A stretch of 64,000 nt of DNA from Polyangium mundeleinium (lineage in GTDB: Bacteria > Myxococcota_A > Polyangia > Polyangiales > Polyangiaceae), in contig NZ_JAQNDO010000001.1 in NCBI RefSeq assembly GCF_028369105.1, forward strand, positions 11,750,501 through 11,814,500. Reading direction: 5' to 3'. The position numbers and the translations under genes are program-made. Positions 1 to 64,000 of this stretch are shown one piece after another. The stretch's first letter is position 1. Every line of letters starts with the position of its first letter. The notes under the pieces were generated by a model. The model saw only the letters and a list, made by a program, of their open reading frames with translations, had not been told where the DNA came from and did not search any database.

Positions 1-385
1 CCTCGAGCAGCAGGGAAAACCCGAGGATCCCGAGGCCGAGGTGCACCTTCTCCACGGGCTCGGGGTGGCCGAGCTTGTGGATCCCCTCGTAGATCGAGAA
101 GACGCCGCCGCCCGAGAAGAGCAGCAGCGCGACCAGGAACGACCAGAAGTAGAGCGAGCGCCCGTAGCCGAGTGGGTGCGACGCGTCCGGCTTCTTCCGC
201 GCCCGGTTCACGCCGAGCAGGAGCAGGAGCTGGTTGCCGCAATCCGCCGCCGAGTGCAGCGTCTCGGCGAGCAGCGCGCCCGAGCCCGTCAGGAACGCGA
301 CCACGCCCTTGCCCGCCGCGATGGCGAGGTTGGTGAGCAGCGACTGGACGATATGGGAGGTCGAATGGTCTTCCGACGACGACAC
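1..385 (-). CDS. Cation diffusion facilitator (CDF) transporter, N-terminal part
   Basis: The N-terminal 128 residues of a CDF-family efflux protein are visible; the gene runs off the left edge, so its C-terminus is missing. CDF proteins exchange divalent metals such as Zn or Fe for protons in the inner membrane. The hydrophobic first helix is followed by LLAETLHSAADCGNQ, which carries the family HxxxD metal-site motif of TM2, and then by an Arg/Lys-rich loop with HPLGYGR, typical of the TM2-TM3 junction. GTG at 383-385 is the first plausible start. It reads away from the terminator at 421-456, so it is a separate transcription unit. Metal specificity cannot be judged from this fragment. Confidence 0.8.
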   Translation of the reverse strand, partial: MSSSEDHSTSHIVQSLLTNLAIAAGKGVVAFLTGSGALLAETLHSAADCGNQLLLLLGVNRARKKPDASHPLGYGRSLYFWSFLVALLLFSGGGVFSIYEGIHKLGHPEPVEKVHLGLGILGFSLLLE

Positions 386-420
386 GGGAGCCCTTGTATC
401 ACGAGCGCGCCCCGAAAAAG

Positions 421-456
421 AAAACCCCCAGCAGGCCGAAGCATGCTGGGGGTTTT
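421..456 (-). terminator. Rho-independent terminator, usable on both strands
   Basis: A perfect 13-bp stem (AAAACCCCCAGCA at 421-433 pairing with TGCTGGGGGTTTT at 444-456) encloses a 10-nt loop. The A and T tails make it work in either direction. It sits 20 nt past the stop of the ATPase-SLOG gene and so probably ends the EF-G/ATPase-SLOG transcript. Confidence 0.85.
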
Positions 457-475
457 GCTTACCGCGAACCTTCGA

Positions 476-1780
476 TCAGGAAGGATCGCCGAACGACCGC
501 TGGAAGAGCTCCTCGATCGCCTGCTTTCCGTCCTCGGTCAGGTTCTGCGTGCCGATGCCGGCGAAGGCCTCGCTCTTGATCATCGGCAGGGTCGCCATCT
601 CCCACGCCGTCCCGCTCCAGCGGAACCAGGTCCGCTTCTGCTGGTCGAAGACGTAGAGCGGCTTCTTCCAGAGCCGCGCGAGCTCCGCGCCCCAGCCCGT
701 GCCGCCGCGGACCGTGCCGTCGTCCTGGATCTGGCCGACGACGAAGACCTCGCGCGCCGCGTTGATCTGGTACCAGATCGTCTGCAGCACGTTGCGCACC
801 AGCGGGATCTCGCTGAGCACGCGGCCGAGGCGCTTCGACACGTAGACCAGGCTGAAGTCGCCGCGGCGCAGGTCCGCCTCGCTCAGCACCTGCACCCCGC
901 GCGTACGCTCGCGCAGCGTGTGGCCCTCGAAGCTGAAGTTCGTCTCCGTCAGGCCCCAGCGCTCCGCACACGCGCCGAACGCCGCCTCCGCGCCCTTCGC
1001 GCCGCCCGAGTAGAGGCGGTAGCGCTTGGCATCGCGCGGACGCTCGGAGGCCGGCGGGATGTCCGCGTCGATAATCCGCATCGTGTGCGGCTCGAGGCGA
1101 AGCGAGAGATCGGCGATCTCCTTGCTGTCGTGATCCTTGAGCAGGCGCAGGCGCACGACGTCCTTCTCGGGGTCGAGGAAGACCACGACGCCGAGTTTGT
1201 CGAAGAACCGATCGACCGGCGCGGGCGCCGAGCCCGGCTTCGCCTCGCTGGCCTTCGTCGTCGTCGAGAGCCAGAGCTCGGCCGAGTGATCCCGCGCGAG
1301 CGTGATCAGCGTGTCGATCATGGCCTCGGTCGCGTGCGCGCAATCGAAGCCGTCGATGATGATCACGTCCGGCGAGAAGTGCGCGATCTCGCGGGCGAAC
1401 GCCACGGTCTCGACGAGCTTCTTCATCGACGACGACGCGCCCTCGGTCGTGTTCCCGTGACCGAGGAGCGAGAAGATCAGCCGGTGACGCTCCAGGTCCA
1501 GGCGCACGGACTCGGGCTCGGCGAGCTTCGTGTACGTCGCGATGTCGTGGAAGAGCTCGTCGTAGTAAGCGCGCACGTGATCGACGGCGTGCTCCGTCGA
1601 GATGTGCAGCACGCGCCGATCACGCAGCAGATCGTCCAGCGCGATCTGCACGAGGAGCGCCGTCTTGCCGACGCCCGCGCGCGAGAGAACGACGCCCACG
1701 TTGCCGCGGCCCAGGCCGCCGTGCATCGACTTCTCGAAGACCCGCATGGGGCTCCGCTCGTTGACCTCTTTGCGGTACAT
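476..1780 (-). CDS. RecA/KaiC-like ATPase fused to a SLOG-like domain
   Basis: The N-terminal ~220 residues form a RecA/KaiC-type P-loop ATPase: Walker A RAGVGKT near residues 34-40 and Walker B DVIIIDGFD near 138-146. The C-terminal ~170 residues begin with YSGGAKGAE and later carry VRGGTGWGAELA and KKPLYVFDQ, glycine motifs of Rossmann-like SLOG nucleotide- or ligand-binding domains. ATG at 1780 has GAGG six bases upstream. A GTG at 1792 would overlap the EF-G stop as GTGA, so the gene is co-transcribed with EF-G either way. The domain reading is by motif; function is unknown. A ligand-sensing ATPase is the natural inference. Which of the two starts is used is uncertain. Confidence 0.75.
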   Translation of the reverse strand: MYRKEVNERSPMRVFEKSMHGGLGRGNVGVVLSRAGVGKTALLVQIALDDLLRDRRVLHISTEHAVDHVRAYYDELFHDIATYTKLAEPESVRLDLERHRLIFSLLGHGNTTEGASSSMKKLVETVAFAREIAHFSPDVIIIDGFDCAHATEAMIDTLITLARDHSAELWLSTTTKASEAKPGSAPAPVDRFFDKLGVVVFLDPEKDVVRLRLLKDHDSKEIADLSLRLEPHTMRIIDADIPPASERPRDAKRYRLYSGGAKGAEAAFGACAERWGLTETNFSFEGHTLRERTRGVQVLSEADLRRGDFSLVYVSKRLGRVLSEIPLVRNVLQTIWYQINAAREVFVVGQIQDDGTVRGGTGWGAELARLWKKPLYVFDQQKRTWFRWSGTAWEMATLPMIKSEAFAGIGTQNLTEDGKQAIEELFQRSFGDPS

Positions 1781-1788
1781 CGGTGCCC

Positions 1789-3873
1789 TCACTTCCCCTT
1801 CTTCGCCAGCTCTTCTTTGTGCTTCTTGATGAGCTCCTCGGAGATCGCTCCGGGGACCGGGGCGTACCGGGAGAACTCCATGGTAAACTCAGCTTTGCCC
1901 TGCGTCGCGGAGCGAAGAACGGTCGAGAACCCGAACATCTCGGCGAGGGGGACCTCTGCCTCGACGCGGCAGAACCCTTCGGACTCCGTCGTGCCGATGA
2001 TGATGCCGCGGCGCTGCATCAGGATGCCGACCACGCCGCCCTGGAACTCCGCCGGGCTCTCGGCCGCGACCTTCATGAGCGGCTCGAGGATCTGCGGACC
2101 CGCCTTGGGATAAGCCTCACGCCACGCGCCGCGCGAGGCCTCCTGGAACGCGATGTCCGACGAGTCGACTGCGTGCGCGGCGCCGTCGTTGATCGTGACA
2201 CGGACGCCCGTGACGGGCGCGTGGATGACGAGGCCCTTCGCGAGCATCGAGCGGAAGCCCTTGTCGCACGAAGAGATGAACTCCTTCGGGATGGAGCCGC
2301 CCGTGATGTCGTCGACGAACTCGAACCCTTCCTCGAAGGGCTCCATGAAGCCCGCGACCTTGCCGTACTGGCCCGAGCCGCCGGTCTGCTTCTTGTGCGT
2401 GTAGTTGAACTCCACGCGGCGCGTGATCGTCTCGCGGTACGCGACGCGCGGCGGGCTCGTCACGACCTCGGCCCCGTACTCGCGCTTCATGCGCTCGATG
2501 TACACGTCGAGGTGCAGCTCGCCCATGCCCTGGACGATCGTCTCGTTCGTCTCGGGATCGCTGCCCACGCGGAAGGTCGGGTCCTCCTTCGTGAAGCGCT
2601 TCAGCGCCTTCGACATGTTGACCTGCGCCTTGTTGTCCTTCGGCGTCACGGTCAATGCGATGACCGGGTCGGGCACGTGCATGCTCGTCATCGCCACGCT
2701 GAGCGTGCCGTCGGTGAACGTGTCACCCGAGTTGCAGTCGACGCCGAACATCGCGACGATGTCGCCGGCGCCCGCGCTGTCGATGTCCTCCATCTCGTCA
2801 GAGTGCATGCGAACGAGGCGGCCAACCTTGTGGCGCTTGCCCGTGCGGGTGTTCGTGATCTCCTTGCCCTTCGAGATCGTGCCCTGGTAGACGCGCAGGT
2901 ACGAGAGCTGGCCGAAGCGGCCGTCCTCGAGCTTGAACGCAAGCATGACGAGCGGCTTTTCCGGGTCGCTGTCGAGCGAGATCTTCGCCTCGTCCTTCTC
3001 CAGGTCGACGGCGTGGTTCGTGATGTCCGTGGGGCAGGGCAGGAACTTCGTGACCCCGTCGAGCAGGAGCTGCACGGCCTTGTTCTTGTAGGCCGAACCC
3101 ATCATCACGGGCACGATCTGGAGGTTCACCGTGGCCGAGCGGACCGCCTTGTTGATGAGGTCCTCGGTCACGCGCTCCTCGAGCATCGCCTCGGTGAGTT
3201 CGTCCGAGAACATGCTCAGCGCGTCGAGCATCTCCTCGCGGCACTTCTGCGCCTCGGCCTTCATATCGGCCGGCACGTCGGACTCGAGGATCTTCTCGCC
3301 GTTCGCGCCCTCGAACCGGAACGCCTTCATCTTGATCAGGTCGACCACGCCCTCGAACTTGTCTTCGAGGCCGATCGGGAGCTGCAAGAGCACCGGGTTC
3401 AGGTTGAGCTTCTCGCGGAGCTGGTCGCGCGCGCGGAGCGGGTTCGCGCCGGCGCGGTCGCACTTGTTGACGAACGCGATGCGCGGAACGCCGTAGCGGC
3501 GCATCTGGCGATCGACCGTGAGCGACTGCGACTGCACGCCCGCGACCGAGCAGAGCACGAGGATCGCGCCGTCGAGCACGCGCAAGCTGCGCTCGACCTC
3601 GATCGTGAAGTCGACGTGGCCGGGCGTGTCGATGATGTTGATCTGGGTGTTGCCCCAGGTGCAGAACGTCGCTGCAGACTGGATGGTGATCCCGCGCTCG
3701 CGCTCGAGATCCATCGAGTCCATCTTCGCGCCGACGCCGTCCTTGCCCTTCACGTCGTGAATGGCGTGGATCCTCTTCGTGTAGAAGAGGATGCGCTCGG
3801 TCAGCGTGGTCTTCCCCGAGTCGATGTGGGCGCTGATTCCTATGTTCCTGAGCCTGGACAGATCGCTGATCAC
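1789..3873 (-). CDS. fusA: Translation elongation factor G, mitochondrial/spd-type
   Basis: This is a full-length ribosomal translocase GTPase of 694 residues. G1 is [10 protein letters not shown]3 DTPGHVDF and G4 NKCDR; domains II-V follow in the usual order. The SGKTTLTER form of G1, [16 protein letters not shown] and [11 protein letters not shown] resemble mitochondrial EF-G1 and its spirochaete/planctomycete/deltaproteobacterial relatives (spdEFG1) rather than the usual bacterial EF-G with AHIDAGKTT. GTG at 3873 was chosen because CAGGAG lies 8 nt upstream; the extra 15 codons further upstream are not conserved-looking. No rps or tuf genes flank it. The ATPase-SLOG gene overlaps or directly follows its stop. 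In genomes with spd-type factors a second EF-G may handle recycling; none is in this window. Confidence 0.95.
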
Positions 3874-3943
3874 GAAGAGGACTCCTGCTGCCCCCTGGGG
3901 GAGGGCGGCTCTCGGCAAAAAACGCGGCGCGCTATAATCGTTA

Positions 3944-3984
3944 GCCGGCGGTCACGCCAGGGGAAAGTGGACTGGCGTGCCGGC
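3944..3984. other. Strong intergenic hairpin between acyltransferase and EF-G genes
   Basis: GCCGG (3944-3948) and CACGCCAG (3953-3960) pair with CTGGCGTG (3972-3979) and CCGGC (3980-3984), with a 4-nt bulge and an 11-nt loop. There is no T-run. It follows the acyltransferase stop, so it may be a terminator or RNA-stabilising hairpin, or part of the EF-G leader region. Confidence 0.5.
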
Positions 3985-3997
3985 TGACACCGTCTCG

Positions 3998-5164
3998 TCA
4001 CGCCGGTGAGGGACGTGATTCCCTTCTTTTCTGGCTCGCCCACCGCATCGCAGGGCGCTCGACGAGCACCCAGGATGCGTAGCCCACGACGACCGAGGCG
4101 ACCAGCGCGAACGACGCGGTCCGCACGAGGTTCTTCCAGGTTGGCGGTGACGCGGGCTCGAGGTCCGAGAGCCCGAGCGCGAGCTGGTGATAGAGGAACA
4201 CACCATAACTCACGATTCCGACGAAGGCGAGCGGGCGCGGCGCCACGATCCCGAGCGCGCGGCCGCGGCAGAGGACGGCCGAAAGGACAAGCGCCGCCGT
4301 GACCAGCGAGAGCAGCGCATACGGCGCGCCGCCGCCGGGTTCGAGGTAATGAAGCCCCTCCAGCCGGAACGCGATCACGAGCGCAGGCACGCACGCAGCG
4401 AGCGCGTAAGGCGCGAGCGCGGCCGCGCGCTCGCTTCGTGCGAGGGCGACATACACCCGCGCCGCGAGCGCGCCGAGCACGAACTGATCGAGCCGGCTCG
4501 GGATCCACCGCCGCTGCGTTGCTTCGAGCAGGCCCGTGTGGATCCCCGGTTCGAGCACGATCGCGTGGAGCCACATGCGCACGAGCCAGCTTCCGATCAC
4601 CACGCCCGCGCCGATCCAGATCGCCCGCCGCCCCTCCTTGCAGACGAGGGGCGCGAGCCACGGAAAGACCAGATAGAAGCAGGCCTCCGTGGTGAGCGAC
4701 CACGTCGCCCCGATGATCACGATCCCGCCCGGCGAGACGTATCCTTGGAGCACCAACAGATGCGCGGCGAGCGACGCGGCGAACGAGGGCGCGCCGAAGA
4801 CGCCGCGGTGGAAGGCGATCGTCACGACGAGCGCGACCCAGTAGGCAGGCAGGATGCGCGCGGCGCGCCGGAGCAAGAAGTCGCGCGGAGGTTGTCCGCC
4901 CGAACGGATCCACGAGAGCCCGAGCGAGAAGCCCGAGAGCACGAAGAAGAGGTCGACGCCCCACCACGCATGATGGAGCACCGTCAGGATCCACGGCACG
5001 AGCGGCGCCGGCGCGCGCGCCTCGACCGACGCGCGCACGAGCGGGAGGAATCGATCGCCGAGGTGCTGGACGAAGACCGCGAGGATCGCCACGCCGCGCA
5101 GGGCGTCGAGCTGCGGCAAGGAGGGCCCTGCGCTCGGCGCCGGCCTTTCGAGGGCGAGGGGCAT
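3998..5164 (-). CDS. Membrane acyltransferase, acyltransferase-3 family
   Basis: A polytopic inner-membrane protein of about 388 residues with ~10 hydrophobic segments. Near the N-terminus are LDALRGVAILAVFVQH, the family signature with its conserved Arg and His, and WWGVDLFFVLSGFSL, the second family motif. Such enzymes O-acylate sugars, lipids or peptidoglycan using acyl-CoA. The substrate here is not predictable. ATG at 5164 is preferred although no clear ribosome site precedes it; an in-frame start at 5230 would add 22 unlike-looking residues. It lies 16 nt after the Tudor-like lipoprotein gene on the same strand and may be co-transcribed with it. Confidence 0.85.
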   Translation of the reverse strand: MPLALERPAPSAGPSLPQLDALRGVAILAVFVQHLGDRFLPLVRASVEARAPAPLVPWILTVLHHAWWGVDLFFVLSGFSLGLSWIRSGGQPPRDFLLRRAARILPAYWVALVVTIAFHRGVFGAPSFAASLAAHLLVLQGYVSPGGIVIIGATWSLTTEACFYLVFPWLAPLVCKEGRRAIWIGAGVVIGSWLVRMWLHAIVLEPGIHTGLLEATQRRWIPSRLDQFVLGALAARVYVALARSERAAALAPYALAACVPALVIAFRLEGLHYLEPGGGAPYALLSLVTAALVLSAVLCRGRALGIVAPRPLAFVGIVSYGVFLYHQLALGLSDLEPASPPTWKNLVRTASFALVASVVVGYASWVLVERPAMRWASQKRRESRPSPA

Positions 5165-5180
5165 GTGGAGAACGCGCGCG

Positions 5181-5645
5181 TCAGCGCGGCTGGATGCGGG
5201 CGAGGCCCACGGTGTCGTCCCACTCGTCACCGTATCCCTCGAAGTGGATGCGGTAACGTTCCTGCCCCACGATGCCCACGATCAGTGCGGGGTACATGGT
5301 GCCGTGCCACTCGACGCGCACCCGATCGCCGATCTTGTAGATGTTCGTCTGCGCCGCTGCGAGCGCCTTCGCGCGCACCTTCTGCGGCGGCTCGGGGTGG
5401 ACGACCGTCCCCTCGACCAACTCCTTCACGCGCTCGCGCGTGACGACCTCGTCCCAGATCGGATCGTAGCCCTGGTAGTGGACCTTGAACTTCGTCGGCC
5501 CCTGGGTCTCGAGGATGACCGCCGGGTAAAGGTTCTTCTCCCACTCGACGAGGACATTGTCCCCCACGTCGAAGCGCTTCTTGCAGCCCGACGAGAGGGC
5601 GGCGAGGAGCGCGAGGGAGAGGACCGAGGACCGAACGAAGGCCAT
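5181..5645 (-). CDS. Lipoprotein with two Tudor/SH3-like repeats
   Basis: A 154-residue predicted lipoprotein: a hydrophobic signal peptide ends in ALSSGC, followed by two copies of a ~50-residue beta-barrel motif. Each copy has GD.V.VEW, then YPA.I, then a five-strand pattern ending YKVHYQGY.-like (first: VHYQGYDPIWDEVV; second: IHFEGYGDEWDDTV). This pattern matches Tudor-knot/Agenet/MRG chromo-barrel folds, known mainly from eukaryotic chromatin readers, but here predicted outside the cytoplasm. ATG at 5645 gives a clean signal peptide. Ligand and role are unknown. The acyltransferase gene follows 16 nt downstream. Confidence 0.75.
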   Translation of the reverse strand: MAFVRSSVLSLALLAALSSGCKKRFDVGDNVLVEWEKNLYPAVILETQGPTKFKVHYQGYDPIWDEVVTRERVKELVEGTVVHPEPPQKVRAKALAAAQTNIYKIGDRVRVEWHGTMYPALIVGIVGQERYRIHFEGYGDEWDDTVGLARIQPR

Positions 5646-5820
5646 GACGCGGAGTTCGAGCGTCGGAGAGACGTCTCCGGCGGAGGGAGATACCGCCGAG
5701 GGCCAGGGCTTGCAAGCGTGTGGAGCGGCACGTCTCCCGACACGACCTGGCGTGTACCAACCCCTCGATGGCGAAAACTCCATCCTCCGAGGGGTGCGCA
5801 TCACAGGCAGGAGGTCGCCG

Positions 5821-5925
5821 ATGGCACGCTTGAATCTTCTCGATCCGCTCGTCTGCAAGACCCCTACCCCTCCTACGCCGAACTGCGTCGCGCGGCCCCG
5901 GTCTCGGTCGTCGACCCGGGCGCGC
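5821..5925 (+). pseudogene. Frameshifted 5' fragment of a cytochrome P450 gene
   Basis: An ATG at 5821 encodes MARLNLLDPLVCK; continuing after a frame change reads QDPYPSYAELRRAAPVSVVD. These are the typical N-terminal words of many bacterial class-I P450s (ARLNLLDP ... DPYP.YAELRR.APV). No heme-ligand region or other P450 part follows; the next gene begins at 5982. It is therefore read as a decayed remnant with at least one frameshift and a large deletion. The rest of the 336-nt gap at 5646-5981 shows no other gene. Confidence 0.6.
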
Positions 5926-5981
5926 GCCGCGGCAAGGTCGGGTGGGATCGGGCTTCGTTCTGCGCTAGCCTCGGCCGCGTC

Positions 5982-6863
5982 GTGAGGTCCGGCGGACGTT
6001 TTTTCGAAGCAGCGAGGGCGTGGGGCGCGAGAACCTTCGGGCCCGTCCTTTGCGCCCTCGTCGTAGCGTGCGCGCCGAACCTCACCACGACCGGGGGCGC
6101 GGGCGGCGAAGGGGGCGACGGCAGCGGCGGCGCGGGCGCGAGCGGGAGTGGGAGCGCGGGTGGAGGCGGCGGCGCGGGCGGCGCGATCGTGTGCCCCGAG
6201 ACGCCGAACACGCCGACGATGGTGCCCGTGGCGTCCGCGTCGGGGAACTATTGCATCGACAGCACCGAGGTCACGAACAACCAGTATGCGGCCTGGCTCC
6301 CTTCGGCCACCTCGATGGAAACGAACCAGGGCCCCGAATGCGCGTTCAACATGAGCTTCGTGCCTGCCATCACGCCGCCCGCGGACGATCACCCCGTCGC
6401 GCACGTCGACTGGTGTGACGCCTCCGCCTTCTGCAAGTGGCACGGAAAGCGGCTCTGCGGGAAGATCGGCGGCGGATCGGTCCCGTACGCCGACATCAAC
6501 AATGCTGCCACGAGCCAGTGGTACAACGCTTGTAGCGGCGCCGGCACGCTCGTCTACCCGTACGGCGGCACGTACGACGCGGTCGCGTGCAATGGCCAGG
6601 ACAAGATGCTCACCGCCTCGAAAAAGGTCGGCAGCCAGGCCGGCTGCGTGGGCGGTTTGCCGGGCCTCTTCGACATGAGCGGCAACCTCTCGGAGTGGGA
6701 GGACGCCTGCGACGGGGCGACGGGGGAAAACGACACGTGTCGCCGGCGCGGCGGCGGATTCGCCAGCCTCGCCACGGATCTCGATTGCCCGACGACCGGG
6801 GGCGGGGCGCGCGGCGCTGCGAACGCGACCACGGGATTCCGCTGCTGTGTGGATGTTCCATGA
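5982..6863 (+). CDS. SUMF1-like (formylglycine-generating-enzyme fold) lipoprotein A
   Basis: A 293-residue predicted lipoprotein. An N-terminal hydrophobic stretch ends LCALVVAC (lipobox). A Gly/Ala/Ser-rich linker follows to about residue 70, then a SUMF1/FGE-like domain: YCIDSTEVTNNQYAAWL, VAHVDWCDASAFCKWHGKRLC, GLFDMSGNLSEWEDAC and a C-terminal GFRCC. The catalytic cysteine pattern of true formylglycine-generating enzymes is not clear, so it may be a binding or structural version of the fold. GTG at 5982 is the best start available in frame. Its TGA overlaps the ATG of a close paralog as ATGA, giving translational coupling and pointing to tandem duplication. It is first of a four-gene operon ending at 10136. 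Confidence 0.8.
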   Translation: MRSGGRFFEAARAWGARTFGPVLCALVVACAPNLTTTGGAGGEGGDGSGGAGASGSGSAGGGGGAGGAIVCPETPNTPTMVPVASASGNYCIDSTEVTNNQYAAWLPSATSMETNQGPECAFNMSFVPAITPPADDHPVAHVDWCDASAFCKWHGKRLCGKIGGGSVPYADINNAATSQWYNACSGAGTLVYPYGGTYDAVACNGQDKMLTASKKVGSQAGCVGGLPGLFDMSGNLSEWEDACDGATGENDTCRRRGGGFASLATDLDCPTTGGGARGAANATTGFRCCVDVP

Positions 6864-7831
6864 GGAAAGAGGCGACGCGTGCAATGAAAGCGCGGGGCTC
6901 GTGGATGCTCGGGGTGGGTGCACTGGCGCTTCTCGTGGCGTGCGCGCCGGAGCTGCAGACGGGCGGTGCAGGCGGCGGCGGTAGCGGAGGCGCAGGCGGA
7001 ATCGGGGGCGGGGGCGGAATCGGGGGCGGGGGCGGAATCGGGGGCGACGGCGCAGGTGGTAGCGGCGGCGCGGGCGGAATCGGGGGCAGCGGCAGCGGTG
7101 GCGCAGGCGGCAGCGGCGGCACGGGAGGCGGGCCGACGGTGGTCTGTCCCGACGTACCCGGCACGCCGGTGATGGTGGCGGTGCAGGCCCCGGCTGGCGG
7201 AACGTTTTACTGTATCGACAGCACCGAGGTCACGAACCTCCAGTACCTCGAATGGGTCGAGACGAACCCGATCGTGGGTCAGCCCGCGCAATGCGAGGGG
7301 AACACGACGTTTGCCCCCTCGAAGACACCGGCGAAGGACAGCCTGCCAGTCGCGGACGTGGACTGGTGCGACGCGTACGCGTTCTGCGCTGACCACGAGA
7401 AGCGCCTTTGTGGAAAGATCAGCGGCGGGCCCCTGGCATTCAGCGAAAGTTCGTTCGATCCTTCCCTGAGCCAATGGCACAATTCCTGTACCGGCGGCGG
7501 CGTCAAGGCGTACCCCTACGACAATTTATACAATCAGACCGTCTGCAATGGCCAAGGCGCCGCAATGGGCAGCGCGGCCCCCGTGAAAAGCTTCCTGACG
7601 TGCGAGGGTGGGTTCCCAGGGCTCTTCGACATGAGCGGGAACGTCTGGGAATGGGAGGACGCTTGCGACGAGACGAGCGGCGCCACGCCCGCAGAAAACC
7701 CGTGCCGGCGCCGCGGAGGCGGTTATACGAGCATCGAGTCCGACCTGGATTGCTCCACGGTAAGCACGTCGCTCCCACGCGGCCTGGCCAACTCGAACAC
7801 CGGCTTCCGTTGCTGCGCGGATCTCCCATGA
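6860..7831 (+). CDS. SUMF1-like lipoprotein B
   Basis: A 323-residue paralog of the preceding gene. The signal peptide ends in ALLVACAP, the Gly/Ala/Ile linker is longer (runs of GGIGGGG), and the C-terminal domain again has YCIDSTEVTN, PVADVDWCDAYAFC, EKRLCGKISGG, GLFDMSGNVWEWEDAC and GFRCC. An alternative ATG lies eight codons in. The start overlaps the previous stop and the stop overlaps the kinase start (both ATGA), so the three proteins are made together. Exported SUMF1-like proteins next to a transmembrane kinase suggest an extracytoplasmic sensing or scaffold role; this is inference. Confidence 0.85.
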   Translation: MRKEATRAMKARGSWMLGVGALALLVACAPELQTGGAGGGGSGGAGGIGGGGGIGGGGGIGGDGAGGSGGAGGIGGSGSGGAGGSGGTGGGPTVVCPDVPGTPVMVAVQAPAGGTFYCIDSTEVTNLQYLEWVETNPIVGQPAQCEGNTTFAPSKTPAKDSLPVADVDWCDAYAFCADHEKRLCGKISGGPLAFSESSFDPSLSQWHNSCTGGGVKAYPYDNLYNQTVCNGQGAAMGSAAPVKSFLTCEGGFPGLFDMSGNVWEWEDACDETSGATPAENPCRRRGGGYTSIESDLDCSTVSTSLPRGLANSNTGFRCCADLP

Positions 7832-9462
7832 AAGAACTCGCTCCCGGCTCCATCGTCGATCGAAAATACGCCCTCGAAAAACTCCTCGGGGAAGGCGGCA
7901 TGGGCGTCGTTTGGCTCGCGCGCGACGTGCACACCGAGGTGCCCGTCGTCGTGAAGGCCATCCGCGCCGAATACGCGCATCGCAAGGACTTCCGCGACCG
8001 CATCCTCGCCGAAGGCCGCGCGCTCGCCCGGATCGACCACCCGAACGTCGTCCGCCTCAATGCCGTCGTCTCCGACGAGGACGGCCTCTGCCTCGTCATG
8101 CAGTTCATCGAGGGCGGGACGCTCGAAGATCGCATCGCGCGCCACGCGAAATCCGGCACGCCGCTCTCCGTCGCCGAGGCGCTCGCGCTCTTCCGCCCCA
8201 TCGTGCAAGGCGTCGCCGCGGCCCACGCCGAGGGCATCATCCACCGCGATTTGAAGCCCGCGAACGTGCTCATCCGCGGCAAGGACGGCATCGTCAAGGT
8301 CACGGATTTCGGCATCGCCAAAGAGGAGAGCGACGCGCAAAAGGGCAAGGGGAACACCGAGGGTGTCATCGGCTCGGTGCTCTACATGTCGCCCGAGCAA
8401 TGCACCGGCAAGAAGGACCTCGACAAACGGGTCGACGTCTACGCGCTCGGCATCGTCCTGTACGAGCTGCTCGTCGGGCAGGTGCCATTCGACGGCGAAA
8501 GCCATTACATGATCATGACGTCGCACGTGAAGGAGCCGCTCCCGAAGATCCGCGCGCGCAGGCCCGACGTGCCCGCGTGGCTCGAGGCCGTCGCCGAGCG
8601 TTGCGCCCAAAAACGCCGCGAGGACCGGTTCGGCTCGTGCGAGGAGATCCTCGCGGCGCTCGACGCGCAGGGCCAGGGGTTGTACGGCTCTACCGCACCC
8701 GCCGCTCCGCTCCACCTGACGGCACCGGCGGCGCCGCTGCATGCGAACGTCCTGGCGCCGCCGGGCGTCCCGCAGACCGCGGAGGCCTCGGTGGTCACGG
8801 CGCCCGGGAACGAGCCGACCTCGAAGCGCGGGCTCGCCGTGGCGCTCACCGTGGGCGTCGCCGTGCTCGCCGGGGTCGGCATCTCGTATTCGCTCGGCTT
8901 GTTCGGCGCACCCAAGGACGAGCAGCGCGCGGAGGCCAAAGGCCCGCCTCCGGTGGAGCATGCTGCGAGCGCGGGCGCGCACGCGAGCGCGGCGCCGAGC
9001 GTGAACACGAAACACCCCCTCGCCGCCCTCGCCGGGCGCTGGCGGAGCGACAGCGGCCGCGAATACGACGCGGTCCTCGTCGGCGACCAGCTCGAAATGC
9101 GGATCCGCGACGCCAAACCCTTTGCGCTCCAAGGATACGAGGAGGGCGAGGCCCGCTTCGTGCTCCGCGCCTTGCCCGGAAAAACCGACGTCTTCGGCGT
9201 CGAGGATCGCCTGCGGCCGAACCCGCCCGCGGGGAACGAATACGACGTCGCGCTCGCCCGCGCGACCTGCATCGTCCCGTACACCGAGATCGCGGGCAAA
9301 CCTCTGGAAGCGCGGCTCGACGGTGGGAAGCTGCGCGTCTCCATGGTGCAAACGCAGCCGCCGGCGGCGAGCTACACGCTCGCCGGCAAACGCGTCACCG
9401 GCTGCAGGAACCTCGCGGCCGCGCCGCTCACGCCGCTCGAAAGCGTGCTCGGCCGGCCCTGA
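7828..9462 (+). CDS. Transmembrane Ser/Thr protein kinase (PknB type)
   Basis: A 544-residue bacterial Hanks-type kinase. Residues ~12-275 hold the catalytic domain: glycine loop LGEGGMGVVWLA, VVVKAI with the ATP-binding Lys, catalytic loop IIHRDLKPANVL, DFG as VTDFGIA, and YMSPEQ in the activation segment. A Pro/Ala-rich juxtamembrane linker leads to one TM helix (LAVALTVGVAVLAGVGISYS, near residue 340). The remaining ~170 residues lie outside the membrane and form a beta-rich domain (LAGRWRSDSGREYDAVLVGD) without PASTA repeats. Coupling by ATGA to two SUMF1-like lipoproteins suggests they are its ligands, partners or outputs. All catalytic residues appear present. Confidence 0.93.
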   Translation: MKELAPGSIVDRKYALEKLLGEGGMGVVWLARDVHTEVPVVVKAIRAEYAHRKDFRDRILAEGRALARIDHPNVVRLNAVVSDEDGLCLVMQFIEGGTLEDRIARHAKSGTPLSVAEALALFRPIVQGVAAAHAEGIIHRDLKPANVLIRGKDGIVKVTDFGIAKEESDAQKGKGNTEGVIGSVLYMSPEQCTGKKDLDKRVDVYALGIVLYELLVGQVPFDGESHYMIMTSHVKEPLPKIRARRPDVPAWLEAVAERCAQKRREDRFGSCEEILAALDAQGQGLYGSTAPAAPLHLTAPAAPLHANVLAPPGVPQTAEASVVTAPGNEPTSKRGLAVALTVGVAVLAGVGISYSLGLFGAPKDEQRAEAKGPPPVEHAASAGAHASAAPSVNTKHPLAALAGRWRSDSGREYDAVLVGDQLEMRIRDAKPFALQGYEEGEARFVLRALPGKTDVFGVEDRLRPNPPAGNEYDVALARATCIVPYTEIAGKPLEARLDGGKLRVSMVQTQPPAASYTLAGKRVTGCRNLAAAPLTPLESVLGRP

Positions 9463-9479
9463 TCCGGGAGGCTCGAACC

Positions 9480-10136
9480 GTGCCCCTCGCGCTCTCGCTC
9501 CACGCGCATACGCCCTATGCGCTCCAGCCCTCCTCGATCCAGTTTCGATTGCGGATCGAGAACCACGGCCCCGCGCCGGTCCGGGGCGAGAAACCGGACG
9601 AGATGAGCCTGCTCACGACGGACGAGCGAGGGCAGTGGCTCCCTTTCCTCCCCCGTGCGCCGTGGCCCTTTCCACCGGAGGCAATCGAGATTCCCCCCGG
9701 CGGCGTCCACGAAATGACCGTGTCCTCCTCCGTGAGCGGGAGCATGCGCGACGTCGGCCTGTACCGCGCGTCATGCCGCTGGGGCGGCGCGGAGAGCAAC
9801 GTCGTTGAATACCGCGTCCTCGGCGACCGCCAATCCTACGTGGCGACGTTGCGGGTCGTCTCCGGAAAGACGGTCGAGCTCACGCTCGACAACCGAGGGC
9901 CCGCGCCAATCATTTGGGGCGAACCCTGCGACCCCGAGCAGGACCTGAGCTTCTGGATCCACGGGCAGACGCGCATGAAGACCGTGCTGACCACGGGCGC
10001 GGATCTCGTGCGGATCGTGCCCGGCACGCCGGCCGTGATTCGCATCGAGCTGCCGGAAAACGAAAGCGGCCGGATCCTCTCCGGCCGCTTTCAGCGCGAG
10101 CCTTTCGCCAGCGGCGAAACCAAGCTCGTCTTCTGA
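9480..10136 (+). CDS. Predicted Ig-like beta-sandwich protein, unknown function
   Basis: A 218-residue protein without signal peptide or TM segment, made of two similar beta-rich halves (FRLRIENHGPAPVRGEKP and VELTLDNRGPAPIIWGEP), reminiscent of BsuPI-type or other Ig-like folds. GTG at 9480 has GGGAGG eight bases upstream. It starts 17 nt after the kinase gene and is the last member of that operon, so it may serve in the same pathway. The 3' end of the coding sequence contains a perfect 12-bp hairpin that looks like a terminator. No catalytic motif is visible. Confidence 0.75.
   Translation: MPLALSLHAHTPYALQPSSIQFRLRIENHGPAPVRGEKPDEMSLLTTDERGQWLPFLPRAPWPFPPEAIEIPPGGVHEMTVSSSVSGSMRDVGLYRASCRWGGAESNVVEYRVLGDRQSYVATLRVVSGKTVELTLDNRGPAPIIWGEPCDPEQDLSFWIHGQTRMKTVLTTGADLVRIVPGTPAVIRIELPENESGRILSGRFQREPFASGETKLVF
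10063..10091. terminator. Terminator-like hairpin inside a coding end
   Basis: AAAGCGGCCGGA (10063-10074) pairs perfectly with TCCGGCCGCTTT (10080-10091) around a 5-nt loop. It lies in the last ~25 codons of the Ig-like protein gene. The convergent neighbour stops only 4 nt past that gene, so this may act as a shared terminator placed inside the coding sequence. Confidence 0.55.
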
Positions 10137-10140
10137 AGGG

Positions 10141-11268
10141 TTATTTCCCCTTCCCCGCCTCGATCCGCTGGATGATCGCAAGCTCATTCGCGAACATCAC
10201 CTGGCGCTGCCCCATCTCGAAGACGGGCGCAGGTCCCGACGGCCCCGGACGACCGGTCTCGCCGCTCGGACCCCTTCGCCCGAGCTGCCCATTCTTGCCG
10301 TCCTTCGGATTGCAGGAGGCCTCTCCCGCCTTGAGCATGCCGCGTTGGCCGCCCTTGCCGCCGAAACCACCCTTGCCGCCCGGCCCCCGATCGCCGCTCG
10401 GCCCGCCGACGCTCTGGAGCAAGAGCCGCCCCTTGAGTTTGTCCGGGTTCGCGTCGTCGAGGATCACCTTGATCAAGCCGCCGGCACCGCCGTCGCCGCC
10501 TCGACCGCCGGGCCCGCCGTCCGTGCCGTTCGTGCCGTCCGTACCGTCGAGGCAGTCCTCCTTCGCGTCCTTGCCGTCCTTGCCCGGAATGCCGGGCGCG
10601 CCCTCTCGGCCCTGGCCGCCTTCCCCGCCGATGCTCGTGATCCGCACGGGTTTGTCCGCCGAGGGGCTGATCAGATAGGCGCGGCTCCCTGGCCAATCGA
10701 GCCGGACGAGCGCCGCGTCGGGATAAAAGGGCGTCGAGAGCGTGGTGATCGTGACCGTGAGATCCGGCCCCGGCGCGCCCGGCTCGCCCTCGCGCCCCTT
10801 CCCGCCGCGGATCTTTTGCTCCCCCTGGCAATCGTAGACCGGCTTGAGCTGGGCCTCGCCCTCCATCGATTTGCCGCTCGTCGCCGACTCCAGCCAGCCG
10901 CGCAGGCCCATGCCCGTGTCGGCCGTCTTGAGGACGTCCTTCTCCGGCACCCAGATGAAATTGCCGCCGCCGATGGCGCCCGAGCTGCCCTGGATACGCA
11001 CCATCTCCGACGAGATGACCGTATCCTTCTCATTCATGCACCCCTTGCTCGCGTCGACGTTGCTGCAGGACGTGCCGTCCTTCAGCTTCGCGACGACCTC
11101 GACCTGGAAAGGGTCTCCCGGGCAAAACAGCAATTGCCCCGACGCCGGCCGGACCGAGACATTCACCACGTTCTTCGGGTCGATCTGTGCCTGGTTGGGG
11201 CCACAGCCGACGAGCAGCGGCAACGCGGCGATAAATGGAAGGGAGGCGAAACCACGCAGGAAAGACAT
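10141..11268 (-). CDS. Lipoprotein with collagen-like Gly-X-Y region
   Basis: A 375-residue predicted lipoprotein with signal peptide ending PLLVGCGP. Residues ~25-135 form a Cys-containing globular part. The rest is rich in collagen-like triplets (GREGEPGAPGPD, GREGAPGIPGKDGKDAKED, GPSGETGRPGPSGPAP) interrupted by a beta-rich segment. AGGAG seven bases before ATG 11268 fixes the start. It probably forms an elongated, surface-exposed structure on the outer membrane. It follows the OmpA-like lipoprotein gene by 38 nt on the same strand and may share its transcript. Function unknown. Confidence 0.8.
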   Translation of the reverse strand: MSFLRGFASLPFIAALPLLVGCGPNQAQIDPKNVVNVSVRPASGQLLFCPGDPFQVEVVAKLKDGTSCSNVDASKGCMNEKDTVISSEMVRIQGSSGAIGGGNFIWVPEKDVLKTADTGMGLRGWLESATSGKSMEGEAQLKPVYDCQGEQKIRGGKGREGEPGAPGPDLTVTITTLSTPFYPDAALVRLDWPGSRAYLISPSADKPVRITSIGGEGGQGREGAPGIPGKDGKDAKEDCLDGTDGTNGTDGGPGGRGGDGGAGGLIKVILDDANPDKLKGRLLLQSVGGPSGDRGPGGKGGFGGKGGQRGMLKAGEASCNPKDGKNGQLGRRGPSGETGRPGPSGPAPVFEMGQRQVMFANELAIIQRIEAGKGK

Positions 11269-11306
11269 GACGAAGCTCCTCGATGGACCAGGAAAATGAT
11301 GCTCGT

Positions 11307-12362
11307 TCACGCGCCGCCGGCGGGCGGGACGTACGGCGTCTGCGGCGAAGAAGGCTGGCTCGACGGGGGTTGCCACACGCCGGGCTTGCGCTTCGTGGGA
11401 TCGATCCCGGCCGCCTTCGCGCGCCAGCAGCCGCGGGGTACGTCTTGCCAGATGCCGTTCACCTGCACGGCTTTGAGGAGCACGCGCCGGTTGACGGGAT
11501 CGTCGACCTCGTCGCCGCGATCGACGGCCGGGCAATACTCGCCATAACCGACCGGGACGAGCCGGGTCTTCTCGACGCCGCCGGCCACGAGGGCATTCGC
11601 GATGGCCTGGGCGCGGCGCTCGGTGAGGTTCAGGTTGTAAAACTTGTCGCCCTTGCTCGACGCGTGCCCCTCGATCTCCATGCGCTGGATCTGCGGCACT
11701 TGCTTCAGCACCTTGGCGATCTCGGCGACGGTCGCCTTCGCGGCCGGGGTGAGCTCGGCCGAATCGAGCTCGAAATCGACCTTTTTCGTCTCGGGGATCA
11801 CGATCTCGTGTGAGGCCTCGTCATACGCGACCTCGCCCGCGGCCTGGTCGGGGCAACCGTCCTCGTCGCGGTAGCCATTGATCGTCTCGGGCTGGTTCGG
11901 GCATTTGTCGTTGACGTCGGCGACGCCGTCCTGATCGTGGTCGGGCGACGGGCAGCCGTCGCCCACGTTCGGCGGCAGGTTGTCCTCGGGCTGGACCGGG
12001 CACTTGTCCTTCGCATTGGCGACGCCGTCCTGGTCCTCGTCGTCCGAGGGGCAGCCGTCATCCGCCTTCGGCGGCAGGCCGTCCTCCTTCGCGTAGGGGC
12101 ATTTGTCGTCCGCGAGCAGGACGCCGTCGTTGTCGGGATCGGTCGCGGGACAGCCGTCGTTTGCCTTCGGCGGCAGGCCATCCTCGGCGTCCGCGGGGCA
12201 AGCGTCGTCGATGTCGGCGGCGCCGTCTTGGTCGGTGTCGGCCCCTCGATCGGCCTGGCCGTACATCGGGCGCGGCGCATAACCGCCGCCGCACGCGGCG
12301 GGCAGGAGCGAGAGGACGAGGGCGAGGAGGGGGCTACGAGCGAAGGTCTTTCGAGGAAGCAT
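11307..12362 (-). CDS. OmpA-family lipoprotein with thrombospondin type-3 repeats
   Basis: A 351-residue outer-membrane lipoprotein. Signal peptide ends LPAACGGG. Residues ~40-170 hold five calcium-binding TSP type-3-like repeats of the DxDxDGxxD form (DTDQDGAADIDDACP, DPDNDGVLLADDKCP, DEDQDGVANAKDKCP, DHDQDGVADVNDKCP). Residues ~190-310 are an OmpA C-terminal peptidoglycan-binding domain (VDFELDSAELTP, IEGHASSKGD, LNLTERRAQAI). The Pro/Ser-rich tail is unusual. The protein probably ties the outer membrane to the cell wall. The only gap to the next upstream gene is 65 nt. Confidence 0.93.
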   Translation of the reverse strand: MLPRKTFARSPLLALVLSLLPAACGGGYAPRPMYGQADRGADTDQDGAADIDDACPADAEDGLPPKANDGCPATDPDNDGVLLADDKCPYAKEDGLPPKADDGCPSDDEDQDGVANAKDKCPVQPEDNLPPNVGDGCPSPDHDQDGVADVNDKCPNQPETINGYRDEDGCPDQAAGEVAYDEASHEIVIPETKKVDFELDSAELTPAAKATVAEIAKVLKQVPQIQRMEIEGHASSKGDKFYNLNLTERRAQAIANALVAGGVEKTRLVPVGYGEYCPAVDRGDEVDDPVNRRVLLKAVQVNGIWQDVPRGCWRAKAAGIDPTKRKPGVWQPPSSQPSSPQTPYVPPAGGA

Positions 12363-12427
12363 GACGCGACGGCGGCGGAGCCTAGCCGTCCTGGGCGCCG
12401 TTGGGAAGTAAAGAGCCTCGGTGACGT

Positions 12428-13186
12428 TCAGTTACATACGTTGCCGCAGCTCATCGAGGCACACTGGTTGAGCTGCTGCGCCTGGTTTGCGCCGCCCGCG
12501 TGCTGCTGGAGGCACGCCTGCTGGCAGGACATGTTGCCCTGCGGACAGGCTCGGACGCAGTCGATGAACGCCGGGCACGCGGGGTTGCCGATGCAGGCCT
12601 CGAACTGCGGCTCGCATTGCTGGGCGAGGCAGAGCTCGCAGGCGCCGATCATCCCCGCGCCGGGGCACGAGGGCGCGCAGAGCGTGCTCGCGCAGTTCGA
12701 CGTGACCACGAACTCTGCAAAGCCGAGCGAGCTTTTCTGATAACAGGATTGCGCGCACGCCTCGTCCATCGCCGGACACGCCTGCAGGCAGGGGATGATT
12801 CCGAGGCAGGACGCCTCCGCAGCGCAGTCGCAGTACGCGACGTTGCACTGCTGAAACATACACGCCGCGCAGCCGTCCGGCGGCTGCATACATGCCGGGC
12901 CGCCGCCACCCGCGCCGCCCATGCCGCCGCCCATACCACCATCGCCGCCGGCCCCGCCCATCCCGCCCATCCCGCCCATCCCGCCCATCCCGCCCATCCC
13001 GCCCATCCCGCCCACGCCGCCGTCGCCTCCGGCCCCGCCGGATCCAGCCGTCCCCGTGCTGCCCGTGAACGTGCCGCTCGTCGTGTCGGAGATGTCGCTC
13101 CCGCATCCGCCGAGGACGAACGGAAGCCCAACCATTCCCACGCCCAAGAGAAGAAGCGAAAAGGTCCTGTTCATGGTTGATCGCAT
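12428..13186 (-). CDS. Cys-rich lipoprotein with GGM-repeat linker
   Basis: A 252-residue predicted lipoprotein. The signal peptide ends in VLGGCGSD. A Gly/Thr/Ala linker contains six consecutive GGM triplets, encoded by an almost perfect 9-bp tandem repeat. The C-terminal ~150 residues carry about 26 cysteines in repeated CxxC/CxxxC patterns (CAACMFQQC, CPAFIDCVRACP), likely disulfide-bonded. GGGAGG six bases before ATG 13186 supports the start. Similar Cys-rich lipoproteins are common in Polyangiales genomes but uncharacterised. The 9-bp repeat makes the linker length prone to slippage. Confidence 0.8.
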   Translation of the reverse strand: MRSTMNRTFSLLLLGVGMVGLPFVLGGCGSDISDTTSGTFTGSTGTAGSGGAGGDGGVGGMGGMGGMGGMGGMGGMGGAGGDGGMGGGMGGAGGGGPACMQPPDGCAACMFQQCNVAYCDCAAEASCLGIIPCLQACPAMDEACAQSCYQKSSLGFAEFVVTSNCASTLCAPSCPGAGMIGACELCLAQQCEPQFEACIGNPACPAFIDCVRACPQGNMSCQQACLQQHAGGANQAQQLNQCASMSCGNVCN

Positions 13187-13314
13187 AACATACCTCCCGA
13201 GAGCGTGAGATCTCCGGAAAGGCACCTGGGTAAAAACATCGTGACAAATCGCACACACGGGCCGAGCACCAACCGGCGCTTGCCATCGGGGCCGAAAGTG
13301 GGGAGGCTTCGAGC

Positions 13315-14448
13315 GTGATGGGACCCGACGATCGCGACGTCGTTGCCGAGCCTTCCGAGAGCGCACCCCTCGTGCCGGCCGAGGCCTTGCTCGCGCCGCC
13401 CCGGGCGAAGGTGCGGGCCTCGGTGGCGCGCCTTCTGGGCCACTGGTTCGTCGTGGCGACATCAAACGAGCTCGGGGATCGGCCGATCGCGCGGACCCTG
13501 CTCGGCGTGCCGCTCGTGCTCTTCCGCGACGGCGAGGGCAAGCCCGGCGCGCTGCTCGACCGCTGCCCGCACCGGAACGTGCCGCTCTCGATCGGCGAGG
13601 TCGTGGAGGGGCAGCTCCAGTGCTCGTACCACGGCTGGCGTTTCGACCGCGGGGGCACGTGCAAGTTCGTCCCGTCGCTCGTCGGCGACGCTGCGGCGAA
13701 GGCGCGCAACGCGCCGAGCTACGCGGCGCGGGAGCAAGACGGGTTCGTGTGGGTCTACGGGGCGCCGAACGAGACGCCGAAGACCGAGCCGTATCGTTTC
13801 CCCGCGCTCGGCGCGGGCTACACGTCGGTGCGGCGGCGGGTGGAGTCCGAGAGCACGATGCACGCGGCGCTGGAGAACGCGCTCGACGTGCCGCACACGC
13901 AGTACCTGCACAGTGGCCTGTTTCGATCGAAGCCGCGGGGCATCGAGATCGAGGCGCGCGTGAAGCGCACGCACGACCGCGTGGTGGCCGAGTACGTAGG
14001 CGAGCCGCGCCCGACGGGCCTCGTGGCCCGGATCCTCTCGCCGTCGGGCGGCGAGGTAACGCATTTCGATCGGTTCATCCTGCCCTCGATCGCGGAGGTC
14101 GAGTACAAGATTGGCACGGAAAACCATTTTTTGGTCTCGGCCGCGATGACGCCGGTGACGGACTTCCTGACGCACATCTACGCGGTGGTGAGCTTCAGGG
14201 TGCGGCTGTTCCCGGGCTGGCTGCTCAAGCCGTTCTTGCTGCCGCTCGGCCTCAAGGTGTTCGCGCAGGACGCGGCGCTGTTGAAGCTGCAGACGGAGAA
14301 CATCCAGCGGTTCGGGGGCGAGCAATACGCGTCGACGGAGATCGACGTGCTCGGGCGGCACATCTGGCGGCTCATGCGGAAGGCCGAGCGGGGGGATGTG
14401 TCGACGGGCGAAAATGTTCATGAAGAAACGGTGAAACTCCTGGTATAG
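13315..14448 (+). CDS. Rieske non-heme iron oxygenase
   Basis: A 377-residue oxygenase component. The Rieske [2Fe-2S] site is CPHRNVPLS ... CSYHGWRF (CxH-x17-CxxH) near residues 83-105. The catalytic iron site is ENALDVPHTQYLH near residue 192. The layout resembles the chlorophyllide-a oxygenase/pheophorbide oxygenase/vanillate demethylase group of single-component-like Rieske proteins. The substrate cannot be told from sequence. GTG 13315 lies 8 nt and ATG 13318 11 nt after GGGAGG; GTG is given. No reductase or ferredoxin gene is adjacent. Confidence 0.9.
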   Translation: MMGPDDRDVVAEPSESAPLVPAEALLAPPRAKVRASVARLLGHWFVVATSNELGDRPIARTLLGVPLVLFRDGEGKPGALLDRCPHRNVPLSIGEVVEGQLQCSYHGWRFDRGGTCKFVPSLVGDAAAKARNAPSYAAREQDGFVWVYGAPNETPKTEPYRFPALGAGYTSVRRRVESESTMHAALENALDVPHTQYLHSGLFRSKPRGIEIEARVKRTHDRVVAEYVGEPRPTGLVARILSPSGGEVTHFDRFILPSIAEVEYKIGTENHFLVSAAMTPVTDFLTHIYAVVSFRVRLFPGWLLKPFLLPLGLKVFAQDAALLKLQTENIQRFGGEQYASTEIDVLGRHIWRLMRKAERGDVSTGENVHEETVKLLV

Positions 14449-14537
14449 CCAGGTGAAACCTGTTCCAGAAGGTAAAACCGGGGATCTTCCCCCGTCGGAC
14501 GGCGCGTGGTAGGGCGATGGGCAAGGAGGAGCCGCAC

Positions 14538-14650
14538 ATGGGAGAGGCCGCTCGCAAGCTCGTCACGTTCACCGAGTACGCTGGCGTCGATCGGCTGCAA
14601 GCTCGACCTGGACGAAGTCTACCGCAACCCCCCTGGAAGAAAGCGCGTAA
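14538..14650 (+). pseudogene. Internally deleted Uma2-family gene remnant
   Basis: ATG 14538, preceded by AAGGAGGA, encodes MGEAARKLVTFTEYA, which looks like the N-terminus of a Uma2-type (PD-(D/E)XK-like) protein. Within the next bases the reading switches to another frame encoding LASIGCKLDLDEVYRNP, which looks like the C-terminal end of the same family. The ~500 bp that should lie between, including the nuclease core, are missing. The junction falls at about 14580-14586. This reads as a deletion scar, not a working gene. Confidence 0.6.
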
Positions 14651-14653
14651 GGC

Positions 14654-16219
14654 TCACTCCGCCGCAGCGGGCTCCGCATCCTCCGCGCCGAGGTGCATGC
14701 GGCGCTCCACCTCGGCATACTTCGCCTCAGCTTCCGGCTCCGGGAAGAGCAGGCTCACCACGATTCCCACGACGAACGAGAGTGGCACCGTGATGATGCC
14801 CGGGTTCTTCAGGGACAGCATCGCCGTGGGGTTCTTGAGCAGGTCCACCTGAATGGTCGGCGACATCCAGATGAGCACGAGCGCGCTCACGACGCCCGCC
14901 ACGATCGCGCTCACGGCGCCCCGCGTCGTGAACTTCCTCCACGTGATCGACAGGAGCAAGACCGGGAAATTCGAGCTCGCCGCGACGGCGAACGCGAGGC
15001 CGACCATGAATGCGACATTCTGACCCTTGAAGAGCAGGCCGAGGCCCATCGCGACCAGCGCGAGAACGATCGTCGCGACACGCGCCACCTTGAGCTGCTC
15101 CTTTTCGTCCGCCTGCCCGTGCCGGATCACGCCGACCCACAGGTCGTGCGCCAGCGCCGCCGCGCCCGAGAGCGTCAAGCCAGCCACGACCGCGAGAATG
15201 GTCGCGAACGCCACGGCCGAGATGAACCCGAGGAACGGACGGCCGCCCACGGCCTCGGCGAGCAGGAGCGCGGCCATATTGCCCCCCTTGTCGACCGAGG
15301 TAATGGCCGAACGCCCGACGTGCACGCTCGCGCCGAAGCCGAGGATGAACGTGACGAGGTAAAAGAAGCCGATGAAGCCCGTCGCATAAAAGACGGAGGA
15401 GCGCGCGGCCTTCGCGTCGGGCACCGTGTAAAAGCGCATCAGGATGTGCGGCAGGCCGGCCGTGCCGAACATGAGCGCGAGGCCCAGCGAGACGGCTTCG
15501 AGCGGGCTCGACACGAGCTTGCCCGGCGCGAGGACCTCCGGGCCATAGGTCTCGGCCGCCTTCGCGAAGAGCGCGAGCGGGTTCATCCCGAAAGGAACGA
15601 GCGAGAGGAGCGCGAGCAACGTCGCCCCGCCGAGCAAAAGCACCGCCTTGACGATCTGCACCCACGTCGTCGCGATCATGCCGCCGAAGAGCACGTAGAG
15701 CAGCATGACCGTGCCCACGATGAGCAGCGCGGTCTCGTATTGCAGGCCGAACATCATCTTGATGAGGTTGCCCGCGCCGACCATCTGCGCGATGAGATAA
15801 AAGCAGATCACCGTGAGCCCGCCGATCGCGGCGGCGATACGGACGGGCTTTTTCTTCAGGCGATACGCCACCACGTCGGCGAACGTGTACTTGCCGAGGT
15901 TGCGCAGCGGCTCGGCGATCAGGAACGTCACCACGGGCCAGCCGACGAGCCAGCCGACCGAATAGATGAGGCCGTCGAAGCCGCTCGTCGCCACGAGGCC
16001 CGCGATGCCGAGGAAGCTCGCCGCGCTCATGTAATCGCCGGCGAGCGCGAATCCATTCTGCAAGCCGCTCACGTTGCCGCCGGCCGCGAAGAACTCGCTC
16101 GTCGTCTTCGTCTTCCGCGCGGCCCAGCCCGTGATGGCGAGCGTCGCCGAGATGAAGACCAGGAAAAACGCGATCGCCGTGCCGCTCGTCGCGCCGAGCG
16201 AGGTCTGTACGCCGTTCAT
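14654..16219 (-). CDS. actP: Cation/acetate symporter, SSS family
   Basis: A 521-residue polytopic sodium:solute symporter with ~13 TM helices. SEFFAAGGNVSGLQNGFA and GDYMSAASFLGIAG are characteristic of ActP-type acetate permeases, as is the long LPHILMRFYTVPDAKAARSS segment. It imports acetate for activation by the acs product. Its start overlaps the DUF485 stop by ATGA, the same arrangement as yjcH-actP in Escherichia coli. It is the last gene of the porin-acs-DUF485-actP operon. No terminator is obvious before the Uma2 remnant. Confidence 0.95.
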   Translation of the reverse strand: MNGVQTSLGATSGTAIAFFLVFISATLAITGWAARKTKTTSEFFAAGGNVSGLQNGFALAGDYMSAASFLGIAGLVATSGFDGLIYSVGWLVGWPVVTFLIAEPLRNLGKYTFADVVAYRLKKKPVRIAAAIGGLTVICFYLIAQMVGAGNLIKMMFGLQYETALLIVGTVMLLYVLFGGMIATTWVQIVKAVLLLGGATLLALLSLVPFGMNPLALFAKAAETYGPEVLAPGKLVSSPLEAVSLGLALMFGTAGLPHILMRFYTVPDAKAARSSVFYATGFIGFFYLVTFILGFGASVHVGRSAITSVDKGGNMAALLLAEAVGGRPFLGFISAVAFATILAVVAGLTLSGAAALAHDLWVGVIRHGQADEKEQLKVARVATIVLALVAMGLGLLFKGQNVAFMVGLAFAVAASSNFPVLLLSITWRKFTTRGAVSAIVAGVVSALVLIWMSPTIQVDLLKNPTAMLSLKNPGIITVPLSFVVGIVVSLLFPEPEAEAKYAEVERRMHLGAEDAEPAAAE

Positions 16220-16506
16220 GTACCGCCCCCGCTCTTCGACTTGCCGGCGAGGCGCTCGACGTGGACGTCGTAATGCCGGTTCGCCCAGGAGACATAGATG
16301 CCCGTGAACACCCAGGACAGGACGATCACGAGGGAGCCGAGCAGCATGCCGAGGCTCAAGCCATTCGTGAGGAGATTGCCGAGCAGGGGTTTGCCCCAGG
16401 CCACGAGCAGGATGAAGCCGAAATAGGCGAACATCGTGGCCGCGGTCAGCACGCGCGCGATGCGGTCGCGCGCCGCGGCGACCCGGCGAAGATCCTTCTC
16501 GTTCAT
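16216..16506 (-). CDS. yjcH: DUF485 membrane protein (YjcH family)
   Basis: A 96-residue inner-membrane protein with two TM helices (FAYFGFILLVAWGKPLLG and MLLGSLVIVLSWVFTGIYV) and a C-terminal YVSWANRHYD, the family signature. It is regularly encoded between acs and actP, and may assist the permease. ATGA overlaps join it to acs upstream and actP downstream, so the three products are translationally coupled. Confidence 0.93.
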   Translation of the reverse strand: MNEKDLRRVAAARDRIARVLTAATMFAYFGFILLVAWGKPLLGNLLTNGLSLGMLLGSLVIVLSWVFTGIYVSWANRHYDVHVERLAGKSKSGGGT

Positions 16507-18473
16507 GCCCTCACCTCGGCGCTCAGCGTACGCGATTTCGCCGCGCCCTCGACGGTTTTTTCGAGCAGTTCGTCCAGAAGGGTCGGATCGGCGAGCGTGG
16601 TCGTATCCCCGAGGTTCTCGGTCTCTCCGCAGGCGATCTTGCGCAAGATGCGGCGCATGATCTTGCCCGAGCGTGTCTTCGGCAAGCCCGACACGATCCG
16701 GAATCCGTCCGGCGTGGCAATCGGGCCGATCGCGTGGCGGACCTGCTCTTTCAGCGCGCCCTGGAGTTCGATCTCGCTGCGGTACGAGACGCCGGACCGC
16801 AGGACGACATACGCGAAGATGCCCGTGCCCTTGATGGCGTGTGGAATGCCCACGACGGCGGCCTCGGCGATGGCGTCGTGCTCGGCGAGCGCGCTCTCGA
16901 CCTCGGCGGTGCCGAGCCGGTGGCCGGAGACATTGAGCACGTCGTCCACGCGCCCCGTGACCCAGATGTCGCCGTCCTCGTCGCGCACACACCCGTCGCC
17001 CGTGAAATACAGGCCCGGGAAACGCGCATAATAGGTCTCGCGGAAGCGGCGGTGGTCACCGTAGAGCGTGCGGGCCTGGCCGGGCCAGGAGCGCTTGACG
17101 CAGAGGTTGCCGCTGACGCCGTTTTTATCGAGGATGTGCCCCTGCTCGTCGAGGACGGCGAGCTCCACGCCGAAGAAGGGTTTCGTGGCGGACCCCGGCT
17201 TGGTCGGCGTCACGAAGGGCAGCGGCGTGACGAGGACGCCGCCCGTCTCGGTTTGCCAGAACGTATCGACGACGGCGGCGCGGCCCTTGCCGACCTGATC
17301 GTGATACCAGCGCCAGGCCTCCGGGTTGATGGGCTCGCCGGCCGAGGCGAGGACACGCAGCGTGTCGCGGCTCGAGGTTTCGAGATACGTATCCCCCGCG
17401 GCCATGAGCGAGCGCAGCGCGGTCGGCGCTGTGTAGAGCTGCGTGGCCTTCAGATCGTCGACGATCTGCCAGATGCGGCTCGCGTCGGGATCATTGGGCA
17501 GCGCCTCCAGGAGCACCGTCGTCGTGCCGTTCACGAGCGGGCCGTACACCACGTAACTATGGCCCGTGATCCAGCCGAGATCGGCCGTGCAGAAATGGAC
17601 GTCGTCCGGGCGCAGGTCGAAGACGACGGCATGCGTCAGGGCCGCATACACGAGGTATCCGCCGGTCGTGTGCAGGACGCCCTTGGGTTTCCCGGTGGAG
17701 CCGGACGTGTAGAGGATGAAGAGCGGATCCTCGGCGGCCATCCATTCGACGGGGCACGTCGACCGATGCTTGTCCATGACCTCGTCGAGGAAATGGTCGC
17801 GGCCCGCGTGCATGGGCACCTGCGTGTCCGTGCGGCGCGCGACGAGGACCGTGTGGACGAGCGAGAGCCCCTCGACCGCGTCGTCGACGATGTGCTTCAG
17901 CGGAATGCGCTTCGGGCCGCGGAGCGCCTCGTTCGCCGTGAGGACGACCTCGCAGCCGGCGTCGAGGATCCGCTCGCGCAGGCTCTCCGCCGAGAAGCCG
18001 GCGAAGACGACGGAATGCACGGCGCCGATCCGCGCGCAGGCGAGCATCGCGTAGACGAGCTCGGGGATCATCGGCATGTAGAGACACACGCGGTCGCCCT
18101 TGTGCACGCCGAACGATTTGAGGACGTTCGCGAGCCGGCAGACCTCGTGCTTGAGCTTGCGGAAGGAGATACGCTCGTACTCGCCGGGCTCGTTTTTCGC
18201 CCACACGAGCGCGGTCTTGTTCGGCCGGTGGGCCGCGTGCCGGTCGACGGCATTGAAGCAGGCATTGAGGCGCCCGCCCGAGTACCAGGCGACGTCCGCG
18301 CTCTCGGGGTCGACGTCCACGGTGCTGTGGGGCGGGTAAAACCAGGAGAGGGCGCGGGCGCGCTCCGACCAGAAGACCTCGGGGTCCTCCAGGCTCTGCC
18401 GATAGAGGGTCTCGTAGTCCTCCATCGAGCGGATCTTCGGGTGGTAGGCGAGCGGTTCGTCTGCGAATTTCAT
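16503..18473 (-). CDS. acs: Acetyl-CoA synthetase (AMP-forming)
   Basis: A 656-residue full-length enzyme converting acetate, ATP and CoA to acetyl-CoA via acetyl-AMP. Visible motifs: YTSGSTGKPKGV (P-loop), WQTETGG, YFTGDGCVRDEDG and the C-terminal GLPKTRSGKIMRR whose second Lys (near residue 604) is the residue acetylated in this family to switch the enzyme off. It lies 37 nt after the porin gene and overlaps DUF485 by ATGA. The operon is predicted to be driven by the sigma-54 promoter upstream of the porin. Confidence 0.97.
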   Translation of the reverse strand: MKFADEPLAYHPKIRSMEDYETLYRQSLEDPEVFWSERARALSWFYPPHSTVDVDPESADVAWYSGGRLNACFNAVDRHAAHRPNKTALVWAKNEPGEYERISFRKLKHEVCRLANVLKSFGVHKGDRVCLYMPMIPELVYAMLACARIGAVHSVVFAGFSAESLRERILDAGCEVVLTANEALRGPKRIPLKHIVDDAVEGLSLVHTVLVARRTDTQVPMHAGRDHFLDEVMDKHRSTCPVEWMAAEDPLFILYTSGSTGKPKGVLHTTGGYLVYAALTHAVVFDLRPDDVHFCTADLGWITGHSYVVYGPLVNGTTTVLLEALPNDPDASRIWQIVDDLKATQLYTAPTALRSLMAAGDTYLETSSRDTLRVLASAGEPINPEAWRWYHDQVGKGRAAVVDTFWQTETGGVLVTPLPFVTPTKPGSATKPFFGVELAVLDEQGHILDKNGVSGNLCVKRSWPGQARTLYGDHRRFRETYYARFPGLYFTGDGCVRDEDGDIWVTGRVDDVLNVSGHRLGTAEVESALAEHDAIAEAAVVGIPHAIKGTGIFAYVVLRSGVSYRSEIELQGALKEQVRHAIGPIATPDGFRIVSGLPKTRSGKIMRRILRKIACGETENLGDTTTLADPTLLDELLEKTVEGAAKSRTLSAEVRA

Positions 18474-18510
18474 GTTCTTCCTCCCATGCTCCGACAGCGG
18501 CGCGCCTTCC

Positions 18511-19848
18511 TCAGAAGAACACCTGCGCCTGCATCGTGACTTCGTTCTTGCGATCCGTTTCGATCGGTTTGCCCTCGGGCCGCGCCGAGAACACCGGGCG
18601 ACTGCGGTAATTCAGCGTGAGCTTGCCGTGGTGCCCGACGACGAACCAGTTGAGCCCGACGTCGGGCACGAGCACGGCATCGTCGAGGCCCTCGAAGTGC
18701 CCGCGGCGCACCGCGACATAAGGCTGGAGCTGCCCCGCGCGGCCCATGTCGGGGAACAAGAACCCCGCGTGCCCGTAGATCTGCATGCCCGTGCCGACCG
18801 TGGGCACCGCGTTGCCCGGACCATTGAATGATCCAGGCGCGCCTGCGGCGAGCGCCGTCGAGGGGGTCAAGATGCCGATGTTCCGCACGTAATTCGGTCC
18901 GAAATCGGAGAGGACGAGGCCCGCATACGCCGTGACGGCCGTGCCCTTCCAGCCCGTGGGCAGGTCGAGGAACGTGTCCACACCGAACATCCGCGTATCG
19001 GCCTTCCGCTTGTCGCCGCCGTCGAGGTACGCCATCGAATCGGGGTGCCAATAAACCCCCGCGCCGAGGTTCAGGACCTTCTTCTTGCCGAGGTATGTGC
19101 CGACGTAATAAGGCAGCGAGTTCGACTCCGGTTCGAGGAAATCGAACTTTAAATACCCCTGCACGGCGGGCATGTTCGCGTTCGGGTCGTAGTCGGCCGT
19201 CCTCTCCTTGGGCTCCCCCGCGACGGCGAAGGGATGGTTCACGGCGGCCCGGTATTCGAGGCGATTCCAGAGGATGCCCTTCACGTACACGCCGAGCTGA
19301 CGCGCGAACTGATCGGACTTGTCGATCGTCGGCCAGTTGTGAATGGGCGCGTCGATCGTCATCGAGTTGATCGTGCTCGCGCTCGCGAGACGGGACACGC
19401 CGTTCCAGTAATGAAGGCCCACCCCGACCGCGAGCGCGTCCCCGGCGATCCGGTACTCGCCCCACAGGTCGTGCAAAAAGAGCTGCGGCTTCTTCGGCGT
19501 GTCGCCCGCGCCGAACCCGCCCCCGACGGTGCTCTGGTTGTTGATGCCGAAATGCGCCAGGATCGTCAGGTCCTTGGAGAGCTGGCCGTGCAGGAGCAGC
19601 CGCGAGCGGCGAATGCCGATGTCGGCGCTCGCGTCCTGGGGCGCGCCGCGGACGAGCGAATCGGGGTTGTGCTCGTTGTAGCGTATCCAGATCTGGTGCC
19701 ACGTGAGGATGCGGAAGTACTGTTTTCCGTCCTTCGAGAGCTCGATCTTCACGCCCTTGTCGATCGACGGATCGTATTCGGCCCGCGCCACGCCCGCCGT
19801 CATCGCGAGCGCGAACATCGCCACCGTCGCCGTGAGACACCTCTTCAT
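18511..19848 (-). CDS. Outer-membrane porin of the acetate operon
   Basis: A 445-residue protein with a Sec signal peptide cut after GVARA, followed by beta-strand-rich sequence with alternating aromatic residues and a C-terminal QAQVFF ending in Phe, typical of 16-18-strand porins. The N-terminal body (YFRILTWHQIWIRYNE) resembles phosphate-selective-type porins. Its position at the head of the acs-actP operon suggests that it passes acetate or other small acids. ATG 19848 follows GGGGG by six nt. The ~100-nt leader runs from the sigma-54 promoter at 19960-19974. Confidence 0.85.
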   Translation of the reverse strand: MKRCLTATVAMFALAMTAGVARAEYDPSIDKGVKIELSKDGKQYFRILTWHQIWIRYNEHNPDSLVRGAPQDASADIGIRRSRLLLHGQLSKDLTILAHFGINNQSTVGGGFGAGDTPKKPQLFLHDLWGEYRIAGDALAVGVGLHYWNGVSRLASASTINSMTIDAPIHNWPTIDKSDQFARQLGVYVKGILWNRLEYRAAVNHPFAVAGEPKERTADYDPNANMPAVQGYLKFDFLEPESNSLPYYVGTYLGKKKVLNLGAGVYWHPDSMAYLDGGDKRKADTRMFGVDTFLDLPTGWKGTAVTAYAGLVLSDFGPNYVRNIGILTPSTALAAGAPGSFNGPGNAVPTVGTGMQIYGHAGFLFPDMGRAGQLQPYVAVRRGHFEGLDDAVLVPDVGLNWFVVGHHGKLTLNYRSRPVFSARPEGKPIETDRKNEVTMQAQVFF

Positions 19849-19959
19849 GGACGACCCCCAAAGCCGCGCCGGCGCTCCGGCACGCGGGAAAAAACGGGGA
19901 ACGGGGGGACCGAGGTACGCCGGGTCGGGCACGTCCCCGTTCGCCGGGAAAACCGGATT

Positions 19960-19974
19960 GCAATGCGCGTACCA
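19960..19974 (-). promoter_or_regulatory. Sigma-54 (-24/-12) promoter for porin-acs-actP
   Basis: On the minus strand the sequence reads TGGTACGCGCATTGC. This fits the RpoN consensus TGGCAC-N5-TTGC with one mismatch and with the invariant GG and GC correctly spaced. Transcription would start near 19948 and leave a ~100-nt leader. An NtrC-family activator is encoded divergently at 23305-24648. Confidence 0.8.
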
Positions 19975-20022
19975 GGCGCGGAACGCGGGCGCGCGCCGCG
20001 GCAAAACCGCATCGCGTGGTGT

Positions 20023-20056
20023 TTCGTAACGAAGCCGCGTTTCCTTTCGTAACGAA
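20023..20056. promoter_or_regulatory. Two perfect palindromes, likely enhancer sites of the NtrC-type regulator
   Basis: TTCGTAACGAA occurs at 20023-20033 and again at 20046-20056, each a perfect 11-bp dyad, with centres 23 bp apart (about two helical turns). They lie 50-80 bp upstream of the sigma-54 promoter, where dimers of a bacterial enhancer-binding protein would bind. The same sites lie ~60 bp before the divergent regulatory genes, so autoregulation is possible. Confidence 0.7.
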
Positions 20057-20117
20057 CGCGGTGCGTCAGCACACTCCGCGCGCGCCAAGGGCCCCGGGGA
20101 TCTGGTAACGTCGCCGC

Positions 20118-20324
20118 GTGGGCATCCCTCCGCGCGCCTCCGCCGCCGAGATCTCCCTCGTCCTGCTCGGATGTGGGGCCTTCGTCGCCGTGTCGCCGCT
20201 GCGCCTCGCGTGGGCGCACCCGGGGCGCACGTGGCTCGCGCCGTTCCTCGTGTGGGCCCTGCTCATCGCGCTTTCGGCGCTCGCGGCGCGGGGCGAGCGC
20301 GGCGGCCGTGGCTCCGGACCATGA
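20118..20324 (+). CDS. Small membrane protein coupled to the CbrA-like kinase (CbrX-like)
   Basis: A 68-residue protein starting at GTG 20118 with two hydrophobic segments (ISLVLLGCGAFVAVS and LAPFLVWALLIALSALA). Its TGA overlaps the sensor-kinase ATG as ATGA. In Pseudomonas a small membrane ORF, cbrX, precedes cbrA and is translationally coupled to it; the arrangement here is the same, although sequence homology was not tested. Hydrophobicity and coupling support a real gene. No strong ribosome site is seen upstream. Confidence 0.65.
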   Translation: MGIPPRASAAEISLVLLGCGAFVAVSPLRLAWAHPGRTWLAPFLVWALLIALSALAARGERGGRGSGP

Positions 20325-23304
20325 CGCTCGCGGCCTCCACCCTCTCGCTCGTCGCGCTCGGCTACCTCGCGCTTTTGTTTTTGCTCGCGCACCTCGCCGA
20401 GCGGGAGACCATTCCACGACGCTTCACGGGCAGCCCGCTCGTGTATTCGCTCTCGCTCGGCGTGTATGCCACGTCGTGGACCTATTTCGGCGGCGTGGGC
20501 TTCGCCGGCAGCCACGGCCTCACGTTCCTCGCGGTGTGCCTCGGGCCGACGCTCGCCTGCATCGCCGCCCCGCTCGTCTGGCAGCCCATCCTGCGGCTCT
20601 CACGCGATCAGCAGCTCACCTCGCTCGCGGACCTCTTCGCGTTTCGGTATCGCGGGCGCCGCGTGGGCGTGTTCGTCACGCTGCTCGCGCTCGTCGCCAG
20701 CGTCCCGTACATCGCGCAGCAGATTCACGCCGTCGTCGACAGCGCACGTGCCCTCGCCCCCACGGCCTCGCCGGCCGCGCTCGGGCTCGGGTTTTCCGCG
20801 CTGCTCACCACGTTCACCGTGCTCTTCGGCGCGCGGCACCTCACGGCGCGCGAGCGGCATGGAGGGCTCGCGCTCGCCGTCGCATTCGAATCGGTCGTGA
20901 AGCTCGTCGCGCTCGTCGCGGTCGGCGCCGCGGCGCTCTTCGGCGTGCACGGCGGGGTCGGGGGGCTCGAAGCGTATCTCGCGACCCACCCCGAGGTCAC
21001 CGAGCGGCTCGCGGCGCCCGTGCGCGAGGGAACGGGCTATTCGTCCCTGATCCTCCTCTCGTTCGGCGCCGCATTCCTCCTGCCGCGGCAATACCACGTC
21101 GCATTCGCCGAGGGCGCGGAGGAGCGCTCGCTCCGGTTCGCGGCCGTCGCGTTCCCCGTGTTCCTCTTGCTCCTCAACCTGCCCGTCTTGCCCATTCTGT
21201 GGGCGGGCCAGCGCCTCGGGCTCGACGCCTCGCCGGACGTATACGTGCTCGCCGTACCCGCGGCGCTCGGGTCGACGAAGCTCCCCCTGCTCGCGTTCCT
21301 CGGCGGCGTCTCCGCGGCGAGCGCGATGGTGATCGTCACGACGATTGCCCTCGCCGGCATGTGCGTCAATTACTTCGTCTTGCCGGTTCGCCTCGACAAG
21401 CTCGGCGAGGACCCGTACCGGCGCCTGCTCTGGCTGCGCCGCGCGCTGGTCGCGGCCATCATCTTCGCAGGGTATGGGTTTTATCGGGTCCAGGAGCGCG
21501 GCGGGCTGCTCGTCGAGACAGGCCTCGTGTCGTTCGTCGCATTCGCGCAGTTCCTCCCGGGCCTGCTCGGCGTCCTGTTCTGGAAACGCGCCACGCGGGC
21601 CGGATTTCTGAGCGGGCTCGGCGCCGGGTCGCTCGTGTGGGTGGCGGCGGCGCTCTTGCCTTTGCTCTCGCGCACCGGGGTGTTGCCGGCGGATCTCGGC
21701 GCGCGGGCGCTCTTCGGCGCGGACCTCGGGGATAGCTGGACCTTGCCCACGGTGCTCTCGCTCTCGGTGAACGTGGCGCTCTTCGGCGGCGTGTCGCTGC
21801 GCGGCGGGCAATCCCCCGAGGAGGCCGAGGCGGCGCGCATCTGCGCGCGGGAGGCGATCGTCGTGGGGCCGCCCGCGACGCCGTGGGGCTCGGCGTCCGA
21901 GCTCGAATGGACCCTCGCGCGCAAGGTGGGCGCCGCCGTCGCCGAGGCCGAGATCACGCGGGCCCTCGGCGAGCTCGGTCTTTCGCGGGAAGGGCTCGGC
22001 CGCGCGGATTTGCGCCGCCTCGGCGATCAGGTCGAGCGCAACCTCTCGGGCCTGTTCGGGCCGATCCTCGCGCGGCTGCTCGTGCATCCGGCCGATCGCG
22101 GCGAGGGCGACGACGCCGCGCTCGCCGATCAGCTCCGCTTCCTCGACGAACGCCTCAATCGGCCCGCCCTCGGGCTCACCGGAATCGCGGCCGAGCTCGA
22201 TCTTTTGCGGCGTTATTTGCGCACGGTCCTCGACGAGCTGCCCATCGGCGTCTGCGCCCTCGGCCCACGCCGCGACGTCATTCTGTGGAACCGCGCGCTC
22301 GCCCGCACGACCGGCCTCGCGCCGGAGGTCGCCTCGGGCTTGCCCCTCGAACGGCTCCCCGATCCCTTCGGGCCCCTCCTCTCCTCGTTCGCCGACGACG
22401 CGGCGCGCGCGGAGGCCGACGTGGACCTCGACGACGGCCGGCGGCGCCTCGCCGTGCGGCTGCACAAGGCCTCGCTCGATGCCGAAGGCGCAGGAGAAAC
22501 AGGCGCGCCGTTTGGCCTCGTGCTCCTCCTGGAGGACCGCACGGAGCGCGCGGCGCTCGAAGCGCAGCTCGTGCATCGGGATCGCCTCGCCTCGGTCGGT
22601 CGGCTCGCGGCCGGCGTCGCGCACGAAATCGGCAATCCGCTGACCGGCATCACCTGCCTCGCGCAAAACCTCGCGGAAGAGCCGGACGCGGCCGAGGCGC
22701 GGGCGCGGGCGCGGCTCATCCTGGAGCAGGCGGGGCGCATCGACGCGATCGTCCGATCACTCCTCGGCTACAGCCATGCGGGCGCGAGCGCCGTGGAGCC
22801 AGGGCCGGAGGGCGCATTCGCCCGCGTCCCGCTCGCGCCGGTCGTCGATCAGGCCATCGCGCTCGTGCGCCTCGACCGGACGGGCAAGCGAATCCAGATG
22901 GAAAACGTCTGTCCCGACGACCTCGCCGTCCACGCCGACCGGCAACGCCTGACGCAGATCCTCATCAATCTGCTGACGAATGCTTGTGACGCGTCGCAGG
23001 AGGAAGGCAGCGTGTTCATCGACGCAGCGCGACAGGACTCGTCGGTGGTGCTGCGCGTCATCGACGCGGGGACAGGCATTCCGGAGGAGGTGAAAGCGCG
23101 GATGTTCGACCCCTTTTTCACGACGAAGCCACGCGGCGAAGGCACGGGGCTCGGGCTCGCCGTCGTGGAGAGCATCGCGCGGGAGCACGGCGGCGCGGTG
23201 TGGGTCGAGAGCGAGGAGGGCGTGGGGACCACGGTGCACGTGCGGCTTCCGCTCGCGCCCCGTCTGGGCGAGGATGCGCCTTCCGCGTTTGGCGGGACGA
23301 CCTG

Positions 23305-23305
<1 letters not shown>
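20321..23305 (+). CDS. CbrA/CrbS-like sensor histidine kinase with SLC5 transporter domain
   Basis: A 994-residue membrane kinase. Residues ~1-500 form a 12-13-TM sodium/solute symporter-like module (SWTYFGGVGFAGSHGL; LPRQYHVAFAEG). A cytoplasmic linker and a PAS-like domain (~640-750) follow. The transmitter has H-box GVAHEIGNPLTG with phospho-His near residue 768, N-box NLLTNACDA, G1 DAGTGIPEE and G2 GTGLGLAV. This order is that of CbrA (carbon use) and CrbS/MxtR (acetate switch) kinases. Its neighbour genes for acetate uptake support acetate or flux sensing. Its stop overlaps the response-regulator start as TGATG. Confidence 0.93.
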
Positions 23306-24648
<1,343 letters not shown>

Positions 24649-24656
24649 GAGCCGCG

Positions 24657-24687
24657 TTGACAATCGGGGTGCCGTACGCGAGCATAT
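24657..24687 (+). promoter_or_regulatory. Possible sigma-70-type promoter of the RCC1-like gene
   Basis: A perfect -35 box TTGACA at 24657-24662 is followed after 19 nt by GCATAT (24682-24687). The spacing is long, so this is tentative. It lies in the short gap before the lipoprotein gene at 24722. Confidence 0.35.
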
Positions 24688-24721
24688 CGGCGCAAGCTTT
24701 CGATAGCCTCCGAGGTCCATC

Positions 24722-26083
24722 ATGCGAAATGCTCTCTCCGTCAGCGCCCTCGTCGTCGGCCTCGTCGTCCTGGCCGCGTGCACGCCGGAGCCACGCAATT
24801 ACGGCGCGGGCGGCGGCGGGTCCGGCGGTGGGCCGGGCGGCGGCGGGTCCGGCGGGGACAACCCGGGCTGCGCGCCCGGGACCGCCAGTTGCGACGACAT
24901 GCCGGGGTGCGAGACGAGCACCACGGACGATCCCAAGAACTGCGGCGGTTGCGGCATCGTTTGCGCGCGTTCGTGTGTCCTCGGAGTGTGCGACGATCCG
25001 CGCCACGTGACCGCGGGCTACCATCAGACGTGCGTGCGCACGGAGATCGGCGATGTGTATTGCTGGGGCCGCAACGCGTCGGGGGAGCTCGGGCTCGGCG
25101 TCGATGTCATGGCCGCCGCGCCGGCGAAGGTGGCCCTCGCGACGAACGCCGTCGACGTCGACGCAGGCGGAGGCCTCTTCAAGGATGCGGCCGGCGCAGA
25201 GCAGATCGCCGCGCACACGTGCGCGGTCCTCAAGGACACCACGGTCCAATGCTGGGGCGCGAACGGAACGGGACAACTCGGCATTGGCGCGATGGGATGG
25301 CGGGACACGCCGACGACCGTCATCAGCCTCGTCGGCGCTGTGTCCGTAAGCGCGGGCGGGCGGCATACGTGCGCCGTGACGAACAAGAACGAGCTCTACT
25401 GCTGGGGCGCGAACGATCGGGGGCAGATTGGCATCGGAATGGCGAGCCCCGAGGTCAATACGCCGACGAAGGTGCCGCTCGACGGCGTGCGCCAGGTATC
25501 GGCCGGAAACGAGCATACGTGCGCCGTCCTGATGGACGACACGCTCTATTGCTGGGGCGGTGATGGGCTGATGGGCCCCCTCGGCCTCGGGGGCGGCGAC
25601 GACCAACCCTCGCCGAAGGTCGTGAGCTTGACGGGCGTGGATCGCGTCTCGTCCGGCTCCACGCATACCTGCGCCTTGAAGGGCGGGCAGCAATACTGCT
25701 GGGGCAATGGGTACCAGGGTCAGCTCGGCATCGAGAACGAGTTCACGTGGCGCACGACGCCCACGGACCCCTCCGCGGTCCCGAAGCCGATCTTCGTATC
25801 GGCGGCCTTCAACCACACGGCGAGCATCTCCGGCGAGGGCGGCCAGCCCTACGTGACGGGCGTCAACGTGCCGCTCGGCAATGGCACGACCGACACCACC
25901 TATGTCCCCCTGCCCGTGGAGCTCTTCAACGCCACCGAGATCGCCGGAGGGCGGCTCCACACCTGCGTGATCACGGGGACGGGGGGCGTCTTCTGCTGGG
26001 GTGACAACGAGTTCGGCCAGACCGGCGCGGGGACGCCCGCCCCGGAGGACGTTCTCGTTCCTACCTCCGTCGCCTTTCCCTGA
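24722..26083 (+). CDS. RCC1-repeat lipoprotein
   Basis: A 453-residue predicted lipoprotein: signal peptide ends VVLAACTP, a Gly-rich linker follows, then a Cys-rich stretch (CDDMPGCETSTTDDPKNCGGC) common in myxobacterial surface proteins. Residues ~100-453 contain about seven RCC1/BNR-like blades with the recurring words HTCAV, YCWG.N and GQLG, which should fold as a beta-propeller. In eukaryotes RCC1 is a Ran exchange factor, but bacterial surface versions are not known to do that; binding of proteins or glycans is more likely. It is a single gene between the regulator and the VWA gene. Confidence 0.88.
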   Translation: MRNALSVSALVVGLVVLAACTPEPRNYGAGGGGSGGGPGGGGSGGDNPGCAPGTASCDDMPGCETSTTDDPKNCGGCGIVCARSCVLGVCDDPRHVTAGYHQTCVRTEIGDVYCWGRNASGELGLGVDVMAAAPAKVALATNAVDVDAGGGLFKDAAGAEQIAAHTCAVLKDTTVQCWGANGTGQLGIGAMGWRDTPTTVISLVGAVSVSAGGRHTCAVTNKNELYCWGANDRGQIGIGMASPEVNTPTKVPLDGVRQVSAGNEHTCAVLMDDTLYCWGGDGLMGPLGLGGGDDQPSPKVVSLTGVDRVSSGSTHTCALKGGQQYCWGNGYQGQLGIENEFTWRTTPTDPSAVPKPIFVSAAFNHTASISGEGGQPYVTGVNVPLGNGTTDTTYVPLPVELFNATEIAGGRLHTCVITGTGGVFCWGDNEFGQTGAGTPAPEDVLVPTSVAFP

Positions 26084-26170
26084 CGGATCCTGATTTTCCG
26101 CCCTGGTCGCCTTGTGATAGGTCTCTAGGCCGCGCGGGCGGCCACTTCGGGCGTCCAGAGGGGAAACTCC

Positions 26171-28009
26171 GTGAAAGCGACTTACGCATTGAGCAAGCCG
26201 ACGATCGTCGTCGGTGAGTCCACCAAGGTATCGCTCGTCGTCCGCTTCGGGGCAGAGGGGAAGAAGGAAGACGCGCCGAGGCGGAAGCTGAACCTCAGCC
26301 TCGTCCTCGATCGCTCCGGCTCGATGGGCGGCACGCCGCTGCGCCAAGCCATCAAGGCCGCGCAGGCGCTCGTCGGCGAGATGAAGGAGGACGATCGGGT
26401 GAGCGTCGTCATCTTCGACGACAGCCCCGACACGATCGTCGATCCGGTGCTCGCCAAGGACAAGAAGGGCATCCAGGACAAGATCGGCAAGGCGCGCGCC
26501 GGCGGCTGCACGAACCTCTCGGGCGGCTGGCTCGAAGGCGTCAAGCACGTGAAGAAGCACGCGAAAAAGGACGAGGTGAACCGCGTCCTGCTCCTCACGG
26601 ACGGCCAGGCGAACATGGGGATCACCGATCCCGACGTGCTGAAGAAGACGTCCGGCGAGAAGGCGGGCGAGGGCGTCGTGACGACGACGCTCGGCTTCGG
26701 CTCGGGCTTCAACGAGGACCTGCTCATCGGCATGGCCCGCGAGGCCGAGGGCAACTTCTATTTCATCGAGTCGCCCGAGGACGTCGAGCAGGTCTTCAAG
26801 ATCGAGCTCGAAGGTTTGTCCTCCGTGATCGGACAGAACCTCGTGGTGAGCGTGCGACCCGACGAGATCGTCGAGCACGGCTGGGTGCTGAACAAGTACC
26901 GCATCCAGGAGAAGGGCAACGAGCTCGAGGTGACGCTCGGCGACGTGTACGCCGTGGAAGACAAGGTCCTCGCGCTCGAGCTCGAGGTGAAGCCGACGAA
27001 GGCCGGGCCGGTGAAGGTCGCGTCGGTTCAGTTCCAGTACCAGACGGTGGTGGACGGCTCGATCAAGGACGGGTCGGGCGAGTTCGTGGTGACGGTGAAC
27101 GCGGGCACGGCCGAAGAAGCGGCCGCGGCGGCGCAGGACATCAACGTCATCGGCGAGGCGCGGCGCCTGGAGACGGCGAAGCTCAAGGACGAGGCGGTCG
27201 ACCTCGCGGACAAGGGCGACCTCAAGAACGCGGCGCAGAAGCTGCGGAAGATGGCCGAGGATCTCCGCAACAGCCCGCTCGCGAACCAGTTCGCGTTCGC
27301 CGAGGAGATCGAGCAGCTCGAACACTTCGCCGACCGGCTGGAGAAGCGGTCGTACGACGGCGTGCTCCGCAAGGAGCTGCGCGATCAGTCCTACCAGGCC
27401 GGGGCGCGGAGCCGCGGCGACCTCGCGCAGCGCGGCACGACCGGCGGCAGCGCAGCGGGTTTGGCCACGGTCACGAGCGCGGACGGCGGCGTCGTGGTGC
27501 GCTGCGAGAAGGAGGGCGGCAAGCTCCGGATCAAGGTGATCTCGGACGGCTTCGATTCGTCGAAGAACGTGCAGTTCCCGCGCGCGATCCGGCAGGAGGG
27601 CGTGACGTACCTCGTCGAGAACGTGGTGGGGAGCAACGACGGGAGCTTCTACCGCGCGGCTGGCTGGATCAAGCGGCTGCTCCGGCCGGGCGAGACCGTG
27701 AGCGTGAGCTCCGGCGGGTCGAGCCGGCGCTCGTCGGGGTCGTCCTCGAAGGCGGCGAAGACGCCGGCGACGGCGGCGGATCTGCCGACGTGCACGGAGA
27801 TCGGCGACGGCGTGCTCGTGCAATGCGTGCCCGAGGGCAAGAAGCTCCGGGCGCGCGTGGTGTCGGACGGGTTCAACCCGAACTACAACATCCGCTTCCC
27901 GCGCAGCATCCGCGAGCTCGGCGTGCTCTACGTCTGCGACGAGGTCGTCGAGGCCTCGGGCGGCGGCTCGTACGTCGCGGGCGGCGAGATCAAGCGGCTG
28001 ATTCAGTAA
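26171..28009 (+). CDS. VWA-domain protein with duplicated C-terminal domain
   Basis: A 612-residue cytoplasmic-looking protein from GTG 26171. Residues ~1-300 resemble an N-terminal beta region plus a von Willebrand A domain with a complete MIDAS (DRSGSMGG, later TNLSGG and LLTDGQAN). A helical coiled-coil-like region (~320-410) follows. Two related ~65-residue domains end the protein: KLRIKVISDGFDSSKNVQFP and KLRARVVSDGFNPNYNIRFP, each ending ..IKRL. They are joined by a Ser/Gly-rich linker. MIDAS-type metal-dependent protein binding is likely. The duplicated domain was not recognised as a named family. Confidence 0.88.
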   Translation: MKATYALSKPTIVVGESTKVSLVVRFGAEGKKEDAPRRKLNLSLVLDRSGSMGGTPLRQAIKAAQALVGEMKEDDRVSVVIFDDSPDTIVDPVLAKDKKGIQDKIGKARAGGCTNLSGGWLEGVKHVKKHAKKDEVNRVLLLTDGQANMGITDPDVLKKTSGEKAGEGVVTTTLGFGSGFNEDLLIGMAREAEGNFYFIESPEDVEQVFKIELEGLSSVIGQNLVVSVRPDEIVEHGWVLNKYRIQEKGNELEVTLGDVYAVEDKVLALELEVKPTKAGPVKVASVQFQYQTVVDGSIKDGSGEFVVTVNAGTAEEAAAAAQDINVIGEARRLETAKLKDEAVDLADKGDLKNAAQKLRKMAEDLRNSPLANQFAFAEEIEQLEHFADRLEKRSYDGVLRKELRDQSYQAGARSRGDLAQRGTTGGSAAGLATVTSADGGVVVRCEKEGGKLRIKVISDGFDSSKNVQFPRAIRQEGVTYLVENVVGSNDGSFYRAAGWIKRLLRPGETVSVSSGGSSRRSSGSSSKAAKTPATAADLPTCTEIGDGVLVQCVPEGKKLRARVVSDGFNPNYNIRFPRSIRELGVLYVCDEVVEASGGGSYVAGGEIKRLIQ

Positions 28010-28121
28010 AACCACGCCGGGCGCGGCGTCCGCTCGGATGCCGCGCCCCGACGCCCCGCACGACCTGGTCGTGCACGTTCTGCCAGCGCAATCCCCGACG
28101 AGCCTGAAAACCCTCGACCGG

Positions 28122-28414
28122 CGGCCTCGCCACGCGGCGACCCCCGCGCGTCACGTTCACGCGTGCCCCTCGCCACGTGGCGACCCCCTCGCGTCACGTT
28201 CGCGCGTCCCCCTCGCCACGCACCGACCCCCTCGCGTCACGTTCGCGCGTCCCCCTCGCCACGTGGCGACCCCCTCGCGTCACATTCGCGCGTGCCCCTC
28301 GCCACGTGGCGACCCCCTCGCGTCACATTCGCGCGTGCCCCTCGCCACGCGGCGACCCCCTCGCGTCACGTTCGCGCGTCTCCCTCGCCACGCGGCGACC
28401 CCCTCGCGTCACGA
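28122..28414. repeat. 43-bp tandem repeat array (six full units)
   Basis: Full units begin at 28149, 28192, 28235, 28278, 28321 and 28364, with partial copies on each side. Each unit begins CGTCAC(G/A)TTCGCGCGT and includes TCGCCACGTGGCGA or a close variant; the first form is a perfect 14-bp palindrome. There are no spacers. The unit length is not a multiple of three, so open frames through the array shift register and are not convincing genes. The array fills most of the 483-nt gap at 28010-28492. Confidence 0.92.
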
Positions 28415-28492
28415 AAAACGGGCCGGGGCGCTCGGGCGCCGGTCGGGAGGTGAGAACACGCGCGCCCCCGTGCTATAGGCTCCGCCGAACGC

Positions 28493-29647
28493 ATGCCGCG
28501 CACGACCAAGACAACCGCCGCCCCAAAAACCCCTGCCAAGAAAGCCGCCAGGAAGGCGCCCACGAAGCGCACGCCGACGAGGCCCATCCTCACGACGGAG
28601 GCGCCCGAGGGAGGGATGCCCGCGTGGGCCGAGATCAACAATCGTGGCAATCGCAAGCAGGAGGAGGGCGACCTCGACGGCGCCATCGCCGATTTCACGA
28701 AGGCCATGAAGCTCGCGCCCAAGGAGCACGCGCCGAGGTACAACCGCGGCAATGCCCGGTCGCTCGCCGGCGACGTCGACGGCGCGCTCGCCGATTACAC
28801 GGACGCGATCAAGATCGCCCCGGACTTCGCGCCCGCCTGGCAGCGACGCGGCCTGTCGAAGCAGCGGCACGGGGATCTCGACGGCGCCATCGCCGATCTC
28901 GACGAGGCCATTCGCCTCGCGCCGGACGAGCCGAGCGCGTATGGCGAGCGGGCCGCGCTGCGGGCCCTGCACGCCGATTTCGCGGGCGCCGTGGAGGACT
29001 GCGAGCGGGCCCTCGGGATGGCCGCGGCCGACTGGCACCATCGACCGAACACCCAGAACCTGCTCGACATGATTCGCAAGGCCGGGGAAAAGCAGAGGAC
29101 CGAAACCATGGTAGGCAAAAAGGGCGGAACGAAGGCGCGCAAGGGCGCGAAGGTCGAGGAAGCGCCTCGGACGGCACGAATGGTGGTCGAGGAGGTGCTC
29201 GGGGCCTCGGGCTTTACGTTCGCCCTGTCCGAGGACGAGGCGGGCTACATCGACTACCTGGCCGCGGTGAATCAGGGGATCGTGGAGTCGTTCGCGGTCC
29301 GTCTGTCCGAGGAGCTCGAGCGGGTCGTCGTGTACGTAATCTTCGAGCCGAAGGCGAAGAAGGAGCTCCGCACGGAGCTCGCCGAGTTCGTCACGCGCGC
29401 GAATTTCGGTATGGGCGATGGCAATTTCGAGATGGACTTCGACGACGGCTCCGTCCGGTTCAAGATCGCCCTCGATTACACCGAGGAGCCGCTCTCGCCG
29501 CTGCTCGTCCGAAACATGATCTTCGACGCGATGGATACGACCGAGGTCTACGCAGACGCCATCGCGCGCGTGATCGCCGGCAAGGCGAAAGCAAAGACCG
29601 CCGTTCGCGCGGCCGAGAAGGCGGCGATGGAGTCCGGAACGCTTTGA
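28493..29647 (+). CDS. TPR protein with Lys/Ala-rich tail and C-terminal YbjN-like domain
   Basis: A 384-residue protein. The first ~35 residues are Lys/Ala/Pro/Thr-rich (KTPAKKAARKAPTKRTPTRP), like histone-H1-type tails. Residues ~45-190 hold about four TPR units (NRGNRKQEEGDLDGAIADFT is typical). The C-terminal ~160 residues resemble the YbjN/type-III-chaperone-like fold (VVEEVLGASGFTFAL; FEMDFDDGSVRFKIALDY). The start ATG lies just after CGCCGAACGC with a TATAGG box 20 nt upstream. The basic tail could contact nucleic acid; that is inference. The stop codon TGA opens the 52-bp repeat array. Confidence 0.8.
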   Translation: MPRTTKTTAAPKTPAKKAARKAPTKRTPTRPILTTEAPEGGMPAWAEINNRGNRKQEEGDLDGAIADFTKAMKLAPKEHAPRYNRGNARSLAGDVDGALADYTDAIKIAPDFAPAWQRRGLSKQRHGDLDGAIADLDEAIRLAPDEPSAYGERAALRALHADFAGAVEDCERALGMAAADWHHRPNTQNLLDMIRKAGEKQRTETMVGKKGGTKARKGAKVEEAPRTARMVVEEVLGASGFTFALSEDEAGYIDYLAAVNQGIVESFAVRLSEELERVVVYVIFEPKAKKELRTELAEFVTRANFGMGDGNFEMDFDDGSVRFKIALDYTEEPLSPLLVRNMIFDAMDTTEVYADAIARVIAGKAKAKTAVRAAEKAAMESGTL

Positions 29648-29849
29648 TTCAACGCTTGGGGGCTACGCTCGGCAAGCCGGCTGCGCCCCCAACCCGCGAT
29701 TCAACGCTTGGGGGCTACGCTCGGCAAGCCGGCTGCGCCCCCAACCCGCGATTCAACGCTTGGGGGCTACGCTCGGCAAGCCGGCTGCGCCCCCAACCCG
29801 CGATTCAACGCTTGGGGGCTACGCTCGGCAAGCCGGCTGCGCCCCCAAC
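29646..29849. repeat. 52-bp tandem repeat, four copies, each with a hairpin
   Basis: Copies begin at 29646, 29698, 29750 and 29802. Within each, TTGGGGGC pairs with GCCCCCAA across a 21-nt loop that itself holds GCCGGC. The first copy begins inside the stop codon of the TPR-YbjN gene. The four hairpins lie between that gene and the next one, where they could stop transcription or stabilise RNA. Confidence 0.92.
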
Positions 29850-29927
29850 CCCCCACGTCCCGCTCCGGGACAAGCCCCTTGTACCGCGGCCGCAACATGC
29901 GAAAGTAGGCCGCTGGAGGGTTTTCGT

Positions 29928-32900
29928 TTGCCTACCGTTCGGGATGGCTACCTCGCGGTGTTCGCGTCCGCCCGCAGCGACGCGGGACGCGCAATGGCCC
30001 TGGCCAACCTCGCGGCCCTGCTCGCCCACCGCGGCGACAAGGTCCTCGTCATCGACCTCGCCGTCGACTCGCCCACGCTCACACGGTACTTCCCGGACGA
30101 CACGAAGCGCCGCGCCGCCACGTCGACCGCCCCGAGGCCGAGGCCCGCGCCCGGCATGGTCGATCTGCTCGCCGCCGTGCGCGAAGAAGCCCGGCGTTTC
30201 CCCGCGACACGCGGACCGGCCGGCGGCGGCGCGGCGCGCGAGCTCGTCGAGCGGATCATCGAGGCGAACGACGCCGCGATCCGGCGCGTGCCCCTGCGCT
30301 ACCCAGGCCTGCCCGAGGACCGGACGGTGGAGCTGCACTTCCTGCCCGTCGGCGGCGAGGACACGCCACGCGAGCGCAACCGCCCGCTCGACGGGCTCGA
30401 AGCGTTCCCAGGCGTGCTCGAAGAGGTCGCCGCAGCGCTGCGCAGTCGCTACGACGCGGTGCTCCTCGACGCGCCGACGGGCGAGACCGAGACGACGGCC
30501 CTCCTGGCCTCGCACCTCGCCGACAAGCTCGTGGTGGTGCTCGACGACGCGTCCCTCGAAGAGGCCATCGAGCTCGGCGCCTGGGCGCACGGGCGGCGCG
30601 CGATCGCCTCGACGGATCGACCCCTCCACCTGTTCCCGCTGCTCGTGCACGTGGCCGACGGCTCCGCGGGCCGCGCGTTCGTGGAGGAGGCGCGTCCGCG
30701 GCTCGAAGCGCTCTTGCGATCCACGCTCGCGCTGCCCGCGTGTGACCTTTCGCTCTACCTGGAGCTCGCGCAGATCCCGCAGCGCAGCACCACGAAGCCC
30801 GCCCCGCGCCTCGCTGCCGAGGTGGAGCCGACGTCGGATCCGCAGGGGCTCTCGCACGCCTATTTCCGCTTCGTACAGTGTCTCTCGAAGACGAGCCCGA
30901 TCAAGGTGGGCGCGCGCGCGCGGCCCATGTCGGCGGAGCTGCTCTCGGCGATCGAGGCGCGGCGCGCGGCGCCCCACGCGACGCCCGCGGAGGGTCTCCG
31001 CGCCGTGCCCGCGGAGCGGCCGAGCTCGCCGGGGCTCTCGTCTCCGTCCACGATCGCGCCCGCCGCCGGGCCGGGGGGCCGCCCGACGGAGCGGCCGGGG
31101 CGCCCCGATCCGCTCTCGACGCGCAAGCTCTCGGCCCAGCACGCCGAGCGCCTGGCCGAGGCGATGGCGCTCCGGGCGCAGGGCCGGAACGCCGAGGCCG
31201 CCAAGATCTGCGCGGCGATCGTGCGCGAGGCGGTGCGCGACGAGCGCGGGAGCAAGGAGACGGCAAAGGCGTTCCTCGCGCTCGGGGATCTCTCGGCGCA
31301 GACGGAGACGGGCGAGTACGACGAGGTCGTCCGGAGGTTCCACGAGCGCAGGCACGAGGACCCGGAGCTCTTCGAGTCCGTGCTGCTCGCGCTCTACCGC
31401 AGAGGCAAGCGCCACGCAGCCCGCGAGCGCTTCGCCCTCGCGACCGACAGCCTCTCGGCCGCGCTGGAGCTCGCCGGGGAGTGGAAGTTCCAGGGACAAA
31501 CATCCTCGGTGGATCTGCGCGCCCTCGCGGCGGACGCGGCGCTCGTGCTCGGCGTGATCTCGATCGAGCGAGGCGACGACGCGCGCGCGCTCACGGCCCT
31601 CGGCCACGCGGCGCTGTCGACGCCGGGCGGGAGCAGCGCGGCGCAGCGGGAGACGGAGGCGGCGGCCGCGTGCCTCTCCGCGTTCGTGCTCGCGCGCTCG
31701 GGCAGGCCCGACGATGCGGCCGACCGGGCGAGCGCGCTGCGCGAGCGGCTCGGCCCCTCGCCGTCCCTCATCGAAGGCGCGATCGCGGCGATCGCGGCGT
31801 GCAACGAGGGCGCCGCGCTCGGGCTCGCGGGGCATTACGACGACGCGCTCGCCGTGCTCGGCGCGCTCTCCGAGCGGCTCGCGGGCACGTGGCAGAGCCC
31901 GTTTCACGAGGTGGCGGCCGCGGCGGCCTACAACGAGGCGGCGGTGCTCGCGCGCGCGGGCCGGGTCGAGGCGGCGCTCGAACGGCTCGAGCAGATGCGC
32001 GCCTCGCTCGGCGGGCTCGGCGCGGTCGTGCACCGGGTGCGCTTCTCGGCCGTGCTGCTCGAAGGGCACCTGCTCTCCACGCTCGGCCGAAAGGACGCGG
32101 CGATCGAGCGGCTCGAAGCGCTGCAGGACGGGCTGCGCTGGGTGGACGTTTGTCTGGAGCACCCGGGCGAGGTGTACATGCGTGAACGCCGCGCCGACGT
32201 GGCCTGGTACCTCACGCGGATGCGCGAGCACGCCCGCGGCGTGGACGAGCTGCCCGGGCTCCTCCAGGCCAGCGAGGAGGAGGGCGACGCGCGGCACGGG
32301 CGGGTGCACCTGCGCGCGGCCTTCGAGCTCGTGCGGCACGGGCGCAGGCTCGACGATCTCGGCGCACACCGCGCGGCCGGCGCCTGCTACGAGGAGGCGA
32401 TGTCGCGGCTCGAACGCGCCGGCTCGCGGCCGCCGGGCGACGCGTCGATGCTCGCGTGCGCGGGCCTCGTGGCCCTGTCGCGAGGCGCGGCGCAGCGCGG
32501 CATCCCGCTCTTGCGCAAGGCCGCCGAGCAAGGCGGGACGGCCGCGCTGCAAGGGTCGCTCGAGCGCATGCGCGGCGAGGGGCTCGACGTGGAGGCGCTG
32601 GTGGCGGCGGTGCGGGAAGCCTTCGACTGGGTCCCGCGCGACCGTACGGACGCGCTGCGCGCCGCCGATCCGCTCGGCGCGACGTTGATCCGCGCGCTCG
32701 TCTACCCGGGCCGCCCGCCCGAGCCGCTCCTGCCGCCCCTGCCCTTCCCGCCCGTGGGCGCGCGCTTCGCGGCCTCGGCCACGCCCGTGCTCGCGCAGGG
32801 CGCGCCGGGCCTGCCGCAGACGGCCGCGCTCACGCACGTGGGGCGGCTGCTCCTGCTCGAGCCACCCGATGGCACGGAGAACGACCTCGCCACGTTCGGC

Positions 32901-33566
32901 CCGCACGCGACCGAGCCCGTGACGTCGACGCGGATCTCGCCGGTCTCGCTCGCGTCCCCGCTCACCTGGCCCGAGCGGCTCGGCCCGCACGCGGGCTCGG
33001 CCGAGGAGGTGGCGACCGCGCTCGACGCGCTCTACCCGCGCTCTTCGCCCGCGTCGGCGCTCATCGGCTGGCGGACGACGGGGCCGGATGGCGAGGTCGT
33101 CACGTCTGCGCTGGTGGCTGTCGAGGTGGAGGCGCGGGACGGCGCGACGTTCCGCCTCGCGGTGCTGAACGACGTGCACGGCCACGATCGGCTCGTCTAC
33201 GACGGCGTGACCTCGATCCAGGTCCGTGACGGCCAGGGCCCGTCGGCGCCGCGCCGCGTCCCCACGCCCCTGCTCGCGCTCTGGCGCGCGCTCGCGGTGG
33301 GCCCGCAGGGGGCGTTTTCACTCTCCGTCGCGCCGGTTTCCTCGTCGCCCACGACGATCGTGCTCACGGGCACGCCCCGCGAGCCCGGCACGGGGATCCT
33401 GCACGTCGAGCTGCACATCGATCGTGTGCTCGTGGCGCGTGGGGATCCTGCGGCGCTCCGGCGTGTCGTCGCCGAGGACGTCGACGGCGTGGTGTATCGG
33501 TTCGAGGTCGAAGCAACGGTCGGCAAGATCGAGCCTTCGCTCTTCGGGAGCATCCCGGGGCTTTGA
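29928..33566 (+). CDS. Large TPR-rich protein with degenerate KGGVGR-type ATPase domain
   Basis: A 1212-residue protein. The N-terminal ~320 residues align by eye with ParA/MinD-like KGGVGR NTPases (VLVIDLAVDSPTLTRYF; YDAVLLDAPTG), but the P-loop reads FASARSDAGRAMALANLAA, lacking the Lys and Thr needed for ATP. A low-complexity Pro/Ser/Arg region (~330-410) follows, then ~550 residues of Ala/Leu-rich TPR-like helices, then a beta-rich C-terminus. TTG 29928 is chosen because GGAGGG lies 7 nt upstream; upstream frame would read through repeats. KGGVGR NTPases often occur in conflict or signalling proteins. Here the domain is likely a structural pseudo-enzyme. Confidence 0.8.
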   Translation: MPTVRDGYLAVFASARSDAGRAMALANLAALLAHRGDKVLVIDLAVDSPTLTRYFPDDTKRRAATSTAPRPRPAPGMVDLLAAVREEARRFPATRGPAGGGAARELVERIIEANDAAIRRVPLRYPGLPEDRTVELHFLPVGGEDTPRERNRPLDGLEAFPGVLEEVAAALRSRYDAVLLDAPTGETETTALLASHLADKLVVVLDDASLEEAIELGAWAHGRRAIASTDRPLHLFPLLVHVADGSAGRAFVEEARPRLEALLRSTLALPACDLSLYLELAQIPQRSTTKPAPRLAAEVEPTSDPQGLSHAYFRFVQCLSKTSPIKVGARARPMSAELLSAIEARRAAPHATPAEGLRAVPAERPSSPGLSSPSTIAPAAGPGGRPTERPGRPDPLSTRKLSAQHAERLAEAMALRAQGRNAEAAKICAAIVREAVRDERGSKETAKAFLALGDLSAQTETGEYDEVVRRFHERRHEDPELFESVLLALYRRGKRHAARERFALATDSLSAALELAGEWKFQGQTSSVDLRALAADAALVLGVISIERGDDARALTALGHAALSTPGGSSAAQRETEAAAACLSAFVLARSGRPDDAADRASALRERLGPSPSLIEGAIAAIAACNEGAALGLAGHYDDALAVLGALSERLAGTWQSPFHEVAAAAAYNEAAVLARAGRVEAALERLEQMRASLGGLGAVVHRVRFSAVLLEGHLLSTLGRKDAAIERLEALQDGLRWVDVCLEHPGEVYMRERRADVAWYLTRMREHARGVDELPGLLQASEEEGDARHGRVHLRAAFELVRHGRRLDDLGAHRAAGACYEEAMSRLERAGSRPPGDASMLACAGLVALSRGAAQRGIPLLRKAAEQGGTAALQGSLERMRGEGLDVEALVAAVREAFDWVPRDRTDALRAADPLGATLIRALVYPGRPPEPLLPPLPFPPVGARFAASATPVLAQGAPGLPQTAALTHVGRLLLLEPPDGTENDLATFGPHATEPVTSTRISPVSLASPLTWPERLGPHAGSAEEVATALDALYPRSSPASALIGWRTTGPDGEVVTSALVAVEVEARDGATFRLAVLNDVHGHDRLVYDGVTSIQVRDGQGPSAPRRVPTPLLALWRALAVGPQGAFSLSVAPVSSSPTTIVLTGTPREPGTGILHVELHIDRVLVARGDPAALRRVVAEDVDGVVYRFEVEATVGKIEPSLFGSIPGL

Positions 33567-33615
33567 TCTTCGGAGGCGATACGCCGCGCTGACGTCCCTT
33601 GTGCAACCGGAGTTC

Positions 33616-33954
33616 TCACGGAAGACCCAGTTGCGTCTTCAGTGTCAGAACGGCCGCATTTCTAGCCTTCGCAAGAGAGGGGTACGATAGAAGATCGACC
33701 CCGAGGCTGTCATCCACAACCCAACAACGGTAGTCAGCGCCCTCCCATTTCCTGCCGCGACCACCGCTTTTGCTGCCGAAAACTCGAAATCTGAAGCTTT
33801 CGAGCCGGTACAGACGGCAGCGGTAGCGACGAGCGTTCCCGGCTCCGTGCGCCAACACCTCCAACCTGAACAGCAACTCTTCCCCGTCGGCAGCAGGCAC
33901 CGCCAAATCAAGAGCTTCAACGACCTTTGAGGATTGCATCACGTGCTCCGTCAT
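33616..33954 (-). CDS. Small protein coupled to toxin-like lipoprotein; candidate immunity protein
   Basis: A 112-residue protein whose ATG overlaps the stop of the upstream lipoprotein gene as ATGA. It has no signal peptide or TM segment and no domain that was recognised. Its base composition is visibly lower in G+C than flanking genes, as is the 3' end of the lipoprotein gene. Position, size and composition fit a cognate immunity protein of a polymorphic toxin. This is inferred from context only. Confidence 0.6.
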   Translation of the reverse strand: MTEHVMQSSKVVEALDLAVPAADGEELLFRLEVLAHGAGNARRYRCRLYRLESFRFRVFGSKSGGRGRKWEGADYRCWVVDDSLGVDLLSYPSLAKARNAAVLTLKTQLGLP

Positions 33955-34679
33955 CTTTTGGAACAACGGCACTGACAGTGCCGCGGGTAACAGCCGGCTG
34001 GGGTCGACTGCGTAGCACTGCGCTTTGCTTCAACACAGGCGGCGGGCTCATTAGGTCCGCCTGCAGTTCCTGTCGCTCGGTCAGGACAAGAGACACTCGG
34101 GTTGATCTGCTGCACGTTGCAGGATGCGGTGCATGACCACTTCCCCTTGACTGTCTCCGCAATATCCTTACTGAGCTCCAGCGAAGCGGCGATCACGATC
34201 GTCACCCCGCCCGCTTCGATGATGAGGTCGGCGAGGCTGATCGCCGCGACCACGAGCACCCCGGGGTTCCCTACGAGTGCACGCTCGGCCGCCGTCTGCC
34301 CGTTCGCAGGAGCAGGCGACTCGGACAGGCGCAGCATGCGCAGCCTGAGGAGCTCCTCCGGGACGGTCATGCCTCGCAGCGCGATTCGCATGCATACCGC
34401 GAGCTCCGTATGGGGCGCGCCCTTCGACTCCACATTCACGACGCGGCCGTCTTCGTCGACCTTCACCGCGACGTCGAACGTGTAGGTTCCGCCCCTGAGC
34501 TCGCCGCCGAGCTCATCGACGCACTCCCGCAGCCGCTCCGCGGTGGCGTCCGGCACGCGCGGGCCCTCGCTCATCGCCGGGTATACGATTCTGCTCCCGC
34601 AGCCGAGCGGTATGAGCACGGTCGTCGCGCAACCGAGGAGCCCGAGGGACAGGAGGGTCCGTACACACGGAAAACGCAT
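33951..34679 (-). CDS. Polymorphic toxin-like lipoprotein (SitA-like), copy 1
   Basis: A 242-residue predicted lipoprotein (signal ends VLIPLGC). Residues ~35-115 resemble an AgmX/TonB-C-like domain (TFDVAVKVDEDGRVVNVESK), and residues ~140-180 are hydrophobic (VLVVAAISLADLIIEAGG). Up to ~residue 185 it closely matches the lipoprotein at 58683-59399; beyond that the two are unrelated. The tip here is Cys-rich (CTASCNVQQINPS; GCYPRHCQCRCSKR) and lower in G+C. Shared lipoprotein N-terminus, swapped tip and adjacent small gene resemble Myxococcus SitA toxins passed by outer-membrane exchange. Toxicity is not shown. Confidence 0.7.
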   Translation of the reverse strand: MRFPCVRTLLSLGLLGCATTVLIPLGCGSRIVYPAMSEGPRVPDATAERLRECVDELGGELRGGTYTFDVAVKVDEDGRVVNVESKGAPHTELAVCMRIALRGMTVPEELLRLRMLRLSESPAPANGQTAAERALVGNPGVLVVAAISLADLIIEAGGVTIVIAASLELSKDIAETVKGKWSCTASCNVQQINPSVSCPDRATGTAGGPNEPAACVEAKRSATQSTPAGCYPRHCQCRCSKR

Positions 34680-34771
34680 TCCAAGAATGCGACCAGGAGA
34701 CGCCGGATCCGTCAACACACGTGTGCACGCCCCCACGATTCGTCCCCTCCGAAGGGTCCGCCCGCGAATCA

Positions 34772-34825
34772 GCCGAGGCAACGCTCGATCACGGCGAGGA
34801 TCGCGCCCTCGTCCCGGATCTCGGC
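34772..34825 (-). pseudogene. Short remnant of a SIR2-SLOG gene 3' end
   Basis: The minus strand encodes RAEIRDEGAILAVIERCLG and then a stop. The intact SIR2-SLOG gene at 36494-37888 ends with KDEGAILAAIERCLGRLAT. The DNA match is nearly exact over ~45 bases, including 19 identical bases in a row (34772-34790 against 36512-36530). No upstream homologous sequence is visible. The rest of the 321-nt gap at 34680-35000 shows no gene. Confidence 0.55.
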
Positions 34826-35000
34826 CCGCGCACCTCGACCCTGACAGCGCAGGAACACGCGCCGCGCAGGTCGCGCCGTTCCTGCTCAACATGCGCAGCC
34901 ACAGCGGAACGCGACCCGGAAAACGTCACGTCCACGCCATGGCACGTGGGGTGCAAGGGATTCGTACGTTCACGGAACGATTTCCCGCTCTGGCTGCGCC

Positions 35001-35519
35001 ATGAACCACCCCGCCCTGCAAACGATCCACGTCTCCGAGGGGCCCCGATGGGAGCTCGAAGCGTTTCATCGATCGCCGAGCTACCGGATGGACCTCGTCG
35101 CGCTGTTCACGATGCTCGACGAGCTGCCGTTCCGCTCGATGCTCGATATCGGGAGCGGGGCCGGGCTCGTGGTGCGCGAAGCGCGGGGGCGCCATCCGGG
35201 GCGGCGCATCGACGGGGTCGAGCGCTCCGATTTCGGCGCAGGCGCGGCCGCGCGGCGCTTGCGGCGGCGGTACGACGTGATGACGGCGGTCCACGCGCTG
35301 AACCACGTGCCGCACCTGGATCGGGCCGCAGCGAAGATGGCCGAGCGCCTGACGGCGGGCGGGCATGTGGTGGTCGTCAATCCGAATCCGGCGTTCACGT
35401 GGATCGGCGTCGAATACCTCGATCCCCGGACGCTCGACCGCGTGATGGAGCCACACGGGCTCCGGCGCATGCGGCGGCTCGAATACGGGAACGAGCTGCT
35501 CGTGTACCGGAAAAACTGA
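35001..35519 (+). CDS. SAM-dependent class I methyltransferase
   Basis: A 172-residue small methyltransferase. Motif I is MLDIGSGAGLVVREA near residue 50; an acidic residue follows in RIDGVERSD; the post-I region VMTAVHALNHVPHLDRA is typical. The length is short, lacking a separate substrate domain, so the target cannot be inferred. It converges with the cyclase gene with only 3 nt between stops. The start at 35001 has no strong ribosome site. Confidence 0.85.
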   Translation: MNHPALQTIHVSEGPRWELEAFHRSPSYRMDLVALFTMLDELPFRSMLDIGSGAGLVVREARGRHPGRRIDGVERSDFGAGAAARRLRRRYDVMTAVHALNHVPHLDRAAAKMAERLTAGGHVVVVNPNPAFTWIGVEYLDPRTLDRVMEPHGLRRMRRLEYGNELLVYRKN

Positions 35520-35522
35520 ACG

Positions 35523-36455
35523 TCACGCCTCGGAAGCGGCGGTCACTTCGAAGAGCTGGTGCTCGCCGGTCTTTCCTTTGACGGAGACACGCGCGGTTTT
35601 TCCGATCGTCACGCGCCCGGCGACCTCGCGGTGGACGGCCTCCGAGACGAGCAGGCGGGCGCCGACGTCCTTCGTCGCGGACTCGATGCGGCTCGCGAAA
35701 TTGACGGCGTCGCCGATCGCGGTGATCGCCTTCCTCTCGAACGAGCCGATCGGGCCGACGACGGCTTCGCCGTAATGGATCCCGATCCCGATGTCGAAGA
35801 CGCGCCCGTACGTCGCGAGGAGGTACGGCGTCATTTTCGACTGCATCGCCGAAAGCATGCCGAGCGCGGCGCGCACCGCGCGCATCGGGGCGTCGGGTTT
35901 TCCGTCGACCCCGAAGAGGGCCATGAAGCCGTCGCCCATGTAATTGTTGATGAAGCCGCCCGCGGTCGCGACGGCGCTGCCCATCGCCTCGAAATGGCGG
36001 TTCAGGACGTGGATCACGTCGTAGGGCAGGAGCGCCTCGGTGAACGGGGTGAAGCCGCGGATGTCGGAGAACAGGATGGCGACGCGGATCTCCTCGCCGA
36101 CCGGGGTGAGGTCGACCTTCGACGTGCGCATGCGGCCGACGAGGGCGACGTCGTCGTCGTCGAGCACGAGCCTGCGCACGCGCACCGGCCCGCGCACCGT
36201 GGTCTGGCAGGCGATGCGGACCTCGCGCGGCAGGCCGAGGCGCTCGGCGAGCGCACGCTCGACTTCGTTCGGCGGCTCGACGTTGTCGAGGCCCTCGACC
36301 ACGATCACCCGGCACGTCGAGCAACGCGCGTGGCCGCCGCAGACGTGGGTGTGCGGAATGCCCGCGGAGAGCGCGGCATTCAAGAGGGTTTGCCTCTCCT
36401 CGACGTCGATGCGGATCTGGTCGGGCGCGTAGAAGATGCTCGGCACGCCGGGCAT
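35523..36455 (-). CDS. Ferredoxin-adenylate/guanylate cyclase fusion
   Basis: A 310-residue protein. Residues ~1-100 are a plant-type 2Fe-2S ferredoxin domain with cluster ligands CGGHARCSTC and a distal Cys in RIACQT. Residues ~125-300 are a class III nucleotide cyclase: ILFSDIRGFTPF carries the first metal Asp, NNYMGDGFMALFG the second, followed by AVVGPIGSFERKAITAIGDAVNFASR. The fusion suggests that cAMP or cGMP synthesis responds to redox state. ATG 36455 gives a complete ferredoxin domain. Whether it makes cAMP or cGMP was not resolved. Confidence 0.93.
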   Translation of the reverse strand: MPGVPSIFYAPDQIRIDVEERQTLLNAALSAGIPHTHVCGGHARCSTCRVIVVEGLDNVEPPNEVERALAERLGLPREVRIACQTTVRGPVRVRRLVLDDDDVALVGRMRTSKVDLTPVGEEIRVAILFSDIRGFTPFTEALLPYDVIHVLNRHFEAMGSAVATAGGFINNYMGDGFMALFGVDGKPDAPMRAVRAALGMLSAMQSKMTPYLLATYGRVFDIGIGIHYGEAVVGPIGSFERKAITAIGDAVNFASRIESATKDVGARLLVSEAVHREVAGRVTIGKTARVSVKGKTGEHQLFEVTAASEA

Positions 36456-36493
36456 CGTAGGGCGCGAGCGCCCTCGAAATCCACCCCGAAGCT

Positions 36494-37888
36494 TTACGTC
36501 GCGAGCCGGCCGAGGCAACGCTCGATCGCCGCGAGGATCGCGCCCTCGTCCTTCGTCTCCGGGCCGAGCGCCTCGAACGAGGCCGCGTCGATTTCCGCGG
36601 GGAGATGCGTCCCGGGGTTTGCGCGCATGGCCTCGTGAATCGCCTGCGCCGCGTACCCGGTGGCCGCGATCGGCAGAACGACGAGGCCTTGCGCCTTCGC
36701 GATCTCGAACTCCTCGAGCACGCCGGGCGCCGGCGCGCCGCGCCGCAATCCTCCGATCACGATCATCACGCCCGATTGCACGATCAGGTCCTCGCGTGAT
36801 TTTCGCTTCCACGCCTCCAGAGACGCGCCGGGCGGGACGACCTCGCGGACCGGGCGTACGACGAGCCGCCTCGAAATGGCCGCGGCCGTTCGTCCGTCGA
36901 GCGCCTCGACGAGCCCCGTGACCGCGGCGCTGCCCACGACACGCCCGAGCCCCGTCACGAGCCGCATGTTCTTCGAGCCCACGATGCGCCCCACGCCGCG
37001 CGCGATCGTCGTGAGGAACGCGCGCTCCTTTTCGTCCCCGTCCTCGGGAAAACTGCCCGACACGAACACGCTGCGCTGCGCCCGGCGTCGCTCCAGCTTG
37101 CGCAGGATCTCCGTGATTCCAGCAAAATCGTCGACCACGAGCGTGCGAATGCCATACCGGTGCAGGTCCGTGACGAGGTGCGCGAACCGCTGCGCGTCGT
37201 ACGGGTCCGAGGGGCGCTTGAGAATCGTGTAATGCTGGCGCGGGCCGTCTTCGAAGGATCGGCGCAGCGCGGAGAGGACGTGCCCGAGGTTCGGATCCGT
37301 GAAGCTCAACCCGAGGAACAGGAACGTGCGTGTCGTGAGGTCGCTCTCGAGGATCTGCAAAAAGCCGGGCCGCAAGCGCGCATACCGCTCGTAATCGTCT
37401 TTCGTCAGGATGATCTCGTCCGGCTGCGAGGCCGTGCCGTGCATCTTGAAGAGCAGCGCGTCGGCCTCGGGGTCCGAGGTCGTGAGGTCGCGGCTGCGTG
37501 CTTTCACGTCGAAGACCTTGCCCGCCTGCCGCCACGCGCCTTCGAGGATCTCGTCGTAGTTCGTGGTCCAGACGTGGCCGATCGGCAGACGCGCCAGGAT
37601 CCGGTGGTTGTCCGGGATGCCCACGTCGCGATCAAACGTACGCCGGACGAGAGATTCGAGCTGCGTGCGGCTGCCGGCGTACCGATTGACGTAGAATTGG
37701 CTGAGCGAGACGAGGTCGTGCTCTTTGCCGACGTCGAGCCCGATCTCGCGTGCCATGCCTTCGAGCAGCTTGCCCCAGCCGGGCAGGCCGGTCGCCATCG
37801 ACAATCCCGCGCCGACGAAGAGGGCCGCGCTCCCGCGTTCGAGGGCGTCGACGTAATCTCGCAGGAAATCGGTGAGGCCCTGATCCAT
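36494..37888 (-). CDS. SIR2-SLOG protein, ThsA-like architecture
   Basis: A 464-residue cytoplasmic protein. Residues ~1-270 are a SIR2-like NAD-binding domain: ALFVGAGLSMATGLPGW, TTNYDEILEGA and FKMHGTASQPDEIILT (catalytic His of the HG motif present). Residues ~290-460 are SLOG-like: SVFVSGSFPEDGDE, LVTGLGRVVGSAAV, VMIVIGGL and EEFEIAKAQGLVVLPI. The same order and length are found in ThsA of Thoeris, where SLOG binds a cyclic ADP-ribose signal and SIR2 degrades NAD+. No TIR (ThsB) gene is nearby. AGGAG seven nt before ATG 37888 supports the start. It is divergent from a SLOG-phosphorylase gene. Confidence 0.88.
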   Translation of the reverse strand: MDQGLTDFLRDYVDALERGSAALFVGAGLSMATGLPGWGKLLEGMAREIGLDVGKEHDLVSLSQFYVNRYAGSRTQLESLVRRTFDRDVGIPDNHRILARLPIGHVWTTNYDEILEGAWRQAGKVFDVKARSRDLTTSDPEADALLFKMHGTASQPDEIILTKDDYERYARLRPGFLQILESDLTTRTFLFLGLSFTDPNLGHVLSALRRSFEDGPRQHYTILKRPSDPYDAQRFAHLVTDLHRYGIRTLVVDDFAGITEILRKLERRRAQRSVFVSGSFPEDGDEKERAFLTTIARGVGRIVGSKNMRLVTGLGRVVGSAAVTGLVEALDGRTAAAISRRLVVRPVREVVPPGASLEAWKRKSREDLIVQSGVMIVIGGLRRGAPAPGVLEEFEIAKAQGLVVLPIAATGYAAQAIHEAMRANPGTHLPAEIDAASFEALGPETKDEGAILAAIERCLGRLAT

Positions 37889-37971
37889 GCTCCGGCTCCT
37901 CCGCGCCCAGCACGCGCCGCGCGTTTGCTCAGCGTACACCCGAGGCGCCGCGCCTGGTAGACTCCGCATCC

Positions 37972-39438
37972 ATGAGTGACGCCGCGCAAGGGCAGGAGAT
38001 GTGGGTGCAGGTCGCGGGCACGGGTTCGCGCAAAGCGCCGTTGCCCAGGACGGAGGAGCTCACGGCGCAAGCGATCGGGCGGGCGCTGGCGCAGAGCGGC
38101 GCGGGGCTCGTGACGTGCGGCTGGGATGGCGTGGACAAGGCCGCGACGATGGCCTTCGCCGGCGAGCTCCAGGCCCTCGGGATGCCGCTCTCCACGCGGC
38201 TCAAGCAAATCGTGCCGCGCCCCGACGAGCCCTCCTTTTTCGGCGGGGACGTGGTGTACGTGGAGAAAGGGGTCCCCGAATGGGTCGAGAGCGTGCGGCG
38301 CGCGCAAGCCGTGGTCCTCATCGGGGGTCTCGGCGGCACGTACAAGACATACCAAACCGCGCGCAATGAGCAGGTGCCCGTGTTTCCGCTGCCGTCCACG
38401 GGTGGCGACGCGAAGAAGGCATTCGACGAGATCATGGCCGATTTTCAGGGCCTCGGGCTCCACCGGCGCGTGACGCGGGCGCAGCTCGCCGCGCTCGATA
38501 CGCCGATCACGACGCGCGAGGCGGCCGACGACGTCGCCGAGCGGCTGCTGGATCTCATCACGGAGGAGCTCTCGGGCCGCCGGCCCGTCACCGCCACGGA
38601 TCGCCCGAAGGGGCCGCGGGAGCCCAAGAGCACGACGAAGACGAAGCCCGAGCGGGTCGATTTCTTGTTGGTGACGGCGCTGCCCGAGGAGCGCGACGCG
38701 CTTTTGCGGCGGCTGCCCGGCTTCGAGCGGGTCGTGCCGCGCAAGGAAGACGTGCACGTCTATTTCCGGGCGACCTTGCCCGTGACGGACGGCTCGGGCA
38801 GCTATCGAATCGTGGTCCTGCCGCTGCTCGGAATGGGCCGCGTGAATGCGGCGACGGCGACGAGCGAGGCGATCAAGCGCTGGCGGCCCCGGCACGTGGT
38901 GCTCGTGGGGATCGCGGGGGGCGTCGCGGCGCGCAGCGTCTCGCTCGGGGATCTTTTGATCTCGGAGCAGGTCGTCGATTACGAGCTGCAAAAGCTCACG
39001 GAGCAGGGGATCGAGGTGCGCTGGTCGGTGCACAAAGCATCACGGAGGCTCTACGCGGCGGCGCTGAACGTGCTCGGCGACGCGTGGACGAAGAGCCTCT
39101 CGGTGCCGCGTCCGGGCGAGGGCGCGCCGCGGATCCACCTCGGGCCCATCGCGTCGGGCGACAAGGTGGTCGCGGTCGAGCGGGTGCTCACGGAATATCG
39201 AAATGTGTGGCCGACGCTGATCGGCGTGGAGATGGAGGCCGCGGGCGTGGCGAGCGCTTGTTTCGCGGCCGCGCGGCAGCCCGAGTTTTTCATGGTGCGC
39301 GGCGTGTCGGACCTCGCCGACGAGAACAAGAACACGCCGCGCGTGGATGGATATCGATCGTATGCCTGCGACGTGGCCGCGGGGTACACGGTGGAGCTCC
39401 TGCGGAGCCACCCGATCCCGTTCTTGAAGAGCCGTTAG
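37972..39438 (+). CDS. SLOG-nucleoside phosphorylase fusion
   Basis: A 488-residue protein. Residues ~1-180 are SLOG-like (VQVAGTGSRKAPLP; VVLIGGLGGTYKTYQTA). After a charged linker, residues ~225-480 form a PNP/MTA-SAH-nucleosidase-type domain: LVTALPEERDALL, VLVGIAGGVAARSVSLGDLL, GVEMEAAGVASACFAAA and MVRGVSDLADENK, including the conserved Glu and the late Asp. PNP-type effectors in some phage defences destroy ATP or other nucleotides; SLOG would sense a nucleotide signal. ATG 37972 lies 83 nt from the divergent SIR2-SLOG start. The function is inferred from architecture. Confidence 0.9.
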   Translation: MSDAAQGQEMWVQVAGTGSRKAPLPRTEELTAQAIGRALAQSGAGLVTCGWDGVDKAATMAFAGELQALGMPLSTRLKQIVPRPDEPSFFGGDVVYVEKGVPEWVESVRRAQAVVLIGGLGGTYKTYQTARNEQVPVFPLPSTGGDAKKAFDEIMADFQGLGLHRRVTRAQLAALDTPITTREAADDVAERLLDLITEELSGRRPVTATDRPKGPREPKSTTKTKPERVDFLLVTALPEERDALLRRLPGFERVVPRKEDVHVYFRATLPVTDGSGSYRIVVLPLLGMGRVNAATATSEAIKRWRPRHVVLVGIAGGVAARSVSLGDLLISEQVVDYELQKLTEQGIEVRWSVHKASRRLYAAALNVLGDAWTKSLSVPRPGEGAPRIHLGPIASGDKVVAVERVLTEYRNVWPTLIGVEMEAAGVASACFAAARQPEFFMVRGVSDLADENKNTPRVDGYRSYACDVAAGYTVELLRSHPIPFLKSR

Positions 39439-39439
39439 C

Positions 39440-40159
39440 TCATTTCGGTTCGAGCTTCACGCCATGCAGGACGTTGCGCTTCTTGTCGACCTCTTCCAGG
39501 AGATCGGAATCGATGAGCAGGTGCGCCTGCATGCTGTCTTCTTCGCTGTTCCAGAGCTTGCCCGCAAACGAGATGCGGCCCGCGCTGTCCGTGTCGAGCC
39601 AGTAATTGCCGCTCGCGTCGTCGCCGGCCACGGTGGAGGAGCCCGGGAGCGGCTCATTGCCGCTGTCGTTGCCGGGGAACGGGTTCGGAGGCTGCGCGAA
39701 CTGCTGGCCGAGCAGGTTCGTCACGCGCCGCTCGAAGGGCGACGCGGGTGAAGGATCGAGCGCGAGGGGGCGCAAAAACCCACGTTCATCCATGGCGAGG
39801 CGCGAGCCCTTCACCGTGAACACGAGCGAGGTGCCCGGCTCGAAGCTGACGGCGAGCGCGCGCGGGCCGACCTTCACGGCGACGCCCGGGGTCTTCGCCG
39901 GAATCACGACCTCCTCGATCTGCTTGCCCGAGATGAGCAGCAGCTTGTGGCCCGGCGTGATCTTGCGGCCGCCCGACTCGACTTCGCGGCGGAGGGTGAT
40001 GCCGTGGGAGGAGTAGAACTGGAGGTTCTTGACCTCGTCGTCGGTGAGGCCGTGCTCGGTGCGGATCTCGTGGGTGAAAGGAACGAGGCTCGCGCAACCC
40101 GTGAGACCCGAGAGTGCGACGAGGGCGAGGGACGCGAGGAGAGCAGGGCGGGCGAGCAT
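39440..40159 (-). CDS. Lipoprotein of unknown function
   Basis: A 239-residue predicted lipoprotein: signal peptide ends LSGLTGCASL. The mature part is beta-rich with FTHEIRTEHGLTDDEVKNLQ near the start and an acidic C-terminus (LLIDSDLLEEVDKKRN). GGAGG six bases before ATG 40159 supports the start. No domain was recognised. It is convergent with the SLOG-phosphorylase gene (1 nt between stops). Confidence 0.75.
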   Translation of the reverse strand: MLARPALLASLALVALSGLTGCASLVPFTHEIRTEHGLTDDEVKNLQFYSSHGITLRREVESGGRKITPGHKLLLISGKQIEEVVIPAKTPGVAVKVGPRALAVSFEPGTSLVFTVKGSRLAMDERGFLRPLALDPSPASPFERRVTNLLGQQFAQPPNPFPGNDSGNEPLPGSSTVAGDDASGNYWLDTDSAGRISFAGKLWNSEEDSMQAHLLIDSDLLEEVDKKRNVLHGVKLEPK

Positions 40160-40299
40160 CAGGATCCTCCGAGGAGAGCGCAGCGAGGGGCGGCTTTCAA
40201 GAGCCGGCATGCCTCGAGAACGTACGCAGCCCGGCAAGGCTTACAGGGCGACCTCTCGAGGCGAGGCGGAAGGCGCGTGGACGGACGTGGAGGGTCGGG

Positions 40300-40328
40300 T
40301 TGACGGACTGGACACCCCCGCGTATTGC
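40300..40328 (+). promoter_or_regulatory. Sigma-70-type promoter
   Basis: TTGACG at 40300-40305 and TATTGC at 40323-40328 are separated by the ideal 17 nt. It lies 43 nt upstream of the TTG start of the STAS-like gene and inside an otherwise gene-free 212-nt gap. Confidence 0.6.
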
Positions 40329-40371
40329 ACGGTGTCCTGGGCGAAACTTTGAGGTTCAACGAGGAGCAGCC

Positions 40372-40806
40372 TTGCAACACGACGCGCGCATCTTCTCCAT
40401 TGGCCAGGCCCATCGCGTGAGCTTCGAGCCGCCCGATGTCGTGGTGCTGGCCTGGAACGGCGACGTGGAGCCGGAGCACATGCTCACGTTTTACGACATG
40501 CTCGAAGAGATGGCGCAGGGGCGGCAGGTGCTGGTCATGAACGACCTGACGCACTCGAACGATCCCGGGGCGCGGACACGCAAGGTGGCGACGATGGATC
40601 CACGTTCGCGGCTCGTGGGCGCGCTCGCGCTGCTCGGCGCGAACTTCCGGCTCCGCGTGATCGTGGCGATGATGGATAAGGCGGTGCGCGTCTTCCAGGG
40701 GCAAACCCGGCGGACGGCCTGCTTCGAGGACGAGCTGGAAGCGCGGGCTTGGCTCGCCACGCAGCGCCCGCACCTCGCGCCGATCGATCTCGCGTCGGCG
40801 TACTAG
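40372..40806 (+). CDS. STAS/SpoIIAA-like protein
   Basis: A 144-residue cytoplasmic protein with the alternating beta-alpha pattern of the SpoIIAA-like/STAS group (VVVLAWNGDVEPEHMLTFYD; VLVMNDLTHSNDPG). TTG 40372 is taken as start because GAGGAG lies 5 nt before it and a good promoter stands upstream. No phosphorylatable Ser of the anti-anti-sigma type is clear. Its partner and role are unknown. It ends 8 nt from the convergent patatin gene. Confidence 0.65.
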   Translation: MQHDARIFSIGQAHRVSFEPPDVVVLAWNGDVEPEHMLTFYDMLEEMAQGRQVLVMNDLTHSNDPGARTRKVATMDPRSRLVGALALLGANFRLRVIVAMMDKAVRVFQGQTRRTACFEDELEARAWLATQRPHLAPIDLASAY

Positions 40807-40814
40807 TCGGCGTC

Positions 40815-41927
40815 CTAAGCCGCTTTCCAGCCGAGGCGCGCGACGACGCCGCGGCGCTTCTCCATCCACTCGACGATGCGCTCGCGCGTCGTGCGGTACG
40901 CGTATTCGAGGATGGCGCGGCGCGCGGCGAGGTTCGAAGGGTTGTGCAGGAAGAGCAGGACGTCCGTCGGCTCGGGTTCGAGCACGAGGACGTGCATGCC
41001 GGTCTTCTGCTGGATCTGCTCGACGTTCTGCGCGAGCCGCGCGTGCGTGCCGATCCGCATGGCCTGGCTCATCACCCAGAACAAGCCCTTGTCGCGCACG
41101 CTCTGCCGCACGCCATGCCCCGTGGGGACGGCGCGGTGCGCGACGGAGACGGGCACCATGGGGTTCACGACGACCGCGAACTCGACGCCCGCCTCGGCCG
41201 CGACGTCGAGGTGCGCGACGTCGCCGAGGCCGCCGTCGATGTAGTGCCGATCCCCGATGCGGATCGGCGAAAAGAAGGGCGGGAGCGCGAGCGACGCCGC
41301 GCACGCGAGCGAGACCGGGATGTCCTCGTGCCCCTCGGCGCCGAAGAGGATGCGATCGCCGCAGTCAACGTCGTACGTGGGGATGCGCAAGGGGCGCGGC
41401 ATGGCGCGGAAGGCGTTGGGGATGCCGCGGCGGAGGAAAAACTCGGCGAGGAAACGCTCGTACCGGTCGAGCGTGAAGAAGCCGGCGGGGAGGGAGTCGG
41501 CGAGGCGGTCGATCTGCTCCCACAGGTAGAGGTGGCCCGGCGCGGTGGGCGAGACGGTGTCGCGGCGCGACGAGAGGCGTGCGACGGCGTGGCGAATCGC
41601 GACCCAGGAGGTCGAGAGCGCGCGGCGCCACTCGTCGATGTCCATGCGGAAGACGTGGCCCCGTTCGAGCGGGAAGAAGTTGTCGACCGGATCGAGCAGC
41701 GCGCGGTAGAGGCGATCGACGGGGATGCCGCCGGCGAGCGCAGCCGCGACGCTCGCGCCGCTCGATTGTCCGAGGTAGAGGGAAAAACTCTGGCCGTCGA
41801 CGCCGCGCACGCCGTCGGCGAGCGCAGCGAGCGCGCCGATCTGGTAGAGCGCGCCGGTCAGGCCTCCGCCGGGCAAGCAGAGGGCGGTCTTCGGAGGTTC
41901 GTGGGAAGAACTCGACGCGTCGCTCAC
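40815..41927 (-). CDS. Patatin-like phospholipase
   Basis: A 370-residue lipid acyl hydrolase. The oxyanion hole GGGLTGA, nucleophile elbow GQSSGAS (GxSxG) and catalytic DGG (YIDGGLGD) are all present. No signal peptide is visible, so it acts in the cytoplasm or is exported by a leaderless route such as type VI secretion; a VgrG cassette lies 5 kb away but not adjacent. GTG 41927 overlaps the stop of the CPBP protease gene as GTGA, so the two are coupled. Confidence 0.92.
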   Translation of the reverse strand: MSDASSSSHEPPKTALCLPGGGLTGALYQIGALAALADGVRGVDGQSFSLYLGQSSGASVAAALAGGIPVDRLYRALLDPVDNFFPLERGHVFRMDIDEWRRALSTSWVAIRHAVARLSSRRDTVSPTAPGHLYLWEQIDRLADSLPAGFFTLDRYERFLAEFFLRRGIPNAFRAMPRPLRIPTYDVDCGDRILFGAEGHEDIPVSLACAASLALPPFFSPIRIGDRHYIDGGLGDVAHLDVAAEAGVEFAVVVNPMVPVSVAHRAVPTGHGVRQSVRDKGLFWVMSQAMRIGTHARLAQNVEQIQQKTGMHVLVLEPEPTDVLLFLHNPSNLAARRAILEYAYRTTRERIVEWMEKRRGVVARLGWKAA

Positions 41928-42799
41928 GCTACGTCCTTTTCTCGGGCCTCGCGCGCCACCTCGGACTTCTTGCCGAGGAGGTAGACGAGGCCCATCAAGA
42001 CGATGGTGACGGCGGATCCGCCGATCGTCACGACGAGCGGGATCGGCGCGGAGTCCGCGATTTCCGTGGGGGAGCGCGAGTAGACGGATCCGAGGGTGAT
42101 GCCGTTGAAGAGTCCGTGCATGACGAAGCTCGGCAGGAGCGAGCCGCTCGCGCTGCGGAGCAAGCCGAGCGAGAGGCCGACGATGCCGATGGGCAAGACG
42201 AGCTGCCACTCGAGGTGCGCGAACGCGAAGAACGTGCTCGTCGCGAGGAGCGTGCCGAGCGCGTCGTAGCGGCGACGGAGCGGGCGGAAGAGCGCGCCGC
42301 GAAAGAAGACCTCTTCGATGAGCGGGCCGGCGAGCACGAGGATGACGAAGAAGAGGATGCGCTTCGGCACGCCGCCCGCGAGCTCCTCCTGGAGCATCTC
42401 CTCGCGCGGCTGTCCCGTGGGCCAGCGCTTGACGATGAGGTCGTAGAGCGCGTTCGCCGGGATCTGCACGGCCATGCCGAGCATCGCCGCGAGCGGGAAG
42501 AAGCCGCGGTGCGTCGCGCGCACGCCGAGGTAGTCGCGGATCGATTTGTCCGGCGCGTGGAGCTGCAGGATCAAGAAGAGCGCGATCAACGTGGAGACGA
42601 GCTGGCAGCCGAAGCTCGTGACGAGGTCCAGGCGGCCATCCCCGCCGCGGATCGAGCTGCTGAGCGAGAGCAAGAAGATGTAGAGGAACGTCGTGCCGAC
42701 CGCGAACCCCGCGGCGGCGAGGTAACTCATCGAGCGTTCGCTCCGCTCGGCGGGCGGAACGAGCGGGCTGCTCGGGCGGTCGTCGTCGTCAGGATCCAT
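41924..42799 (-). CDS. CPBP-family intramembrane metalloprotease
   Basis: A 291-residue inner-membrane protein with about eight TM helices. Motif 1 is EEVFFRGALF, motif 2 FAFAHLEW and motif 3 FVMHGLFNG, the Glu/His set of CPBP (Abi/CAAX-like) proteases. Bacterial members process bacteriocin-related or regulatory membrane proteins. It overlaps nadB upstream by one base and patatin downstream by four, giving a three-gene unit nadB-CPBP-patatin. Confidence 0.92.
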   Translation of the reverse strand: MDPDDDDRPSSPLVPPAERSERSMSYLAAAGFAVGTTFLYIFLLSLSSSIRGGDGRLDLVTSFGCQLVSTLIALFLILQLHAPDKSIRDYLGVRATHRGFFPLAAMLGMAVQIPANALYDLIVKRWPTGQPREEMLQEELAGGVPKRILFFVILVLAGPLIEEVFFRGALFRPLRRRYDALGTLLATSTFFAFAHLEWQLVLPIGIVGLSLGLLRSASGSLLPSFVMHGLFNGITLGSVYSRSPTEIADSAPIPLVVTIGGSAVTIVLMGLVYLLGKKSEVAREAREKDVA

Positions 42800-44484
42800 C
42801 AACGACCTCGAAGATGGGGCACGACGCCCCGTTTGACCACGATGTCCGCGGCGAACCGGTCGTTCGTCTGCGGATAATCGATCGTCGCGTGCAAGCCGCG
42901 GCTCTCGTGTCGCGCGGCCGCGCAGCCGACGATGAGCTCGGCGACGGTGGCGATGTTGCGCAGCTCGAGGAGGTCGCGCGTCACGAGGTGGCGCCAGTAA
43001 TACTCGCGGATCTCGTCCTGCAAGAGGGCGATGCGGCGGGCGGCGCGGCGCAGGCGCGCGTTCGAGCGGACGATGCCGACGTAGTTCCACATGGTGCGGC
43101 GGAGCTCGTCCCAGTTGTGCGTGACCACGACCTCCTCGTCGCTCGGGACGGCGTCGCCGATCTGCCACTCGGGGACCTCGGGGAACGGGCTCTTGCAGAG
43201 CTCGCCCATCGTGCTCGCGAGGCGCACGGCGGCGCGGTGGCCGAAGACGAGGCCTTCGAGGAGCGAGTTCGAGGCGAGGCGGTTCGCGCCGTGCAGGCCC
43301 GTGCACGCGCACTCGCCGACGGCCCAGAGGCCGGGGATCGTGGAGCGGCCGTGCAGGTCGGTGCTGATGCCGCCGCAGAGGTAGTGCGCCGCGGGGACGA
43401 CAGGAATCGGCTGCGAGGTGATGTCGATCCCGAAGCGCAGGCACTCGGCGTAGATCGTGGGGAAGTGATCGCAGACGAAGCTCGCGGGCCTGTGCGTGAT
43501 GTCGAGCAGGACGAACTCGCTGCCCGTGCGCTTCATCTCGAAGTCGATGGCGCGGGCGACGATGTCGCGCGGCGCGAGCTCCTTGCGCGGGTCGTGGTTC
43601 GCCATGAACGGCGTGCCGTCGGGCAAGCGGAGGATCGCGCCCTCGCCGCGCAGCGCCTCCGTGATGAGGAAGCTCTTCGCCTGCGGGTGATAGAGGCAGG
43701 TCGGGTGGAACTGATAGAACTCCATGTTCGCGATCTCGGCGCCTGCTCGGTACGCCATCGCGATGCCGTCGCCCGTCGCGACGTCGGGGTTCGAGGTGTA
43801 GAGGTAGACCTTGCCCGCTCCGCCCGAGGCGAGGATCGTGGCGCGCGCGAGGTACGTCTCGACGAGGTGGCTCTTCGCGTCGTCCTCGCCGTCCGAGCGC
43901 GTGGCCATGTTGAGCACGTACGCGCCGACGCAGACGTCAGGGCCACCGAAGCGCGACATGACGATGAGGTCGATCGCCATGTGATGCTCGAGGATGCGGA
44001 TGTTCGGGTGCGCGCGGCAGCGTTCGAGCAGCGCGCGCTCGACCTCGAAGCCAGTCGCGTCCGCGACGTGGAGGACACGGCGCGCGCTGTGCCCGCCCTC
44101 GCGGGCGAGGGCGATCGAGCCGTCTTTTTCGCGGTCGAAGCGCGCGCCGCGGTCCATGAGCTCGCGGATCCGATCGGGCCCTTCGCGGACGCAGATGTCG
44201 ACGACGACCTCATGGCAGAGGCCAGCGCCGGCGACGAGCGTGTCCTTGATGTGCGCGTCGAAGGTGTCTTCGGGCGAGATGACGGCGGCGATGCCGCCCT
44301 GCGCCCAGCGGGTGTTCGACTCCTCGCTGCTGCGTTTGGTGACGACCACGACCTCGCCGTGGTCGGCGATGTCGAGGGCGAAGGTCAGGCCAGCGATCCC
44401 GCTGCCGATGACGAGAAAATCGGTCGTGACGGCCACGGGCAGCAGGGTAGCAGGCTCCTTGACGCACAACGACAACGCTGTCAT
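42799..44484 (-). CDS. nadB: L-aspartate oxidase
   Basis: A flavoprotein of about 561 residues that oxidises aspartate to iminoaspartate in NAD synthesis. FAD motif DFLVIGSGIAGL is near residue 25. Family words follow: SSEESNTRWAQGGIAA, REGGHSARRVLH, YQFHPTCL, ITEALRGEGA, CGGISTDLHGRSTIPGLWAVGE and LHGANRLASNSLLEGLVF. ATG 44484 is given, but GTG 44436 would remove 16 residues and start closer to the usual N-terminus. nadA and nadC are not in the window. In this window it lies near SIR2-SLOG, an NAD+-consuming candidate, which may be chance. Confidence 0.95.
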   Translation of the reverse strand: MTALSLCVKEPATLLPVAVTTDFLVIGSGIAGLTFALDIADHGEVVVVTKRSSEESNTRWAQGGIAAVISPEDTFDAHIKDTLVAGAGLCHEVVVDICVREGPDRIRELMDRGARFDREKDGSIALAREGGHSARRVLHVADATGFEVERALLERCRAHPNIRILEHHMAIDLIVMSRFGGPDVCVGAYVLNMATRSDGEDDAKSHLVETYLARATILASGGAGKVYLYTSNPDVATGDGIAMAYRAGAEIANMEFYQFHPTCLYHPQAKSFLITEALRGEGAILRLPDGTPFMANHDPRKELAPRDIVARAIDFEMKRTGSEFVLLDITHRPASFVCDHFPTIYAECLRFGIDITSQPIPVVPAAHYLCGGISTDLHGRSTIPGLWAVGECACTGLHGANRLASNSLLEGLVFGHRAAVRLASTMGELCKSPFPEVPEWQIGDAVPSDEEVVVTHNWDELRRTMWNYVGIVRSNARLRRAARRIALLQDEIREYYWRHLVTRDLLELRNIATVAELIVGCAAARHESRGLHATIDYPQTNDRFAADIVVKRGVVPHLRGR

Positions 44485-44557
44485 GAGGCACGCGCCTGAC
44501 GGGCGCGCGCGTCCTGTTGGGCCCGACCCTTGGCCGCCGAAAGGAGCCTCCCGAACC

Positions 44558-45385
44558 GTGAAGATCCTCGTTGCTCTCAAGCGCGTCGCCGACCCGGACA
44601 ACGCCAACAAGGTGAAGATCCCTGCCTCGGGAGAGAAGATCGACACCACCGGGCTCGAGTGGAAGCCGAACCCGTTCGACGAGTACGCCCTCGAGGCCGC
44701 GCTGCGGCTCACGGAAAACGGTACGCAGCCGAAGGTTCGTGCCGGCGAGGTCGTCGTGGTGACGTTCGGCCCGAAGGAGACGGAGACGACGCTGCGCGCC
44801 GCGCTGGCGACGGGCGCCGACAAGGCGATCCGCGTGGACGCGGCCGACGACAAACTCGACGGTGATCTCGTCGCGCGTGCGCTGAAGGCGCTCGTCGAGA
44901 AGGAGAAGCCGGACGTCGTGCTGATGGGCAAGCAGGCGGTCGACGGCGACTCGAACCAGGTGGGGCAGATCCTCGCGGAGCTGCTCGACTGGCCGATGGC
45001 GACGTTCGCCGCGACGATCCGCGAGGAGGCGGGCGCGCTGCTCGTCGGTCGCGAGGTCGACGGCGGCGTGTCGACGCTGCGCGTGAAGCTGCCGGCCGTG
45101 GTGACGGTCGATCTGCGCATCGTGGCGCCGATGAGCGTGTACTCGCTGAAGACGCCGGCGACCCACAAGTACAACGACGGCGTGCGCTTCGCGGCGCTGC
45201 CGGCGATCATGGCGGCGAAGAAGAAGCCGCTCGTCGAGGTGAAGCTCGCGGACCTCGCGTCGGATCAGACGTTGAAGGTGCAGTACCACGGCTTCGCGGC
45301 GCCCCCGGCGCGCAAGGCCGGCATCAAGGTCAAGGACGTGGGCGAGCTCGTCTCGAAGCTGAAGAACGAAGCGAAGGTCCTCTGA
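44558..45385 (+). CDS. etfB: Electron transfer flavoprotein, beta subunit
   Basis: A 275-residue beta subunit of the ETF heterodimer, which carries electrons from acyl-CoA dehydrogenases to the quinone pool. VKILVALKRVADPDN at the start, PNPFDEYALEAALRL, GKQAVDGDSNQVGQILAELL and VDGG.STLRVKLPAVVTVDL are conserved. GTG 44558 has AAGGAG 11 nt upstream. It precedes etfA by 44 nt in the usual order. Confidence 0.97.
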   Translation: MKILVALKRVADPDNANKVKIPASGEKIDTTGLEWKPNPFDEYALEAALRLTENGTQPKVRAGEVVVVTFGPKETETTLRAALATGADKAIRVDAADDKLDGDLVARALKALVEKEKPDVVLMGKQAVDGDSNQVGQILAELLDWPMATFAATIREEAGALLVGREVDGGVSTLRVKLPAVVTVDLRIVAPMSVYSLKTPATHKYNDGVRFAALPAIMAAKKKPLVEVKLADLASDQTLKVQYHGFAAPPARKAGIKVKDVGELVSKLKNEAKVL

Positions 45386-45429
45386 GGACCCTCTAGGACA
45401 AACCCCCATTTCGGAGAAGAGGAATCAGA

Positions 45430-46401
45430 ATGGCTGACGTTCTCGTTGTGGCGGAGGTTGCCGAGGGCAAGCTCAAGAAGACCACGCACTCGGCGATCAC
45501 GTTCGCGCAGAAGGCGGCGGCGACGATCGGCGGAGCGTTCTCGATCCTGGTGATCGGTGACGGCGCCGGGAAGGCGGCGGCCGAGGCGCAGGGCTTTGGC
45601 GCGGCGAAGATCCTCGTGGTCGAGGACGCGTCGCTGAAGAACTACCTCGCCGAGCGCTACGCGCCGACGGTGGCGGCGATCGGCAAGGGCTACGCCGTCG
45701 TCGTGGGCACGGCGAGCGCCTACGGCAAGGACCTGCTCCCGCGCGTCGCGGCGCGCCTCGGCGCGGGCTACGCGAGCGACATCACGGAGGTCATCGCGGA
45801 CGGCGGCAAGCTCAAGTACAAGCGGCCGATGTTCGCGGGCAACGCGTTCGGGATCAGCTCGATCTCGACGCCGATCCAGGTGGTGAGCGTGCGCCAGAGC
45901 GCGTTCGCCGCGGCGGAGCCCACGGGCGGCCAGTCAGCAGTGGAGACGGTCGCGTACGCGGGCCCGAGCAAGGCGGCCGAGCGCGTGGAGTTCGTCTCGT
46001 TCGACCAGGTGAAGAGCGCGCGTCCGGAGCTGACGGAGGCGCGTGTCGTGGTGTCGGGCGGCCGCGCGCTGAAGGAGAAGTTCAACCAGGTGCTCGACCC
46101 GCTCGCCGATGTGCTCGGCGCGGCCGTGGGCGCGAGCCGCGCGGCCTGCGACGCGGGTTATGCGCCGAGCGATCTCCAGGTCGGCCAGACGGGCAAGATC
46201 GTGGCGCCGCAGCTCTACTTCGCGATCGGCATCTCGGGCGCGATCCAGCACCTCGCGGGCATGAAGGGCTCGAAGGTGATCGTGGCGATCAACAAGGACG
46301 CCGACGCGCCGATCTTCCAGGTCGCGGATTACGGCCTCGTCGCGGACCTGTTCGCGACGGTGCCGGAGCTCGTGAAGGGCATCCAGGCCGCGAAGGGCTG
46401 A
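45430..46401 (+). CDS. etfA: Electron transfer flavoprotein, alpha subunit
   Basis: A 323-residue FAD-binding alpha subunit. The C-terminal FAD site is intact: [47 protein letters not shown] and [34 protein letters not shown] before ATG gives the ribosome site. The pair is followed by a strong terminator at 46426-46460. Confidence 0.97.
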
Positions 46402-46425
46402 CCGCAAACAGCTCCCGGGCGAATG

Positions 46426-46460
46426 AAAGCCCCCTCTCCCCGCGGAGAGGGGGCTTTTTT
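46426..46460 (+). terminator. Rho-independent terminator after etfBA
   Basis: An 11-bp perfect stem (GCCCCCTCTCC with GGAGAGGGGGC), extended by AAA/TTT, encloses a 4-nt loop and is followed by TTTTTT. It lies 25 nt past the etfA stop. Confidence 0.93.
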
Positions 46461-46575
46461 CATTTGTGTACCTAAGAACCTGTGGGCGCCCTCCGGGCTT
46501 CTTTCGTTTGTGCACCTACGAACCGATGGCACCCTCGGGGCTTTCTTTCGTTTGTGCACCTACGAACTCGTGCAG
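46461..46575. repeat. Three degenerate ~45-bp repeats
   Basis: Units begin at 46461, 46507 and 46551 with the shared core (C)(A/G)TTTGTG(T/C)ACCTA(A/C)GAAC. The first two units are followed by short GC-rich stretches and TTCTTTC. They separate the etfA terminator from the vgrG gene and are lower in G+C than the surroundings. No coding potential was recognised. Confidence 0.6.
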
Positions 46576-46668
46576 AGAAGACTATCTGCGTGCTCCGAAT
46601 TGGAATAGATTGACGCGTGGGGCACGTCGCGCCTCCACCTGCATCTCTCGCGCCACGGAGTCGACACC

Positions 46669-48546
46669 ATGGGCGGCAACCTCGAGGTCACGGTCAGCTC
46701 GGGCGATGTATTCGACGTCCGGGAGTTCACCATTCACCAGCGGATGTCCTCGATTTTCGACGTCACGCTGCACGCCGTGTGTGAAAACCCGGACGTCGAT
46801 TTCGACGCTGTCGTGGGGCAGCCGGCGCGCTTCCTCCTCTACAGCGGCGTCGGAGGCACCCAGGTCCGCTTCTGGTCGGGCATCTGCAACGATCTCTCGC
46901 AGGTCCGCGTCGAGGAGCGGGGGCTCTCGACCTACCGGCTGAACATCGTGCCCACGTTGTGGCTCCTGACGCAGCGGCGCAATCACCGCATGTTCCAGCA
47001 GGTCTCGGAGCCGGACATCGTGCTCAAGGTCCTCTCCGAGTGGGGCATCGAGCCCGAGCTCAAGATCGACAAGGGGGCGTACAAGAAACGCAAGTACCGC
47101 GTCCAGTACGCCGAGTCGGATTACGCGTTCATCAGCCGCATGCTCGAGGACGCGGGCATCTCTTTCTACTTCGCGCAGATCGGCGACGAGACCAAGCTCG
47201 TGCTCTCCGACGCGCCCCACACGAACGCGCCCCGCCCGACGATCTCGTTCCGGGACAACCCCACCGTGGCCGACCGCGAGCACGTGACGAACGTCCGCGT
47301 CGGGCAGCGGGTGCGCCCCGGCAAGTACACGATGCGGGACCACGACTATCGCCGCCCGCCCTCGTACAAGCTCGCGGCGAGCGCCGCTGCGCCGAAGGTG
47401 AGCATCGAGGAGCGGCTCGAGCGATTCCACTACACGCCGGGCGCATTCCTGTTCGGCGTCGACCGCGGCGACGACACGCCGAACGCGGACGACAGAGGCA
47501 AGACGCGCACGGACGAGGCCGAGGCGACCGGGCTCGCCGAAAAACGCCTCGCCGCCAAGCGGAGCAGCGGCAACGTCATTTCCTTCGAGACGAACGTCCA
47601 TGACCTCGCGCCTGGCGTGGTCGTGACCTTCGCGGATCATCCGCGCGGGGATCTCGCCGTGGGGAAGAACTTGCTGCTCGTCGAATCCCTCCTCGCGGGC
47701 ACGCCCAATGGCGACTGGCACCACGCGTGCGAGGCGCGCCGCACCGAAGCGCCCTACCGGCCGCCCATGACGACGTCGAAGCCCAAGGCGGTCGGCGTCG
47801 AGAGCGCCACCGTGGTGGGCCCGCCCGGCGAGGAGATCCATTGCGACGAGTTCGGTCGCGTCCGGGTCCATTTCCACTGGGACCGCGAGAGCCAGATGGA
47901 CGACAAGAGCTCCTGCTGGATCCACGTGAGCCACCCCTGGGGCGGCGCGGGGTATGGCGGGATGAACATCCCGCGCGTCGGGCAGGAGGTGCTCGTCGAT
48001 TTCCTCGGGGGAGATCCCGATCGCCCGGTGATCATCGGTCGCGTCTACACGAACCTCCAGAAGGTCCCGTACAAGCTGCCGGACAACAAGACGCAGAGCG
48101 GCTGGAAGAGCAATTCGACCACCGCCACCGGCGGATACAACGAGCTCATGTTCGAGGATTCGGCGGGCAAGGAGCTTCTGCGCATGCAGGCCGAGCGCGA
48201 CATGAACACGCTCGTCAAGAACGACCAGACCACCACGGTGCGTCGCAACCGCTCGACGTTCGTGCTCGCGAACGACCTCGAGGTCGTCACCGCGTTCCAG
48301 ACGCAGGTCGTGGGCCTGAACCGGACCGTGGCCGTGCTCCAGAGCCAGACGCACTCCGTCTCGAAGAACATCATCCAGACCGCGGTCGAGGGCTTCGCCT
48401 ACCACAAATCGAAGCAGACGACGTTCATCGAGAGCGACGAGCAGATCATCCTCAAGGTCGGGGACAATTCCTTCATTCGCATCACCCCCGAGGGCATCGT
48501 GATCCAGGGGCCGAAGGTGTTCATCAATCCCAACGAAGGCGAATAG
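46669..48546 (+). CDS. vgrG: Type VI secretion spike protein VgrG (TssI)
   Basis: A 625-residue spike trimer subunit. The N-terminal gp27-like part (VSSGDVFDVREFTIHQRMSS) and later ESDYAFISRMLEDAGISFYF lead into the gp5-like OB fold (DEFGRVRVHFHWDRES, WIHVSHPWGGAGYGGMNIPR, GQEVLVDFLGGDPDRPVIIG) and a beta-helix C-terminus. It ends soon after the needle (GPKVFINPNEGE), so it is not an evolved VgrG with its own toxin. The genes downstream supply cargo and chaperones. No other core T6SS genes are present, so this is an orphan cassette. Confidence 0.97.
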   Translation: MGGNLEVTVSSGDVFDVREFTIHQRMSSIFDVTLHAVCENPDVDFDAVVGQPARFLLYSGVGGTQVRFWSGICNDLSQVRVEERGLSTYRLNIVPTLWLLTQRRNHRMFQQVSEPDIVLKVLSEWGIEPELKIDKGAYKKRKYRVQYAESDYAFISRMLEDAGISFYFAQIGDETKLVLSDAPHTNAPRPTISFRDNPTVADREHVTNVRVGQRVRPGKYTMRDHDYRRPPSYKLAASAAAPKVSIEERLERFHYTPGAFLFGVDRGDDTPNADDRGKTRTDEAEATGLAEKRLAAKRSSGNVISFETNVHDLAPGVVVTFADHPRGDLAVGKNLLLVESLLAGTPNGDWHHACEARRTEAPYRPPMTTSKPKAVGVESATVVGPPGEEIHCDEFGRVRVHFHWDRESQMDDKSSCWIHVSHPWGGAGYGGMNIPRVGQEVLVDFLGGDPDRPVIIGRVYTNLQKVPYKLPDNKTQSGWKSNSTTATGGYNELMFEDSAGKELLRMQAERDMNTLVKNDQTTTVRRNRSTFVLANDLEVVTAFQTQVVGLNRTVAVLQSQTHSVSKNIIQTAVEGFAYHKSKQTTFIESDEQIILKVGDNSFIRITPEGIVIQGPKVFINPNEGE

Positions 48547-48560
48547 GCGCGGAGCACGCG

Positions 48561-49511
48561 ATGAAGATCAAGCGACTCCTCACGAACGGCTTCCGCGGCT
48601 TGCCGGACCGCACGTTCGATTTCACGTCCCCGAGGACCGGCGCGCCGGCCGACATGGTCGTGCTGACGGGGCCCTCGGGGTCGGGCAAGACAAGCCTGCT
48701 CGAGGCGATCCTGGCGGCCAAAGAGGACGTGGGGCCCTACGGGCTCAAGCGCTCTCCGATCGCCTTCATCCGCCCTGGCGAGGCCGCGGCGAAGGTACGC
48801 GTCGACTGGGTGCTCACGCAGGAGGAGCGGGCGCGCGTCGGCGCGACGGGCCTCGAGCTGTCCAGCGAGTCGATCTTCGCGCCGAACCTCTTCTCGTCCA
48901 TCGATCACGATCCCTCGCTCGTCGCGCTCCTCGGCGAATACGACGTCGATCCCGGCGTGAGCAAGGTGGAGTATTTCCACGCGAGCCGCCGCATCCCGCG
49001 CGGGGGCGCGCCCAGCATGGCCACGATCGGCATCCCCGAGGGCGAGCGGCTCGCGCGGCTCACGCGGGACGACGCCAAGTACGCGCTCGTCCCGCAGTAC
49101 GTCGCCGAGGCGAGCCTCGGCCTTCACGACCAGGGCAGCAAGCGTGGCGCCGAGCGGCTCGCGGAGGCATTCGCGAAGCTCTGCCGGACCCGGACGCTCG
49201 CGGGGGTCGAGCAGGCCGGACGAGCGCTCGTGCCGCGCTTCGTCGACGCGCGCGGCGGGGTCGTCGGCCCGGAGGAGCTCTCCGACAGCGAGCGACAGGC
49301 GTTGCTCTTCGCGGTGACGTTTCTGCGCTCCGGGATCGAGGGCTCGCTCGTCCTCGTCGACACGCCGGAGCTGCACATCCCCGAGCCCGAGGTCGGCGCG
49401 TTCGTCGCGGCGCTCGCGCGGATCGGGCTCGACAACCAGCTCGTCGTCGCGACCGGATCGCCGGGGCTCGTCGCGGGCAACCCGGAAGCGCTCGTCATTC
49501 CGATGCGGTGA
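48561..49511 (+). CDS. ABC/SMC-type ATPase in the VgrG cassette
   Basis: A 316-residue P-loop ATPase. MKIKRLLTNGFRGLPDRTFDF is a typical RecF/SMC-like start; Walker A is GPSGSGKTS; the signature motif region reads ELSDSERQALLFA; the Walker B region is LVLVDTPELHIPE. Related proteins have DEPE there, so the catalytic Glu is replaced by Thr, which could slow hydrolysis. It starts 14 nt after vgrG and ends 8 nt before the first DUF1795 gene. Its role in effector loading or elsewhere is unknown; this ATPase type is not a standard T6SS part. Confidence 0.88.
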   Translation: MKIKRLLTNGFRGLPDRTFDFTSPRTGAPADMVVLTGPSGSGKTSLLEAILAAKEDVGPYGLKRSPIAFIRPGEAAAKVRVDWVLTQEERARVGATGLELSSESIFAPNLFSSIDHDPSLVALLGEYDVDPGVSKVEYFHASRRIPRGGAPSMATIGIPEGERLARLTRDDAKYALVPQYVAEASLGLHDQGSKRGAERLAEAFAKLCRTRTLAGVEQAGRALVPRFVDARGGVVGPEELSDSERQALLFAVTFLRSGIEGSLVLVDTPELHIPEPEVGAFVAALARIGLDNQLVVATGSPGLVAGNPEALVIPMR

Positions 49512-49519
49512 GGTGAGGC

Positions 49520-49942
49520 GTGCGCACGTACCATACGGACGAGCTGCTCTTCGACGTGCCGGACGAATGGAGCGACCGCTCCGTGAACATCTTCGTCAGC
49601 GCGCCCGGCGACCGCGTCCCCTTCAACGTCGTGGTCACGCGGGACCAGCTCGGGGACGCGGAGCTCCGGCCCTTCGTGCTCGGGAAGCTCAAGGAGATCT
49701 CCAAGAGCGTGCCCAAGCTCAACATCCTCGGCCAGCGGGAGCGCATGGTGGGCCCTCTCTCGGGGCTCGAAGCCCGCCTGCAATGGCCCATGCAAGGCGG
49801 GACGATGTACCAGCACCAGGTCTACGTGCCTTATTATGGCGAGGTCCTGATCTTCACCGCGTCGAGCCTCGTGAAGCTCGCGCCCCAGTGTGACGCTTAT
49901 CTCGAGCAGATGCTCTCCGGCATCAAGTTCCGAAAACAATGA
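49520..49942 (+). CDS. DUF1795/EagR-like T6SS chaperone 1
   Basis: A 140-residue protein starting at GTG 49520. The pattern (DELLFDVPDEWSDRSVNIF; VVVTRDQLGDAELRPFVLG) matches DcrB/DUF1795 proteins, the Eag chaperones that shield TM segments of prePAAR effectors before secretion. Just such an effector is encoded two genes downstream. Its stop overlaps the second chaperone start as ATGA. Confidence 0.82.
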   Translation: MRTYHTDELLFDVPDEWSDRSVNIFVSAPGDRVPFNVVVTRDQLGDAELRPFVLGKLKEISKSVPKLNILGQRERMVGPLSGLEARLQWPMQGGTMYQHQVYVPYYGEVLIFTASSLVKLAPQCDAYLEQMLSGIKFRKQ

Positions 49943-50373
49943 GCGAGTACACGATCGACCAGGCGGTCTTTTCGCTGCCGAGCGGGTGGTTCGACCGCTC
50001 CTTGAACGTGCTCGGGCCCGAGCCGAGCGTGGACGAGTTCAAGGTGCTCGTCTCCCGCGCGGATCAAAATGGGCGCGCGCTCGACGATTTCGTGAGCAGC
50101 CAGGTCAAGGACCTCTCGCAACGCATGCCGTGGTTCGAGGAGAAGGGCCGGGACGAGTGCATGGTCGCGGGCATGCGGGCGCTCTCGGTTCGCTCGACGT
50201 TCCGCGACGGGAAGTCCGAGATGTTCCAGCAGCAGGTCACGCTCGTCGTGCGGGGGAAATTCGTCACCTTCACGGCCGCGAGCCTGGCGCGCGTCGAGGA
50301 GGCTTGTTCGAAGGAGCTCGCGCGATTGCTCGCGACCGTGAGGGTGAGGCCCATTCTGGACGAAGGGCGCTGA
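49939..50373 (+). CDS. DUF1795/EagR-like T6SS chaperone 2
   Basis: A 144-residue paralog of the preceding gene (DQAVFSLPSGWFDRSLNVLG; FKVLVSRADQNGRALDDFV). Tandem Eag-like genes are less usual than one. Each may bind a different TM region of the effector, or the pair may form a mixed complex. It ends 21 nt before the prePAAR effector gene. Confidence 0.8.
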   Translation: MSEYTIDQAVFSLPSGWFDRSLNVLGPEPSVDEFKVLVSRADQNGRALDDFVSSQVKDLSQRMPWFEEKGRDECMVAGMRALSVRSTFRDGKSEMFQQQVTLVVRGKFVTFTAASLARVEEACSKELARLLATVRVRPILDEGR

Positions 50374-50394
50374 CGACAAGACGAGGAGATACCC

Positions 50395-51564
50395 ATGTCC
50401 GGTCCCCCGCCTGCTGCACGTGTCGGAGACGCGATCGAACACTCGAACGCCTTGCTCGGCGCGATCACGGGGATCGCGATGGGCCTGGCCATCGGCGTGG
50501 CCATTGGCGTCGCGGGGATCCTCACCGTCGCCACCGGAGGACTCGCCGCCGTGGCGTTCGCGGTGATCGGGGCGGCGGCCATGGCGTGTACGGGGGCCGT
50601 TGCTGGTTTCTCCTTCGGCGAATGGATAGGCCAGAAATCCAAATCGATATCCGGGGTCATACGGGAAGGCGCCAAGACCGTCTTCATCGGGCAGGGCTGT
50701 CCCCCGGCCGCGAGGGCCTTCGACAGGCTCGCGTGCGGAGATCCTCCCGTCACGCCGGGCAAGGTGGCCGTCGCCGCGCTCCTCGGCCCCCTCGGGATGA
50801 TCGGCCTCGGCATTTACAGCTTCTCGCGCGCCGATCACGGAGACGCGCGGATCGCCACGGGGAGCAAGACCGTCTACATCGAGAGGTTCAACGCCGCGCG
50901 CGAAACGGACGAGACCGACTGCAGCGGCAAGATTGTCCAGGGATGCAAGACCGTCCGGATCGGCGGCCCCAAGATCGAGCTCATTCCGAGGTCGCGCTGG
51001 CGGCCCGAGATCTCCCAGGAGTTCCGCGACTGGATGACCCTGGTCGACAGGGTCGGCGTCGTGCTGGGCATCCTCTCCGGGTTCGGCTCGATCCGGGTGA
51101 TCTTCACGCAAGGCATCAAGGGGTTCATCCCGGCGATTCGATCCCTGTCGAGCTCCCAGCGCTGGGACATCGGCTTGGCGCTGGGTGACGGGGGGCTCTG
51201 GCTGGCCGAGACGTACGGCGGCCTGAATCCATGGGTCCGCACGATCTACGAGACCGGGACGCTCGGCCGGTCGGGCTGGCTCGCTCGGCCTGGGCGCGGA
51301 GGCACGCCCGATCTACCCACCGCCCCGCGCGCTGGCACGCCCGATCTACCCACCGCCCCGCGCGCTGGCACGCCCGATCTGCCCACCGCCCCGCGCGTCG
51401 ACGCGCCCAACGTGCCGCCCACGCCGCCGAGGGCCGTCCCGCAGGGCGGTCAGTCGATCAGCGAGCGCATGGCACAAGGAGGCAATCCACCACCGTACGC
51501 CCGGCAAAACCCGGACAACTATTTTTACGACCCTGCCGCGGGCAGGTACAAACGGCGCCCCTGA
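50395..51564 (+). CDS. prePAAR-type T6SS effector
   Basis: A 389-residue protein. Residues 7-16 read AARVGDAIEH, an exact AARxxDxxxH prePAAR motif. Hydrophobic segments follow (~20-75), then PAAR-like tip sequence (GAKTVFIGQGCPPAARAFD; TGSKTVYIERFNAARETD; IVQGCKTVRIGG). The C-terminal ~200 residues hold a segment WMTLVDRVGVVLGILSGFG, a Pro-rich linker of three 11-residue repeats (GTPDLPTAPRA) and a tail NPDNYFYDPAAGRYKRRP. No known toxin domain was recognised. The nearby VgrG, two Eag chaperones and a small downstream gene fit effector, loading and immunity. Confidence 0.85.
   Translation: MSGPPPAARVGDAIEHSNALLGAITGIAMGLAIGVAIGVAGILTVATGGLAAVAFAVIGAAAMACTGAVAGFSFGEWIGQKSKSISGVIREGAKTVFIGQGCPPAARAFDRLACGDPPVTPGKVAVAALLGPLGMIGLGIYSFSRADHGDARIATGSKTVYIERFNAARETDETDCSGKIVQGCKTVRIGGPKIELIPRSRWRPEISQEFRDWMTLVDRVGVVLGILSGFGSIRVIFTQGIKGFIPAIRSLSSSQRWDIGLALGDGGLWLAETYGGLNPWVRTIYETGTLGRSGWLARPGRGGTPDLPTAPRAGTPDLPTAPRAGTPDLPTAPRVDAPNVPPTPPRAVPQGGQSISERMAQGGNPPPYARQNPDNYFYDPAAGRYKRRP
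51301..51399 (+). repeat. 33-bp tandem repeat inside the effector gene
   Basis: Three near-identical units begin at 51301, 51334 and 51367, each coding for GTPDLPTAPR(A/V). The unit is a multiple of three, so copy number can change without breaking the frame and would alter linker length between PAAR part and tail. Confidence 0.9.
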
Positions 51565-51596
51565 GCGGCGCGCCTCCCTCCCACGAAAACCCCACG

Positions 51597-51917
51597 ATGA
51601 CCCGACCCATTTACGAAGGCGCGTACGCCGACGTGCCGCCGCCCGGATACCACGTGATCTCCCGCCTCGAAAAGGCGGGCGGCGAGCCCTTGCCCGTCGA
51701 CGTGATCAAGATCCCCGTCCTCGAGCCACGTGATCGCGTGCTCGAATGCTCCTACGAAATCCTCGTCAACGACCTCGACGACGACGCGTCCATCCGCCTC
51801 ATCGTCGAGGTCGTCCTCGGCGAGCTCACCGACCATTATTACCGGGACCAGGCCGACACGATCACGCTCGTCAACCTGCGCACCTCGGCGCGGCGGACGA
51901 TCCCCTACCCGCCCTGA
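51597..51917 (+). CDS. Small protein after the prePAAR effector; candidate immunity
   Basis: A 106-residue acidic soluble protein (CSYEILVNDLDDDASIRL; ITLVNLRTSARRTIPYPP) 32 nt after the effector gene on the same strand. No domain was recognised and there is no signal peptide. Position and size suggest an immunity protein, but a T6SS immunity protein against a membrane-acting or periplasmic toxin would usually be exported, so a structural or accessory role is possible. It ends 3 nt from the convergent DUF2169 gene. Confidence 0.6.
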   Translation: MTRPIYEGAYADVPPPGYHVISRLEKAGGEPLPVDVIKIPVLEPRDRVLECSYEILVNDLDDDASIRLIVEVVLGELTDHYYRDQADTITLVNLRTSARRTIPYPP

Positions 51918-51920
51918 CCC

Positions 51921-54257
51921 TCAGCGCCGGCCCGGCATGCCGAGCACACGACCCAGGGCCAGGGCCACGAGCGCGAGCGGGCTCGTCTCGTACTGGTCCT
52001 GCTGCCCGCGCGCCTCGGCGATGACCACGGCGCGGAAGCGCTGAAAGAGCGGCAGCTTCGCTTCGAGCTCCTCCGAGAGATAACAAGGAATCGGCGTGGA
52101 CGAGCCCTCGGGCGTGAGGGCCGCGCGGATCCGCTTCTCCCCCAGGATCACGCGCTTTTGATAGCTGCGCTGTTCGAGCAGCACGCGCTCGATGTTCTGG
52201 TCGAGGAAGTTGCTCGGCAACGATCGATTGGCCTGCACGAACGCCTCGCGCAGCCGGCTCGTCATGCCGTCGGCCGCGAGCGCGGTGCACTTCCAGTCCG
52301 ATTGCACGAGCTCGTTCGCGGCGTCGAGCGTCTCGCGCAGCCGTTTGTCCGCGCCCGCGAGCGGCGACGTCACCGCGATCGTCGCCTTCAGCGTCTGCAC
52401 CTCATTGAAGAAGAGCTGCACCTCGCCCGACACCACCACGAGTGGCGGCGTGAGCGCGCCCTCGTCGTCGATCGCCTCCGCCATCGCGCGGCCGACGCCG
52501 TCCCCATCGACCGGCGCGACGCGCCGGAGGACACGCACGACGTCGCGACGATCCTTGATCTCCTGCTTCGGCTGCTGCGTGTCGTCGAGCGTGAGCCACG
52601 CGCCGCTCTCGCTCGGGTCGCGCAGCTCCTCCGCGAAGCTCGCCTGCGCGCGCACCCGCTTCGGCGCGGTTTTGTCGAACCAGAGCAGATCGATGTACGG
52701 GTCGTTCGGCGCGACGCGCGGCGCGCGGTACGCGGGCGGCGCGGCCGGCTCGGGGGCGACCTCGGACGACGGCGACGACGACGGCACGCTCTCGGCGACG
52801 ACCCGCTGCCCGATCGAGACCTTCGCGGCCGGTTGCTCCGCCGGGGACACGGGCCAGAACGCCGGGGGCGCGCTCGGCGGAGGGCCCTGCATGGGCGGAG
52901 GCGCCTGCATGGGCGGGGCCGCCTGGACGGGCGGAGGCGCCTGCATGGGCGGAGGCGCTTGAACGGACGGAGGCGCGCTCGGCGGAGGCGCCTGCATCGG
53001 CGGAGGCGCCTGCATCGGCGGGGCCGCCTGGACGGGCGGGGGCGCGGCCGACAAGGACGCGAAGGGCAGACCCGCGAGGGCGCTGCCCGGACGAACAGGC
53101 GCGCCGGCCGGGGGGGCCTCGACCACCGGCTGCTGCATCATGAACGGCATCACCTGCCTCGACGCCTCCAAGGGACGAACGACCGTCGTCTCCGTGGCTT
53201 CGATGGTCATGGTGAGGGCCCGCCTCGGCTTCTCGCTCACGGGCGGCGCGGATGCGGCGGACGGGACGGACGCGCTTACCGCGGGGCTGCGCGTCTCGTC
53301 GAGGCTCACCGTGATCCGACCGGGCTCGCGGGCGTGCGCGAGGTTCAGCCGGCCTCGCCACACCAAGGTGCAGAGGCCACGCCCGGTGTCGATCCACATC
53401 GAATCGGCCGTGAGAGCGATCTCCTCGCGCCGGCCGGGGGCGCGCTCCGCCACGGCGCGGGGCCGGAGCCCCGGCAGGCTGGTCGAGAGGCGCTCGTGCT
53501 CGGGGTGCAGGTTTTCAAGCACGATCCGCTCGTTGTCCCGCAGCTCGCTCACGTTCTGATCACGCGGCGCCACGTTGAAGAACGACGCGTCGAATCCCTC
53601 GGGCAAGGGTCGCTCGTGCCAGCGCCGAGAATCCCATACGCCTGCATAAGGGCCGAGCTTCTCCATACGCGAGGGCCACGTCGGCGCAATCGGACCAAAG
53701 CCGATGGGCTCGACGAAATCGCCGCGGCGCATCGGGGTCTTTCCGGGCGGCAAGAGGTTCGGCAGGGGCAGCCTTCCGTAGGCGTCGGGCGGACCGGCGC
53801 AGCGCACGCCGACGGGGTTCCACGTCCCTGGACCGCCGCTCGCGCGCTCGTAGCGGAGCGGCATGCGCACCACGCGGCTGCCGTCCTGGAGCGTCCCGTC
53901 CGCCGCCCACACGCGATCACTCGCGACCTCGATCGACTTGTCGACGTCGCCCACGATCATGCGCACGTGGAAGGACGCCGTGGGGACACGGCCGGGCGCG
54001 AAGGCGTAGCCGACGAGCACGATGTCCGCGCAGGGTTTGTAGGGAGCGAGTTCGCTCGGCGCGTAGAGGCTACGCGCGGGATCGTCGTCCCAGTAGTTGT
54101 CGTCCTCGTTCAGCGCTTCCTGCTCGGGGGCGAGCTGCGACGTCCCTGGGAGCAGGACGTAGGTGGCTTTGCACGCGATCGTGAGCAGCGAGGCGCCGTG
54201 CGCCGAGGTCCAGACCCGCGCGGCGACGCGGAGCGGGCAAGTTGAGTCGACGTCCAT
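51921..54257 (-). CDS. DUF2169 T6SS-associated protein with Pro-rich linker
   Basis: A 778-residue protein. Residues ~1-350 match DUF2169 (ACKATYVLLPG; ADIVLVGYAFAPGR; IGFGPIAPTWPSRMEKLG), a family regularly encoded beside VgrG/PAAR genes. A Pro/Met/Gln/Ala-rich region of ~100 residues with recurring QAPPPM follows. The C-terminal ~250 residues form a helical part of unknown type. A role in effector loading is likely by context. ATG 54257 was chosen as first of the conserved sequence. It is transcribed with the muramidase gene 57 nt upstream. Confidence 0.85.
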   Translation of the reverse strand: MDVDSTCPLRVAARVWTSAHGASLLTIACKATYVLLPGTSQLAPEQEALNEDDNYWDDDPARSLYAPSELAPYKPCADIVLVGYAFAPGRVPTASFHVRMIVGDVDKSIEVASDRVWAADGTLQDGSRVVRMPLRYERASGGPGTWNPVGVRCAGPPDAYGRLPLPNLLPPGKTPMRRGDFVEPIGFGPIAPTWPSRMEKLGPYAGVWDSRRWHERPLPEGFDASFFNVAPRDQNVSELRDNERIVLENLHPEHERLSTSLPGLRPRAVAERAPGRREEIALTADSMWIDTGRGLCTLVWRGRLNLAHAREPGRITVSLDETRSPAVSASVPSAASAPPVSEKPRRALTMTIEATETTVVRPLEASRQVMPFMMQQPVVEAPPAGAPVRPGSALAGLPFASLSAAPPPVQAAPPMQAPPPMQAPPPSAPPSVQAPPPMQAPPPVQAAPPMQAPPPMQGPPPSAPPAFWPVSPAEQPAAKVSIGQRVVAESVPSSSPSSEVAPEPAAPPAYRAPRVAPNDPYIDLLWFDKTAPKRVRAQASFAEELRDPSESGAWLTLDDTQQPKQEIKDRRDVVRVLRRVAPVDGDGVGRAMAEAIDDEGALTPPLVVVSGEVQLFFNEVQTLKATIAVTSPLAGADKRLRETLDAANELVQSDWKCTALAADGMTSRLREAFVQANRSLPSNFLDQNIERVLLEQRSYQKRVILGEKRIRAALTPEGSSTPIPCYLSEELEAKLPLFQRFRAVVIAEARGQQDQYETSPLALVALALGRVLGMPGRR

Positions 54258-54314
54258 TGCAGTCGAACCTTTCAGATCGCGGGCGCGGGGCACGAGGGTC
54301 CGGCGCCCGTCGGC

Positions 54315-55193
54315 TCAGCTTCGGCTGTACCGACGGTATGCCTCGGCCATCTTGGTATCGTACTGGTTCGAGGCGTAGTCCTCGCCATTGTAACCGAGGG
54401 CGAAGGCGGCCCAGTTCTTCGTCAAGAGGTGGCGGGTGAGCCGCTTGTCGCGGCAAAACCCGAGGAAGGCGCGCATATGTTGCGCCTCCGAAACGAACAT
54501 ATCCTCCACGAACGTGCGGACGTTGCGCCACCCGCACATCGCGTGGTTCTCGCCCATGACCTGGAACATGCCCCACGAGCAGCTCTTCACCGCGGCCTCG
54601 GGGTCGAGCGCGAACGCCTCGCGGAGGACCTGCCACTGGTCCTTGCGATAACTCTCCCTGCGGCGCGCGCTCTCGTAGGGGGCGGAGAGGTGCGGGTGGC
54701 TCTGGTCGTAGCGCCGGGCCGTGTGCTTGCGGAACTTGTGGACCTCGAAGAGGATCTTGGGTCGCTTCTGCGCGTCGAAGCCGCTCCGCCCGCCGGACTC
54801 GACCTCGGCGACCGCGCGCACGGCCGCCGTCTCGCAGCCGAGCTCCCGCGCGGCGTTCGCGAAATCGGTGGGGACGAGCTTCAGCGCGAGGCCCTCGCCG
54901 GGGAGGATCCAATCGCTGTTCGGCGAGGTGAGCGGGGTGTTCGAACGATTCGCGCCGCTCGTCTCGGTGGTGGTGGGGCGCGTGTCGGACGCGGCGTTCG
55001 CGCTGCCATCGCCGCCGCCGCCGCCGCCGCTGCTCCCGGCGTCGGCTGCCGTGGGCAGGACGAGGCGCTGCCCGACGGACAGGACGTTCGGATTCGTGAG
55101 CTGCGGGTTGGCCGAGACGATCTCGCGGACACTCAGACCATTGCGCGAAGCGATCTTGCTCAGCGTGTCGCCTGCCCGGACCACGTAGTTCAT
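54315..55193 (-). CDS. LysM-N-acetylmuramidase, possible T6SS effector
   Basis: A 292-residue enzyme. Residues 1-50 are a LysM peptidoglycan-binding domain (YVVRAGDTLSKIASRNGLS; LSVGQRLVLP). A Gly/Ser/Thr-rich linker follows. Residues ~115-290 are an N-acetylmuramidase of the DUF3380 type (VRAVAEVESGGRSGFD with catalytic Glu; KILFEVHKFRKHT; SCSWGMFQVMGEN). There is no signal peptide, so export by the type VI system rather than Sec is plausible. It stands at the head of a minus-strand unit with the DUF2169 gene. No immunity partner is evident. Confidence 0.9.
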   Translation of the reverse strand: MNYVVRAGDTLSKIASRNGLSVREIVSANPQLTNPNVLSVGQRLVLPTAADAGSSGGGGGGDGSANAASDTRPTTTETSGANRSNTPLTSPNSDWILPGEGLALKLVPTDFANAARELGCETAAVRAVAEVESGGRSGFDAQKRPKILFEVHKFRKHTARRYDQSHPHLSAPYESARRRESYRKDQWQVLREAFALDPEAAVKSCSWGMFQVMGENHAMCGWRNVRTFVEDMFVSEAQHMRAFLGFCRDKRLTRHLLTKNWAAFALGYNGEDYASNQYDTKMAEAYRRYSRS

Positions 55194-55401
55194 CGGACCG
55201 AGAGTACCGCGAAAGGCGCGCGGTCCTCAACGGGGTAGTTTGAGGTCCAAGGGCTGGCAGGGAGCCCATTTCGCGCTCGTGCCTCTTTCGCTCGTCGCGT
55301 GCATCGACGAACTCTTTTTGGGCGCGAAGCGCGAAGGATGCATTGCTCCACCCCGAGAGGGCGCACGCCTTCAAGGGTTCGCGCGGCGGCAACCAAACGC
55401 C

Positions 55402-55431
55402 TTGACGGACGAGCGTGAGCGGACGTACCGT
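55402..55431 (+). promoter_or_regulatory. Sigma-70-type promoter
   Basis: TTGACG at 55402-55407 and TACCGT at 55426-55431 are separated by 18 nt, 39 nt before the ATG at 55471. The remaining 277-nt gap at 55194-55470 shows no gene. Confidence 0.5.
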
Positions 55432-55470
55432 CGTTGCCCACTCCCTCCCTCCCAAGCGCGAGCTGGCCCC

Positions 55471-56163
55471 ATGGCGAAAAATACTTACCAAACGTACACC
55501 GAAGAGACGCCTTTTGATACCTACCGCGAGGATTTCATCCGTCGGGGCGCGATGTGCGGCGCGCTCGCCAAGCGGTATCCCGGGCTCGCCGCCGTCGGCG
55601 CCGAGGCCAACGTCATCGTCGCGCAAATCGACGCCCGCCGAACCTCCTTGCAGGCCGCCGAGGACGATCAGATCCGGGCGCGCGCCGTCGAGGACGCCGA
55701 GAAGCTCGATGTCGTGGACATCTACACGGAGCTGCGGCGGACGATCGCCGTCAAGAGCCCGGAGGACGCGCTCACGCTCCTGCCCGAGGCGCCTTCCGCG
55801 CTCCGCCGTCTCGGCGCTGCGACGTTCACGGATCGCACGAATGCGGCCCTCTCGAACCTGCGCACGCTCGCGGTGGACGATCCGCTCCGGGTGGCCTTTC
55901 TCGACAAGCTGGAGAAGGAGCTCGCGGAGTTCTCCACCGCCGACAAGAACGAAGACAAGACGCGCCTCGCGCTCCAGAGCGGGAAGGTCGCCCTGACGCT
56001 CTACAAGTCCGAGCTCTCGCAGGTGCGTGAGGCGGAGCTGGGCACGATCCAGAGCCTCCTCAAGGACCGCGAGAAGACGGCCCTGTTCACGATTCCGTGG
56101 CGCAAGACGAGCCGCGCTGGCGCCGCCGCTTCCGAGGCGCCCGCGCCGGAAGCCACCCCCTGA
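55471..56163 (+). CDS. Helical protein of unknown function
   Basis: A 230-residue protein without signal or TM segment, rich in Ala, Leu, Glu and Arg and predicted mostly helical (IYTELRRTIAVKSPEDALTL; FLDKLEKELAEFSTADKNED). ATG 55471 follows a good promoter. It resembles no family that could be named. Neighbouring genes are type VI-related, but it lies on its own transcript, divergent from the muramidase gene. Confidence 0.7.
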   Translation: MAKNTYQTYTEETPFDTYREDFIRRGAMCGALAKRYPGLAAVGAEANVIVAQIDARRTSLQAAEDDQIRARAVEDAEKLDVVDIYTELRRTIAVKSPEDALTLLPEAPSALRRLGAATFTDRTNAALSNLRTLAVDDPLRVAFLDKLEKELAEFSTADKNEDKTRLALQSGKVALTLYKSELSQVREAELGTIQSLLKDREKTALFTIPWRKTSRAGAAASEAPAPEATP

Positions 56164-56743
56164 AGCGCAGGCGCCCGCGCGGGGGACGGCTCGGGCGCCG
56201 GAACACGCACCCGCCAGGATGCGGGACGCTTCGCAAGCGTCCGACGACGCCTCCCGCATCCCTGCGGTCGGCGTGACGATCACCTGCACGCCCCTCTCAC
56301 GCCGACGCCGGGCGCATCCCAACCGGCTTGCCGGGCTTTGCGCGATGCCGCGGGGAGCCGCGCAGCCGCCTGAGTGAGGTCCCGCATCATCGCGCCTCCG
56401 TCGGTCAGGGGCGCGCGGACGACGCCGCGTCATCGCAGGCCGGCTCCTCGGGCGTCTGCTGCCCCCGGGGCCGCCCACGGAGAGCGATCGAGCTCGGCGC
56501 GCAGGAGGAACTCCTCCGCCGCGACGTTGCAATCCAAGAGCGATACCGTGGTGTCCGGCTCGCCCCCCATGTGCATCACTTGTTTGTTCGGATGGTCCGA
56601 TTTCAACTACGGTACGAATTCAAGACGCTGTTCAAGACGGAGGCGCACGAAGCGCCCTCGGAGCGTCGTGGCCATTGCACGCAGGAGCGCTGCCCCTCTT
56701 TGGGCAGGGCGCTTCGACGTCGTGCAGGAAGGAGCTCGATTCC
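56164..56743. other. 580-nt gap without recognised gene
   Basis: No convincing gene, remnant or repeat was seen. Near the right end TTGTTC (56584-56589) and TACGGT (56608-56613), 18 nt apart, could be a weak promoter for the Gly-rich lipoprotein at 56744. That gene has AAGGAG 9 nt before its ATG. Base composition between 56520 and 56640 is lower in G+C. Confidence 0.5.
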
Positions 56744-58126
56744 ATGAAGACGACCCGTTCGCGCCTCACTGCATACACGGCCTGCGGGGCGCTGGGCGTG
56801 TTCGCCATGCTGTCCGGATGCGGCGCCGCGACGCCCGAGGATCATGGCGACGCCATCCGGTTCGCCTACGAGGGTGATCTCGTCTTCTCGAAGGACCCGA
56901 CGTCCACCTCGATGCTCGCCTTTCTCGATACCACGGGCCGTCATGCGCGCGTACGGGCGCGGGGCGTCGCCGACCTCGCGCGGGAAAACGCTCCCGAGAC
57001 GACGCGCACGCTCACCCAGCCTGTCGAGGTCATCGTCCATGGCAGCGTGATCGTCGAGGAAGGCGTGGATGTAGAATTTCTCGCCCCCGTTCATATCGAA
57101 GCCGCGAGGGGCGTCGTGCTCGGCAAGGACGCCAAGCTGATGGGGAGCGAGGAGATCACGATCGTCACCGATTTGCTCGACGGCTCCGGCACGATTGAAG
57201 TCTCGGGCAAGCACGGTCAAAACCAGGTCATCCCCATCGTCGAATGCATGGAGCTCGTGGAAGAAGGAGACGATTGCGGCGGCGGGAGCACCGGCGGCGG
57301 GAGCACCGGCGGCGGGAGCACCGGCAGCGGGAGCACCGGCGGCGGAACGACGCAAACCACGGCGCCGAACGGGTCGCAGGGAGGAACCGTATCGACCACC
57401 AGTACGGACGTCACCTCGTCGGGTGGGGCCGGGGCAAACGGCGGCAATGGCGCGAGCGGCCAGACTGGCGCCACCGGCGCCACCGGCAGCAGTTCCGTAT
57501 GCAAATTGTTCAATGATACGTGCCCGACGATCGGCGGAACCGGAGGAGCCGGCGTCAACGGCGCTCCCGGCAGCCACGGCGGCAACGGCGGAAAAGGCGG
57601 CAGCGTCACCGTGCTCGCGAACACGCTGAGCGGGGATGTCCACATCGTCGCGCGGGGTGGCAACGGCGGCAAGGGAGGCAATGGCGGCAAGGGAGGCACC
57701 GGCGGCAAGGGAGGCACCGGGGGCGACGGCGGCAAATGCGAGCCGGGCGCCGTTGGCGGGACCGGTGGCAAGGGGGGCAATGGCGGCAATGGAGGCAATG
57801 GCGGAAAAGGCGGCAACGGCGGCACCATCGCGGTGTCCTATTGCGTCAATCTGAGCAGCAGCCTCGTGCTCGATACGAGCGGGGGAAGCGGCGGGGCCGC
57901 GGGCGTCCATGGGGTTGGGGGCGCTGGAGGCGCCGCCGGCAGCCAGGGCAGCGACAGCACGACCTGGAGCACCAACGTCACCTGCTCCCAAGGCGCCGCT
58001 CCCAAGGCGGGAGCGAACGGCACGTCCCCCAGCGGTTCTCCGTCGCCAGGCGCCGCGGGCAACGGCGGGACACAGACCATCCAATCCGTCTGTGCACACG
58101 GGGGATCGATGAGCCCCGAGATGTGA
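56744..58126 (+). CDS. Gly/Asn/Lys-repeat lipoprotein
   Basis: A 460-residue predicted lipoprotein: signal peptide ends AMLSGCGAA. Residues ~25-165 are beta-rich ([20 protein letters not shown]), like a short solenoid or carbohydrate-binding fold. The remaining ~290 residues are dominated by [13 protein letters not shown] and GGTGGKGG repeats, interrupted by Cys-containing segments. It would be an extended surface structure. Similar Gly-rich lipoproteins occur five more times in this window. Function unknown. Confidence 0.8.
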
Positions 58127-58137
58127 GGGAACGGCGT

Positions 58138-58162
58138 CCGGCCCGCGGCGACGCGGGCCCGG
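58138..58162. terminator. GC-rich hairpin between convergent genes
   Basis: GGCCCGCG (58140-58147) pairs with CGCGGGCC (58152-58159) around a GCGA loop; flanking CC/GG extends it. It lies 12 nt after the Gly-rich lipoprotein stop and before the end of the DUF6968-like gene on the other strand. There is no T-run. Confidence 0.5.
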
Positions 58163-58203
58163 TGTCAGCCTGAACCACGACGGATCCGCGTGCGTCACGA
58201 GCG

Positions 58204-58659
58204 TCATTCCGTTCGCGGCTTTGCCCTCGTCTTGCGGCGCGCCTCTCGACGTTCTTGGCGCTCGCGCTTGGGCCGAACGATCTCCTCGATCTCCGTTTCA
58301 ATCATTTTTTCCATACGTTGTTCAAACGCGAGGCCAAATCCCGATGGCATAACCATCCGAAAACCAGTGTGATTTTCAGAATCTTCAGGAAAGCCCTCCC
58401 ACCGAAGTGGAATGCCGCTCTGCACGAGCTTGCAGCGAATGCCGATGAGGGCATTTTGTATCGCGCCCATTGAGTCGATGCTGTGACTGAATTGAATCGA
58501 GTCGTCGCCGAGTCCCAAGATGATGAACGGGCATCTCCACTCCTCGGCGCCAGGGGGCCATTCAGGACAACCGATGCGGACCACGACGATGCCCCCGACG
58601 GCGTCGCGTCGCTCGAGGCGGCGCTCGGCAATCCAGCGCGTTCGTTTGGTTTTCGACAT
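58204..58659 (-). CDS. DUF6968-like protein; candidate immunity partner of copy 2
   Basis: A 151-residue soluble protein (RWIAERRLERRDAVGGIVVV; WRCPFIILGLGDDSIQFSHS; SMGAIQNALIGIRCKL) that resembles DUF6968, with a basic C-terminal tail. ATG 58659 lies 23 nt after the lipoprotein stop; an earlier ATG at 58701 would overlap it. It is lower in G+C than neighbouring genes, like the partner gene at 33616. It sits where an immunity gene would be for the lipoprotein upstream. The two partner proteins show no similarity to each other. Confidence 0.65.
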   Translation of the reverse strand: MSKTKRTRWIAERRLERRDAVGGIVVVRIGCPEWPPGAEEWRCPFIILGLGDDSIQFSHSIDSMGAIQNALIGIRCKLVQSGIPLRWEGFPEDSENHTGFRMVMPSGFGLAFEQRMEKMIETEIEEIVRPKRERQERREARRKTRAKPRTE

Positions 58660-58682
58660 AGTCTTTCCAGGCTTGGCCGTCG

Positions 58683-59399
58683 TCACTTCCCAAATCTCCA
58701 TCTGCACCAACCGCGCTTGTTCTGTTCGCTCTCGTCCTCCCTCGACCAGCAATCCTCGCGGTCGAGTGTAGTCGGCAGCGCTCGGCAAAACTCCTGCCAA
58801 AGCGCACCACCACCCGCGGCGGCGTCGAGGCAGCGGTTCAGGTTCGGCTTGGGCCGCCTCCGAGCCGTCTCCGCAATCTCCGACTTGCCAATCTCCACCG
58901 ACGCGGCGATCACGACGACGATGGGGGCCGCCTCGATGATGAGGTCGGCGAGGGCGAGCGCCACGACCACGAGCGCACCGGGGTGCCCGACGAGCCCACG
59001 CTCGGCCGCCGTCTGCCCGTGCGTAGAAGCGGGCGACTCGGAAAGGCGCAGCTCGCGCAGCCTGACGAGCTCCTCCGGGACAGTCATGCCTCGCAGCGCG
59101 ATCCGCATGCATATCGCGAGCTCTTCATGGGGCACGCCTTTGCTCTTGACATCCACGACCTGTCCATCTTCGTCGACCGTCAACGCGACGTCGAACGTAA
59201 ACTTCCCGCGGGGAAGGTCACCCCCGAATTCATCGACACATTCGCGCAGCCGCTCCGCGGTGGCGTCCGGGACCCGCGGGCGTTCGTCCTCCACCGTGGG
59301 GTAGACGATTTTCGCCGCACAGCCGAGCGGCACGAGCGCCGCCGCCGCGCAGCCGAGGAGCCCCCACGAGAGGAGGGTACGCACGCGTGAAACCCTCAT
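58683..59399 (-). CDS. Polymorphic toxin-like lipoprotein (SitA-like), copy 2
   Basis: A 238-residue predicted lipoprotein (signal ends ALVPLGC). Residues 1-185 closely match copy 1 at 33951-34679, including VPDATAERLRECVDE, ICMRIALRGMTVPEEL and the hydrophobic segment ALVVVALALADLIIEA. The last ~55 residues differ entirely (LWQEFCRALPTTLDREDCW; NKRGWCRWRFGK) and are lower in G+C. A different small gene follows. This modular pattern is diagnostic of polymorphic toxins. The lipid anchor points to SitA-like delivery between kin by outer-membrane exchange rather than type VI secretion. traAB is not in this window. Confidence 0.7.
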   Translation of the reverse strand: MRVSRVRTLLSWGLLGCAAAALVPLGCAAKIVYPTVEDERPRVPDATAERLRECVDEFGGDLPRGKFTFDVALTVDEDGQVVDVKSKGVPHEELAICMRIALRGMTVPEELVRLRELRLSESPASTHGQTAAERGLVGHPGALVVVALALADLIIEAAPIVVVIAASVEIGKSEIAETARRRPKPNLNRCLDAAAGGGALWQEFCRALPTTLDREDCWSREDESEQNKRGWCRWRFGK

Positions 59400-59473
59400 G
59401 GCCCACAGGAGACACGAGGCATTGGGCTCTGTCCATCCACGTGGTGCGTGTCTGCCCGCGTGGACTCCCCCAT

Positions 59474-60742
59474 TCACCGCTCGCTCAGCACCTCGACCAC
59501 GATCTCGCACATATCGTCCCCGCGCAGCGGCGAGCGCGTCTCCTCGACATGGAACCGCACGCCGCCGCCGCCGAAGAGCGACGCGTACGATGCCGCGCTG
59601 ATCGGATTCGGCGTCGCAAAATCCACCCGGTGGAGGAGCTGCATCACGGCGAGGACCGCGCCCTGCTGAAAGAAGAGGCGGTTTCGCACGGACGCACCAT
59701 ACCGCGTCCCGTAATAGATGCTCTCCTGCGTGGTCGGGCTGCGCACGACCAGCGATTGGCCCGGGAAAAACTCGACCGAATACCAGCGGCCCCAGCCGAG
59801 GACGCGGGCAATCGAAAGGAGCTTCTCCAGCCGGTGCTCGACCGGCCCCGTCGCCTTCGAGGAAATCGCCCACTCGGGCGACGAGAGCACCCCGCCGAGC
59901 AAATGAAAGGCCCCCGCCTGCGCCGCCTCGCGCACGAGCGCCGCGTACACCGGCACGAGCTCCGGCGTGCGGCTCTCCAGAAGGTGCATCGTGTCAAACG
60001 TGATCTGATTTACGTACCCGACCGGGACGAGCGCGAGGCGCACGCCAAACGCCGCAAGGGCGCCCTCGTCGGTCGCCGCGAGGTTCCGGAGGACCCGCAT
60101 CGCCGAGGGAATGGCGTGCGGATACTGCGAGGCCGGCGCGTCGAGCGGCGGCGCCTTGAGCGGGAGGGCCGCCACGACCTGGCGCGTGACCGCCATCCCG
60201 AGCCGCGGCCGCTCCGGGCGGCGCGAGAGCGTGAAGGTGCAGCCGTTATCCCCCCGCCCCACGCACGCGACCTCCTCGGCCTCGAAATGACCCCAGTCCG
60301 AAGGAAACGCGAGGCTCGCCGCCGCCGCCGAGAAGCCCGCCGCGAACGAGTCGACCGGTTGCTTGTGGCGGATCTTCTTGCCGTACTTCTCGGCGAAGCT
60401 CGCCCCGTAGAAGAGCGCCTCGCCGCGCACCATGCCGCCCTCGGCCGTCACGTCGAAGACGAGCTTTCCGTGGCCCATCGACGAGAAGAGCGCGGACGCA
60501 GCTTCGAGCCGGTCCTTCGCGCCCTCGACGCTCTGGGCCTTGAAGACCGCTTCGAGCAGGGCGTGCGAGCTCTCGAAGGCGGATTGCTTGCGCACGGCCC
60601 AGCCCTCGCCGCCCAGCGCGTCGGAGACCGTCTGGTCGAGGAAGATCGCGTGGTGGTGGCTCTGGACGTAGACGAGCTGGTCGCTCAGCGTGAGGAGCGA
60701 GTGCGGCTGCAAGTCGCGGACGAGCTCGCCGAGCGACTTCAT
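59474..60742 (-). CDS. V4R-domain protein
   Basis: A 422-residue cytoplasmic protein. Residues ~90-175 match a 4-vinyl-reductase/V4R small-molecule-binding domain (FYGASFAEKYGKK; ACVGRGDNGCTFTLS). The N-terminal part (LGELVRDLQPHSLLTLSDQ) and the C-terminal ~220 residues were not recognised. It is the last gene of the ParA-roadblock operon, joined by an ATGA overlap to the preceding gene. V4R domains often bind hydrocarbons or act as sensors. Confidence 0.8.
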   Translation of the reverse strand: MKSLGELVRDLQPHSLLTLSDQLVYVQSHHHAIFLDQTVSDALGGEGWAVRKQSAFESSHALLEAVFKAQSVEGAKDRLEAASALFSSMGHGKLVFDVTAEGGMVRGEALFYGASFAEKYGKKIRHKQPVDSFAAGFSAAAASLAFPSDWGHFEAEEVACVGRGDNGCTFTLSRRPERPRLGMAVTRQVVAALPLKAPPLDAPASQYPHAIPSAMRVLRNLAATDEGALAAFGVRLALVPVGYVNQITFDTMHLLESRTPELVPVYAALVREAAQAGAFHLLGGVLSSPEWAISSKATGPVEHRLEKLLSIARVLGWGRWYSVEFFPGQSLVVRSPTTQESIYYGTRYGASVRNRLFFQQGAVLAVMQLLHRVDFATPNPISAASYASLFGGGGVRFHVEETRSPLRGDDMCEIVVEVLSER

Positions 60743-61569
60743 AACTTGCTCCGGAGCTCGGCGCGGTCGATGCCGAGGATGTCCTCCGCCGCCGTCTCGA
60801 GCAGGACCATCACGTCCGCGCCGAGCGACTCGGGGTGGTCGAGCGCGATCGGCTTGATGCCCGCGCGGAGCGATACGCGGAGGCGCACGACGTGCGGATC
60901 GGGCGCATGGGCGTCGAGGTACGCAAGGAGCTTCGTCGCGCGATCGATCTCCGCCTTCGTGCCGCGCGGCGGCGGGCGCGACGAACGCACGACGACCGCG
61001 CCGCTCGCCGGAAACGCGAGCGTGCGCGCCGGCTCCTCGTGCTCGGCGTCGTCCGGCGCGGGCTTCGAGACGACGTTCACCGTCGGCGGCGGCGTCGAGA
61101 CCGCAGGCACGCCCGAGGACGGCGTGGCCGACTCCTGCGGCAGCTCCGGCCGGAGCGTCATGGCGATCCGCGACGCGTGGTACCGGACGAAGCCGAGCGG
61201 CACCGTGCCGTCGAAGGAGACCGCGACGACGTGGCTGTGCACGCGCCGGACCACGATCACGCGGCCCGGCATCTCCAGCGTGATCAGCGGATCGGAGAGG
61301 TCGGCCGAGCCCTGATCGAGCATGGGCGAGGGCGAGAGGAAATCGAGCCGGCGCGCGTGGACCTGGCTCGTTTTGTAGACCTCGCGCAGGCTCTGCGTGA
61401 CGGCGCCCGCGGTGTAGCCGGAGCCCGGGCGGATCCAGGCGGCGTGAATCTTTCCATCGGCGATGTGGAACGCGACGATCGCCTCGCACCCGTCGACGCT
61501 CGCAGCGAGCTGCTCGACGAGGGACGCGCCGGTGGGAGCTCCTTTCGGCCGAGCAGGCCTCGCCGTCAT
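60739..61569 (-). CDS. Unknown protein of the ParA-roadblock operon
   Basis: A 276-residue protein. The first ~120 residues (VAFHIADGKIHAAWIRPGSG; VIVVRRVHSHVVAVSFDGT) have a strand-helix pattern reminiscent of roadblock/longin folds. A Pro/Ser-rich linker (~150-190) and a helical C-terminus follow (DRATKLLAYLDAHAPD). Overlaps of four bases (ATGA) on both sides couple it to the roadblock and V4R genes. No named family was recognised. Confidence 0.75.
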   Translation of the reverse strand: MTARPARPKGAPTGASLVEQLAASVDGCEAIVAFHIADGKIHAAWIRPGSGYTAGAVTQSLREVYKTSQVHARRLDFLSPSPMLDQGSADLSDPLITLEMPGRVIVVRRVHSHVVAVSFDGTVPLGFVRYHASRIAMTLRPELPQESATPSSGVPAVSTPPPTVNVVSKPAPDDAEHEEPARTLAFPASGAVVVRSSRPPPRGTKAEIDRATKLLAYLDAHAPDPHVVRLRVSLRAGIKPIALDHPESLGADVMVLLETAAEDILGIDRAELRSKL

Positions 61570-62237
61570 GGTCCTCCGGTGCGCAACGCGTCGCCGAGCG
61601 CGTGCCGGCAAGCGAGGCGAATCCCCAGGGACTGGTTGGGCGTGAGCGGGCGCGTGCGGTTCAAGCCGACGAAAAAGAGCGTCGGGCCAACCTGGAAGCC
61701 GATGAGCTGAAAGCAGGGCCCTTCGCCGATGTGCATCTCGAAGGTCGAGCCCAGGTTGCCGGGCACCGCGGACGCGAGCGAGGCGATCGACGAGGCGACG
61801 AGGCCCGAGCCCGCGAGCTTCGCCTCGGTGTCGCTCACGGCGCCCGCGAGCGGCAGGCCCGCGGCGTCGGCGAGGAACACGTCGGTCGCGCCCGTGGCTT
61901 CGCCGATCCACTGCACGATCTTCTCGCAGCGCTTCACGAGGCTCGTGATGCCCGAGAGATCCGGCAGCTTCGGCAGGTTCCGCGGCGAATCGCCCGCGCT
62001 CGCGTCCGGGTCCTGTGCGGCGGAGGCCGCGACGTGACCGCCGCGCGGCGGGGTCGGCTGGACTGGCGCCGGCGAGGCCTCGGTCGCCGGCGCGGTCGCC
62101 CCGGGATCGAAGGAGACGAGATCGGGCGGCAGCGGCTCGACGGCGGGCGGCTTCTTCTTGCCCTTCTCTTCCCCCGAGAGCGAGGTCGCAGCCGCAATCG
62201 CGTTCGTCAGGTCAAACGAGGAGCGGGATCGGGCCAT
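61566..62237 (-). CDS. Roadblock/LC7-domain protein (MglB-like fold)
   Basis: A 223-residue protein. After a Pro-rich N-terminal ~100 residues lies a roadblock/LC7 domain (GEATGATDVFLADAAGLPLA; LVASSIASLASAVPGN). Such proteins dimerise and regulate small GTPases (MglB with MglA) or cell-position proteins. It overlaps the ParA gene by 26 nt and the next gene by ATGA. A small GTPase is not encoded here. Confidence 0.88.
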   Translation of the reverse strand: MARSRSSFDLTNAIAAATSLSGEEKGKKKPPAVEPLPPDLVSFDPGATAPATEASPAPVQPTPPRGGHVAASAAQDPDASAGDSPRNLPKLPDLSGITSLVKRCEKIVQWIGEATGATDVFLADAAGLPLAGAVSDTEAKLAGSGLVASSIASLASAVPGNLGSTFEMHIGEGPCFQLIGFQVGPTLFFVGLNRTRPLTPNQSLGIRLACRHALGDALRTGGP

Positions 62238-63027
62238 CGTCCTCCTCCGTGGCGCCGCCCTGGCTGTCGAGGCGATCGAGCACGTCGTTCGCGAGTTGAT
62301 CGAAGACACGCGCGAGCGGCGGCGGGCGCTTCTGCATGAGCAGGAGCGGCGAGCCGCGCAGCGACGCTTCGAGGAACACCTCGTCGCGAGGGATCACGCT
62401 GTCGAGGATGATGCCGCCCGGGAAACGCGTCCACAACGTCTCGGCGACCTCGAGCGAGGCCGGCGTCTGCCGATCGAACATCGACAGTACGATGCCGATC
62501 AACGTGAGGCGCGGGTTTTTCTCGGCGCGGACGCGGTCGATGAGCGCGAGGAGCTGGCCGACGGAGCGCAGCGCGAGGGGCTCGGCCTGGAGCGGCGAGA
62601 GCACGTGCGTCGCGGCCTCGAGCGCGCGGCTCGTCACCTTGCCGAGGCCCGCGGGGCAATCGAGGAGCACGATGTCGAACTCGCTCTCGAGCTTGCTCAG
62701 CATCCCGGTGAGCATGCCGGTGCGCGTGAGCGCCTCTTCGAAGCCGGCGACGGTCGTGGGATCGACGCGACCGACGCTGAGCACGTGGAGCTGCGGGTCG
62801 CGGGTCCGGAGGAGGACGTTGCCGATGTGCTCGGCGCCCGTGAGCACCTCTGCGATGCCTGGCCGCGCGCGGTCGGGAAGCCCGAGCGAGAGGCAGAGGC
62901 TGCCTTGCGCGTCGAGCTCCATGAGCAGCGTGCGGTTGCCGGCCCGGGCGAGGGCGAGACCTAGATTGAGCGAGATCGTGGTCTTACCGACGCCTCCCTT
63001 TTGGCTGGCCACGCAGATGACGTGCAT
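62212..63027 (-). CDS. ParA/MinD-family ATPase
   Basis: A 271-residue ATPase with an intact deviant Walker A (VASQKGGVGKTTISLNLGLA), Walker A' ELDAQGSLCLSLG and Walker B IVLLDCPAGLG. Members position cargo on the nucleoid or membrane. No ParB or parS is visible, so an orphan positioning role is more likely than chromosome segregation. It is the first gene of the four-gene unit with roadblock, unknown and V4R proteins. Compare the degenerate KGGVGR protein at 29928. Confidence 0.93.
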   Translation of the reverse strand: MHVICVASQKGGVGKTTISLNLGLALARAGNRTLLMELDAQGSLCLSLGLPDRARPGIAEVLTGAEHIGNVLLRTRDPQLHVLSVGRVDPTTVAGFEEALTRTGMLTGMLSKLESEFDIVLLDCPAGLGKVTSRALEAATHVLSPLQAEPLALRSVGQLLALIDRVRAEKNPRLTLIGIVLSMFDRQTPASLEVAETLWTRFPGGIILDSVIPRDEVFLEASLRGSPLLLMQKRPPPLARVFDQLANDVLDRLDSQGGATEEDDGPIPLLV

Positions 63028-63085
63028 GCTTCTCGCGCCATCGTAGCAGGACACCACGCGAAAAGGTGGGTCGCGCGGCGACGAA

Positions 63086-63511
63086 CTAGATCAGGCTGAT
63101 CCGCTTCATCAACGAACCGCACAGATCCGACTGCGGATTTTTTTGACGCTCGATCGCGAGCCCAGCCCGGAAGATCGCGCTCGCGCTCTCGATGTTGCCG
63201 ATCACGACGTGACAGATGCCGAGCATCTCGTGATCTGCCGGATCGCCGTGCGCCGTCACGATGTCCGTGAGGGGTGACACAGCGGCGCGATGCGCCTCGA
63301 TCATCAAAGGCGTGGCCCGCTCGGGGTTCGGCGCGCCCTTCGCCAGGATCATGAGCTTGAACGCGCTCCTCTGGTCCTCCGGCCGATGCTCCGCGAAGTC
63401 CGGCCTCGAGAAGAGGTCGCGGTAGCCCGCGTACGCCTCGTCGAGCTGGCCATCCCGCCAGTGCTTCGCGATGACCTTGACCGTCTGGACCAGTTCCTCC
63501 TTGTTCGCCAT
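63086..63511 (-). CDS. Small helical (TPR-like) protein
   Basis: A 141-residue protein from ATG 63511 with helical-repeat character (HWRDGQLDEAYAGYRDLF; HEMLGICHVVIGNIESASAI). It lies 58 nt upstream of the ParA gene on the same strand and may belong to the same unit. No signal peptide or catalytic motif was seen. An earlier start at 63523 (ATG) would add four residues. Confidence 0.7.
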   Translation of the reverse strand: MANKEELVQTVKVIAKHWRDGQLDEAYAGYRDLFSRPDFAEHRPEDQRSAFKLMILAKGAPNPERATPLMIEAHRAAVSPLTDIVTAHGDPADHEMLGICHVVIGNIESASAIFRAGLAIERQKNPQSDLCGSLMKRISLI

Positions 63512-63627
63512 TCTGCGAACCATACACAAGTGCACGCGCGGAGGGGAGCCGCGAGCGCATCCCGGACGCGAGAGAGACGTCCGGAACGGGGAGCGGAGGA
63601 CGAGGAAGAGGCTAAGCTCTCCCCAGG

Positions 63628-64000
63628 ATGTTCCTCGATTTCCTGTACGAGCTACGGGGCAGGCAGGTGCCGGTCGGGACGCAGGAGGCCGTGGCGCTCG
63701 GTCGCGCCCTCGCCGCAGGGCTGCACGACTCGTCGCTGGAGGGTTTTTACCACGTGGCGCGGGCCCTCTGCGTGCACTCCGAGGCCCACCTCGACGACTT
63801 CGACCTCGCCTTCGCCAAGCATTTCCGCGGCGTACACGTGGAGGCAAAGAAGATCGCCGAGGAGCTCAAGGCATGGCTCCAGGATCCGAAGCAGCTCCGA
63901 CAGCTCAGCGAGGAAGAGAAGGCGATGATCGAGGCGCTCGACCTCGAAGAGGTGCTGCGCCAATTCGAGGAGCGGCTGCGCGAGCAGAAGGAGCGTCACG
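63628..64000 (+). CDS. CoxE/VWA-like protein, N-terminal part
   Basis: The first 124 codons of a gene that runs off the right edge. MFLDFLYELRGRQVPVGTQE, GLHDSSLEGFYHVARALCV and SEAHLDDFDLAFAKHFRG match the N-terminus of VWA-containing CoxE-like proteins, whose VWA domain would follow outside the window. The family often works with a MoxR-type AAA ATPase. Confidence 0.75.
   Translation, partial: MFLDFLYELRGRQVPVGTQEAVALGRALAAGLHDSSLEGFYHVARALCVHSEAHLDDFDLAFAKHFRGVHVEAKKIAEELKAWLQDPKQLRQLSEEEKAMIEALDLEEVLRQFEERLREQKERH

Follow-up and report, generated by a model that had tools for sequence, protein, structure and literature searches.

In a 64,000-nucleotide stretch of the Polyangium mundeleinium genome, hereafter called the window, an operon for acetate uptake and activation lies back to back with genes for a two-component system that resembles CbrAB of Pseudomonas. 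A preliminary description of the window proposed that the gap between the two gene groups holds an enhancer-dependent sigma-54 switch through which a CbrB-type regulator would control acs. The locus therefore raises the question of whether the divergent regulator acts directly on the acetate operon, and of what other reading might account for the same elements.

An acetate operon divergent from a cbrXAB-like module

The first gene of the operon, on the minus strand, encodes a porin-like outer-membrane protein (18511–19848). Its sequence has a signal-peptide-like start and a C-terminal F, there is no Pfam match, and the NCBIfam porin_ExtI match (E = 4.7e-16) reaches 58.6 bits, which is less than the cut-off of 150. 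The following gene, acs (16503–18473), encodes an acetyl-CoA synthetase that scores 918 bits as an NCBIfam AcsA equivalog (cut-off 725), and it is a second copy, with a paralogue of roughly 48% identity elsewhere in the genome. A gene for a DUF485 small membrane protein comes next (16216–16506; Pfam DUF485 E = 1.8e-21 in the frame 16216–16560, with the start at 16506 taken from the translation), and the last gene encodes an actP-like cation/acetate symporter (14654–16219) with a strong Pfam SSF match (E = 7.7e-105) and 703.7 bits for the NCBIfam ActP subfamily, under the cut-off of 750. Because the ends of the DUF485 gene overlap both acs and actP by a few bases, these three genes are taken to form a single operon.

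On the plus strand, the gene nearest to the gap (20118–20324) encodes a cbrX-like small protein of 68 amino acids with two hydrophobic stretches, and its stop codon overlaps the ATG of the kinase gene (20321). The preliminary description correctly placed a promoter and dyads in the gap between the operon and the CbrAB-like genes but overlooked this small gene; once it is counted, the intergenic gap is 19849–20117. Position and size fit the small two-helix CbrX protein that overlaps the kinase start, whereas the sequence match is weak (best PDB match 10ed_X, CbrX, E = 0.012). Relatives have a comparable small gene at this position. A loose screen for small overlapping frames ahead of the kinase was positive at all 93 loci (93 of 93); of the 40 frames listed, at least three are plainly wrong (loci L042, L054 and L057), and most share a W-rich two-helix pattern.

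The second gene (20321–23305) encodes a CbrA-like SLC5-STAC histidine kinase with Pfam HisKA and HATPase_c domains. Residues 4–588 align to 10ed_A, the SLC5-STAC portion of CbrA (E = 4.6e-129), from the entry for the P. putida CbrXA SLC5-STAC structure (PMC13022988). Pfam gave no match to a receiver domain in this kinase and no match to SSF at a threshold of 0.001, and a candidate PAS domain before the kinase core scores 20.2 bits against a cut-off of 22.6.

The third gene (23305–24648) encodes a CbrB-like NtrC-type response regulator, identified by its Pfam Response_reg and Sigma54_activat domains, by alignment and by tree. The claim that the divergent genes encode an NtrC-type regulator with GAFTGA was borne out by its receiver, sigma-54 activator and helix-turn-helix parts. 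The last of these, a Fis-type HTH_8 domain, scores 20.6 bits, slightly under the Pfam cut-off of 22, and the helix is clear in the alignment. This DNA-reading helix is nearly unchanged from Polyangium to Pseudomonas, with the sequence GISRKTLWERRQRMG in the window and GISRKCLWERRQRLG in locus L111. The order of the regulatory operon is that of a cbrX-cbrA-cbrB-like module.

A quick tree of 91 regulators places 88 of them in one clade (SH-aLRT 100), set against three paralogues of one kind, and Pseudomonas CbrB falls inside this clade together with the window regulator. In the same tree, 22 rows from Myxococcota, including that of the window, group together (95), and the long-branched row from genome G033 lies outside this group.

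The sensor pocket was compared by mapping residues by hand from the alignment of the window kinase with 10ed_A. Four of the nine named CbrA residues differ (S53>T51, A56>T54, Y75>C73 and F248>S247), and F248 is found in 5 of 99 kinases, four of which are from pseudomonads. Reading the sensed compound from the pocket letters was rejected, given that acs-adjacent loci and other loci share most of them. As judged from this alignment, the pocket residues set Pseudomonas apart and are no marker of acetate.

A predicted sigma-54 promoter and candidate regulator half-sites in the divergent gap

A predicted −24/−12 promoter with the sequence TGGTACGCGCATTGCA, which departs from TGGCACNNNNNTTGCW at one position, occupies 19959–19974 on the minus strand and faces the porin-acs-DUF485-actP operon. 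It had been reported in the preliminary description with the right letters and coordinates. It stands 111–126 bp before the porin start codon, whose first base is 19848, and the transcription start predicted from it, at about 19949, agrees with the position 19948 suggested earlier. The GG and GC elements are at the right spacing, activator-type half-sites are located upstream, and rpoN is present in the genome; a sigma-54 gene was found in all five genomes searched, including this one.

Farther upstream, the 11-bp palindrome TTCGTAACGAA occurs at 20023–20033 and again at 20046–20056, 23 bp apart. The earlier proposal of two dyads was accurate in position and letters, but the palindrome did not hold up as the conserved unit. 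It is broken in G004 (TTCGTAACGAT) and in G036 (TTCGTAACGAG and TTGGTAACGCT), with GTAACG intact, and GTAACG is kept at eight of eight sites across four genomes. The comparison points to the half-site GTTAC/GTAAC, not to the 11-bp TTCGTAACGAA, as the conserved operator unit.

Read in this manner, the gap contains a promoter-proximal GTAAC half-site (20026–20030, plus strand), which lies 56 bp upstream of the −24 element and inside the first of the two dyads described earlier, and a distal imperfect dyad (20039–20053, plus strand). The GTAAC half-site of the distal dyad, at 20049–20053, is 23 bp from the proximal half-site and 79 bp from the −24 element. On the operon strand the distal dyad reads GTTAC-GAAAG-GAAAC (20053–20039), one mismatch from GTTAC-N5-GTAAC, and is followed 23 bp on by GTTACGAAACACC. 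The exact GTTAC-N5-GTAAC is absent from the window, which has the one-mismatch version and single half-sites instead. A third GTAAC (20105–20109, plus strand) lies 8 bp before the start codon of the cbrX-like gene and is a possible autoregulation site or promoter part. The distal dyad is identical in three congeneric genomes. The −24/−12 site is unchanged in G003, which carries the same kinase at 97%, and has one spacer change in G004.

The 13.25-Mb genome contains the exact 11-mer TTCGTAACGAA four times, including both copies in this gap, compared with five copies of a reversed control pattern. Similarly, GTAACG-N15–19-GTAACG occurs four times genome-wide, once here, and its reversed control 18 times. 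GTAACG pairs are therefore not enriched genome-wide, and their weight comes from place and conservation, not from rarity. Sigma-54 look-alikes with two mismatches or fewer are about as frequent across the window as chance predicts (18 observed, 16.0 expected). Among 88 regions upstream of kinases, a site with at most one mismatch that faces away from the kinase occurs once, in a set that includes the window, against a shuffle mean of 0.7. Taken alone, the sigma-54 site of the window is only mildly unusual and not beyond chance in the comparison set; the weight of the case lies in the combination of elements and in its recurrence in relatives.

Half-sites and promoters recur beside related regulators

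Published CbrB sites have the form TGTTAC-N12–14-GTAACA-N15–19-GTAACA (PMC8871633), and the subsites have been called non-palindromic and 20–25 bp apart (PMC6296734). In our comparison set, the 81 regions behind regulator genes contain 119 GTTAC/GTAAC cores (shuffle mean 38.8), and the 88 regions before kinases contain 128 (shuffle mean 47.4). The exact GTTAC-N5-GTAAC dyad is found in 18 of the 81 and 31 of the 88 regions, respectively, against shuffle means of 0.00 and 0.02, and same-strand cores 23 bp apart are found before kinases in 8 of the 88 regions, the window among them. This distribution suggests that relatives use the half-site both as GTTAC-N5-GTAAC dyads and as repeats 22–23 bp apart. 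Across 1.67 Mb there are 63 such dyads; 51 are no more than 700 bp from the start of a kinase gene or the end of a regulator gene, and several of the remaining 12 are just behind a Sorangium kinase. The base flanking the dyad is T in 78% and C in 18% of cases (50 dyads).

Sigma-54 sites follow the same pattern behind regulator genes. Forward sites with at most one mismatch are present in 14 of 81 regions (shuffle mean 0.5, maximum 3), and all 14 have a GTTAC/GTAAC core 30–200 bp upstream (shuffle 0.08). When two mismatches are allowed, 30 regions carry a forward site (shuffle mean 3.6, maximum 8) and 27 carry a site with a core upstream (shuffle mean 0.38, maximum 2), four of these 27 being pseudomonads, which act as positive controls, and several others being close relatives. 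The backward orientation gives a site in one of the 81 regions and a site with a core in none. Before kinases (88 regions), six site-and-core combinations are found in each direction, with shuffle means of 0.94 and 0.61, and the window and G033 are among those facing away from the kinase.

Genome G036 provides a rearranged version of the locus. Its kinase and regulator genes are on the same strand upstream of porin-acs, not divergent from them, and the operator-promoter arrangement is still found before porin-acs. The counterpart −24/−12 site is TGGCCCCGGGCTTGCT, and the operon strand reads GTTAC-CAAAG-GTAGC in the distal place, followed 23 bp on by GTTACGAAACACC. The cores are 110 and 87 bp from the −24 element, compared with 79 and 56 bp in the window, and the difference, 31 bp for both cores, is close to three helix turns.

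Half-sites and a site with at most two mismatches also lie between the regulator and porin or acs in G283, G075 and four genomes of family f5. The gene order of G283 is regulator-porin-acs-DUF485-actP on one strand, and its cores, like those of the four f5 genomes, are at 59–94. G075 has the order regulator-porin-like-acs-DUF485-actP, with TGGCCCACGCCTTGCG and cores at 101, 91, 69 and 47. At G033 (locus L010) there is one half-site and only a two-mismatch promoter; locus L043 has only one sigma-54 site, with three mismatches; L047 has half-sites and no sigma-54 site with three mismatches or fewer; and at L110, L113 and L115, where acs is beside the kinase, the half-site is absent from the region read.

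Distribution of the family and its association with acs

CbrAB-type proteins occur in Myxococcota and in Gammaproteobacteria beyond Pseudomonas and Azotobacter. When named genomes were scanned with the kinase alignment, the best 80 of 532 related stretches were kept, and a class search at E ≤ 1e-130 detected the kinase in 21 of 289 genomes. Eleven of the 21 have an acs of 59% identity or more in the adjacent cluster, a tally in which G263 and G272 were judged from the matching public contigs L083 and L060.

Among 95 loci picked without regard to acs, 27 from Gammaproteobacteria and Myxococcota (window included) have acs within 2.3 kb of the kinase or regulator and 12 have it 3.3–7.9 kb away, whereas none was seen in the other 56, many of which are short contigs; several counted loci are close relatives, and the counts are not independent events. 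Within the 27, the acs of L173 and L175 is only 39% identical to that of the window, and L110, L113 and L115 go with a divergent regulator or with none within the threshold. At L043, an acs-like gene behind the regulator falls below the threshold of this count.

In several Gammaproteobacteria, a sodium:solute symporter gene follows the half-sites and promoter behind the regulator (L042, L046, L050, L055, L059, L099 and L109). Four of eight proteins encoded in this slot score above the VC_2705 cut-off, three match the SSS superfamily below its cut-off, and one has no match at 1e-30. In pseudomonads, crcZ fills the same slot. Specifically, in three of the six sources scanned (L108, L112 and L114) the regulator gene is directly followed by an Rfam match to CrcZ, and this position identifies them as genuine CbrAB loci; the sequence of L111 ends soon after the regulator.

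Other layouts were also seen. Kinase and regulator are 72 kb apart in the Sorangium-like genome G023 (L030 and L031), and at the Sorangium-like locus L066 three GTTACCGATCGTAAC repeats spaced about 72 bp apart come after the kinase. Genomes G245 and G257 have two kinase-regulator copies each (L160–L163), one of which is followed by an MFS-like transporter gene with a GTAACG half-site before it. At the family f5 loci L170, L171, L172 and L174, a second acyl-CoA synthetase gene (38–40% identical) lies directly upstream of the kinase, in addition to the acs behind the regulator.

Congeners and the search for further targets

Genome G005 is without the 8-kb block that corresponds to window positions 16561–24637, a span that runs from acs through the porin gene, the promoter and the cbrX-like gene to the kinase gene and almost the entire regulator gene; DUF485-actP (93%) and the far flank (87%) are retained. 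The rest of the G005 genome yielded no close kinase or regulator and no acs of the window type, and the kinase, regulator and actP are absent from G001 and G002 at the thresholds used. Another acs, of 47–50% identity, is present in all 11 genomes searched, and the window copy is therefore dispensable and, presumably, separately controlled. The gene that follows the module (24722–26083), at the edge of the block missing from G005, encodes a secreted-looking protein with RCC1-like repeats, as judged by eye.

A genome-wide search for the motif upstream of −24/−12 promoters, which the preliminary description had suggested as a way to define the regulon, turned up no convincing second target. There is no sigma-54 site with at most two mismatches in 3 kb at the two further places of exact TTCGTAACGAA, or at the only exact GTTAC-N5-GTAAC of the genome (G000:C1:8805498). 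One of the three further GTAACG pairs (L120, G000:C1:8625004-8625033) carries three GTAAC spaced at 12-bp intervals, and a perfect −24/−12 site, TGGCACGCCCATTGCT, stands more than 100 bp away before a 128-aa frame. No matching region was detected in five congeners or in G036, save weak 42–44-bp matches in two, and as a second target L120 (G000:C1:8625004) may be regarded as a weak lead.

Proposed mechanism and alternative readings

The comparison provides the parts of the switch, their order, spacing and conservation, and a statistical link between the regulator family, the half-sites and sigma-54 promoters. An enhancer-dependent sigma-54 switch under a CbrB-type regulator, as originally put forward, is supported by the domains, the CbrB clade, the sigma-54 gene and the recurrence in other genera, G036 included, and this switch is very probably real. 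We consider it likely, with good confidence, that the porin-acs-DUF485-actP operon is switched on directly by the divergent CbrB-like regulator through sigma-54. In this mechanism, the SLC5-STAC kinase and its small partner would sense acetate, a related carboxylate or low carbon, and, as its domains predict, the kinase would phosphorylate the NtrC-type regulator. The regulator would bind the half-sites at 20026–20030 and 20039–20053, as suggested by the recurrence of these sites and the conserved DNA-reading helix, and its GAFTGA ATPase would remodel the sigma-54 polymerase held at 19959–19974, leading to a start near 19949. A cbrXAB-type module would in this way be wired straight to acetate uptake and activation, and not to the CrcZ small RNA.

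The alternative that survives best keeps this activation and adds a second role, wherein the same half-site cluster would activate porin-acs through sigma-54 while repressing or tuning the divergent cbrXAB genes. The location of the half-sites between both divergent genes is consistent with such a dual function, as is the frequency of dyads near the kinase start in the family, but no clear −35/−10 has been established on the cbrX side, and we entertain this reading only tentatively.

GTTAC dyads or triplets are found beside the cbrX start in many Gammaproteobacteria (L085, L098, L100, L101, L104 and others), an arrangement suggesting that the system may also regulate itself. At the five named loci, which are divergent, half-sites lie by the cbrX start and no site with at most two mismatches faces acs; these half-sites look autoregulatory, and the same could hold in part for the window. 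If it held in full, the half-sites would serve the cbrX-kinase-regulator operon, and the −24/−12 look-alike would be due to chance or secondary. The dyads counted upstream of kinases (31 of 88 regions), some of them beside a cbrX start that has no outward-facing sigma-54 site, and the third GTAAC of the window, next to the cbrX-like start, are what such a model would predict. However, the half-site pair stays with the porin-acs promoter in the rearranged G036, and no GTAAC precedes the G036 cbrX-like gene in the stretch printed. Furthermore, the sites of G283, G075 and family f5 are far from the kinase start, between the regulator and acs or porin, and the −24/−12 site of the window points towards the operon and is conserved in both G003 and G004. 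Autoregulation as the whole explanation is consequently unlikely.

It is still less probable that another NtrC-type regulator works these sites while the neighbouring kinase and regulator act elsewhere. The genome does offer 295 response-regulator candidates at first look, and a congeneric paralogue is 47–48% identical, but congeners either have or lack the acs-porin-promoter-cbrXAB block as a whole, and the GTTAC link is specific to CbrAB-type loci. Finally, although each element alone is near chance level, a chance origin of the half-sites and promoter look-alike in a G+C-rich genome is very improbable, because other genera, and Gammaproteobacteria as well, show the same order, spacing and orientation at counts that far exceed those of shuffles.

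Relation to known systems

Pseudomonas and Azotobacter have been named as the exclusive hosts of CbrAB (PMC8871633). The system described in this way is found here, with its small partner gene, half-sites and a sigma-54 promoter, in Myxococcota and many Gammaproteobacteria, and a good share of these loci adjoin genes for acetate uptake and activation. These observations offer a readable operator for the whole family, a guess at the compound sensed and a plausible route from a local switch to the top of Pseudomonas catabolite repression. CbrAB might have originated as a dedicated carboxylate switch beside genes for acs and ActP/VC_2705-type symporters, which it would have driven directly through sigma-54 and GTTAC dyads. 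In Pseudomonas, the slot behind cbrB would then have passed to CrcZ and the pocket to histidine, turning a local switch into the head of global carbon catabolite control. We offer this scenario as a conjecture that has somewhat less than an even chance of being right.

CbrAB of Pseudomonas and Azotobacter shares with the window a cbrX gene overlapping the kinase start, an SLC5-STAC kinase, an NtrC-type sigma-54 activator whose DNA-reading helix is almost identical, GTTAC/GTAAC subsites spaced by about 23 bp and a sigma-54 target promoter (PMC8871633, PMC6296734 and PMC13022988). The adjacent target is crcZ in those bacteria, whereas in the window it is porin-acs-DUF485-actP; the histidine-pocket residues differ; and the published arrangement begins with TGTTAC-N12–14-GTAACA, whereas N5-spaced dyads are found across the wider family. 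No CrcZ-like RNA was matched by Rfam beside the regulator (window 12000–28000), which weakens any claim that the Pseudomonas network operates here but not the kinship of the proteins. Hfq was not found in any of five genomes searched; the control search detected it in 5 of 14 named genomes. The signal to which CbrA responds is still described as elusive (PMC13022988).

Acetate has been connected with CbrAB before. Mutants of A. vinelandii in cbrA and cbrB fare worst on acetate (PMC12811062), and in P. aeruginosa both acetate growth and the expression of acsA require CbrB, which acts by way of CrcZ and Crc (PMC3480352). That route is indirect, with CrcZ counteracting Crc at a CA motif of the acsA mRNA (PMC3480352), whereas the window apparently has a direct promoter. 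Within the literature searched, mostly outside subscription journals, there was no report of direct sigma-54 control of acs by a CbrAB-type system or of CbrAB in Myxococcota.

CrbS/CrbR (MxtR/ErdR) of Vibrio and Pseudomonas likewise joins an SLC5-STAC kinase to acs as a target (PMC5715377, PMC5436829 and PMC9100948), a link that for the window is drawn from sequence. CrbS is a hybrid kinase and CrbR is LuxR-type, in contrast to the window kinase without a receiver match and its NtrC-type partner, and membership in CrbSR was rejected on these domains. The preliminary description had presented CbrB-type control of acs as a variation on CrbSR. It was right that the regulator is NtrC-type and not LuxR-type, but a CbrAB–acs link had already been published for Pseudomonas, via CrcZ and Crc (PMC3480352). 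RpuS/RpuR of Sinorhizobium also combines an SLC5-STAC kinase with a carboxylate symporter as target, and differs from the window in its LuxR-type regulator and its response to pyruvate (PMC9100948). Set against these systems, the CbrAB–acs link in Pseudomonas is known, and what appears to be new is the apparently direct promoter wiring, the operator of the family and a spread beyond the range given in the literature.
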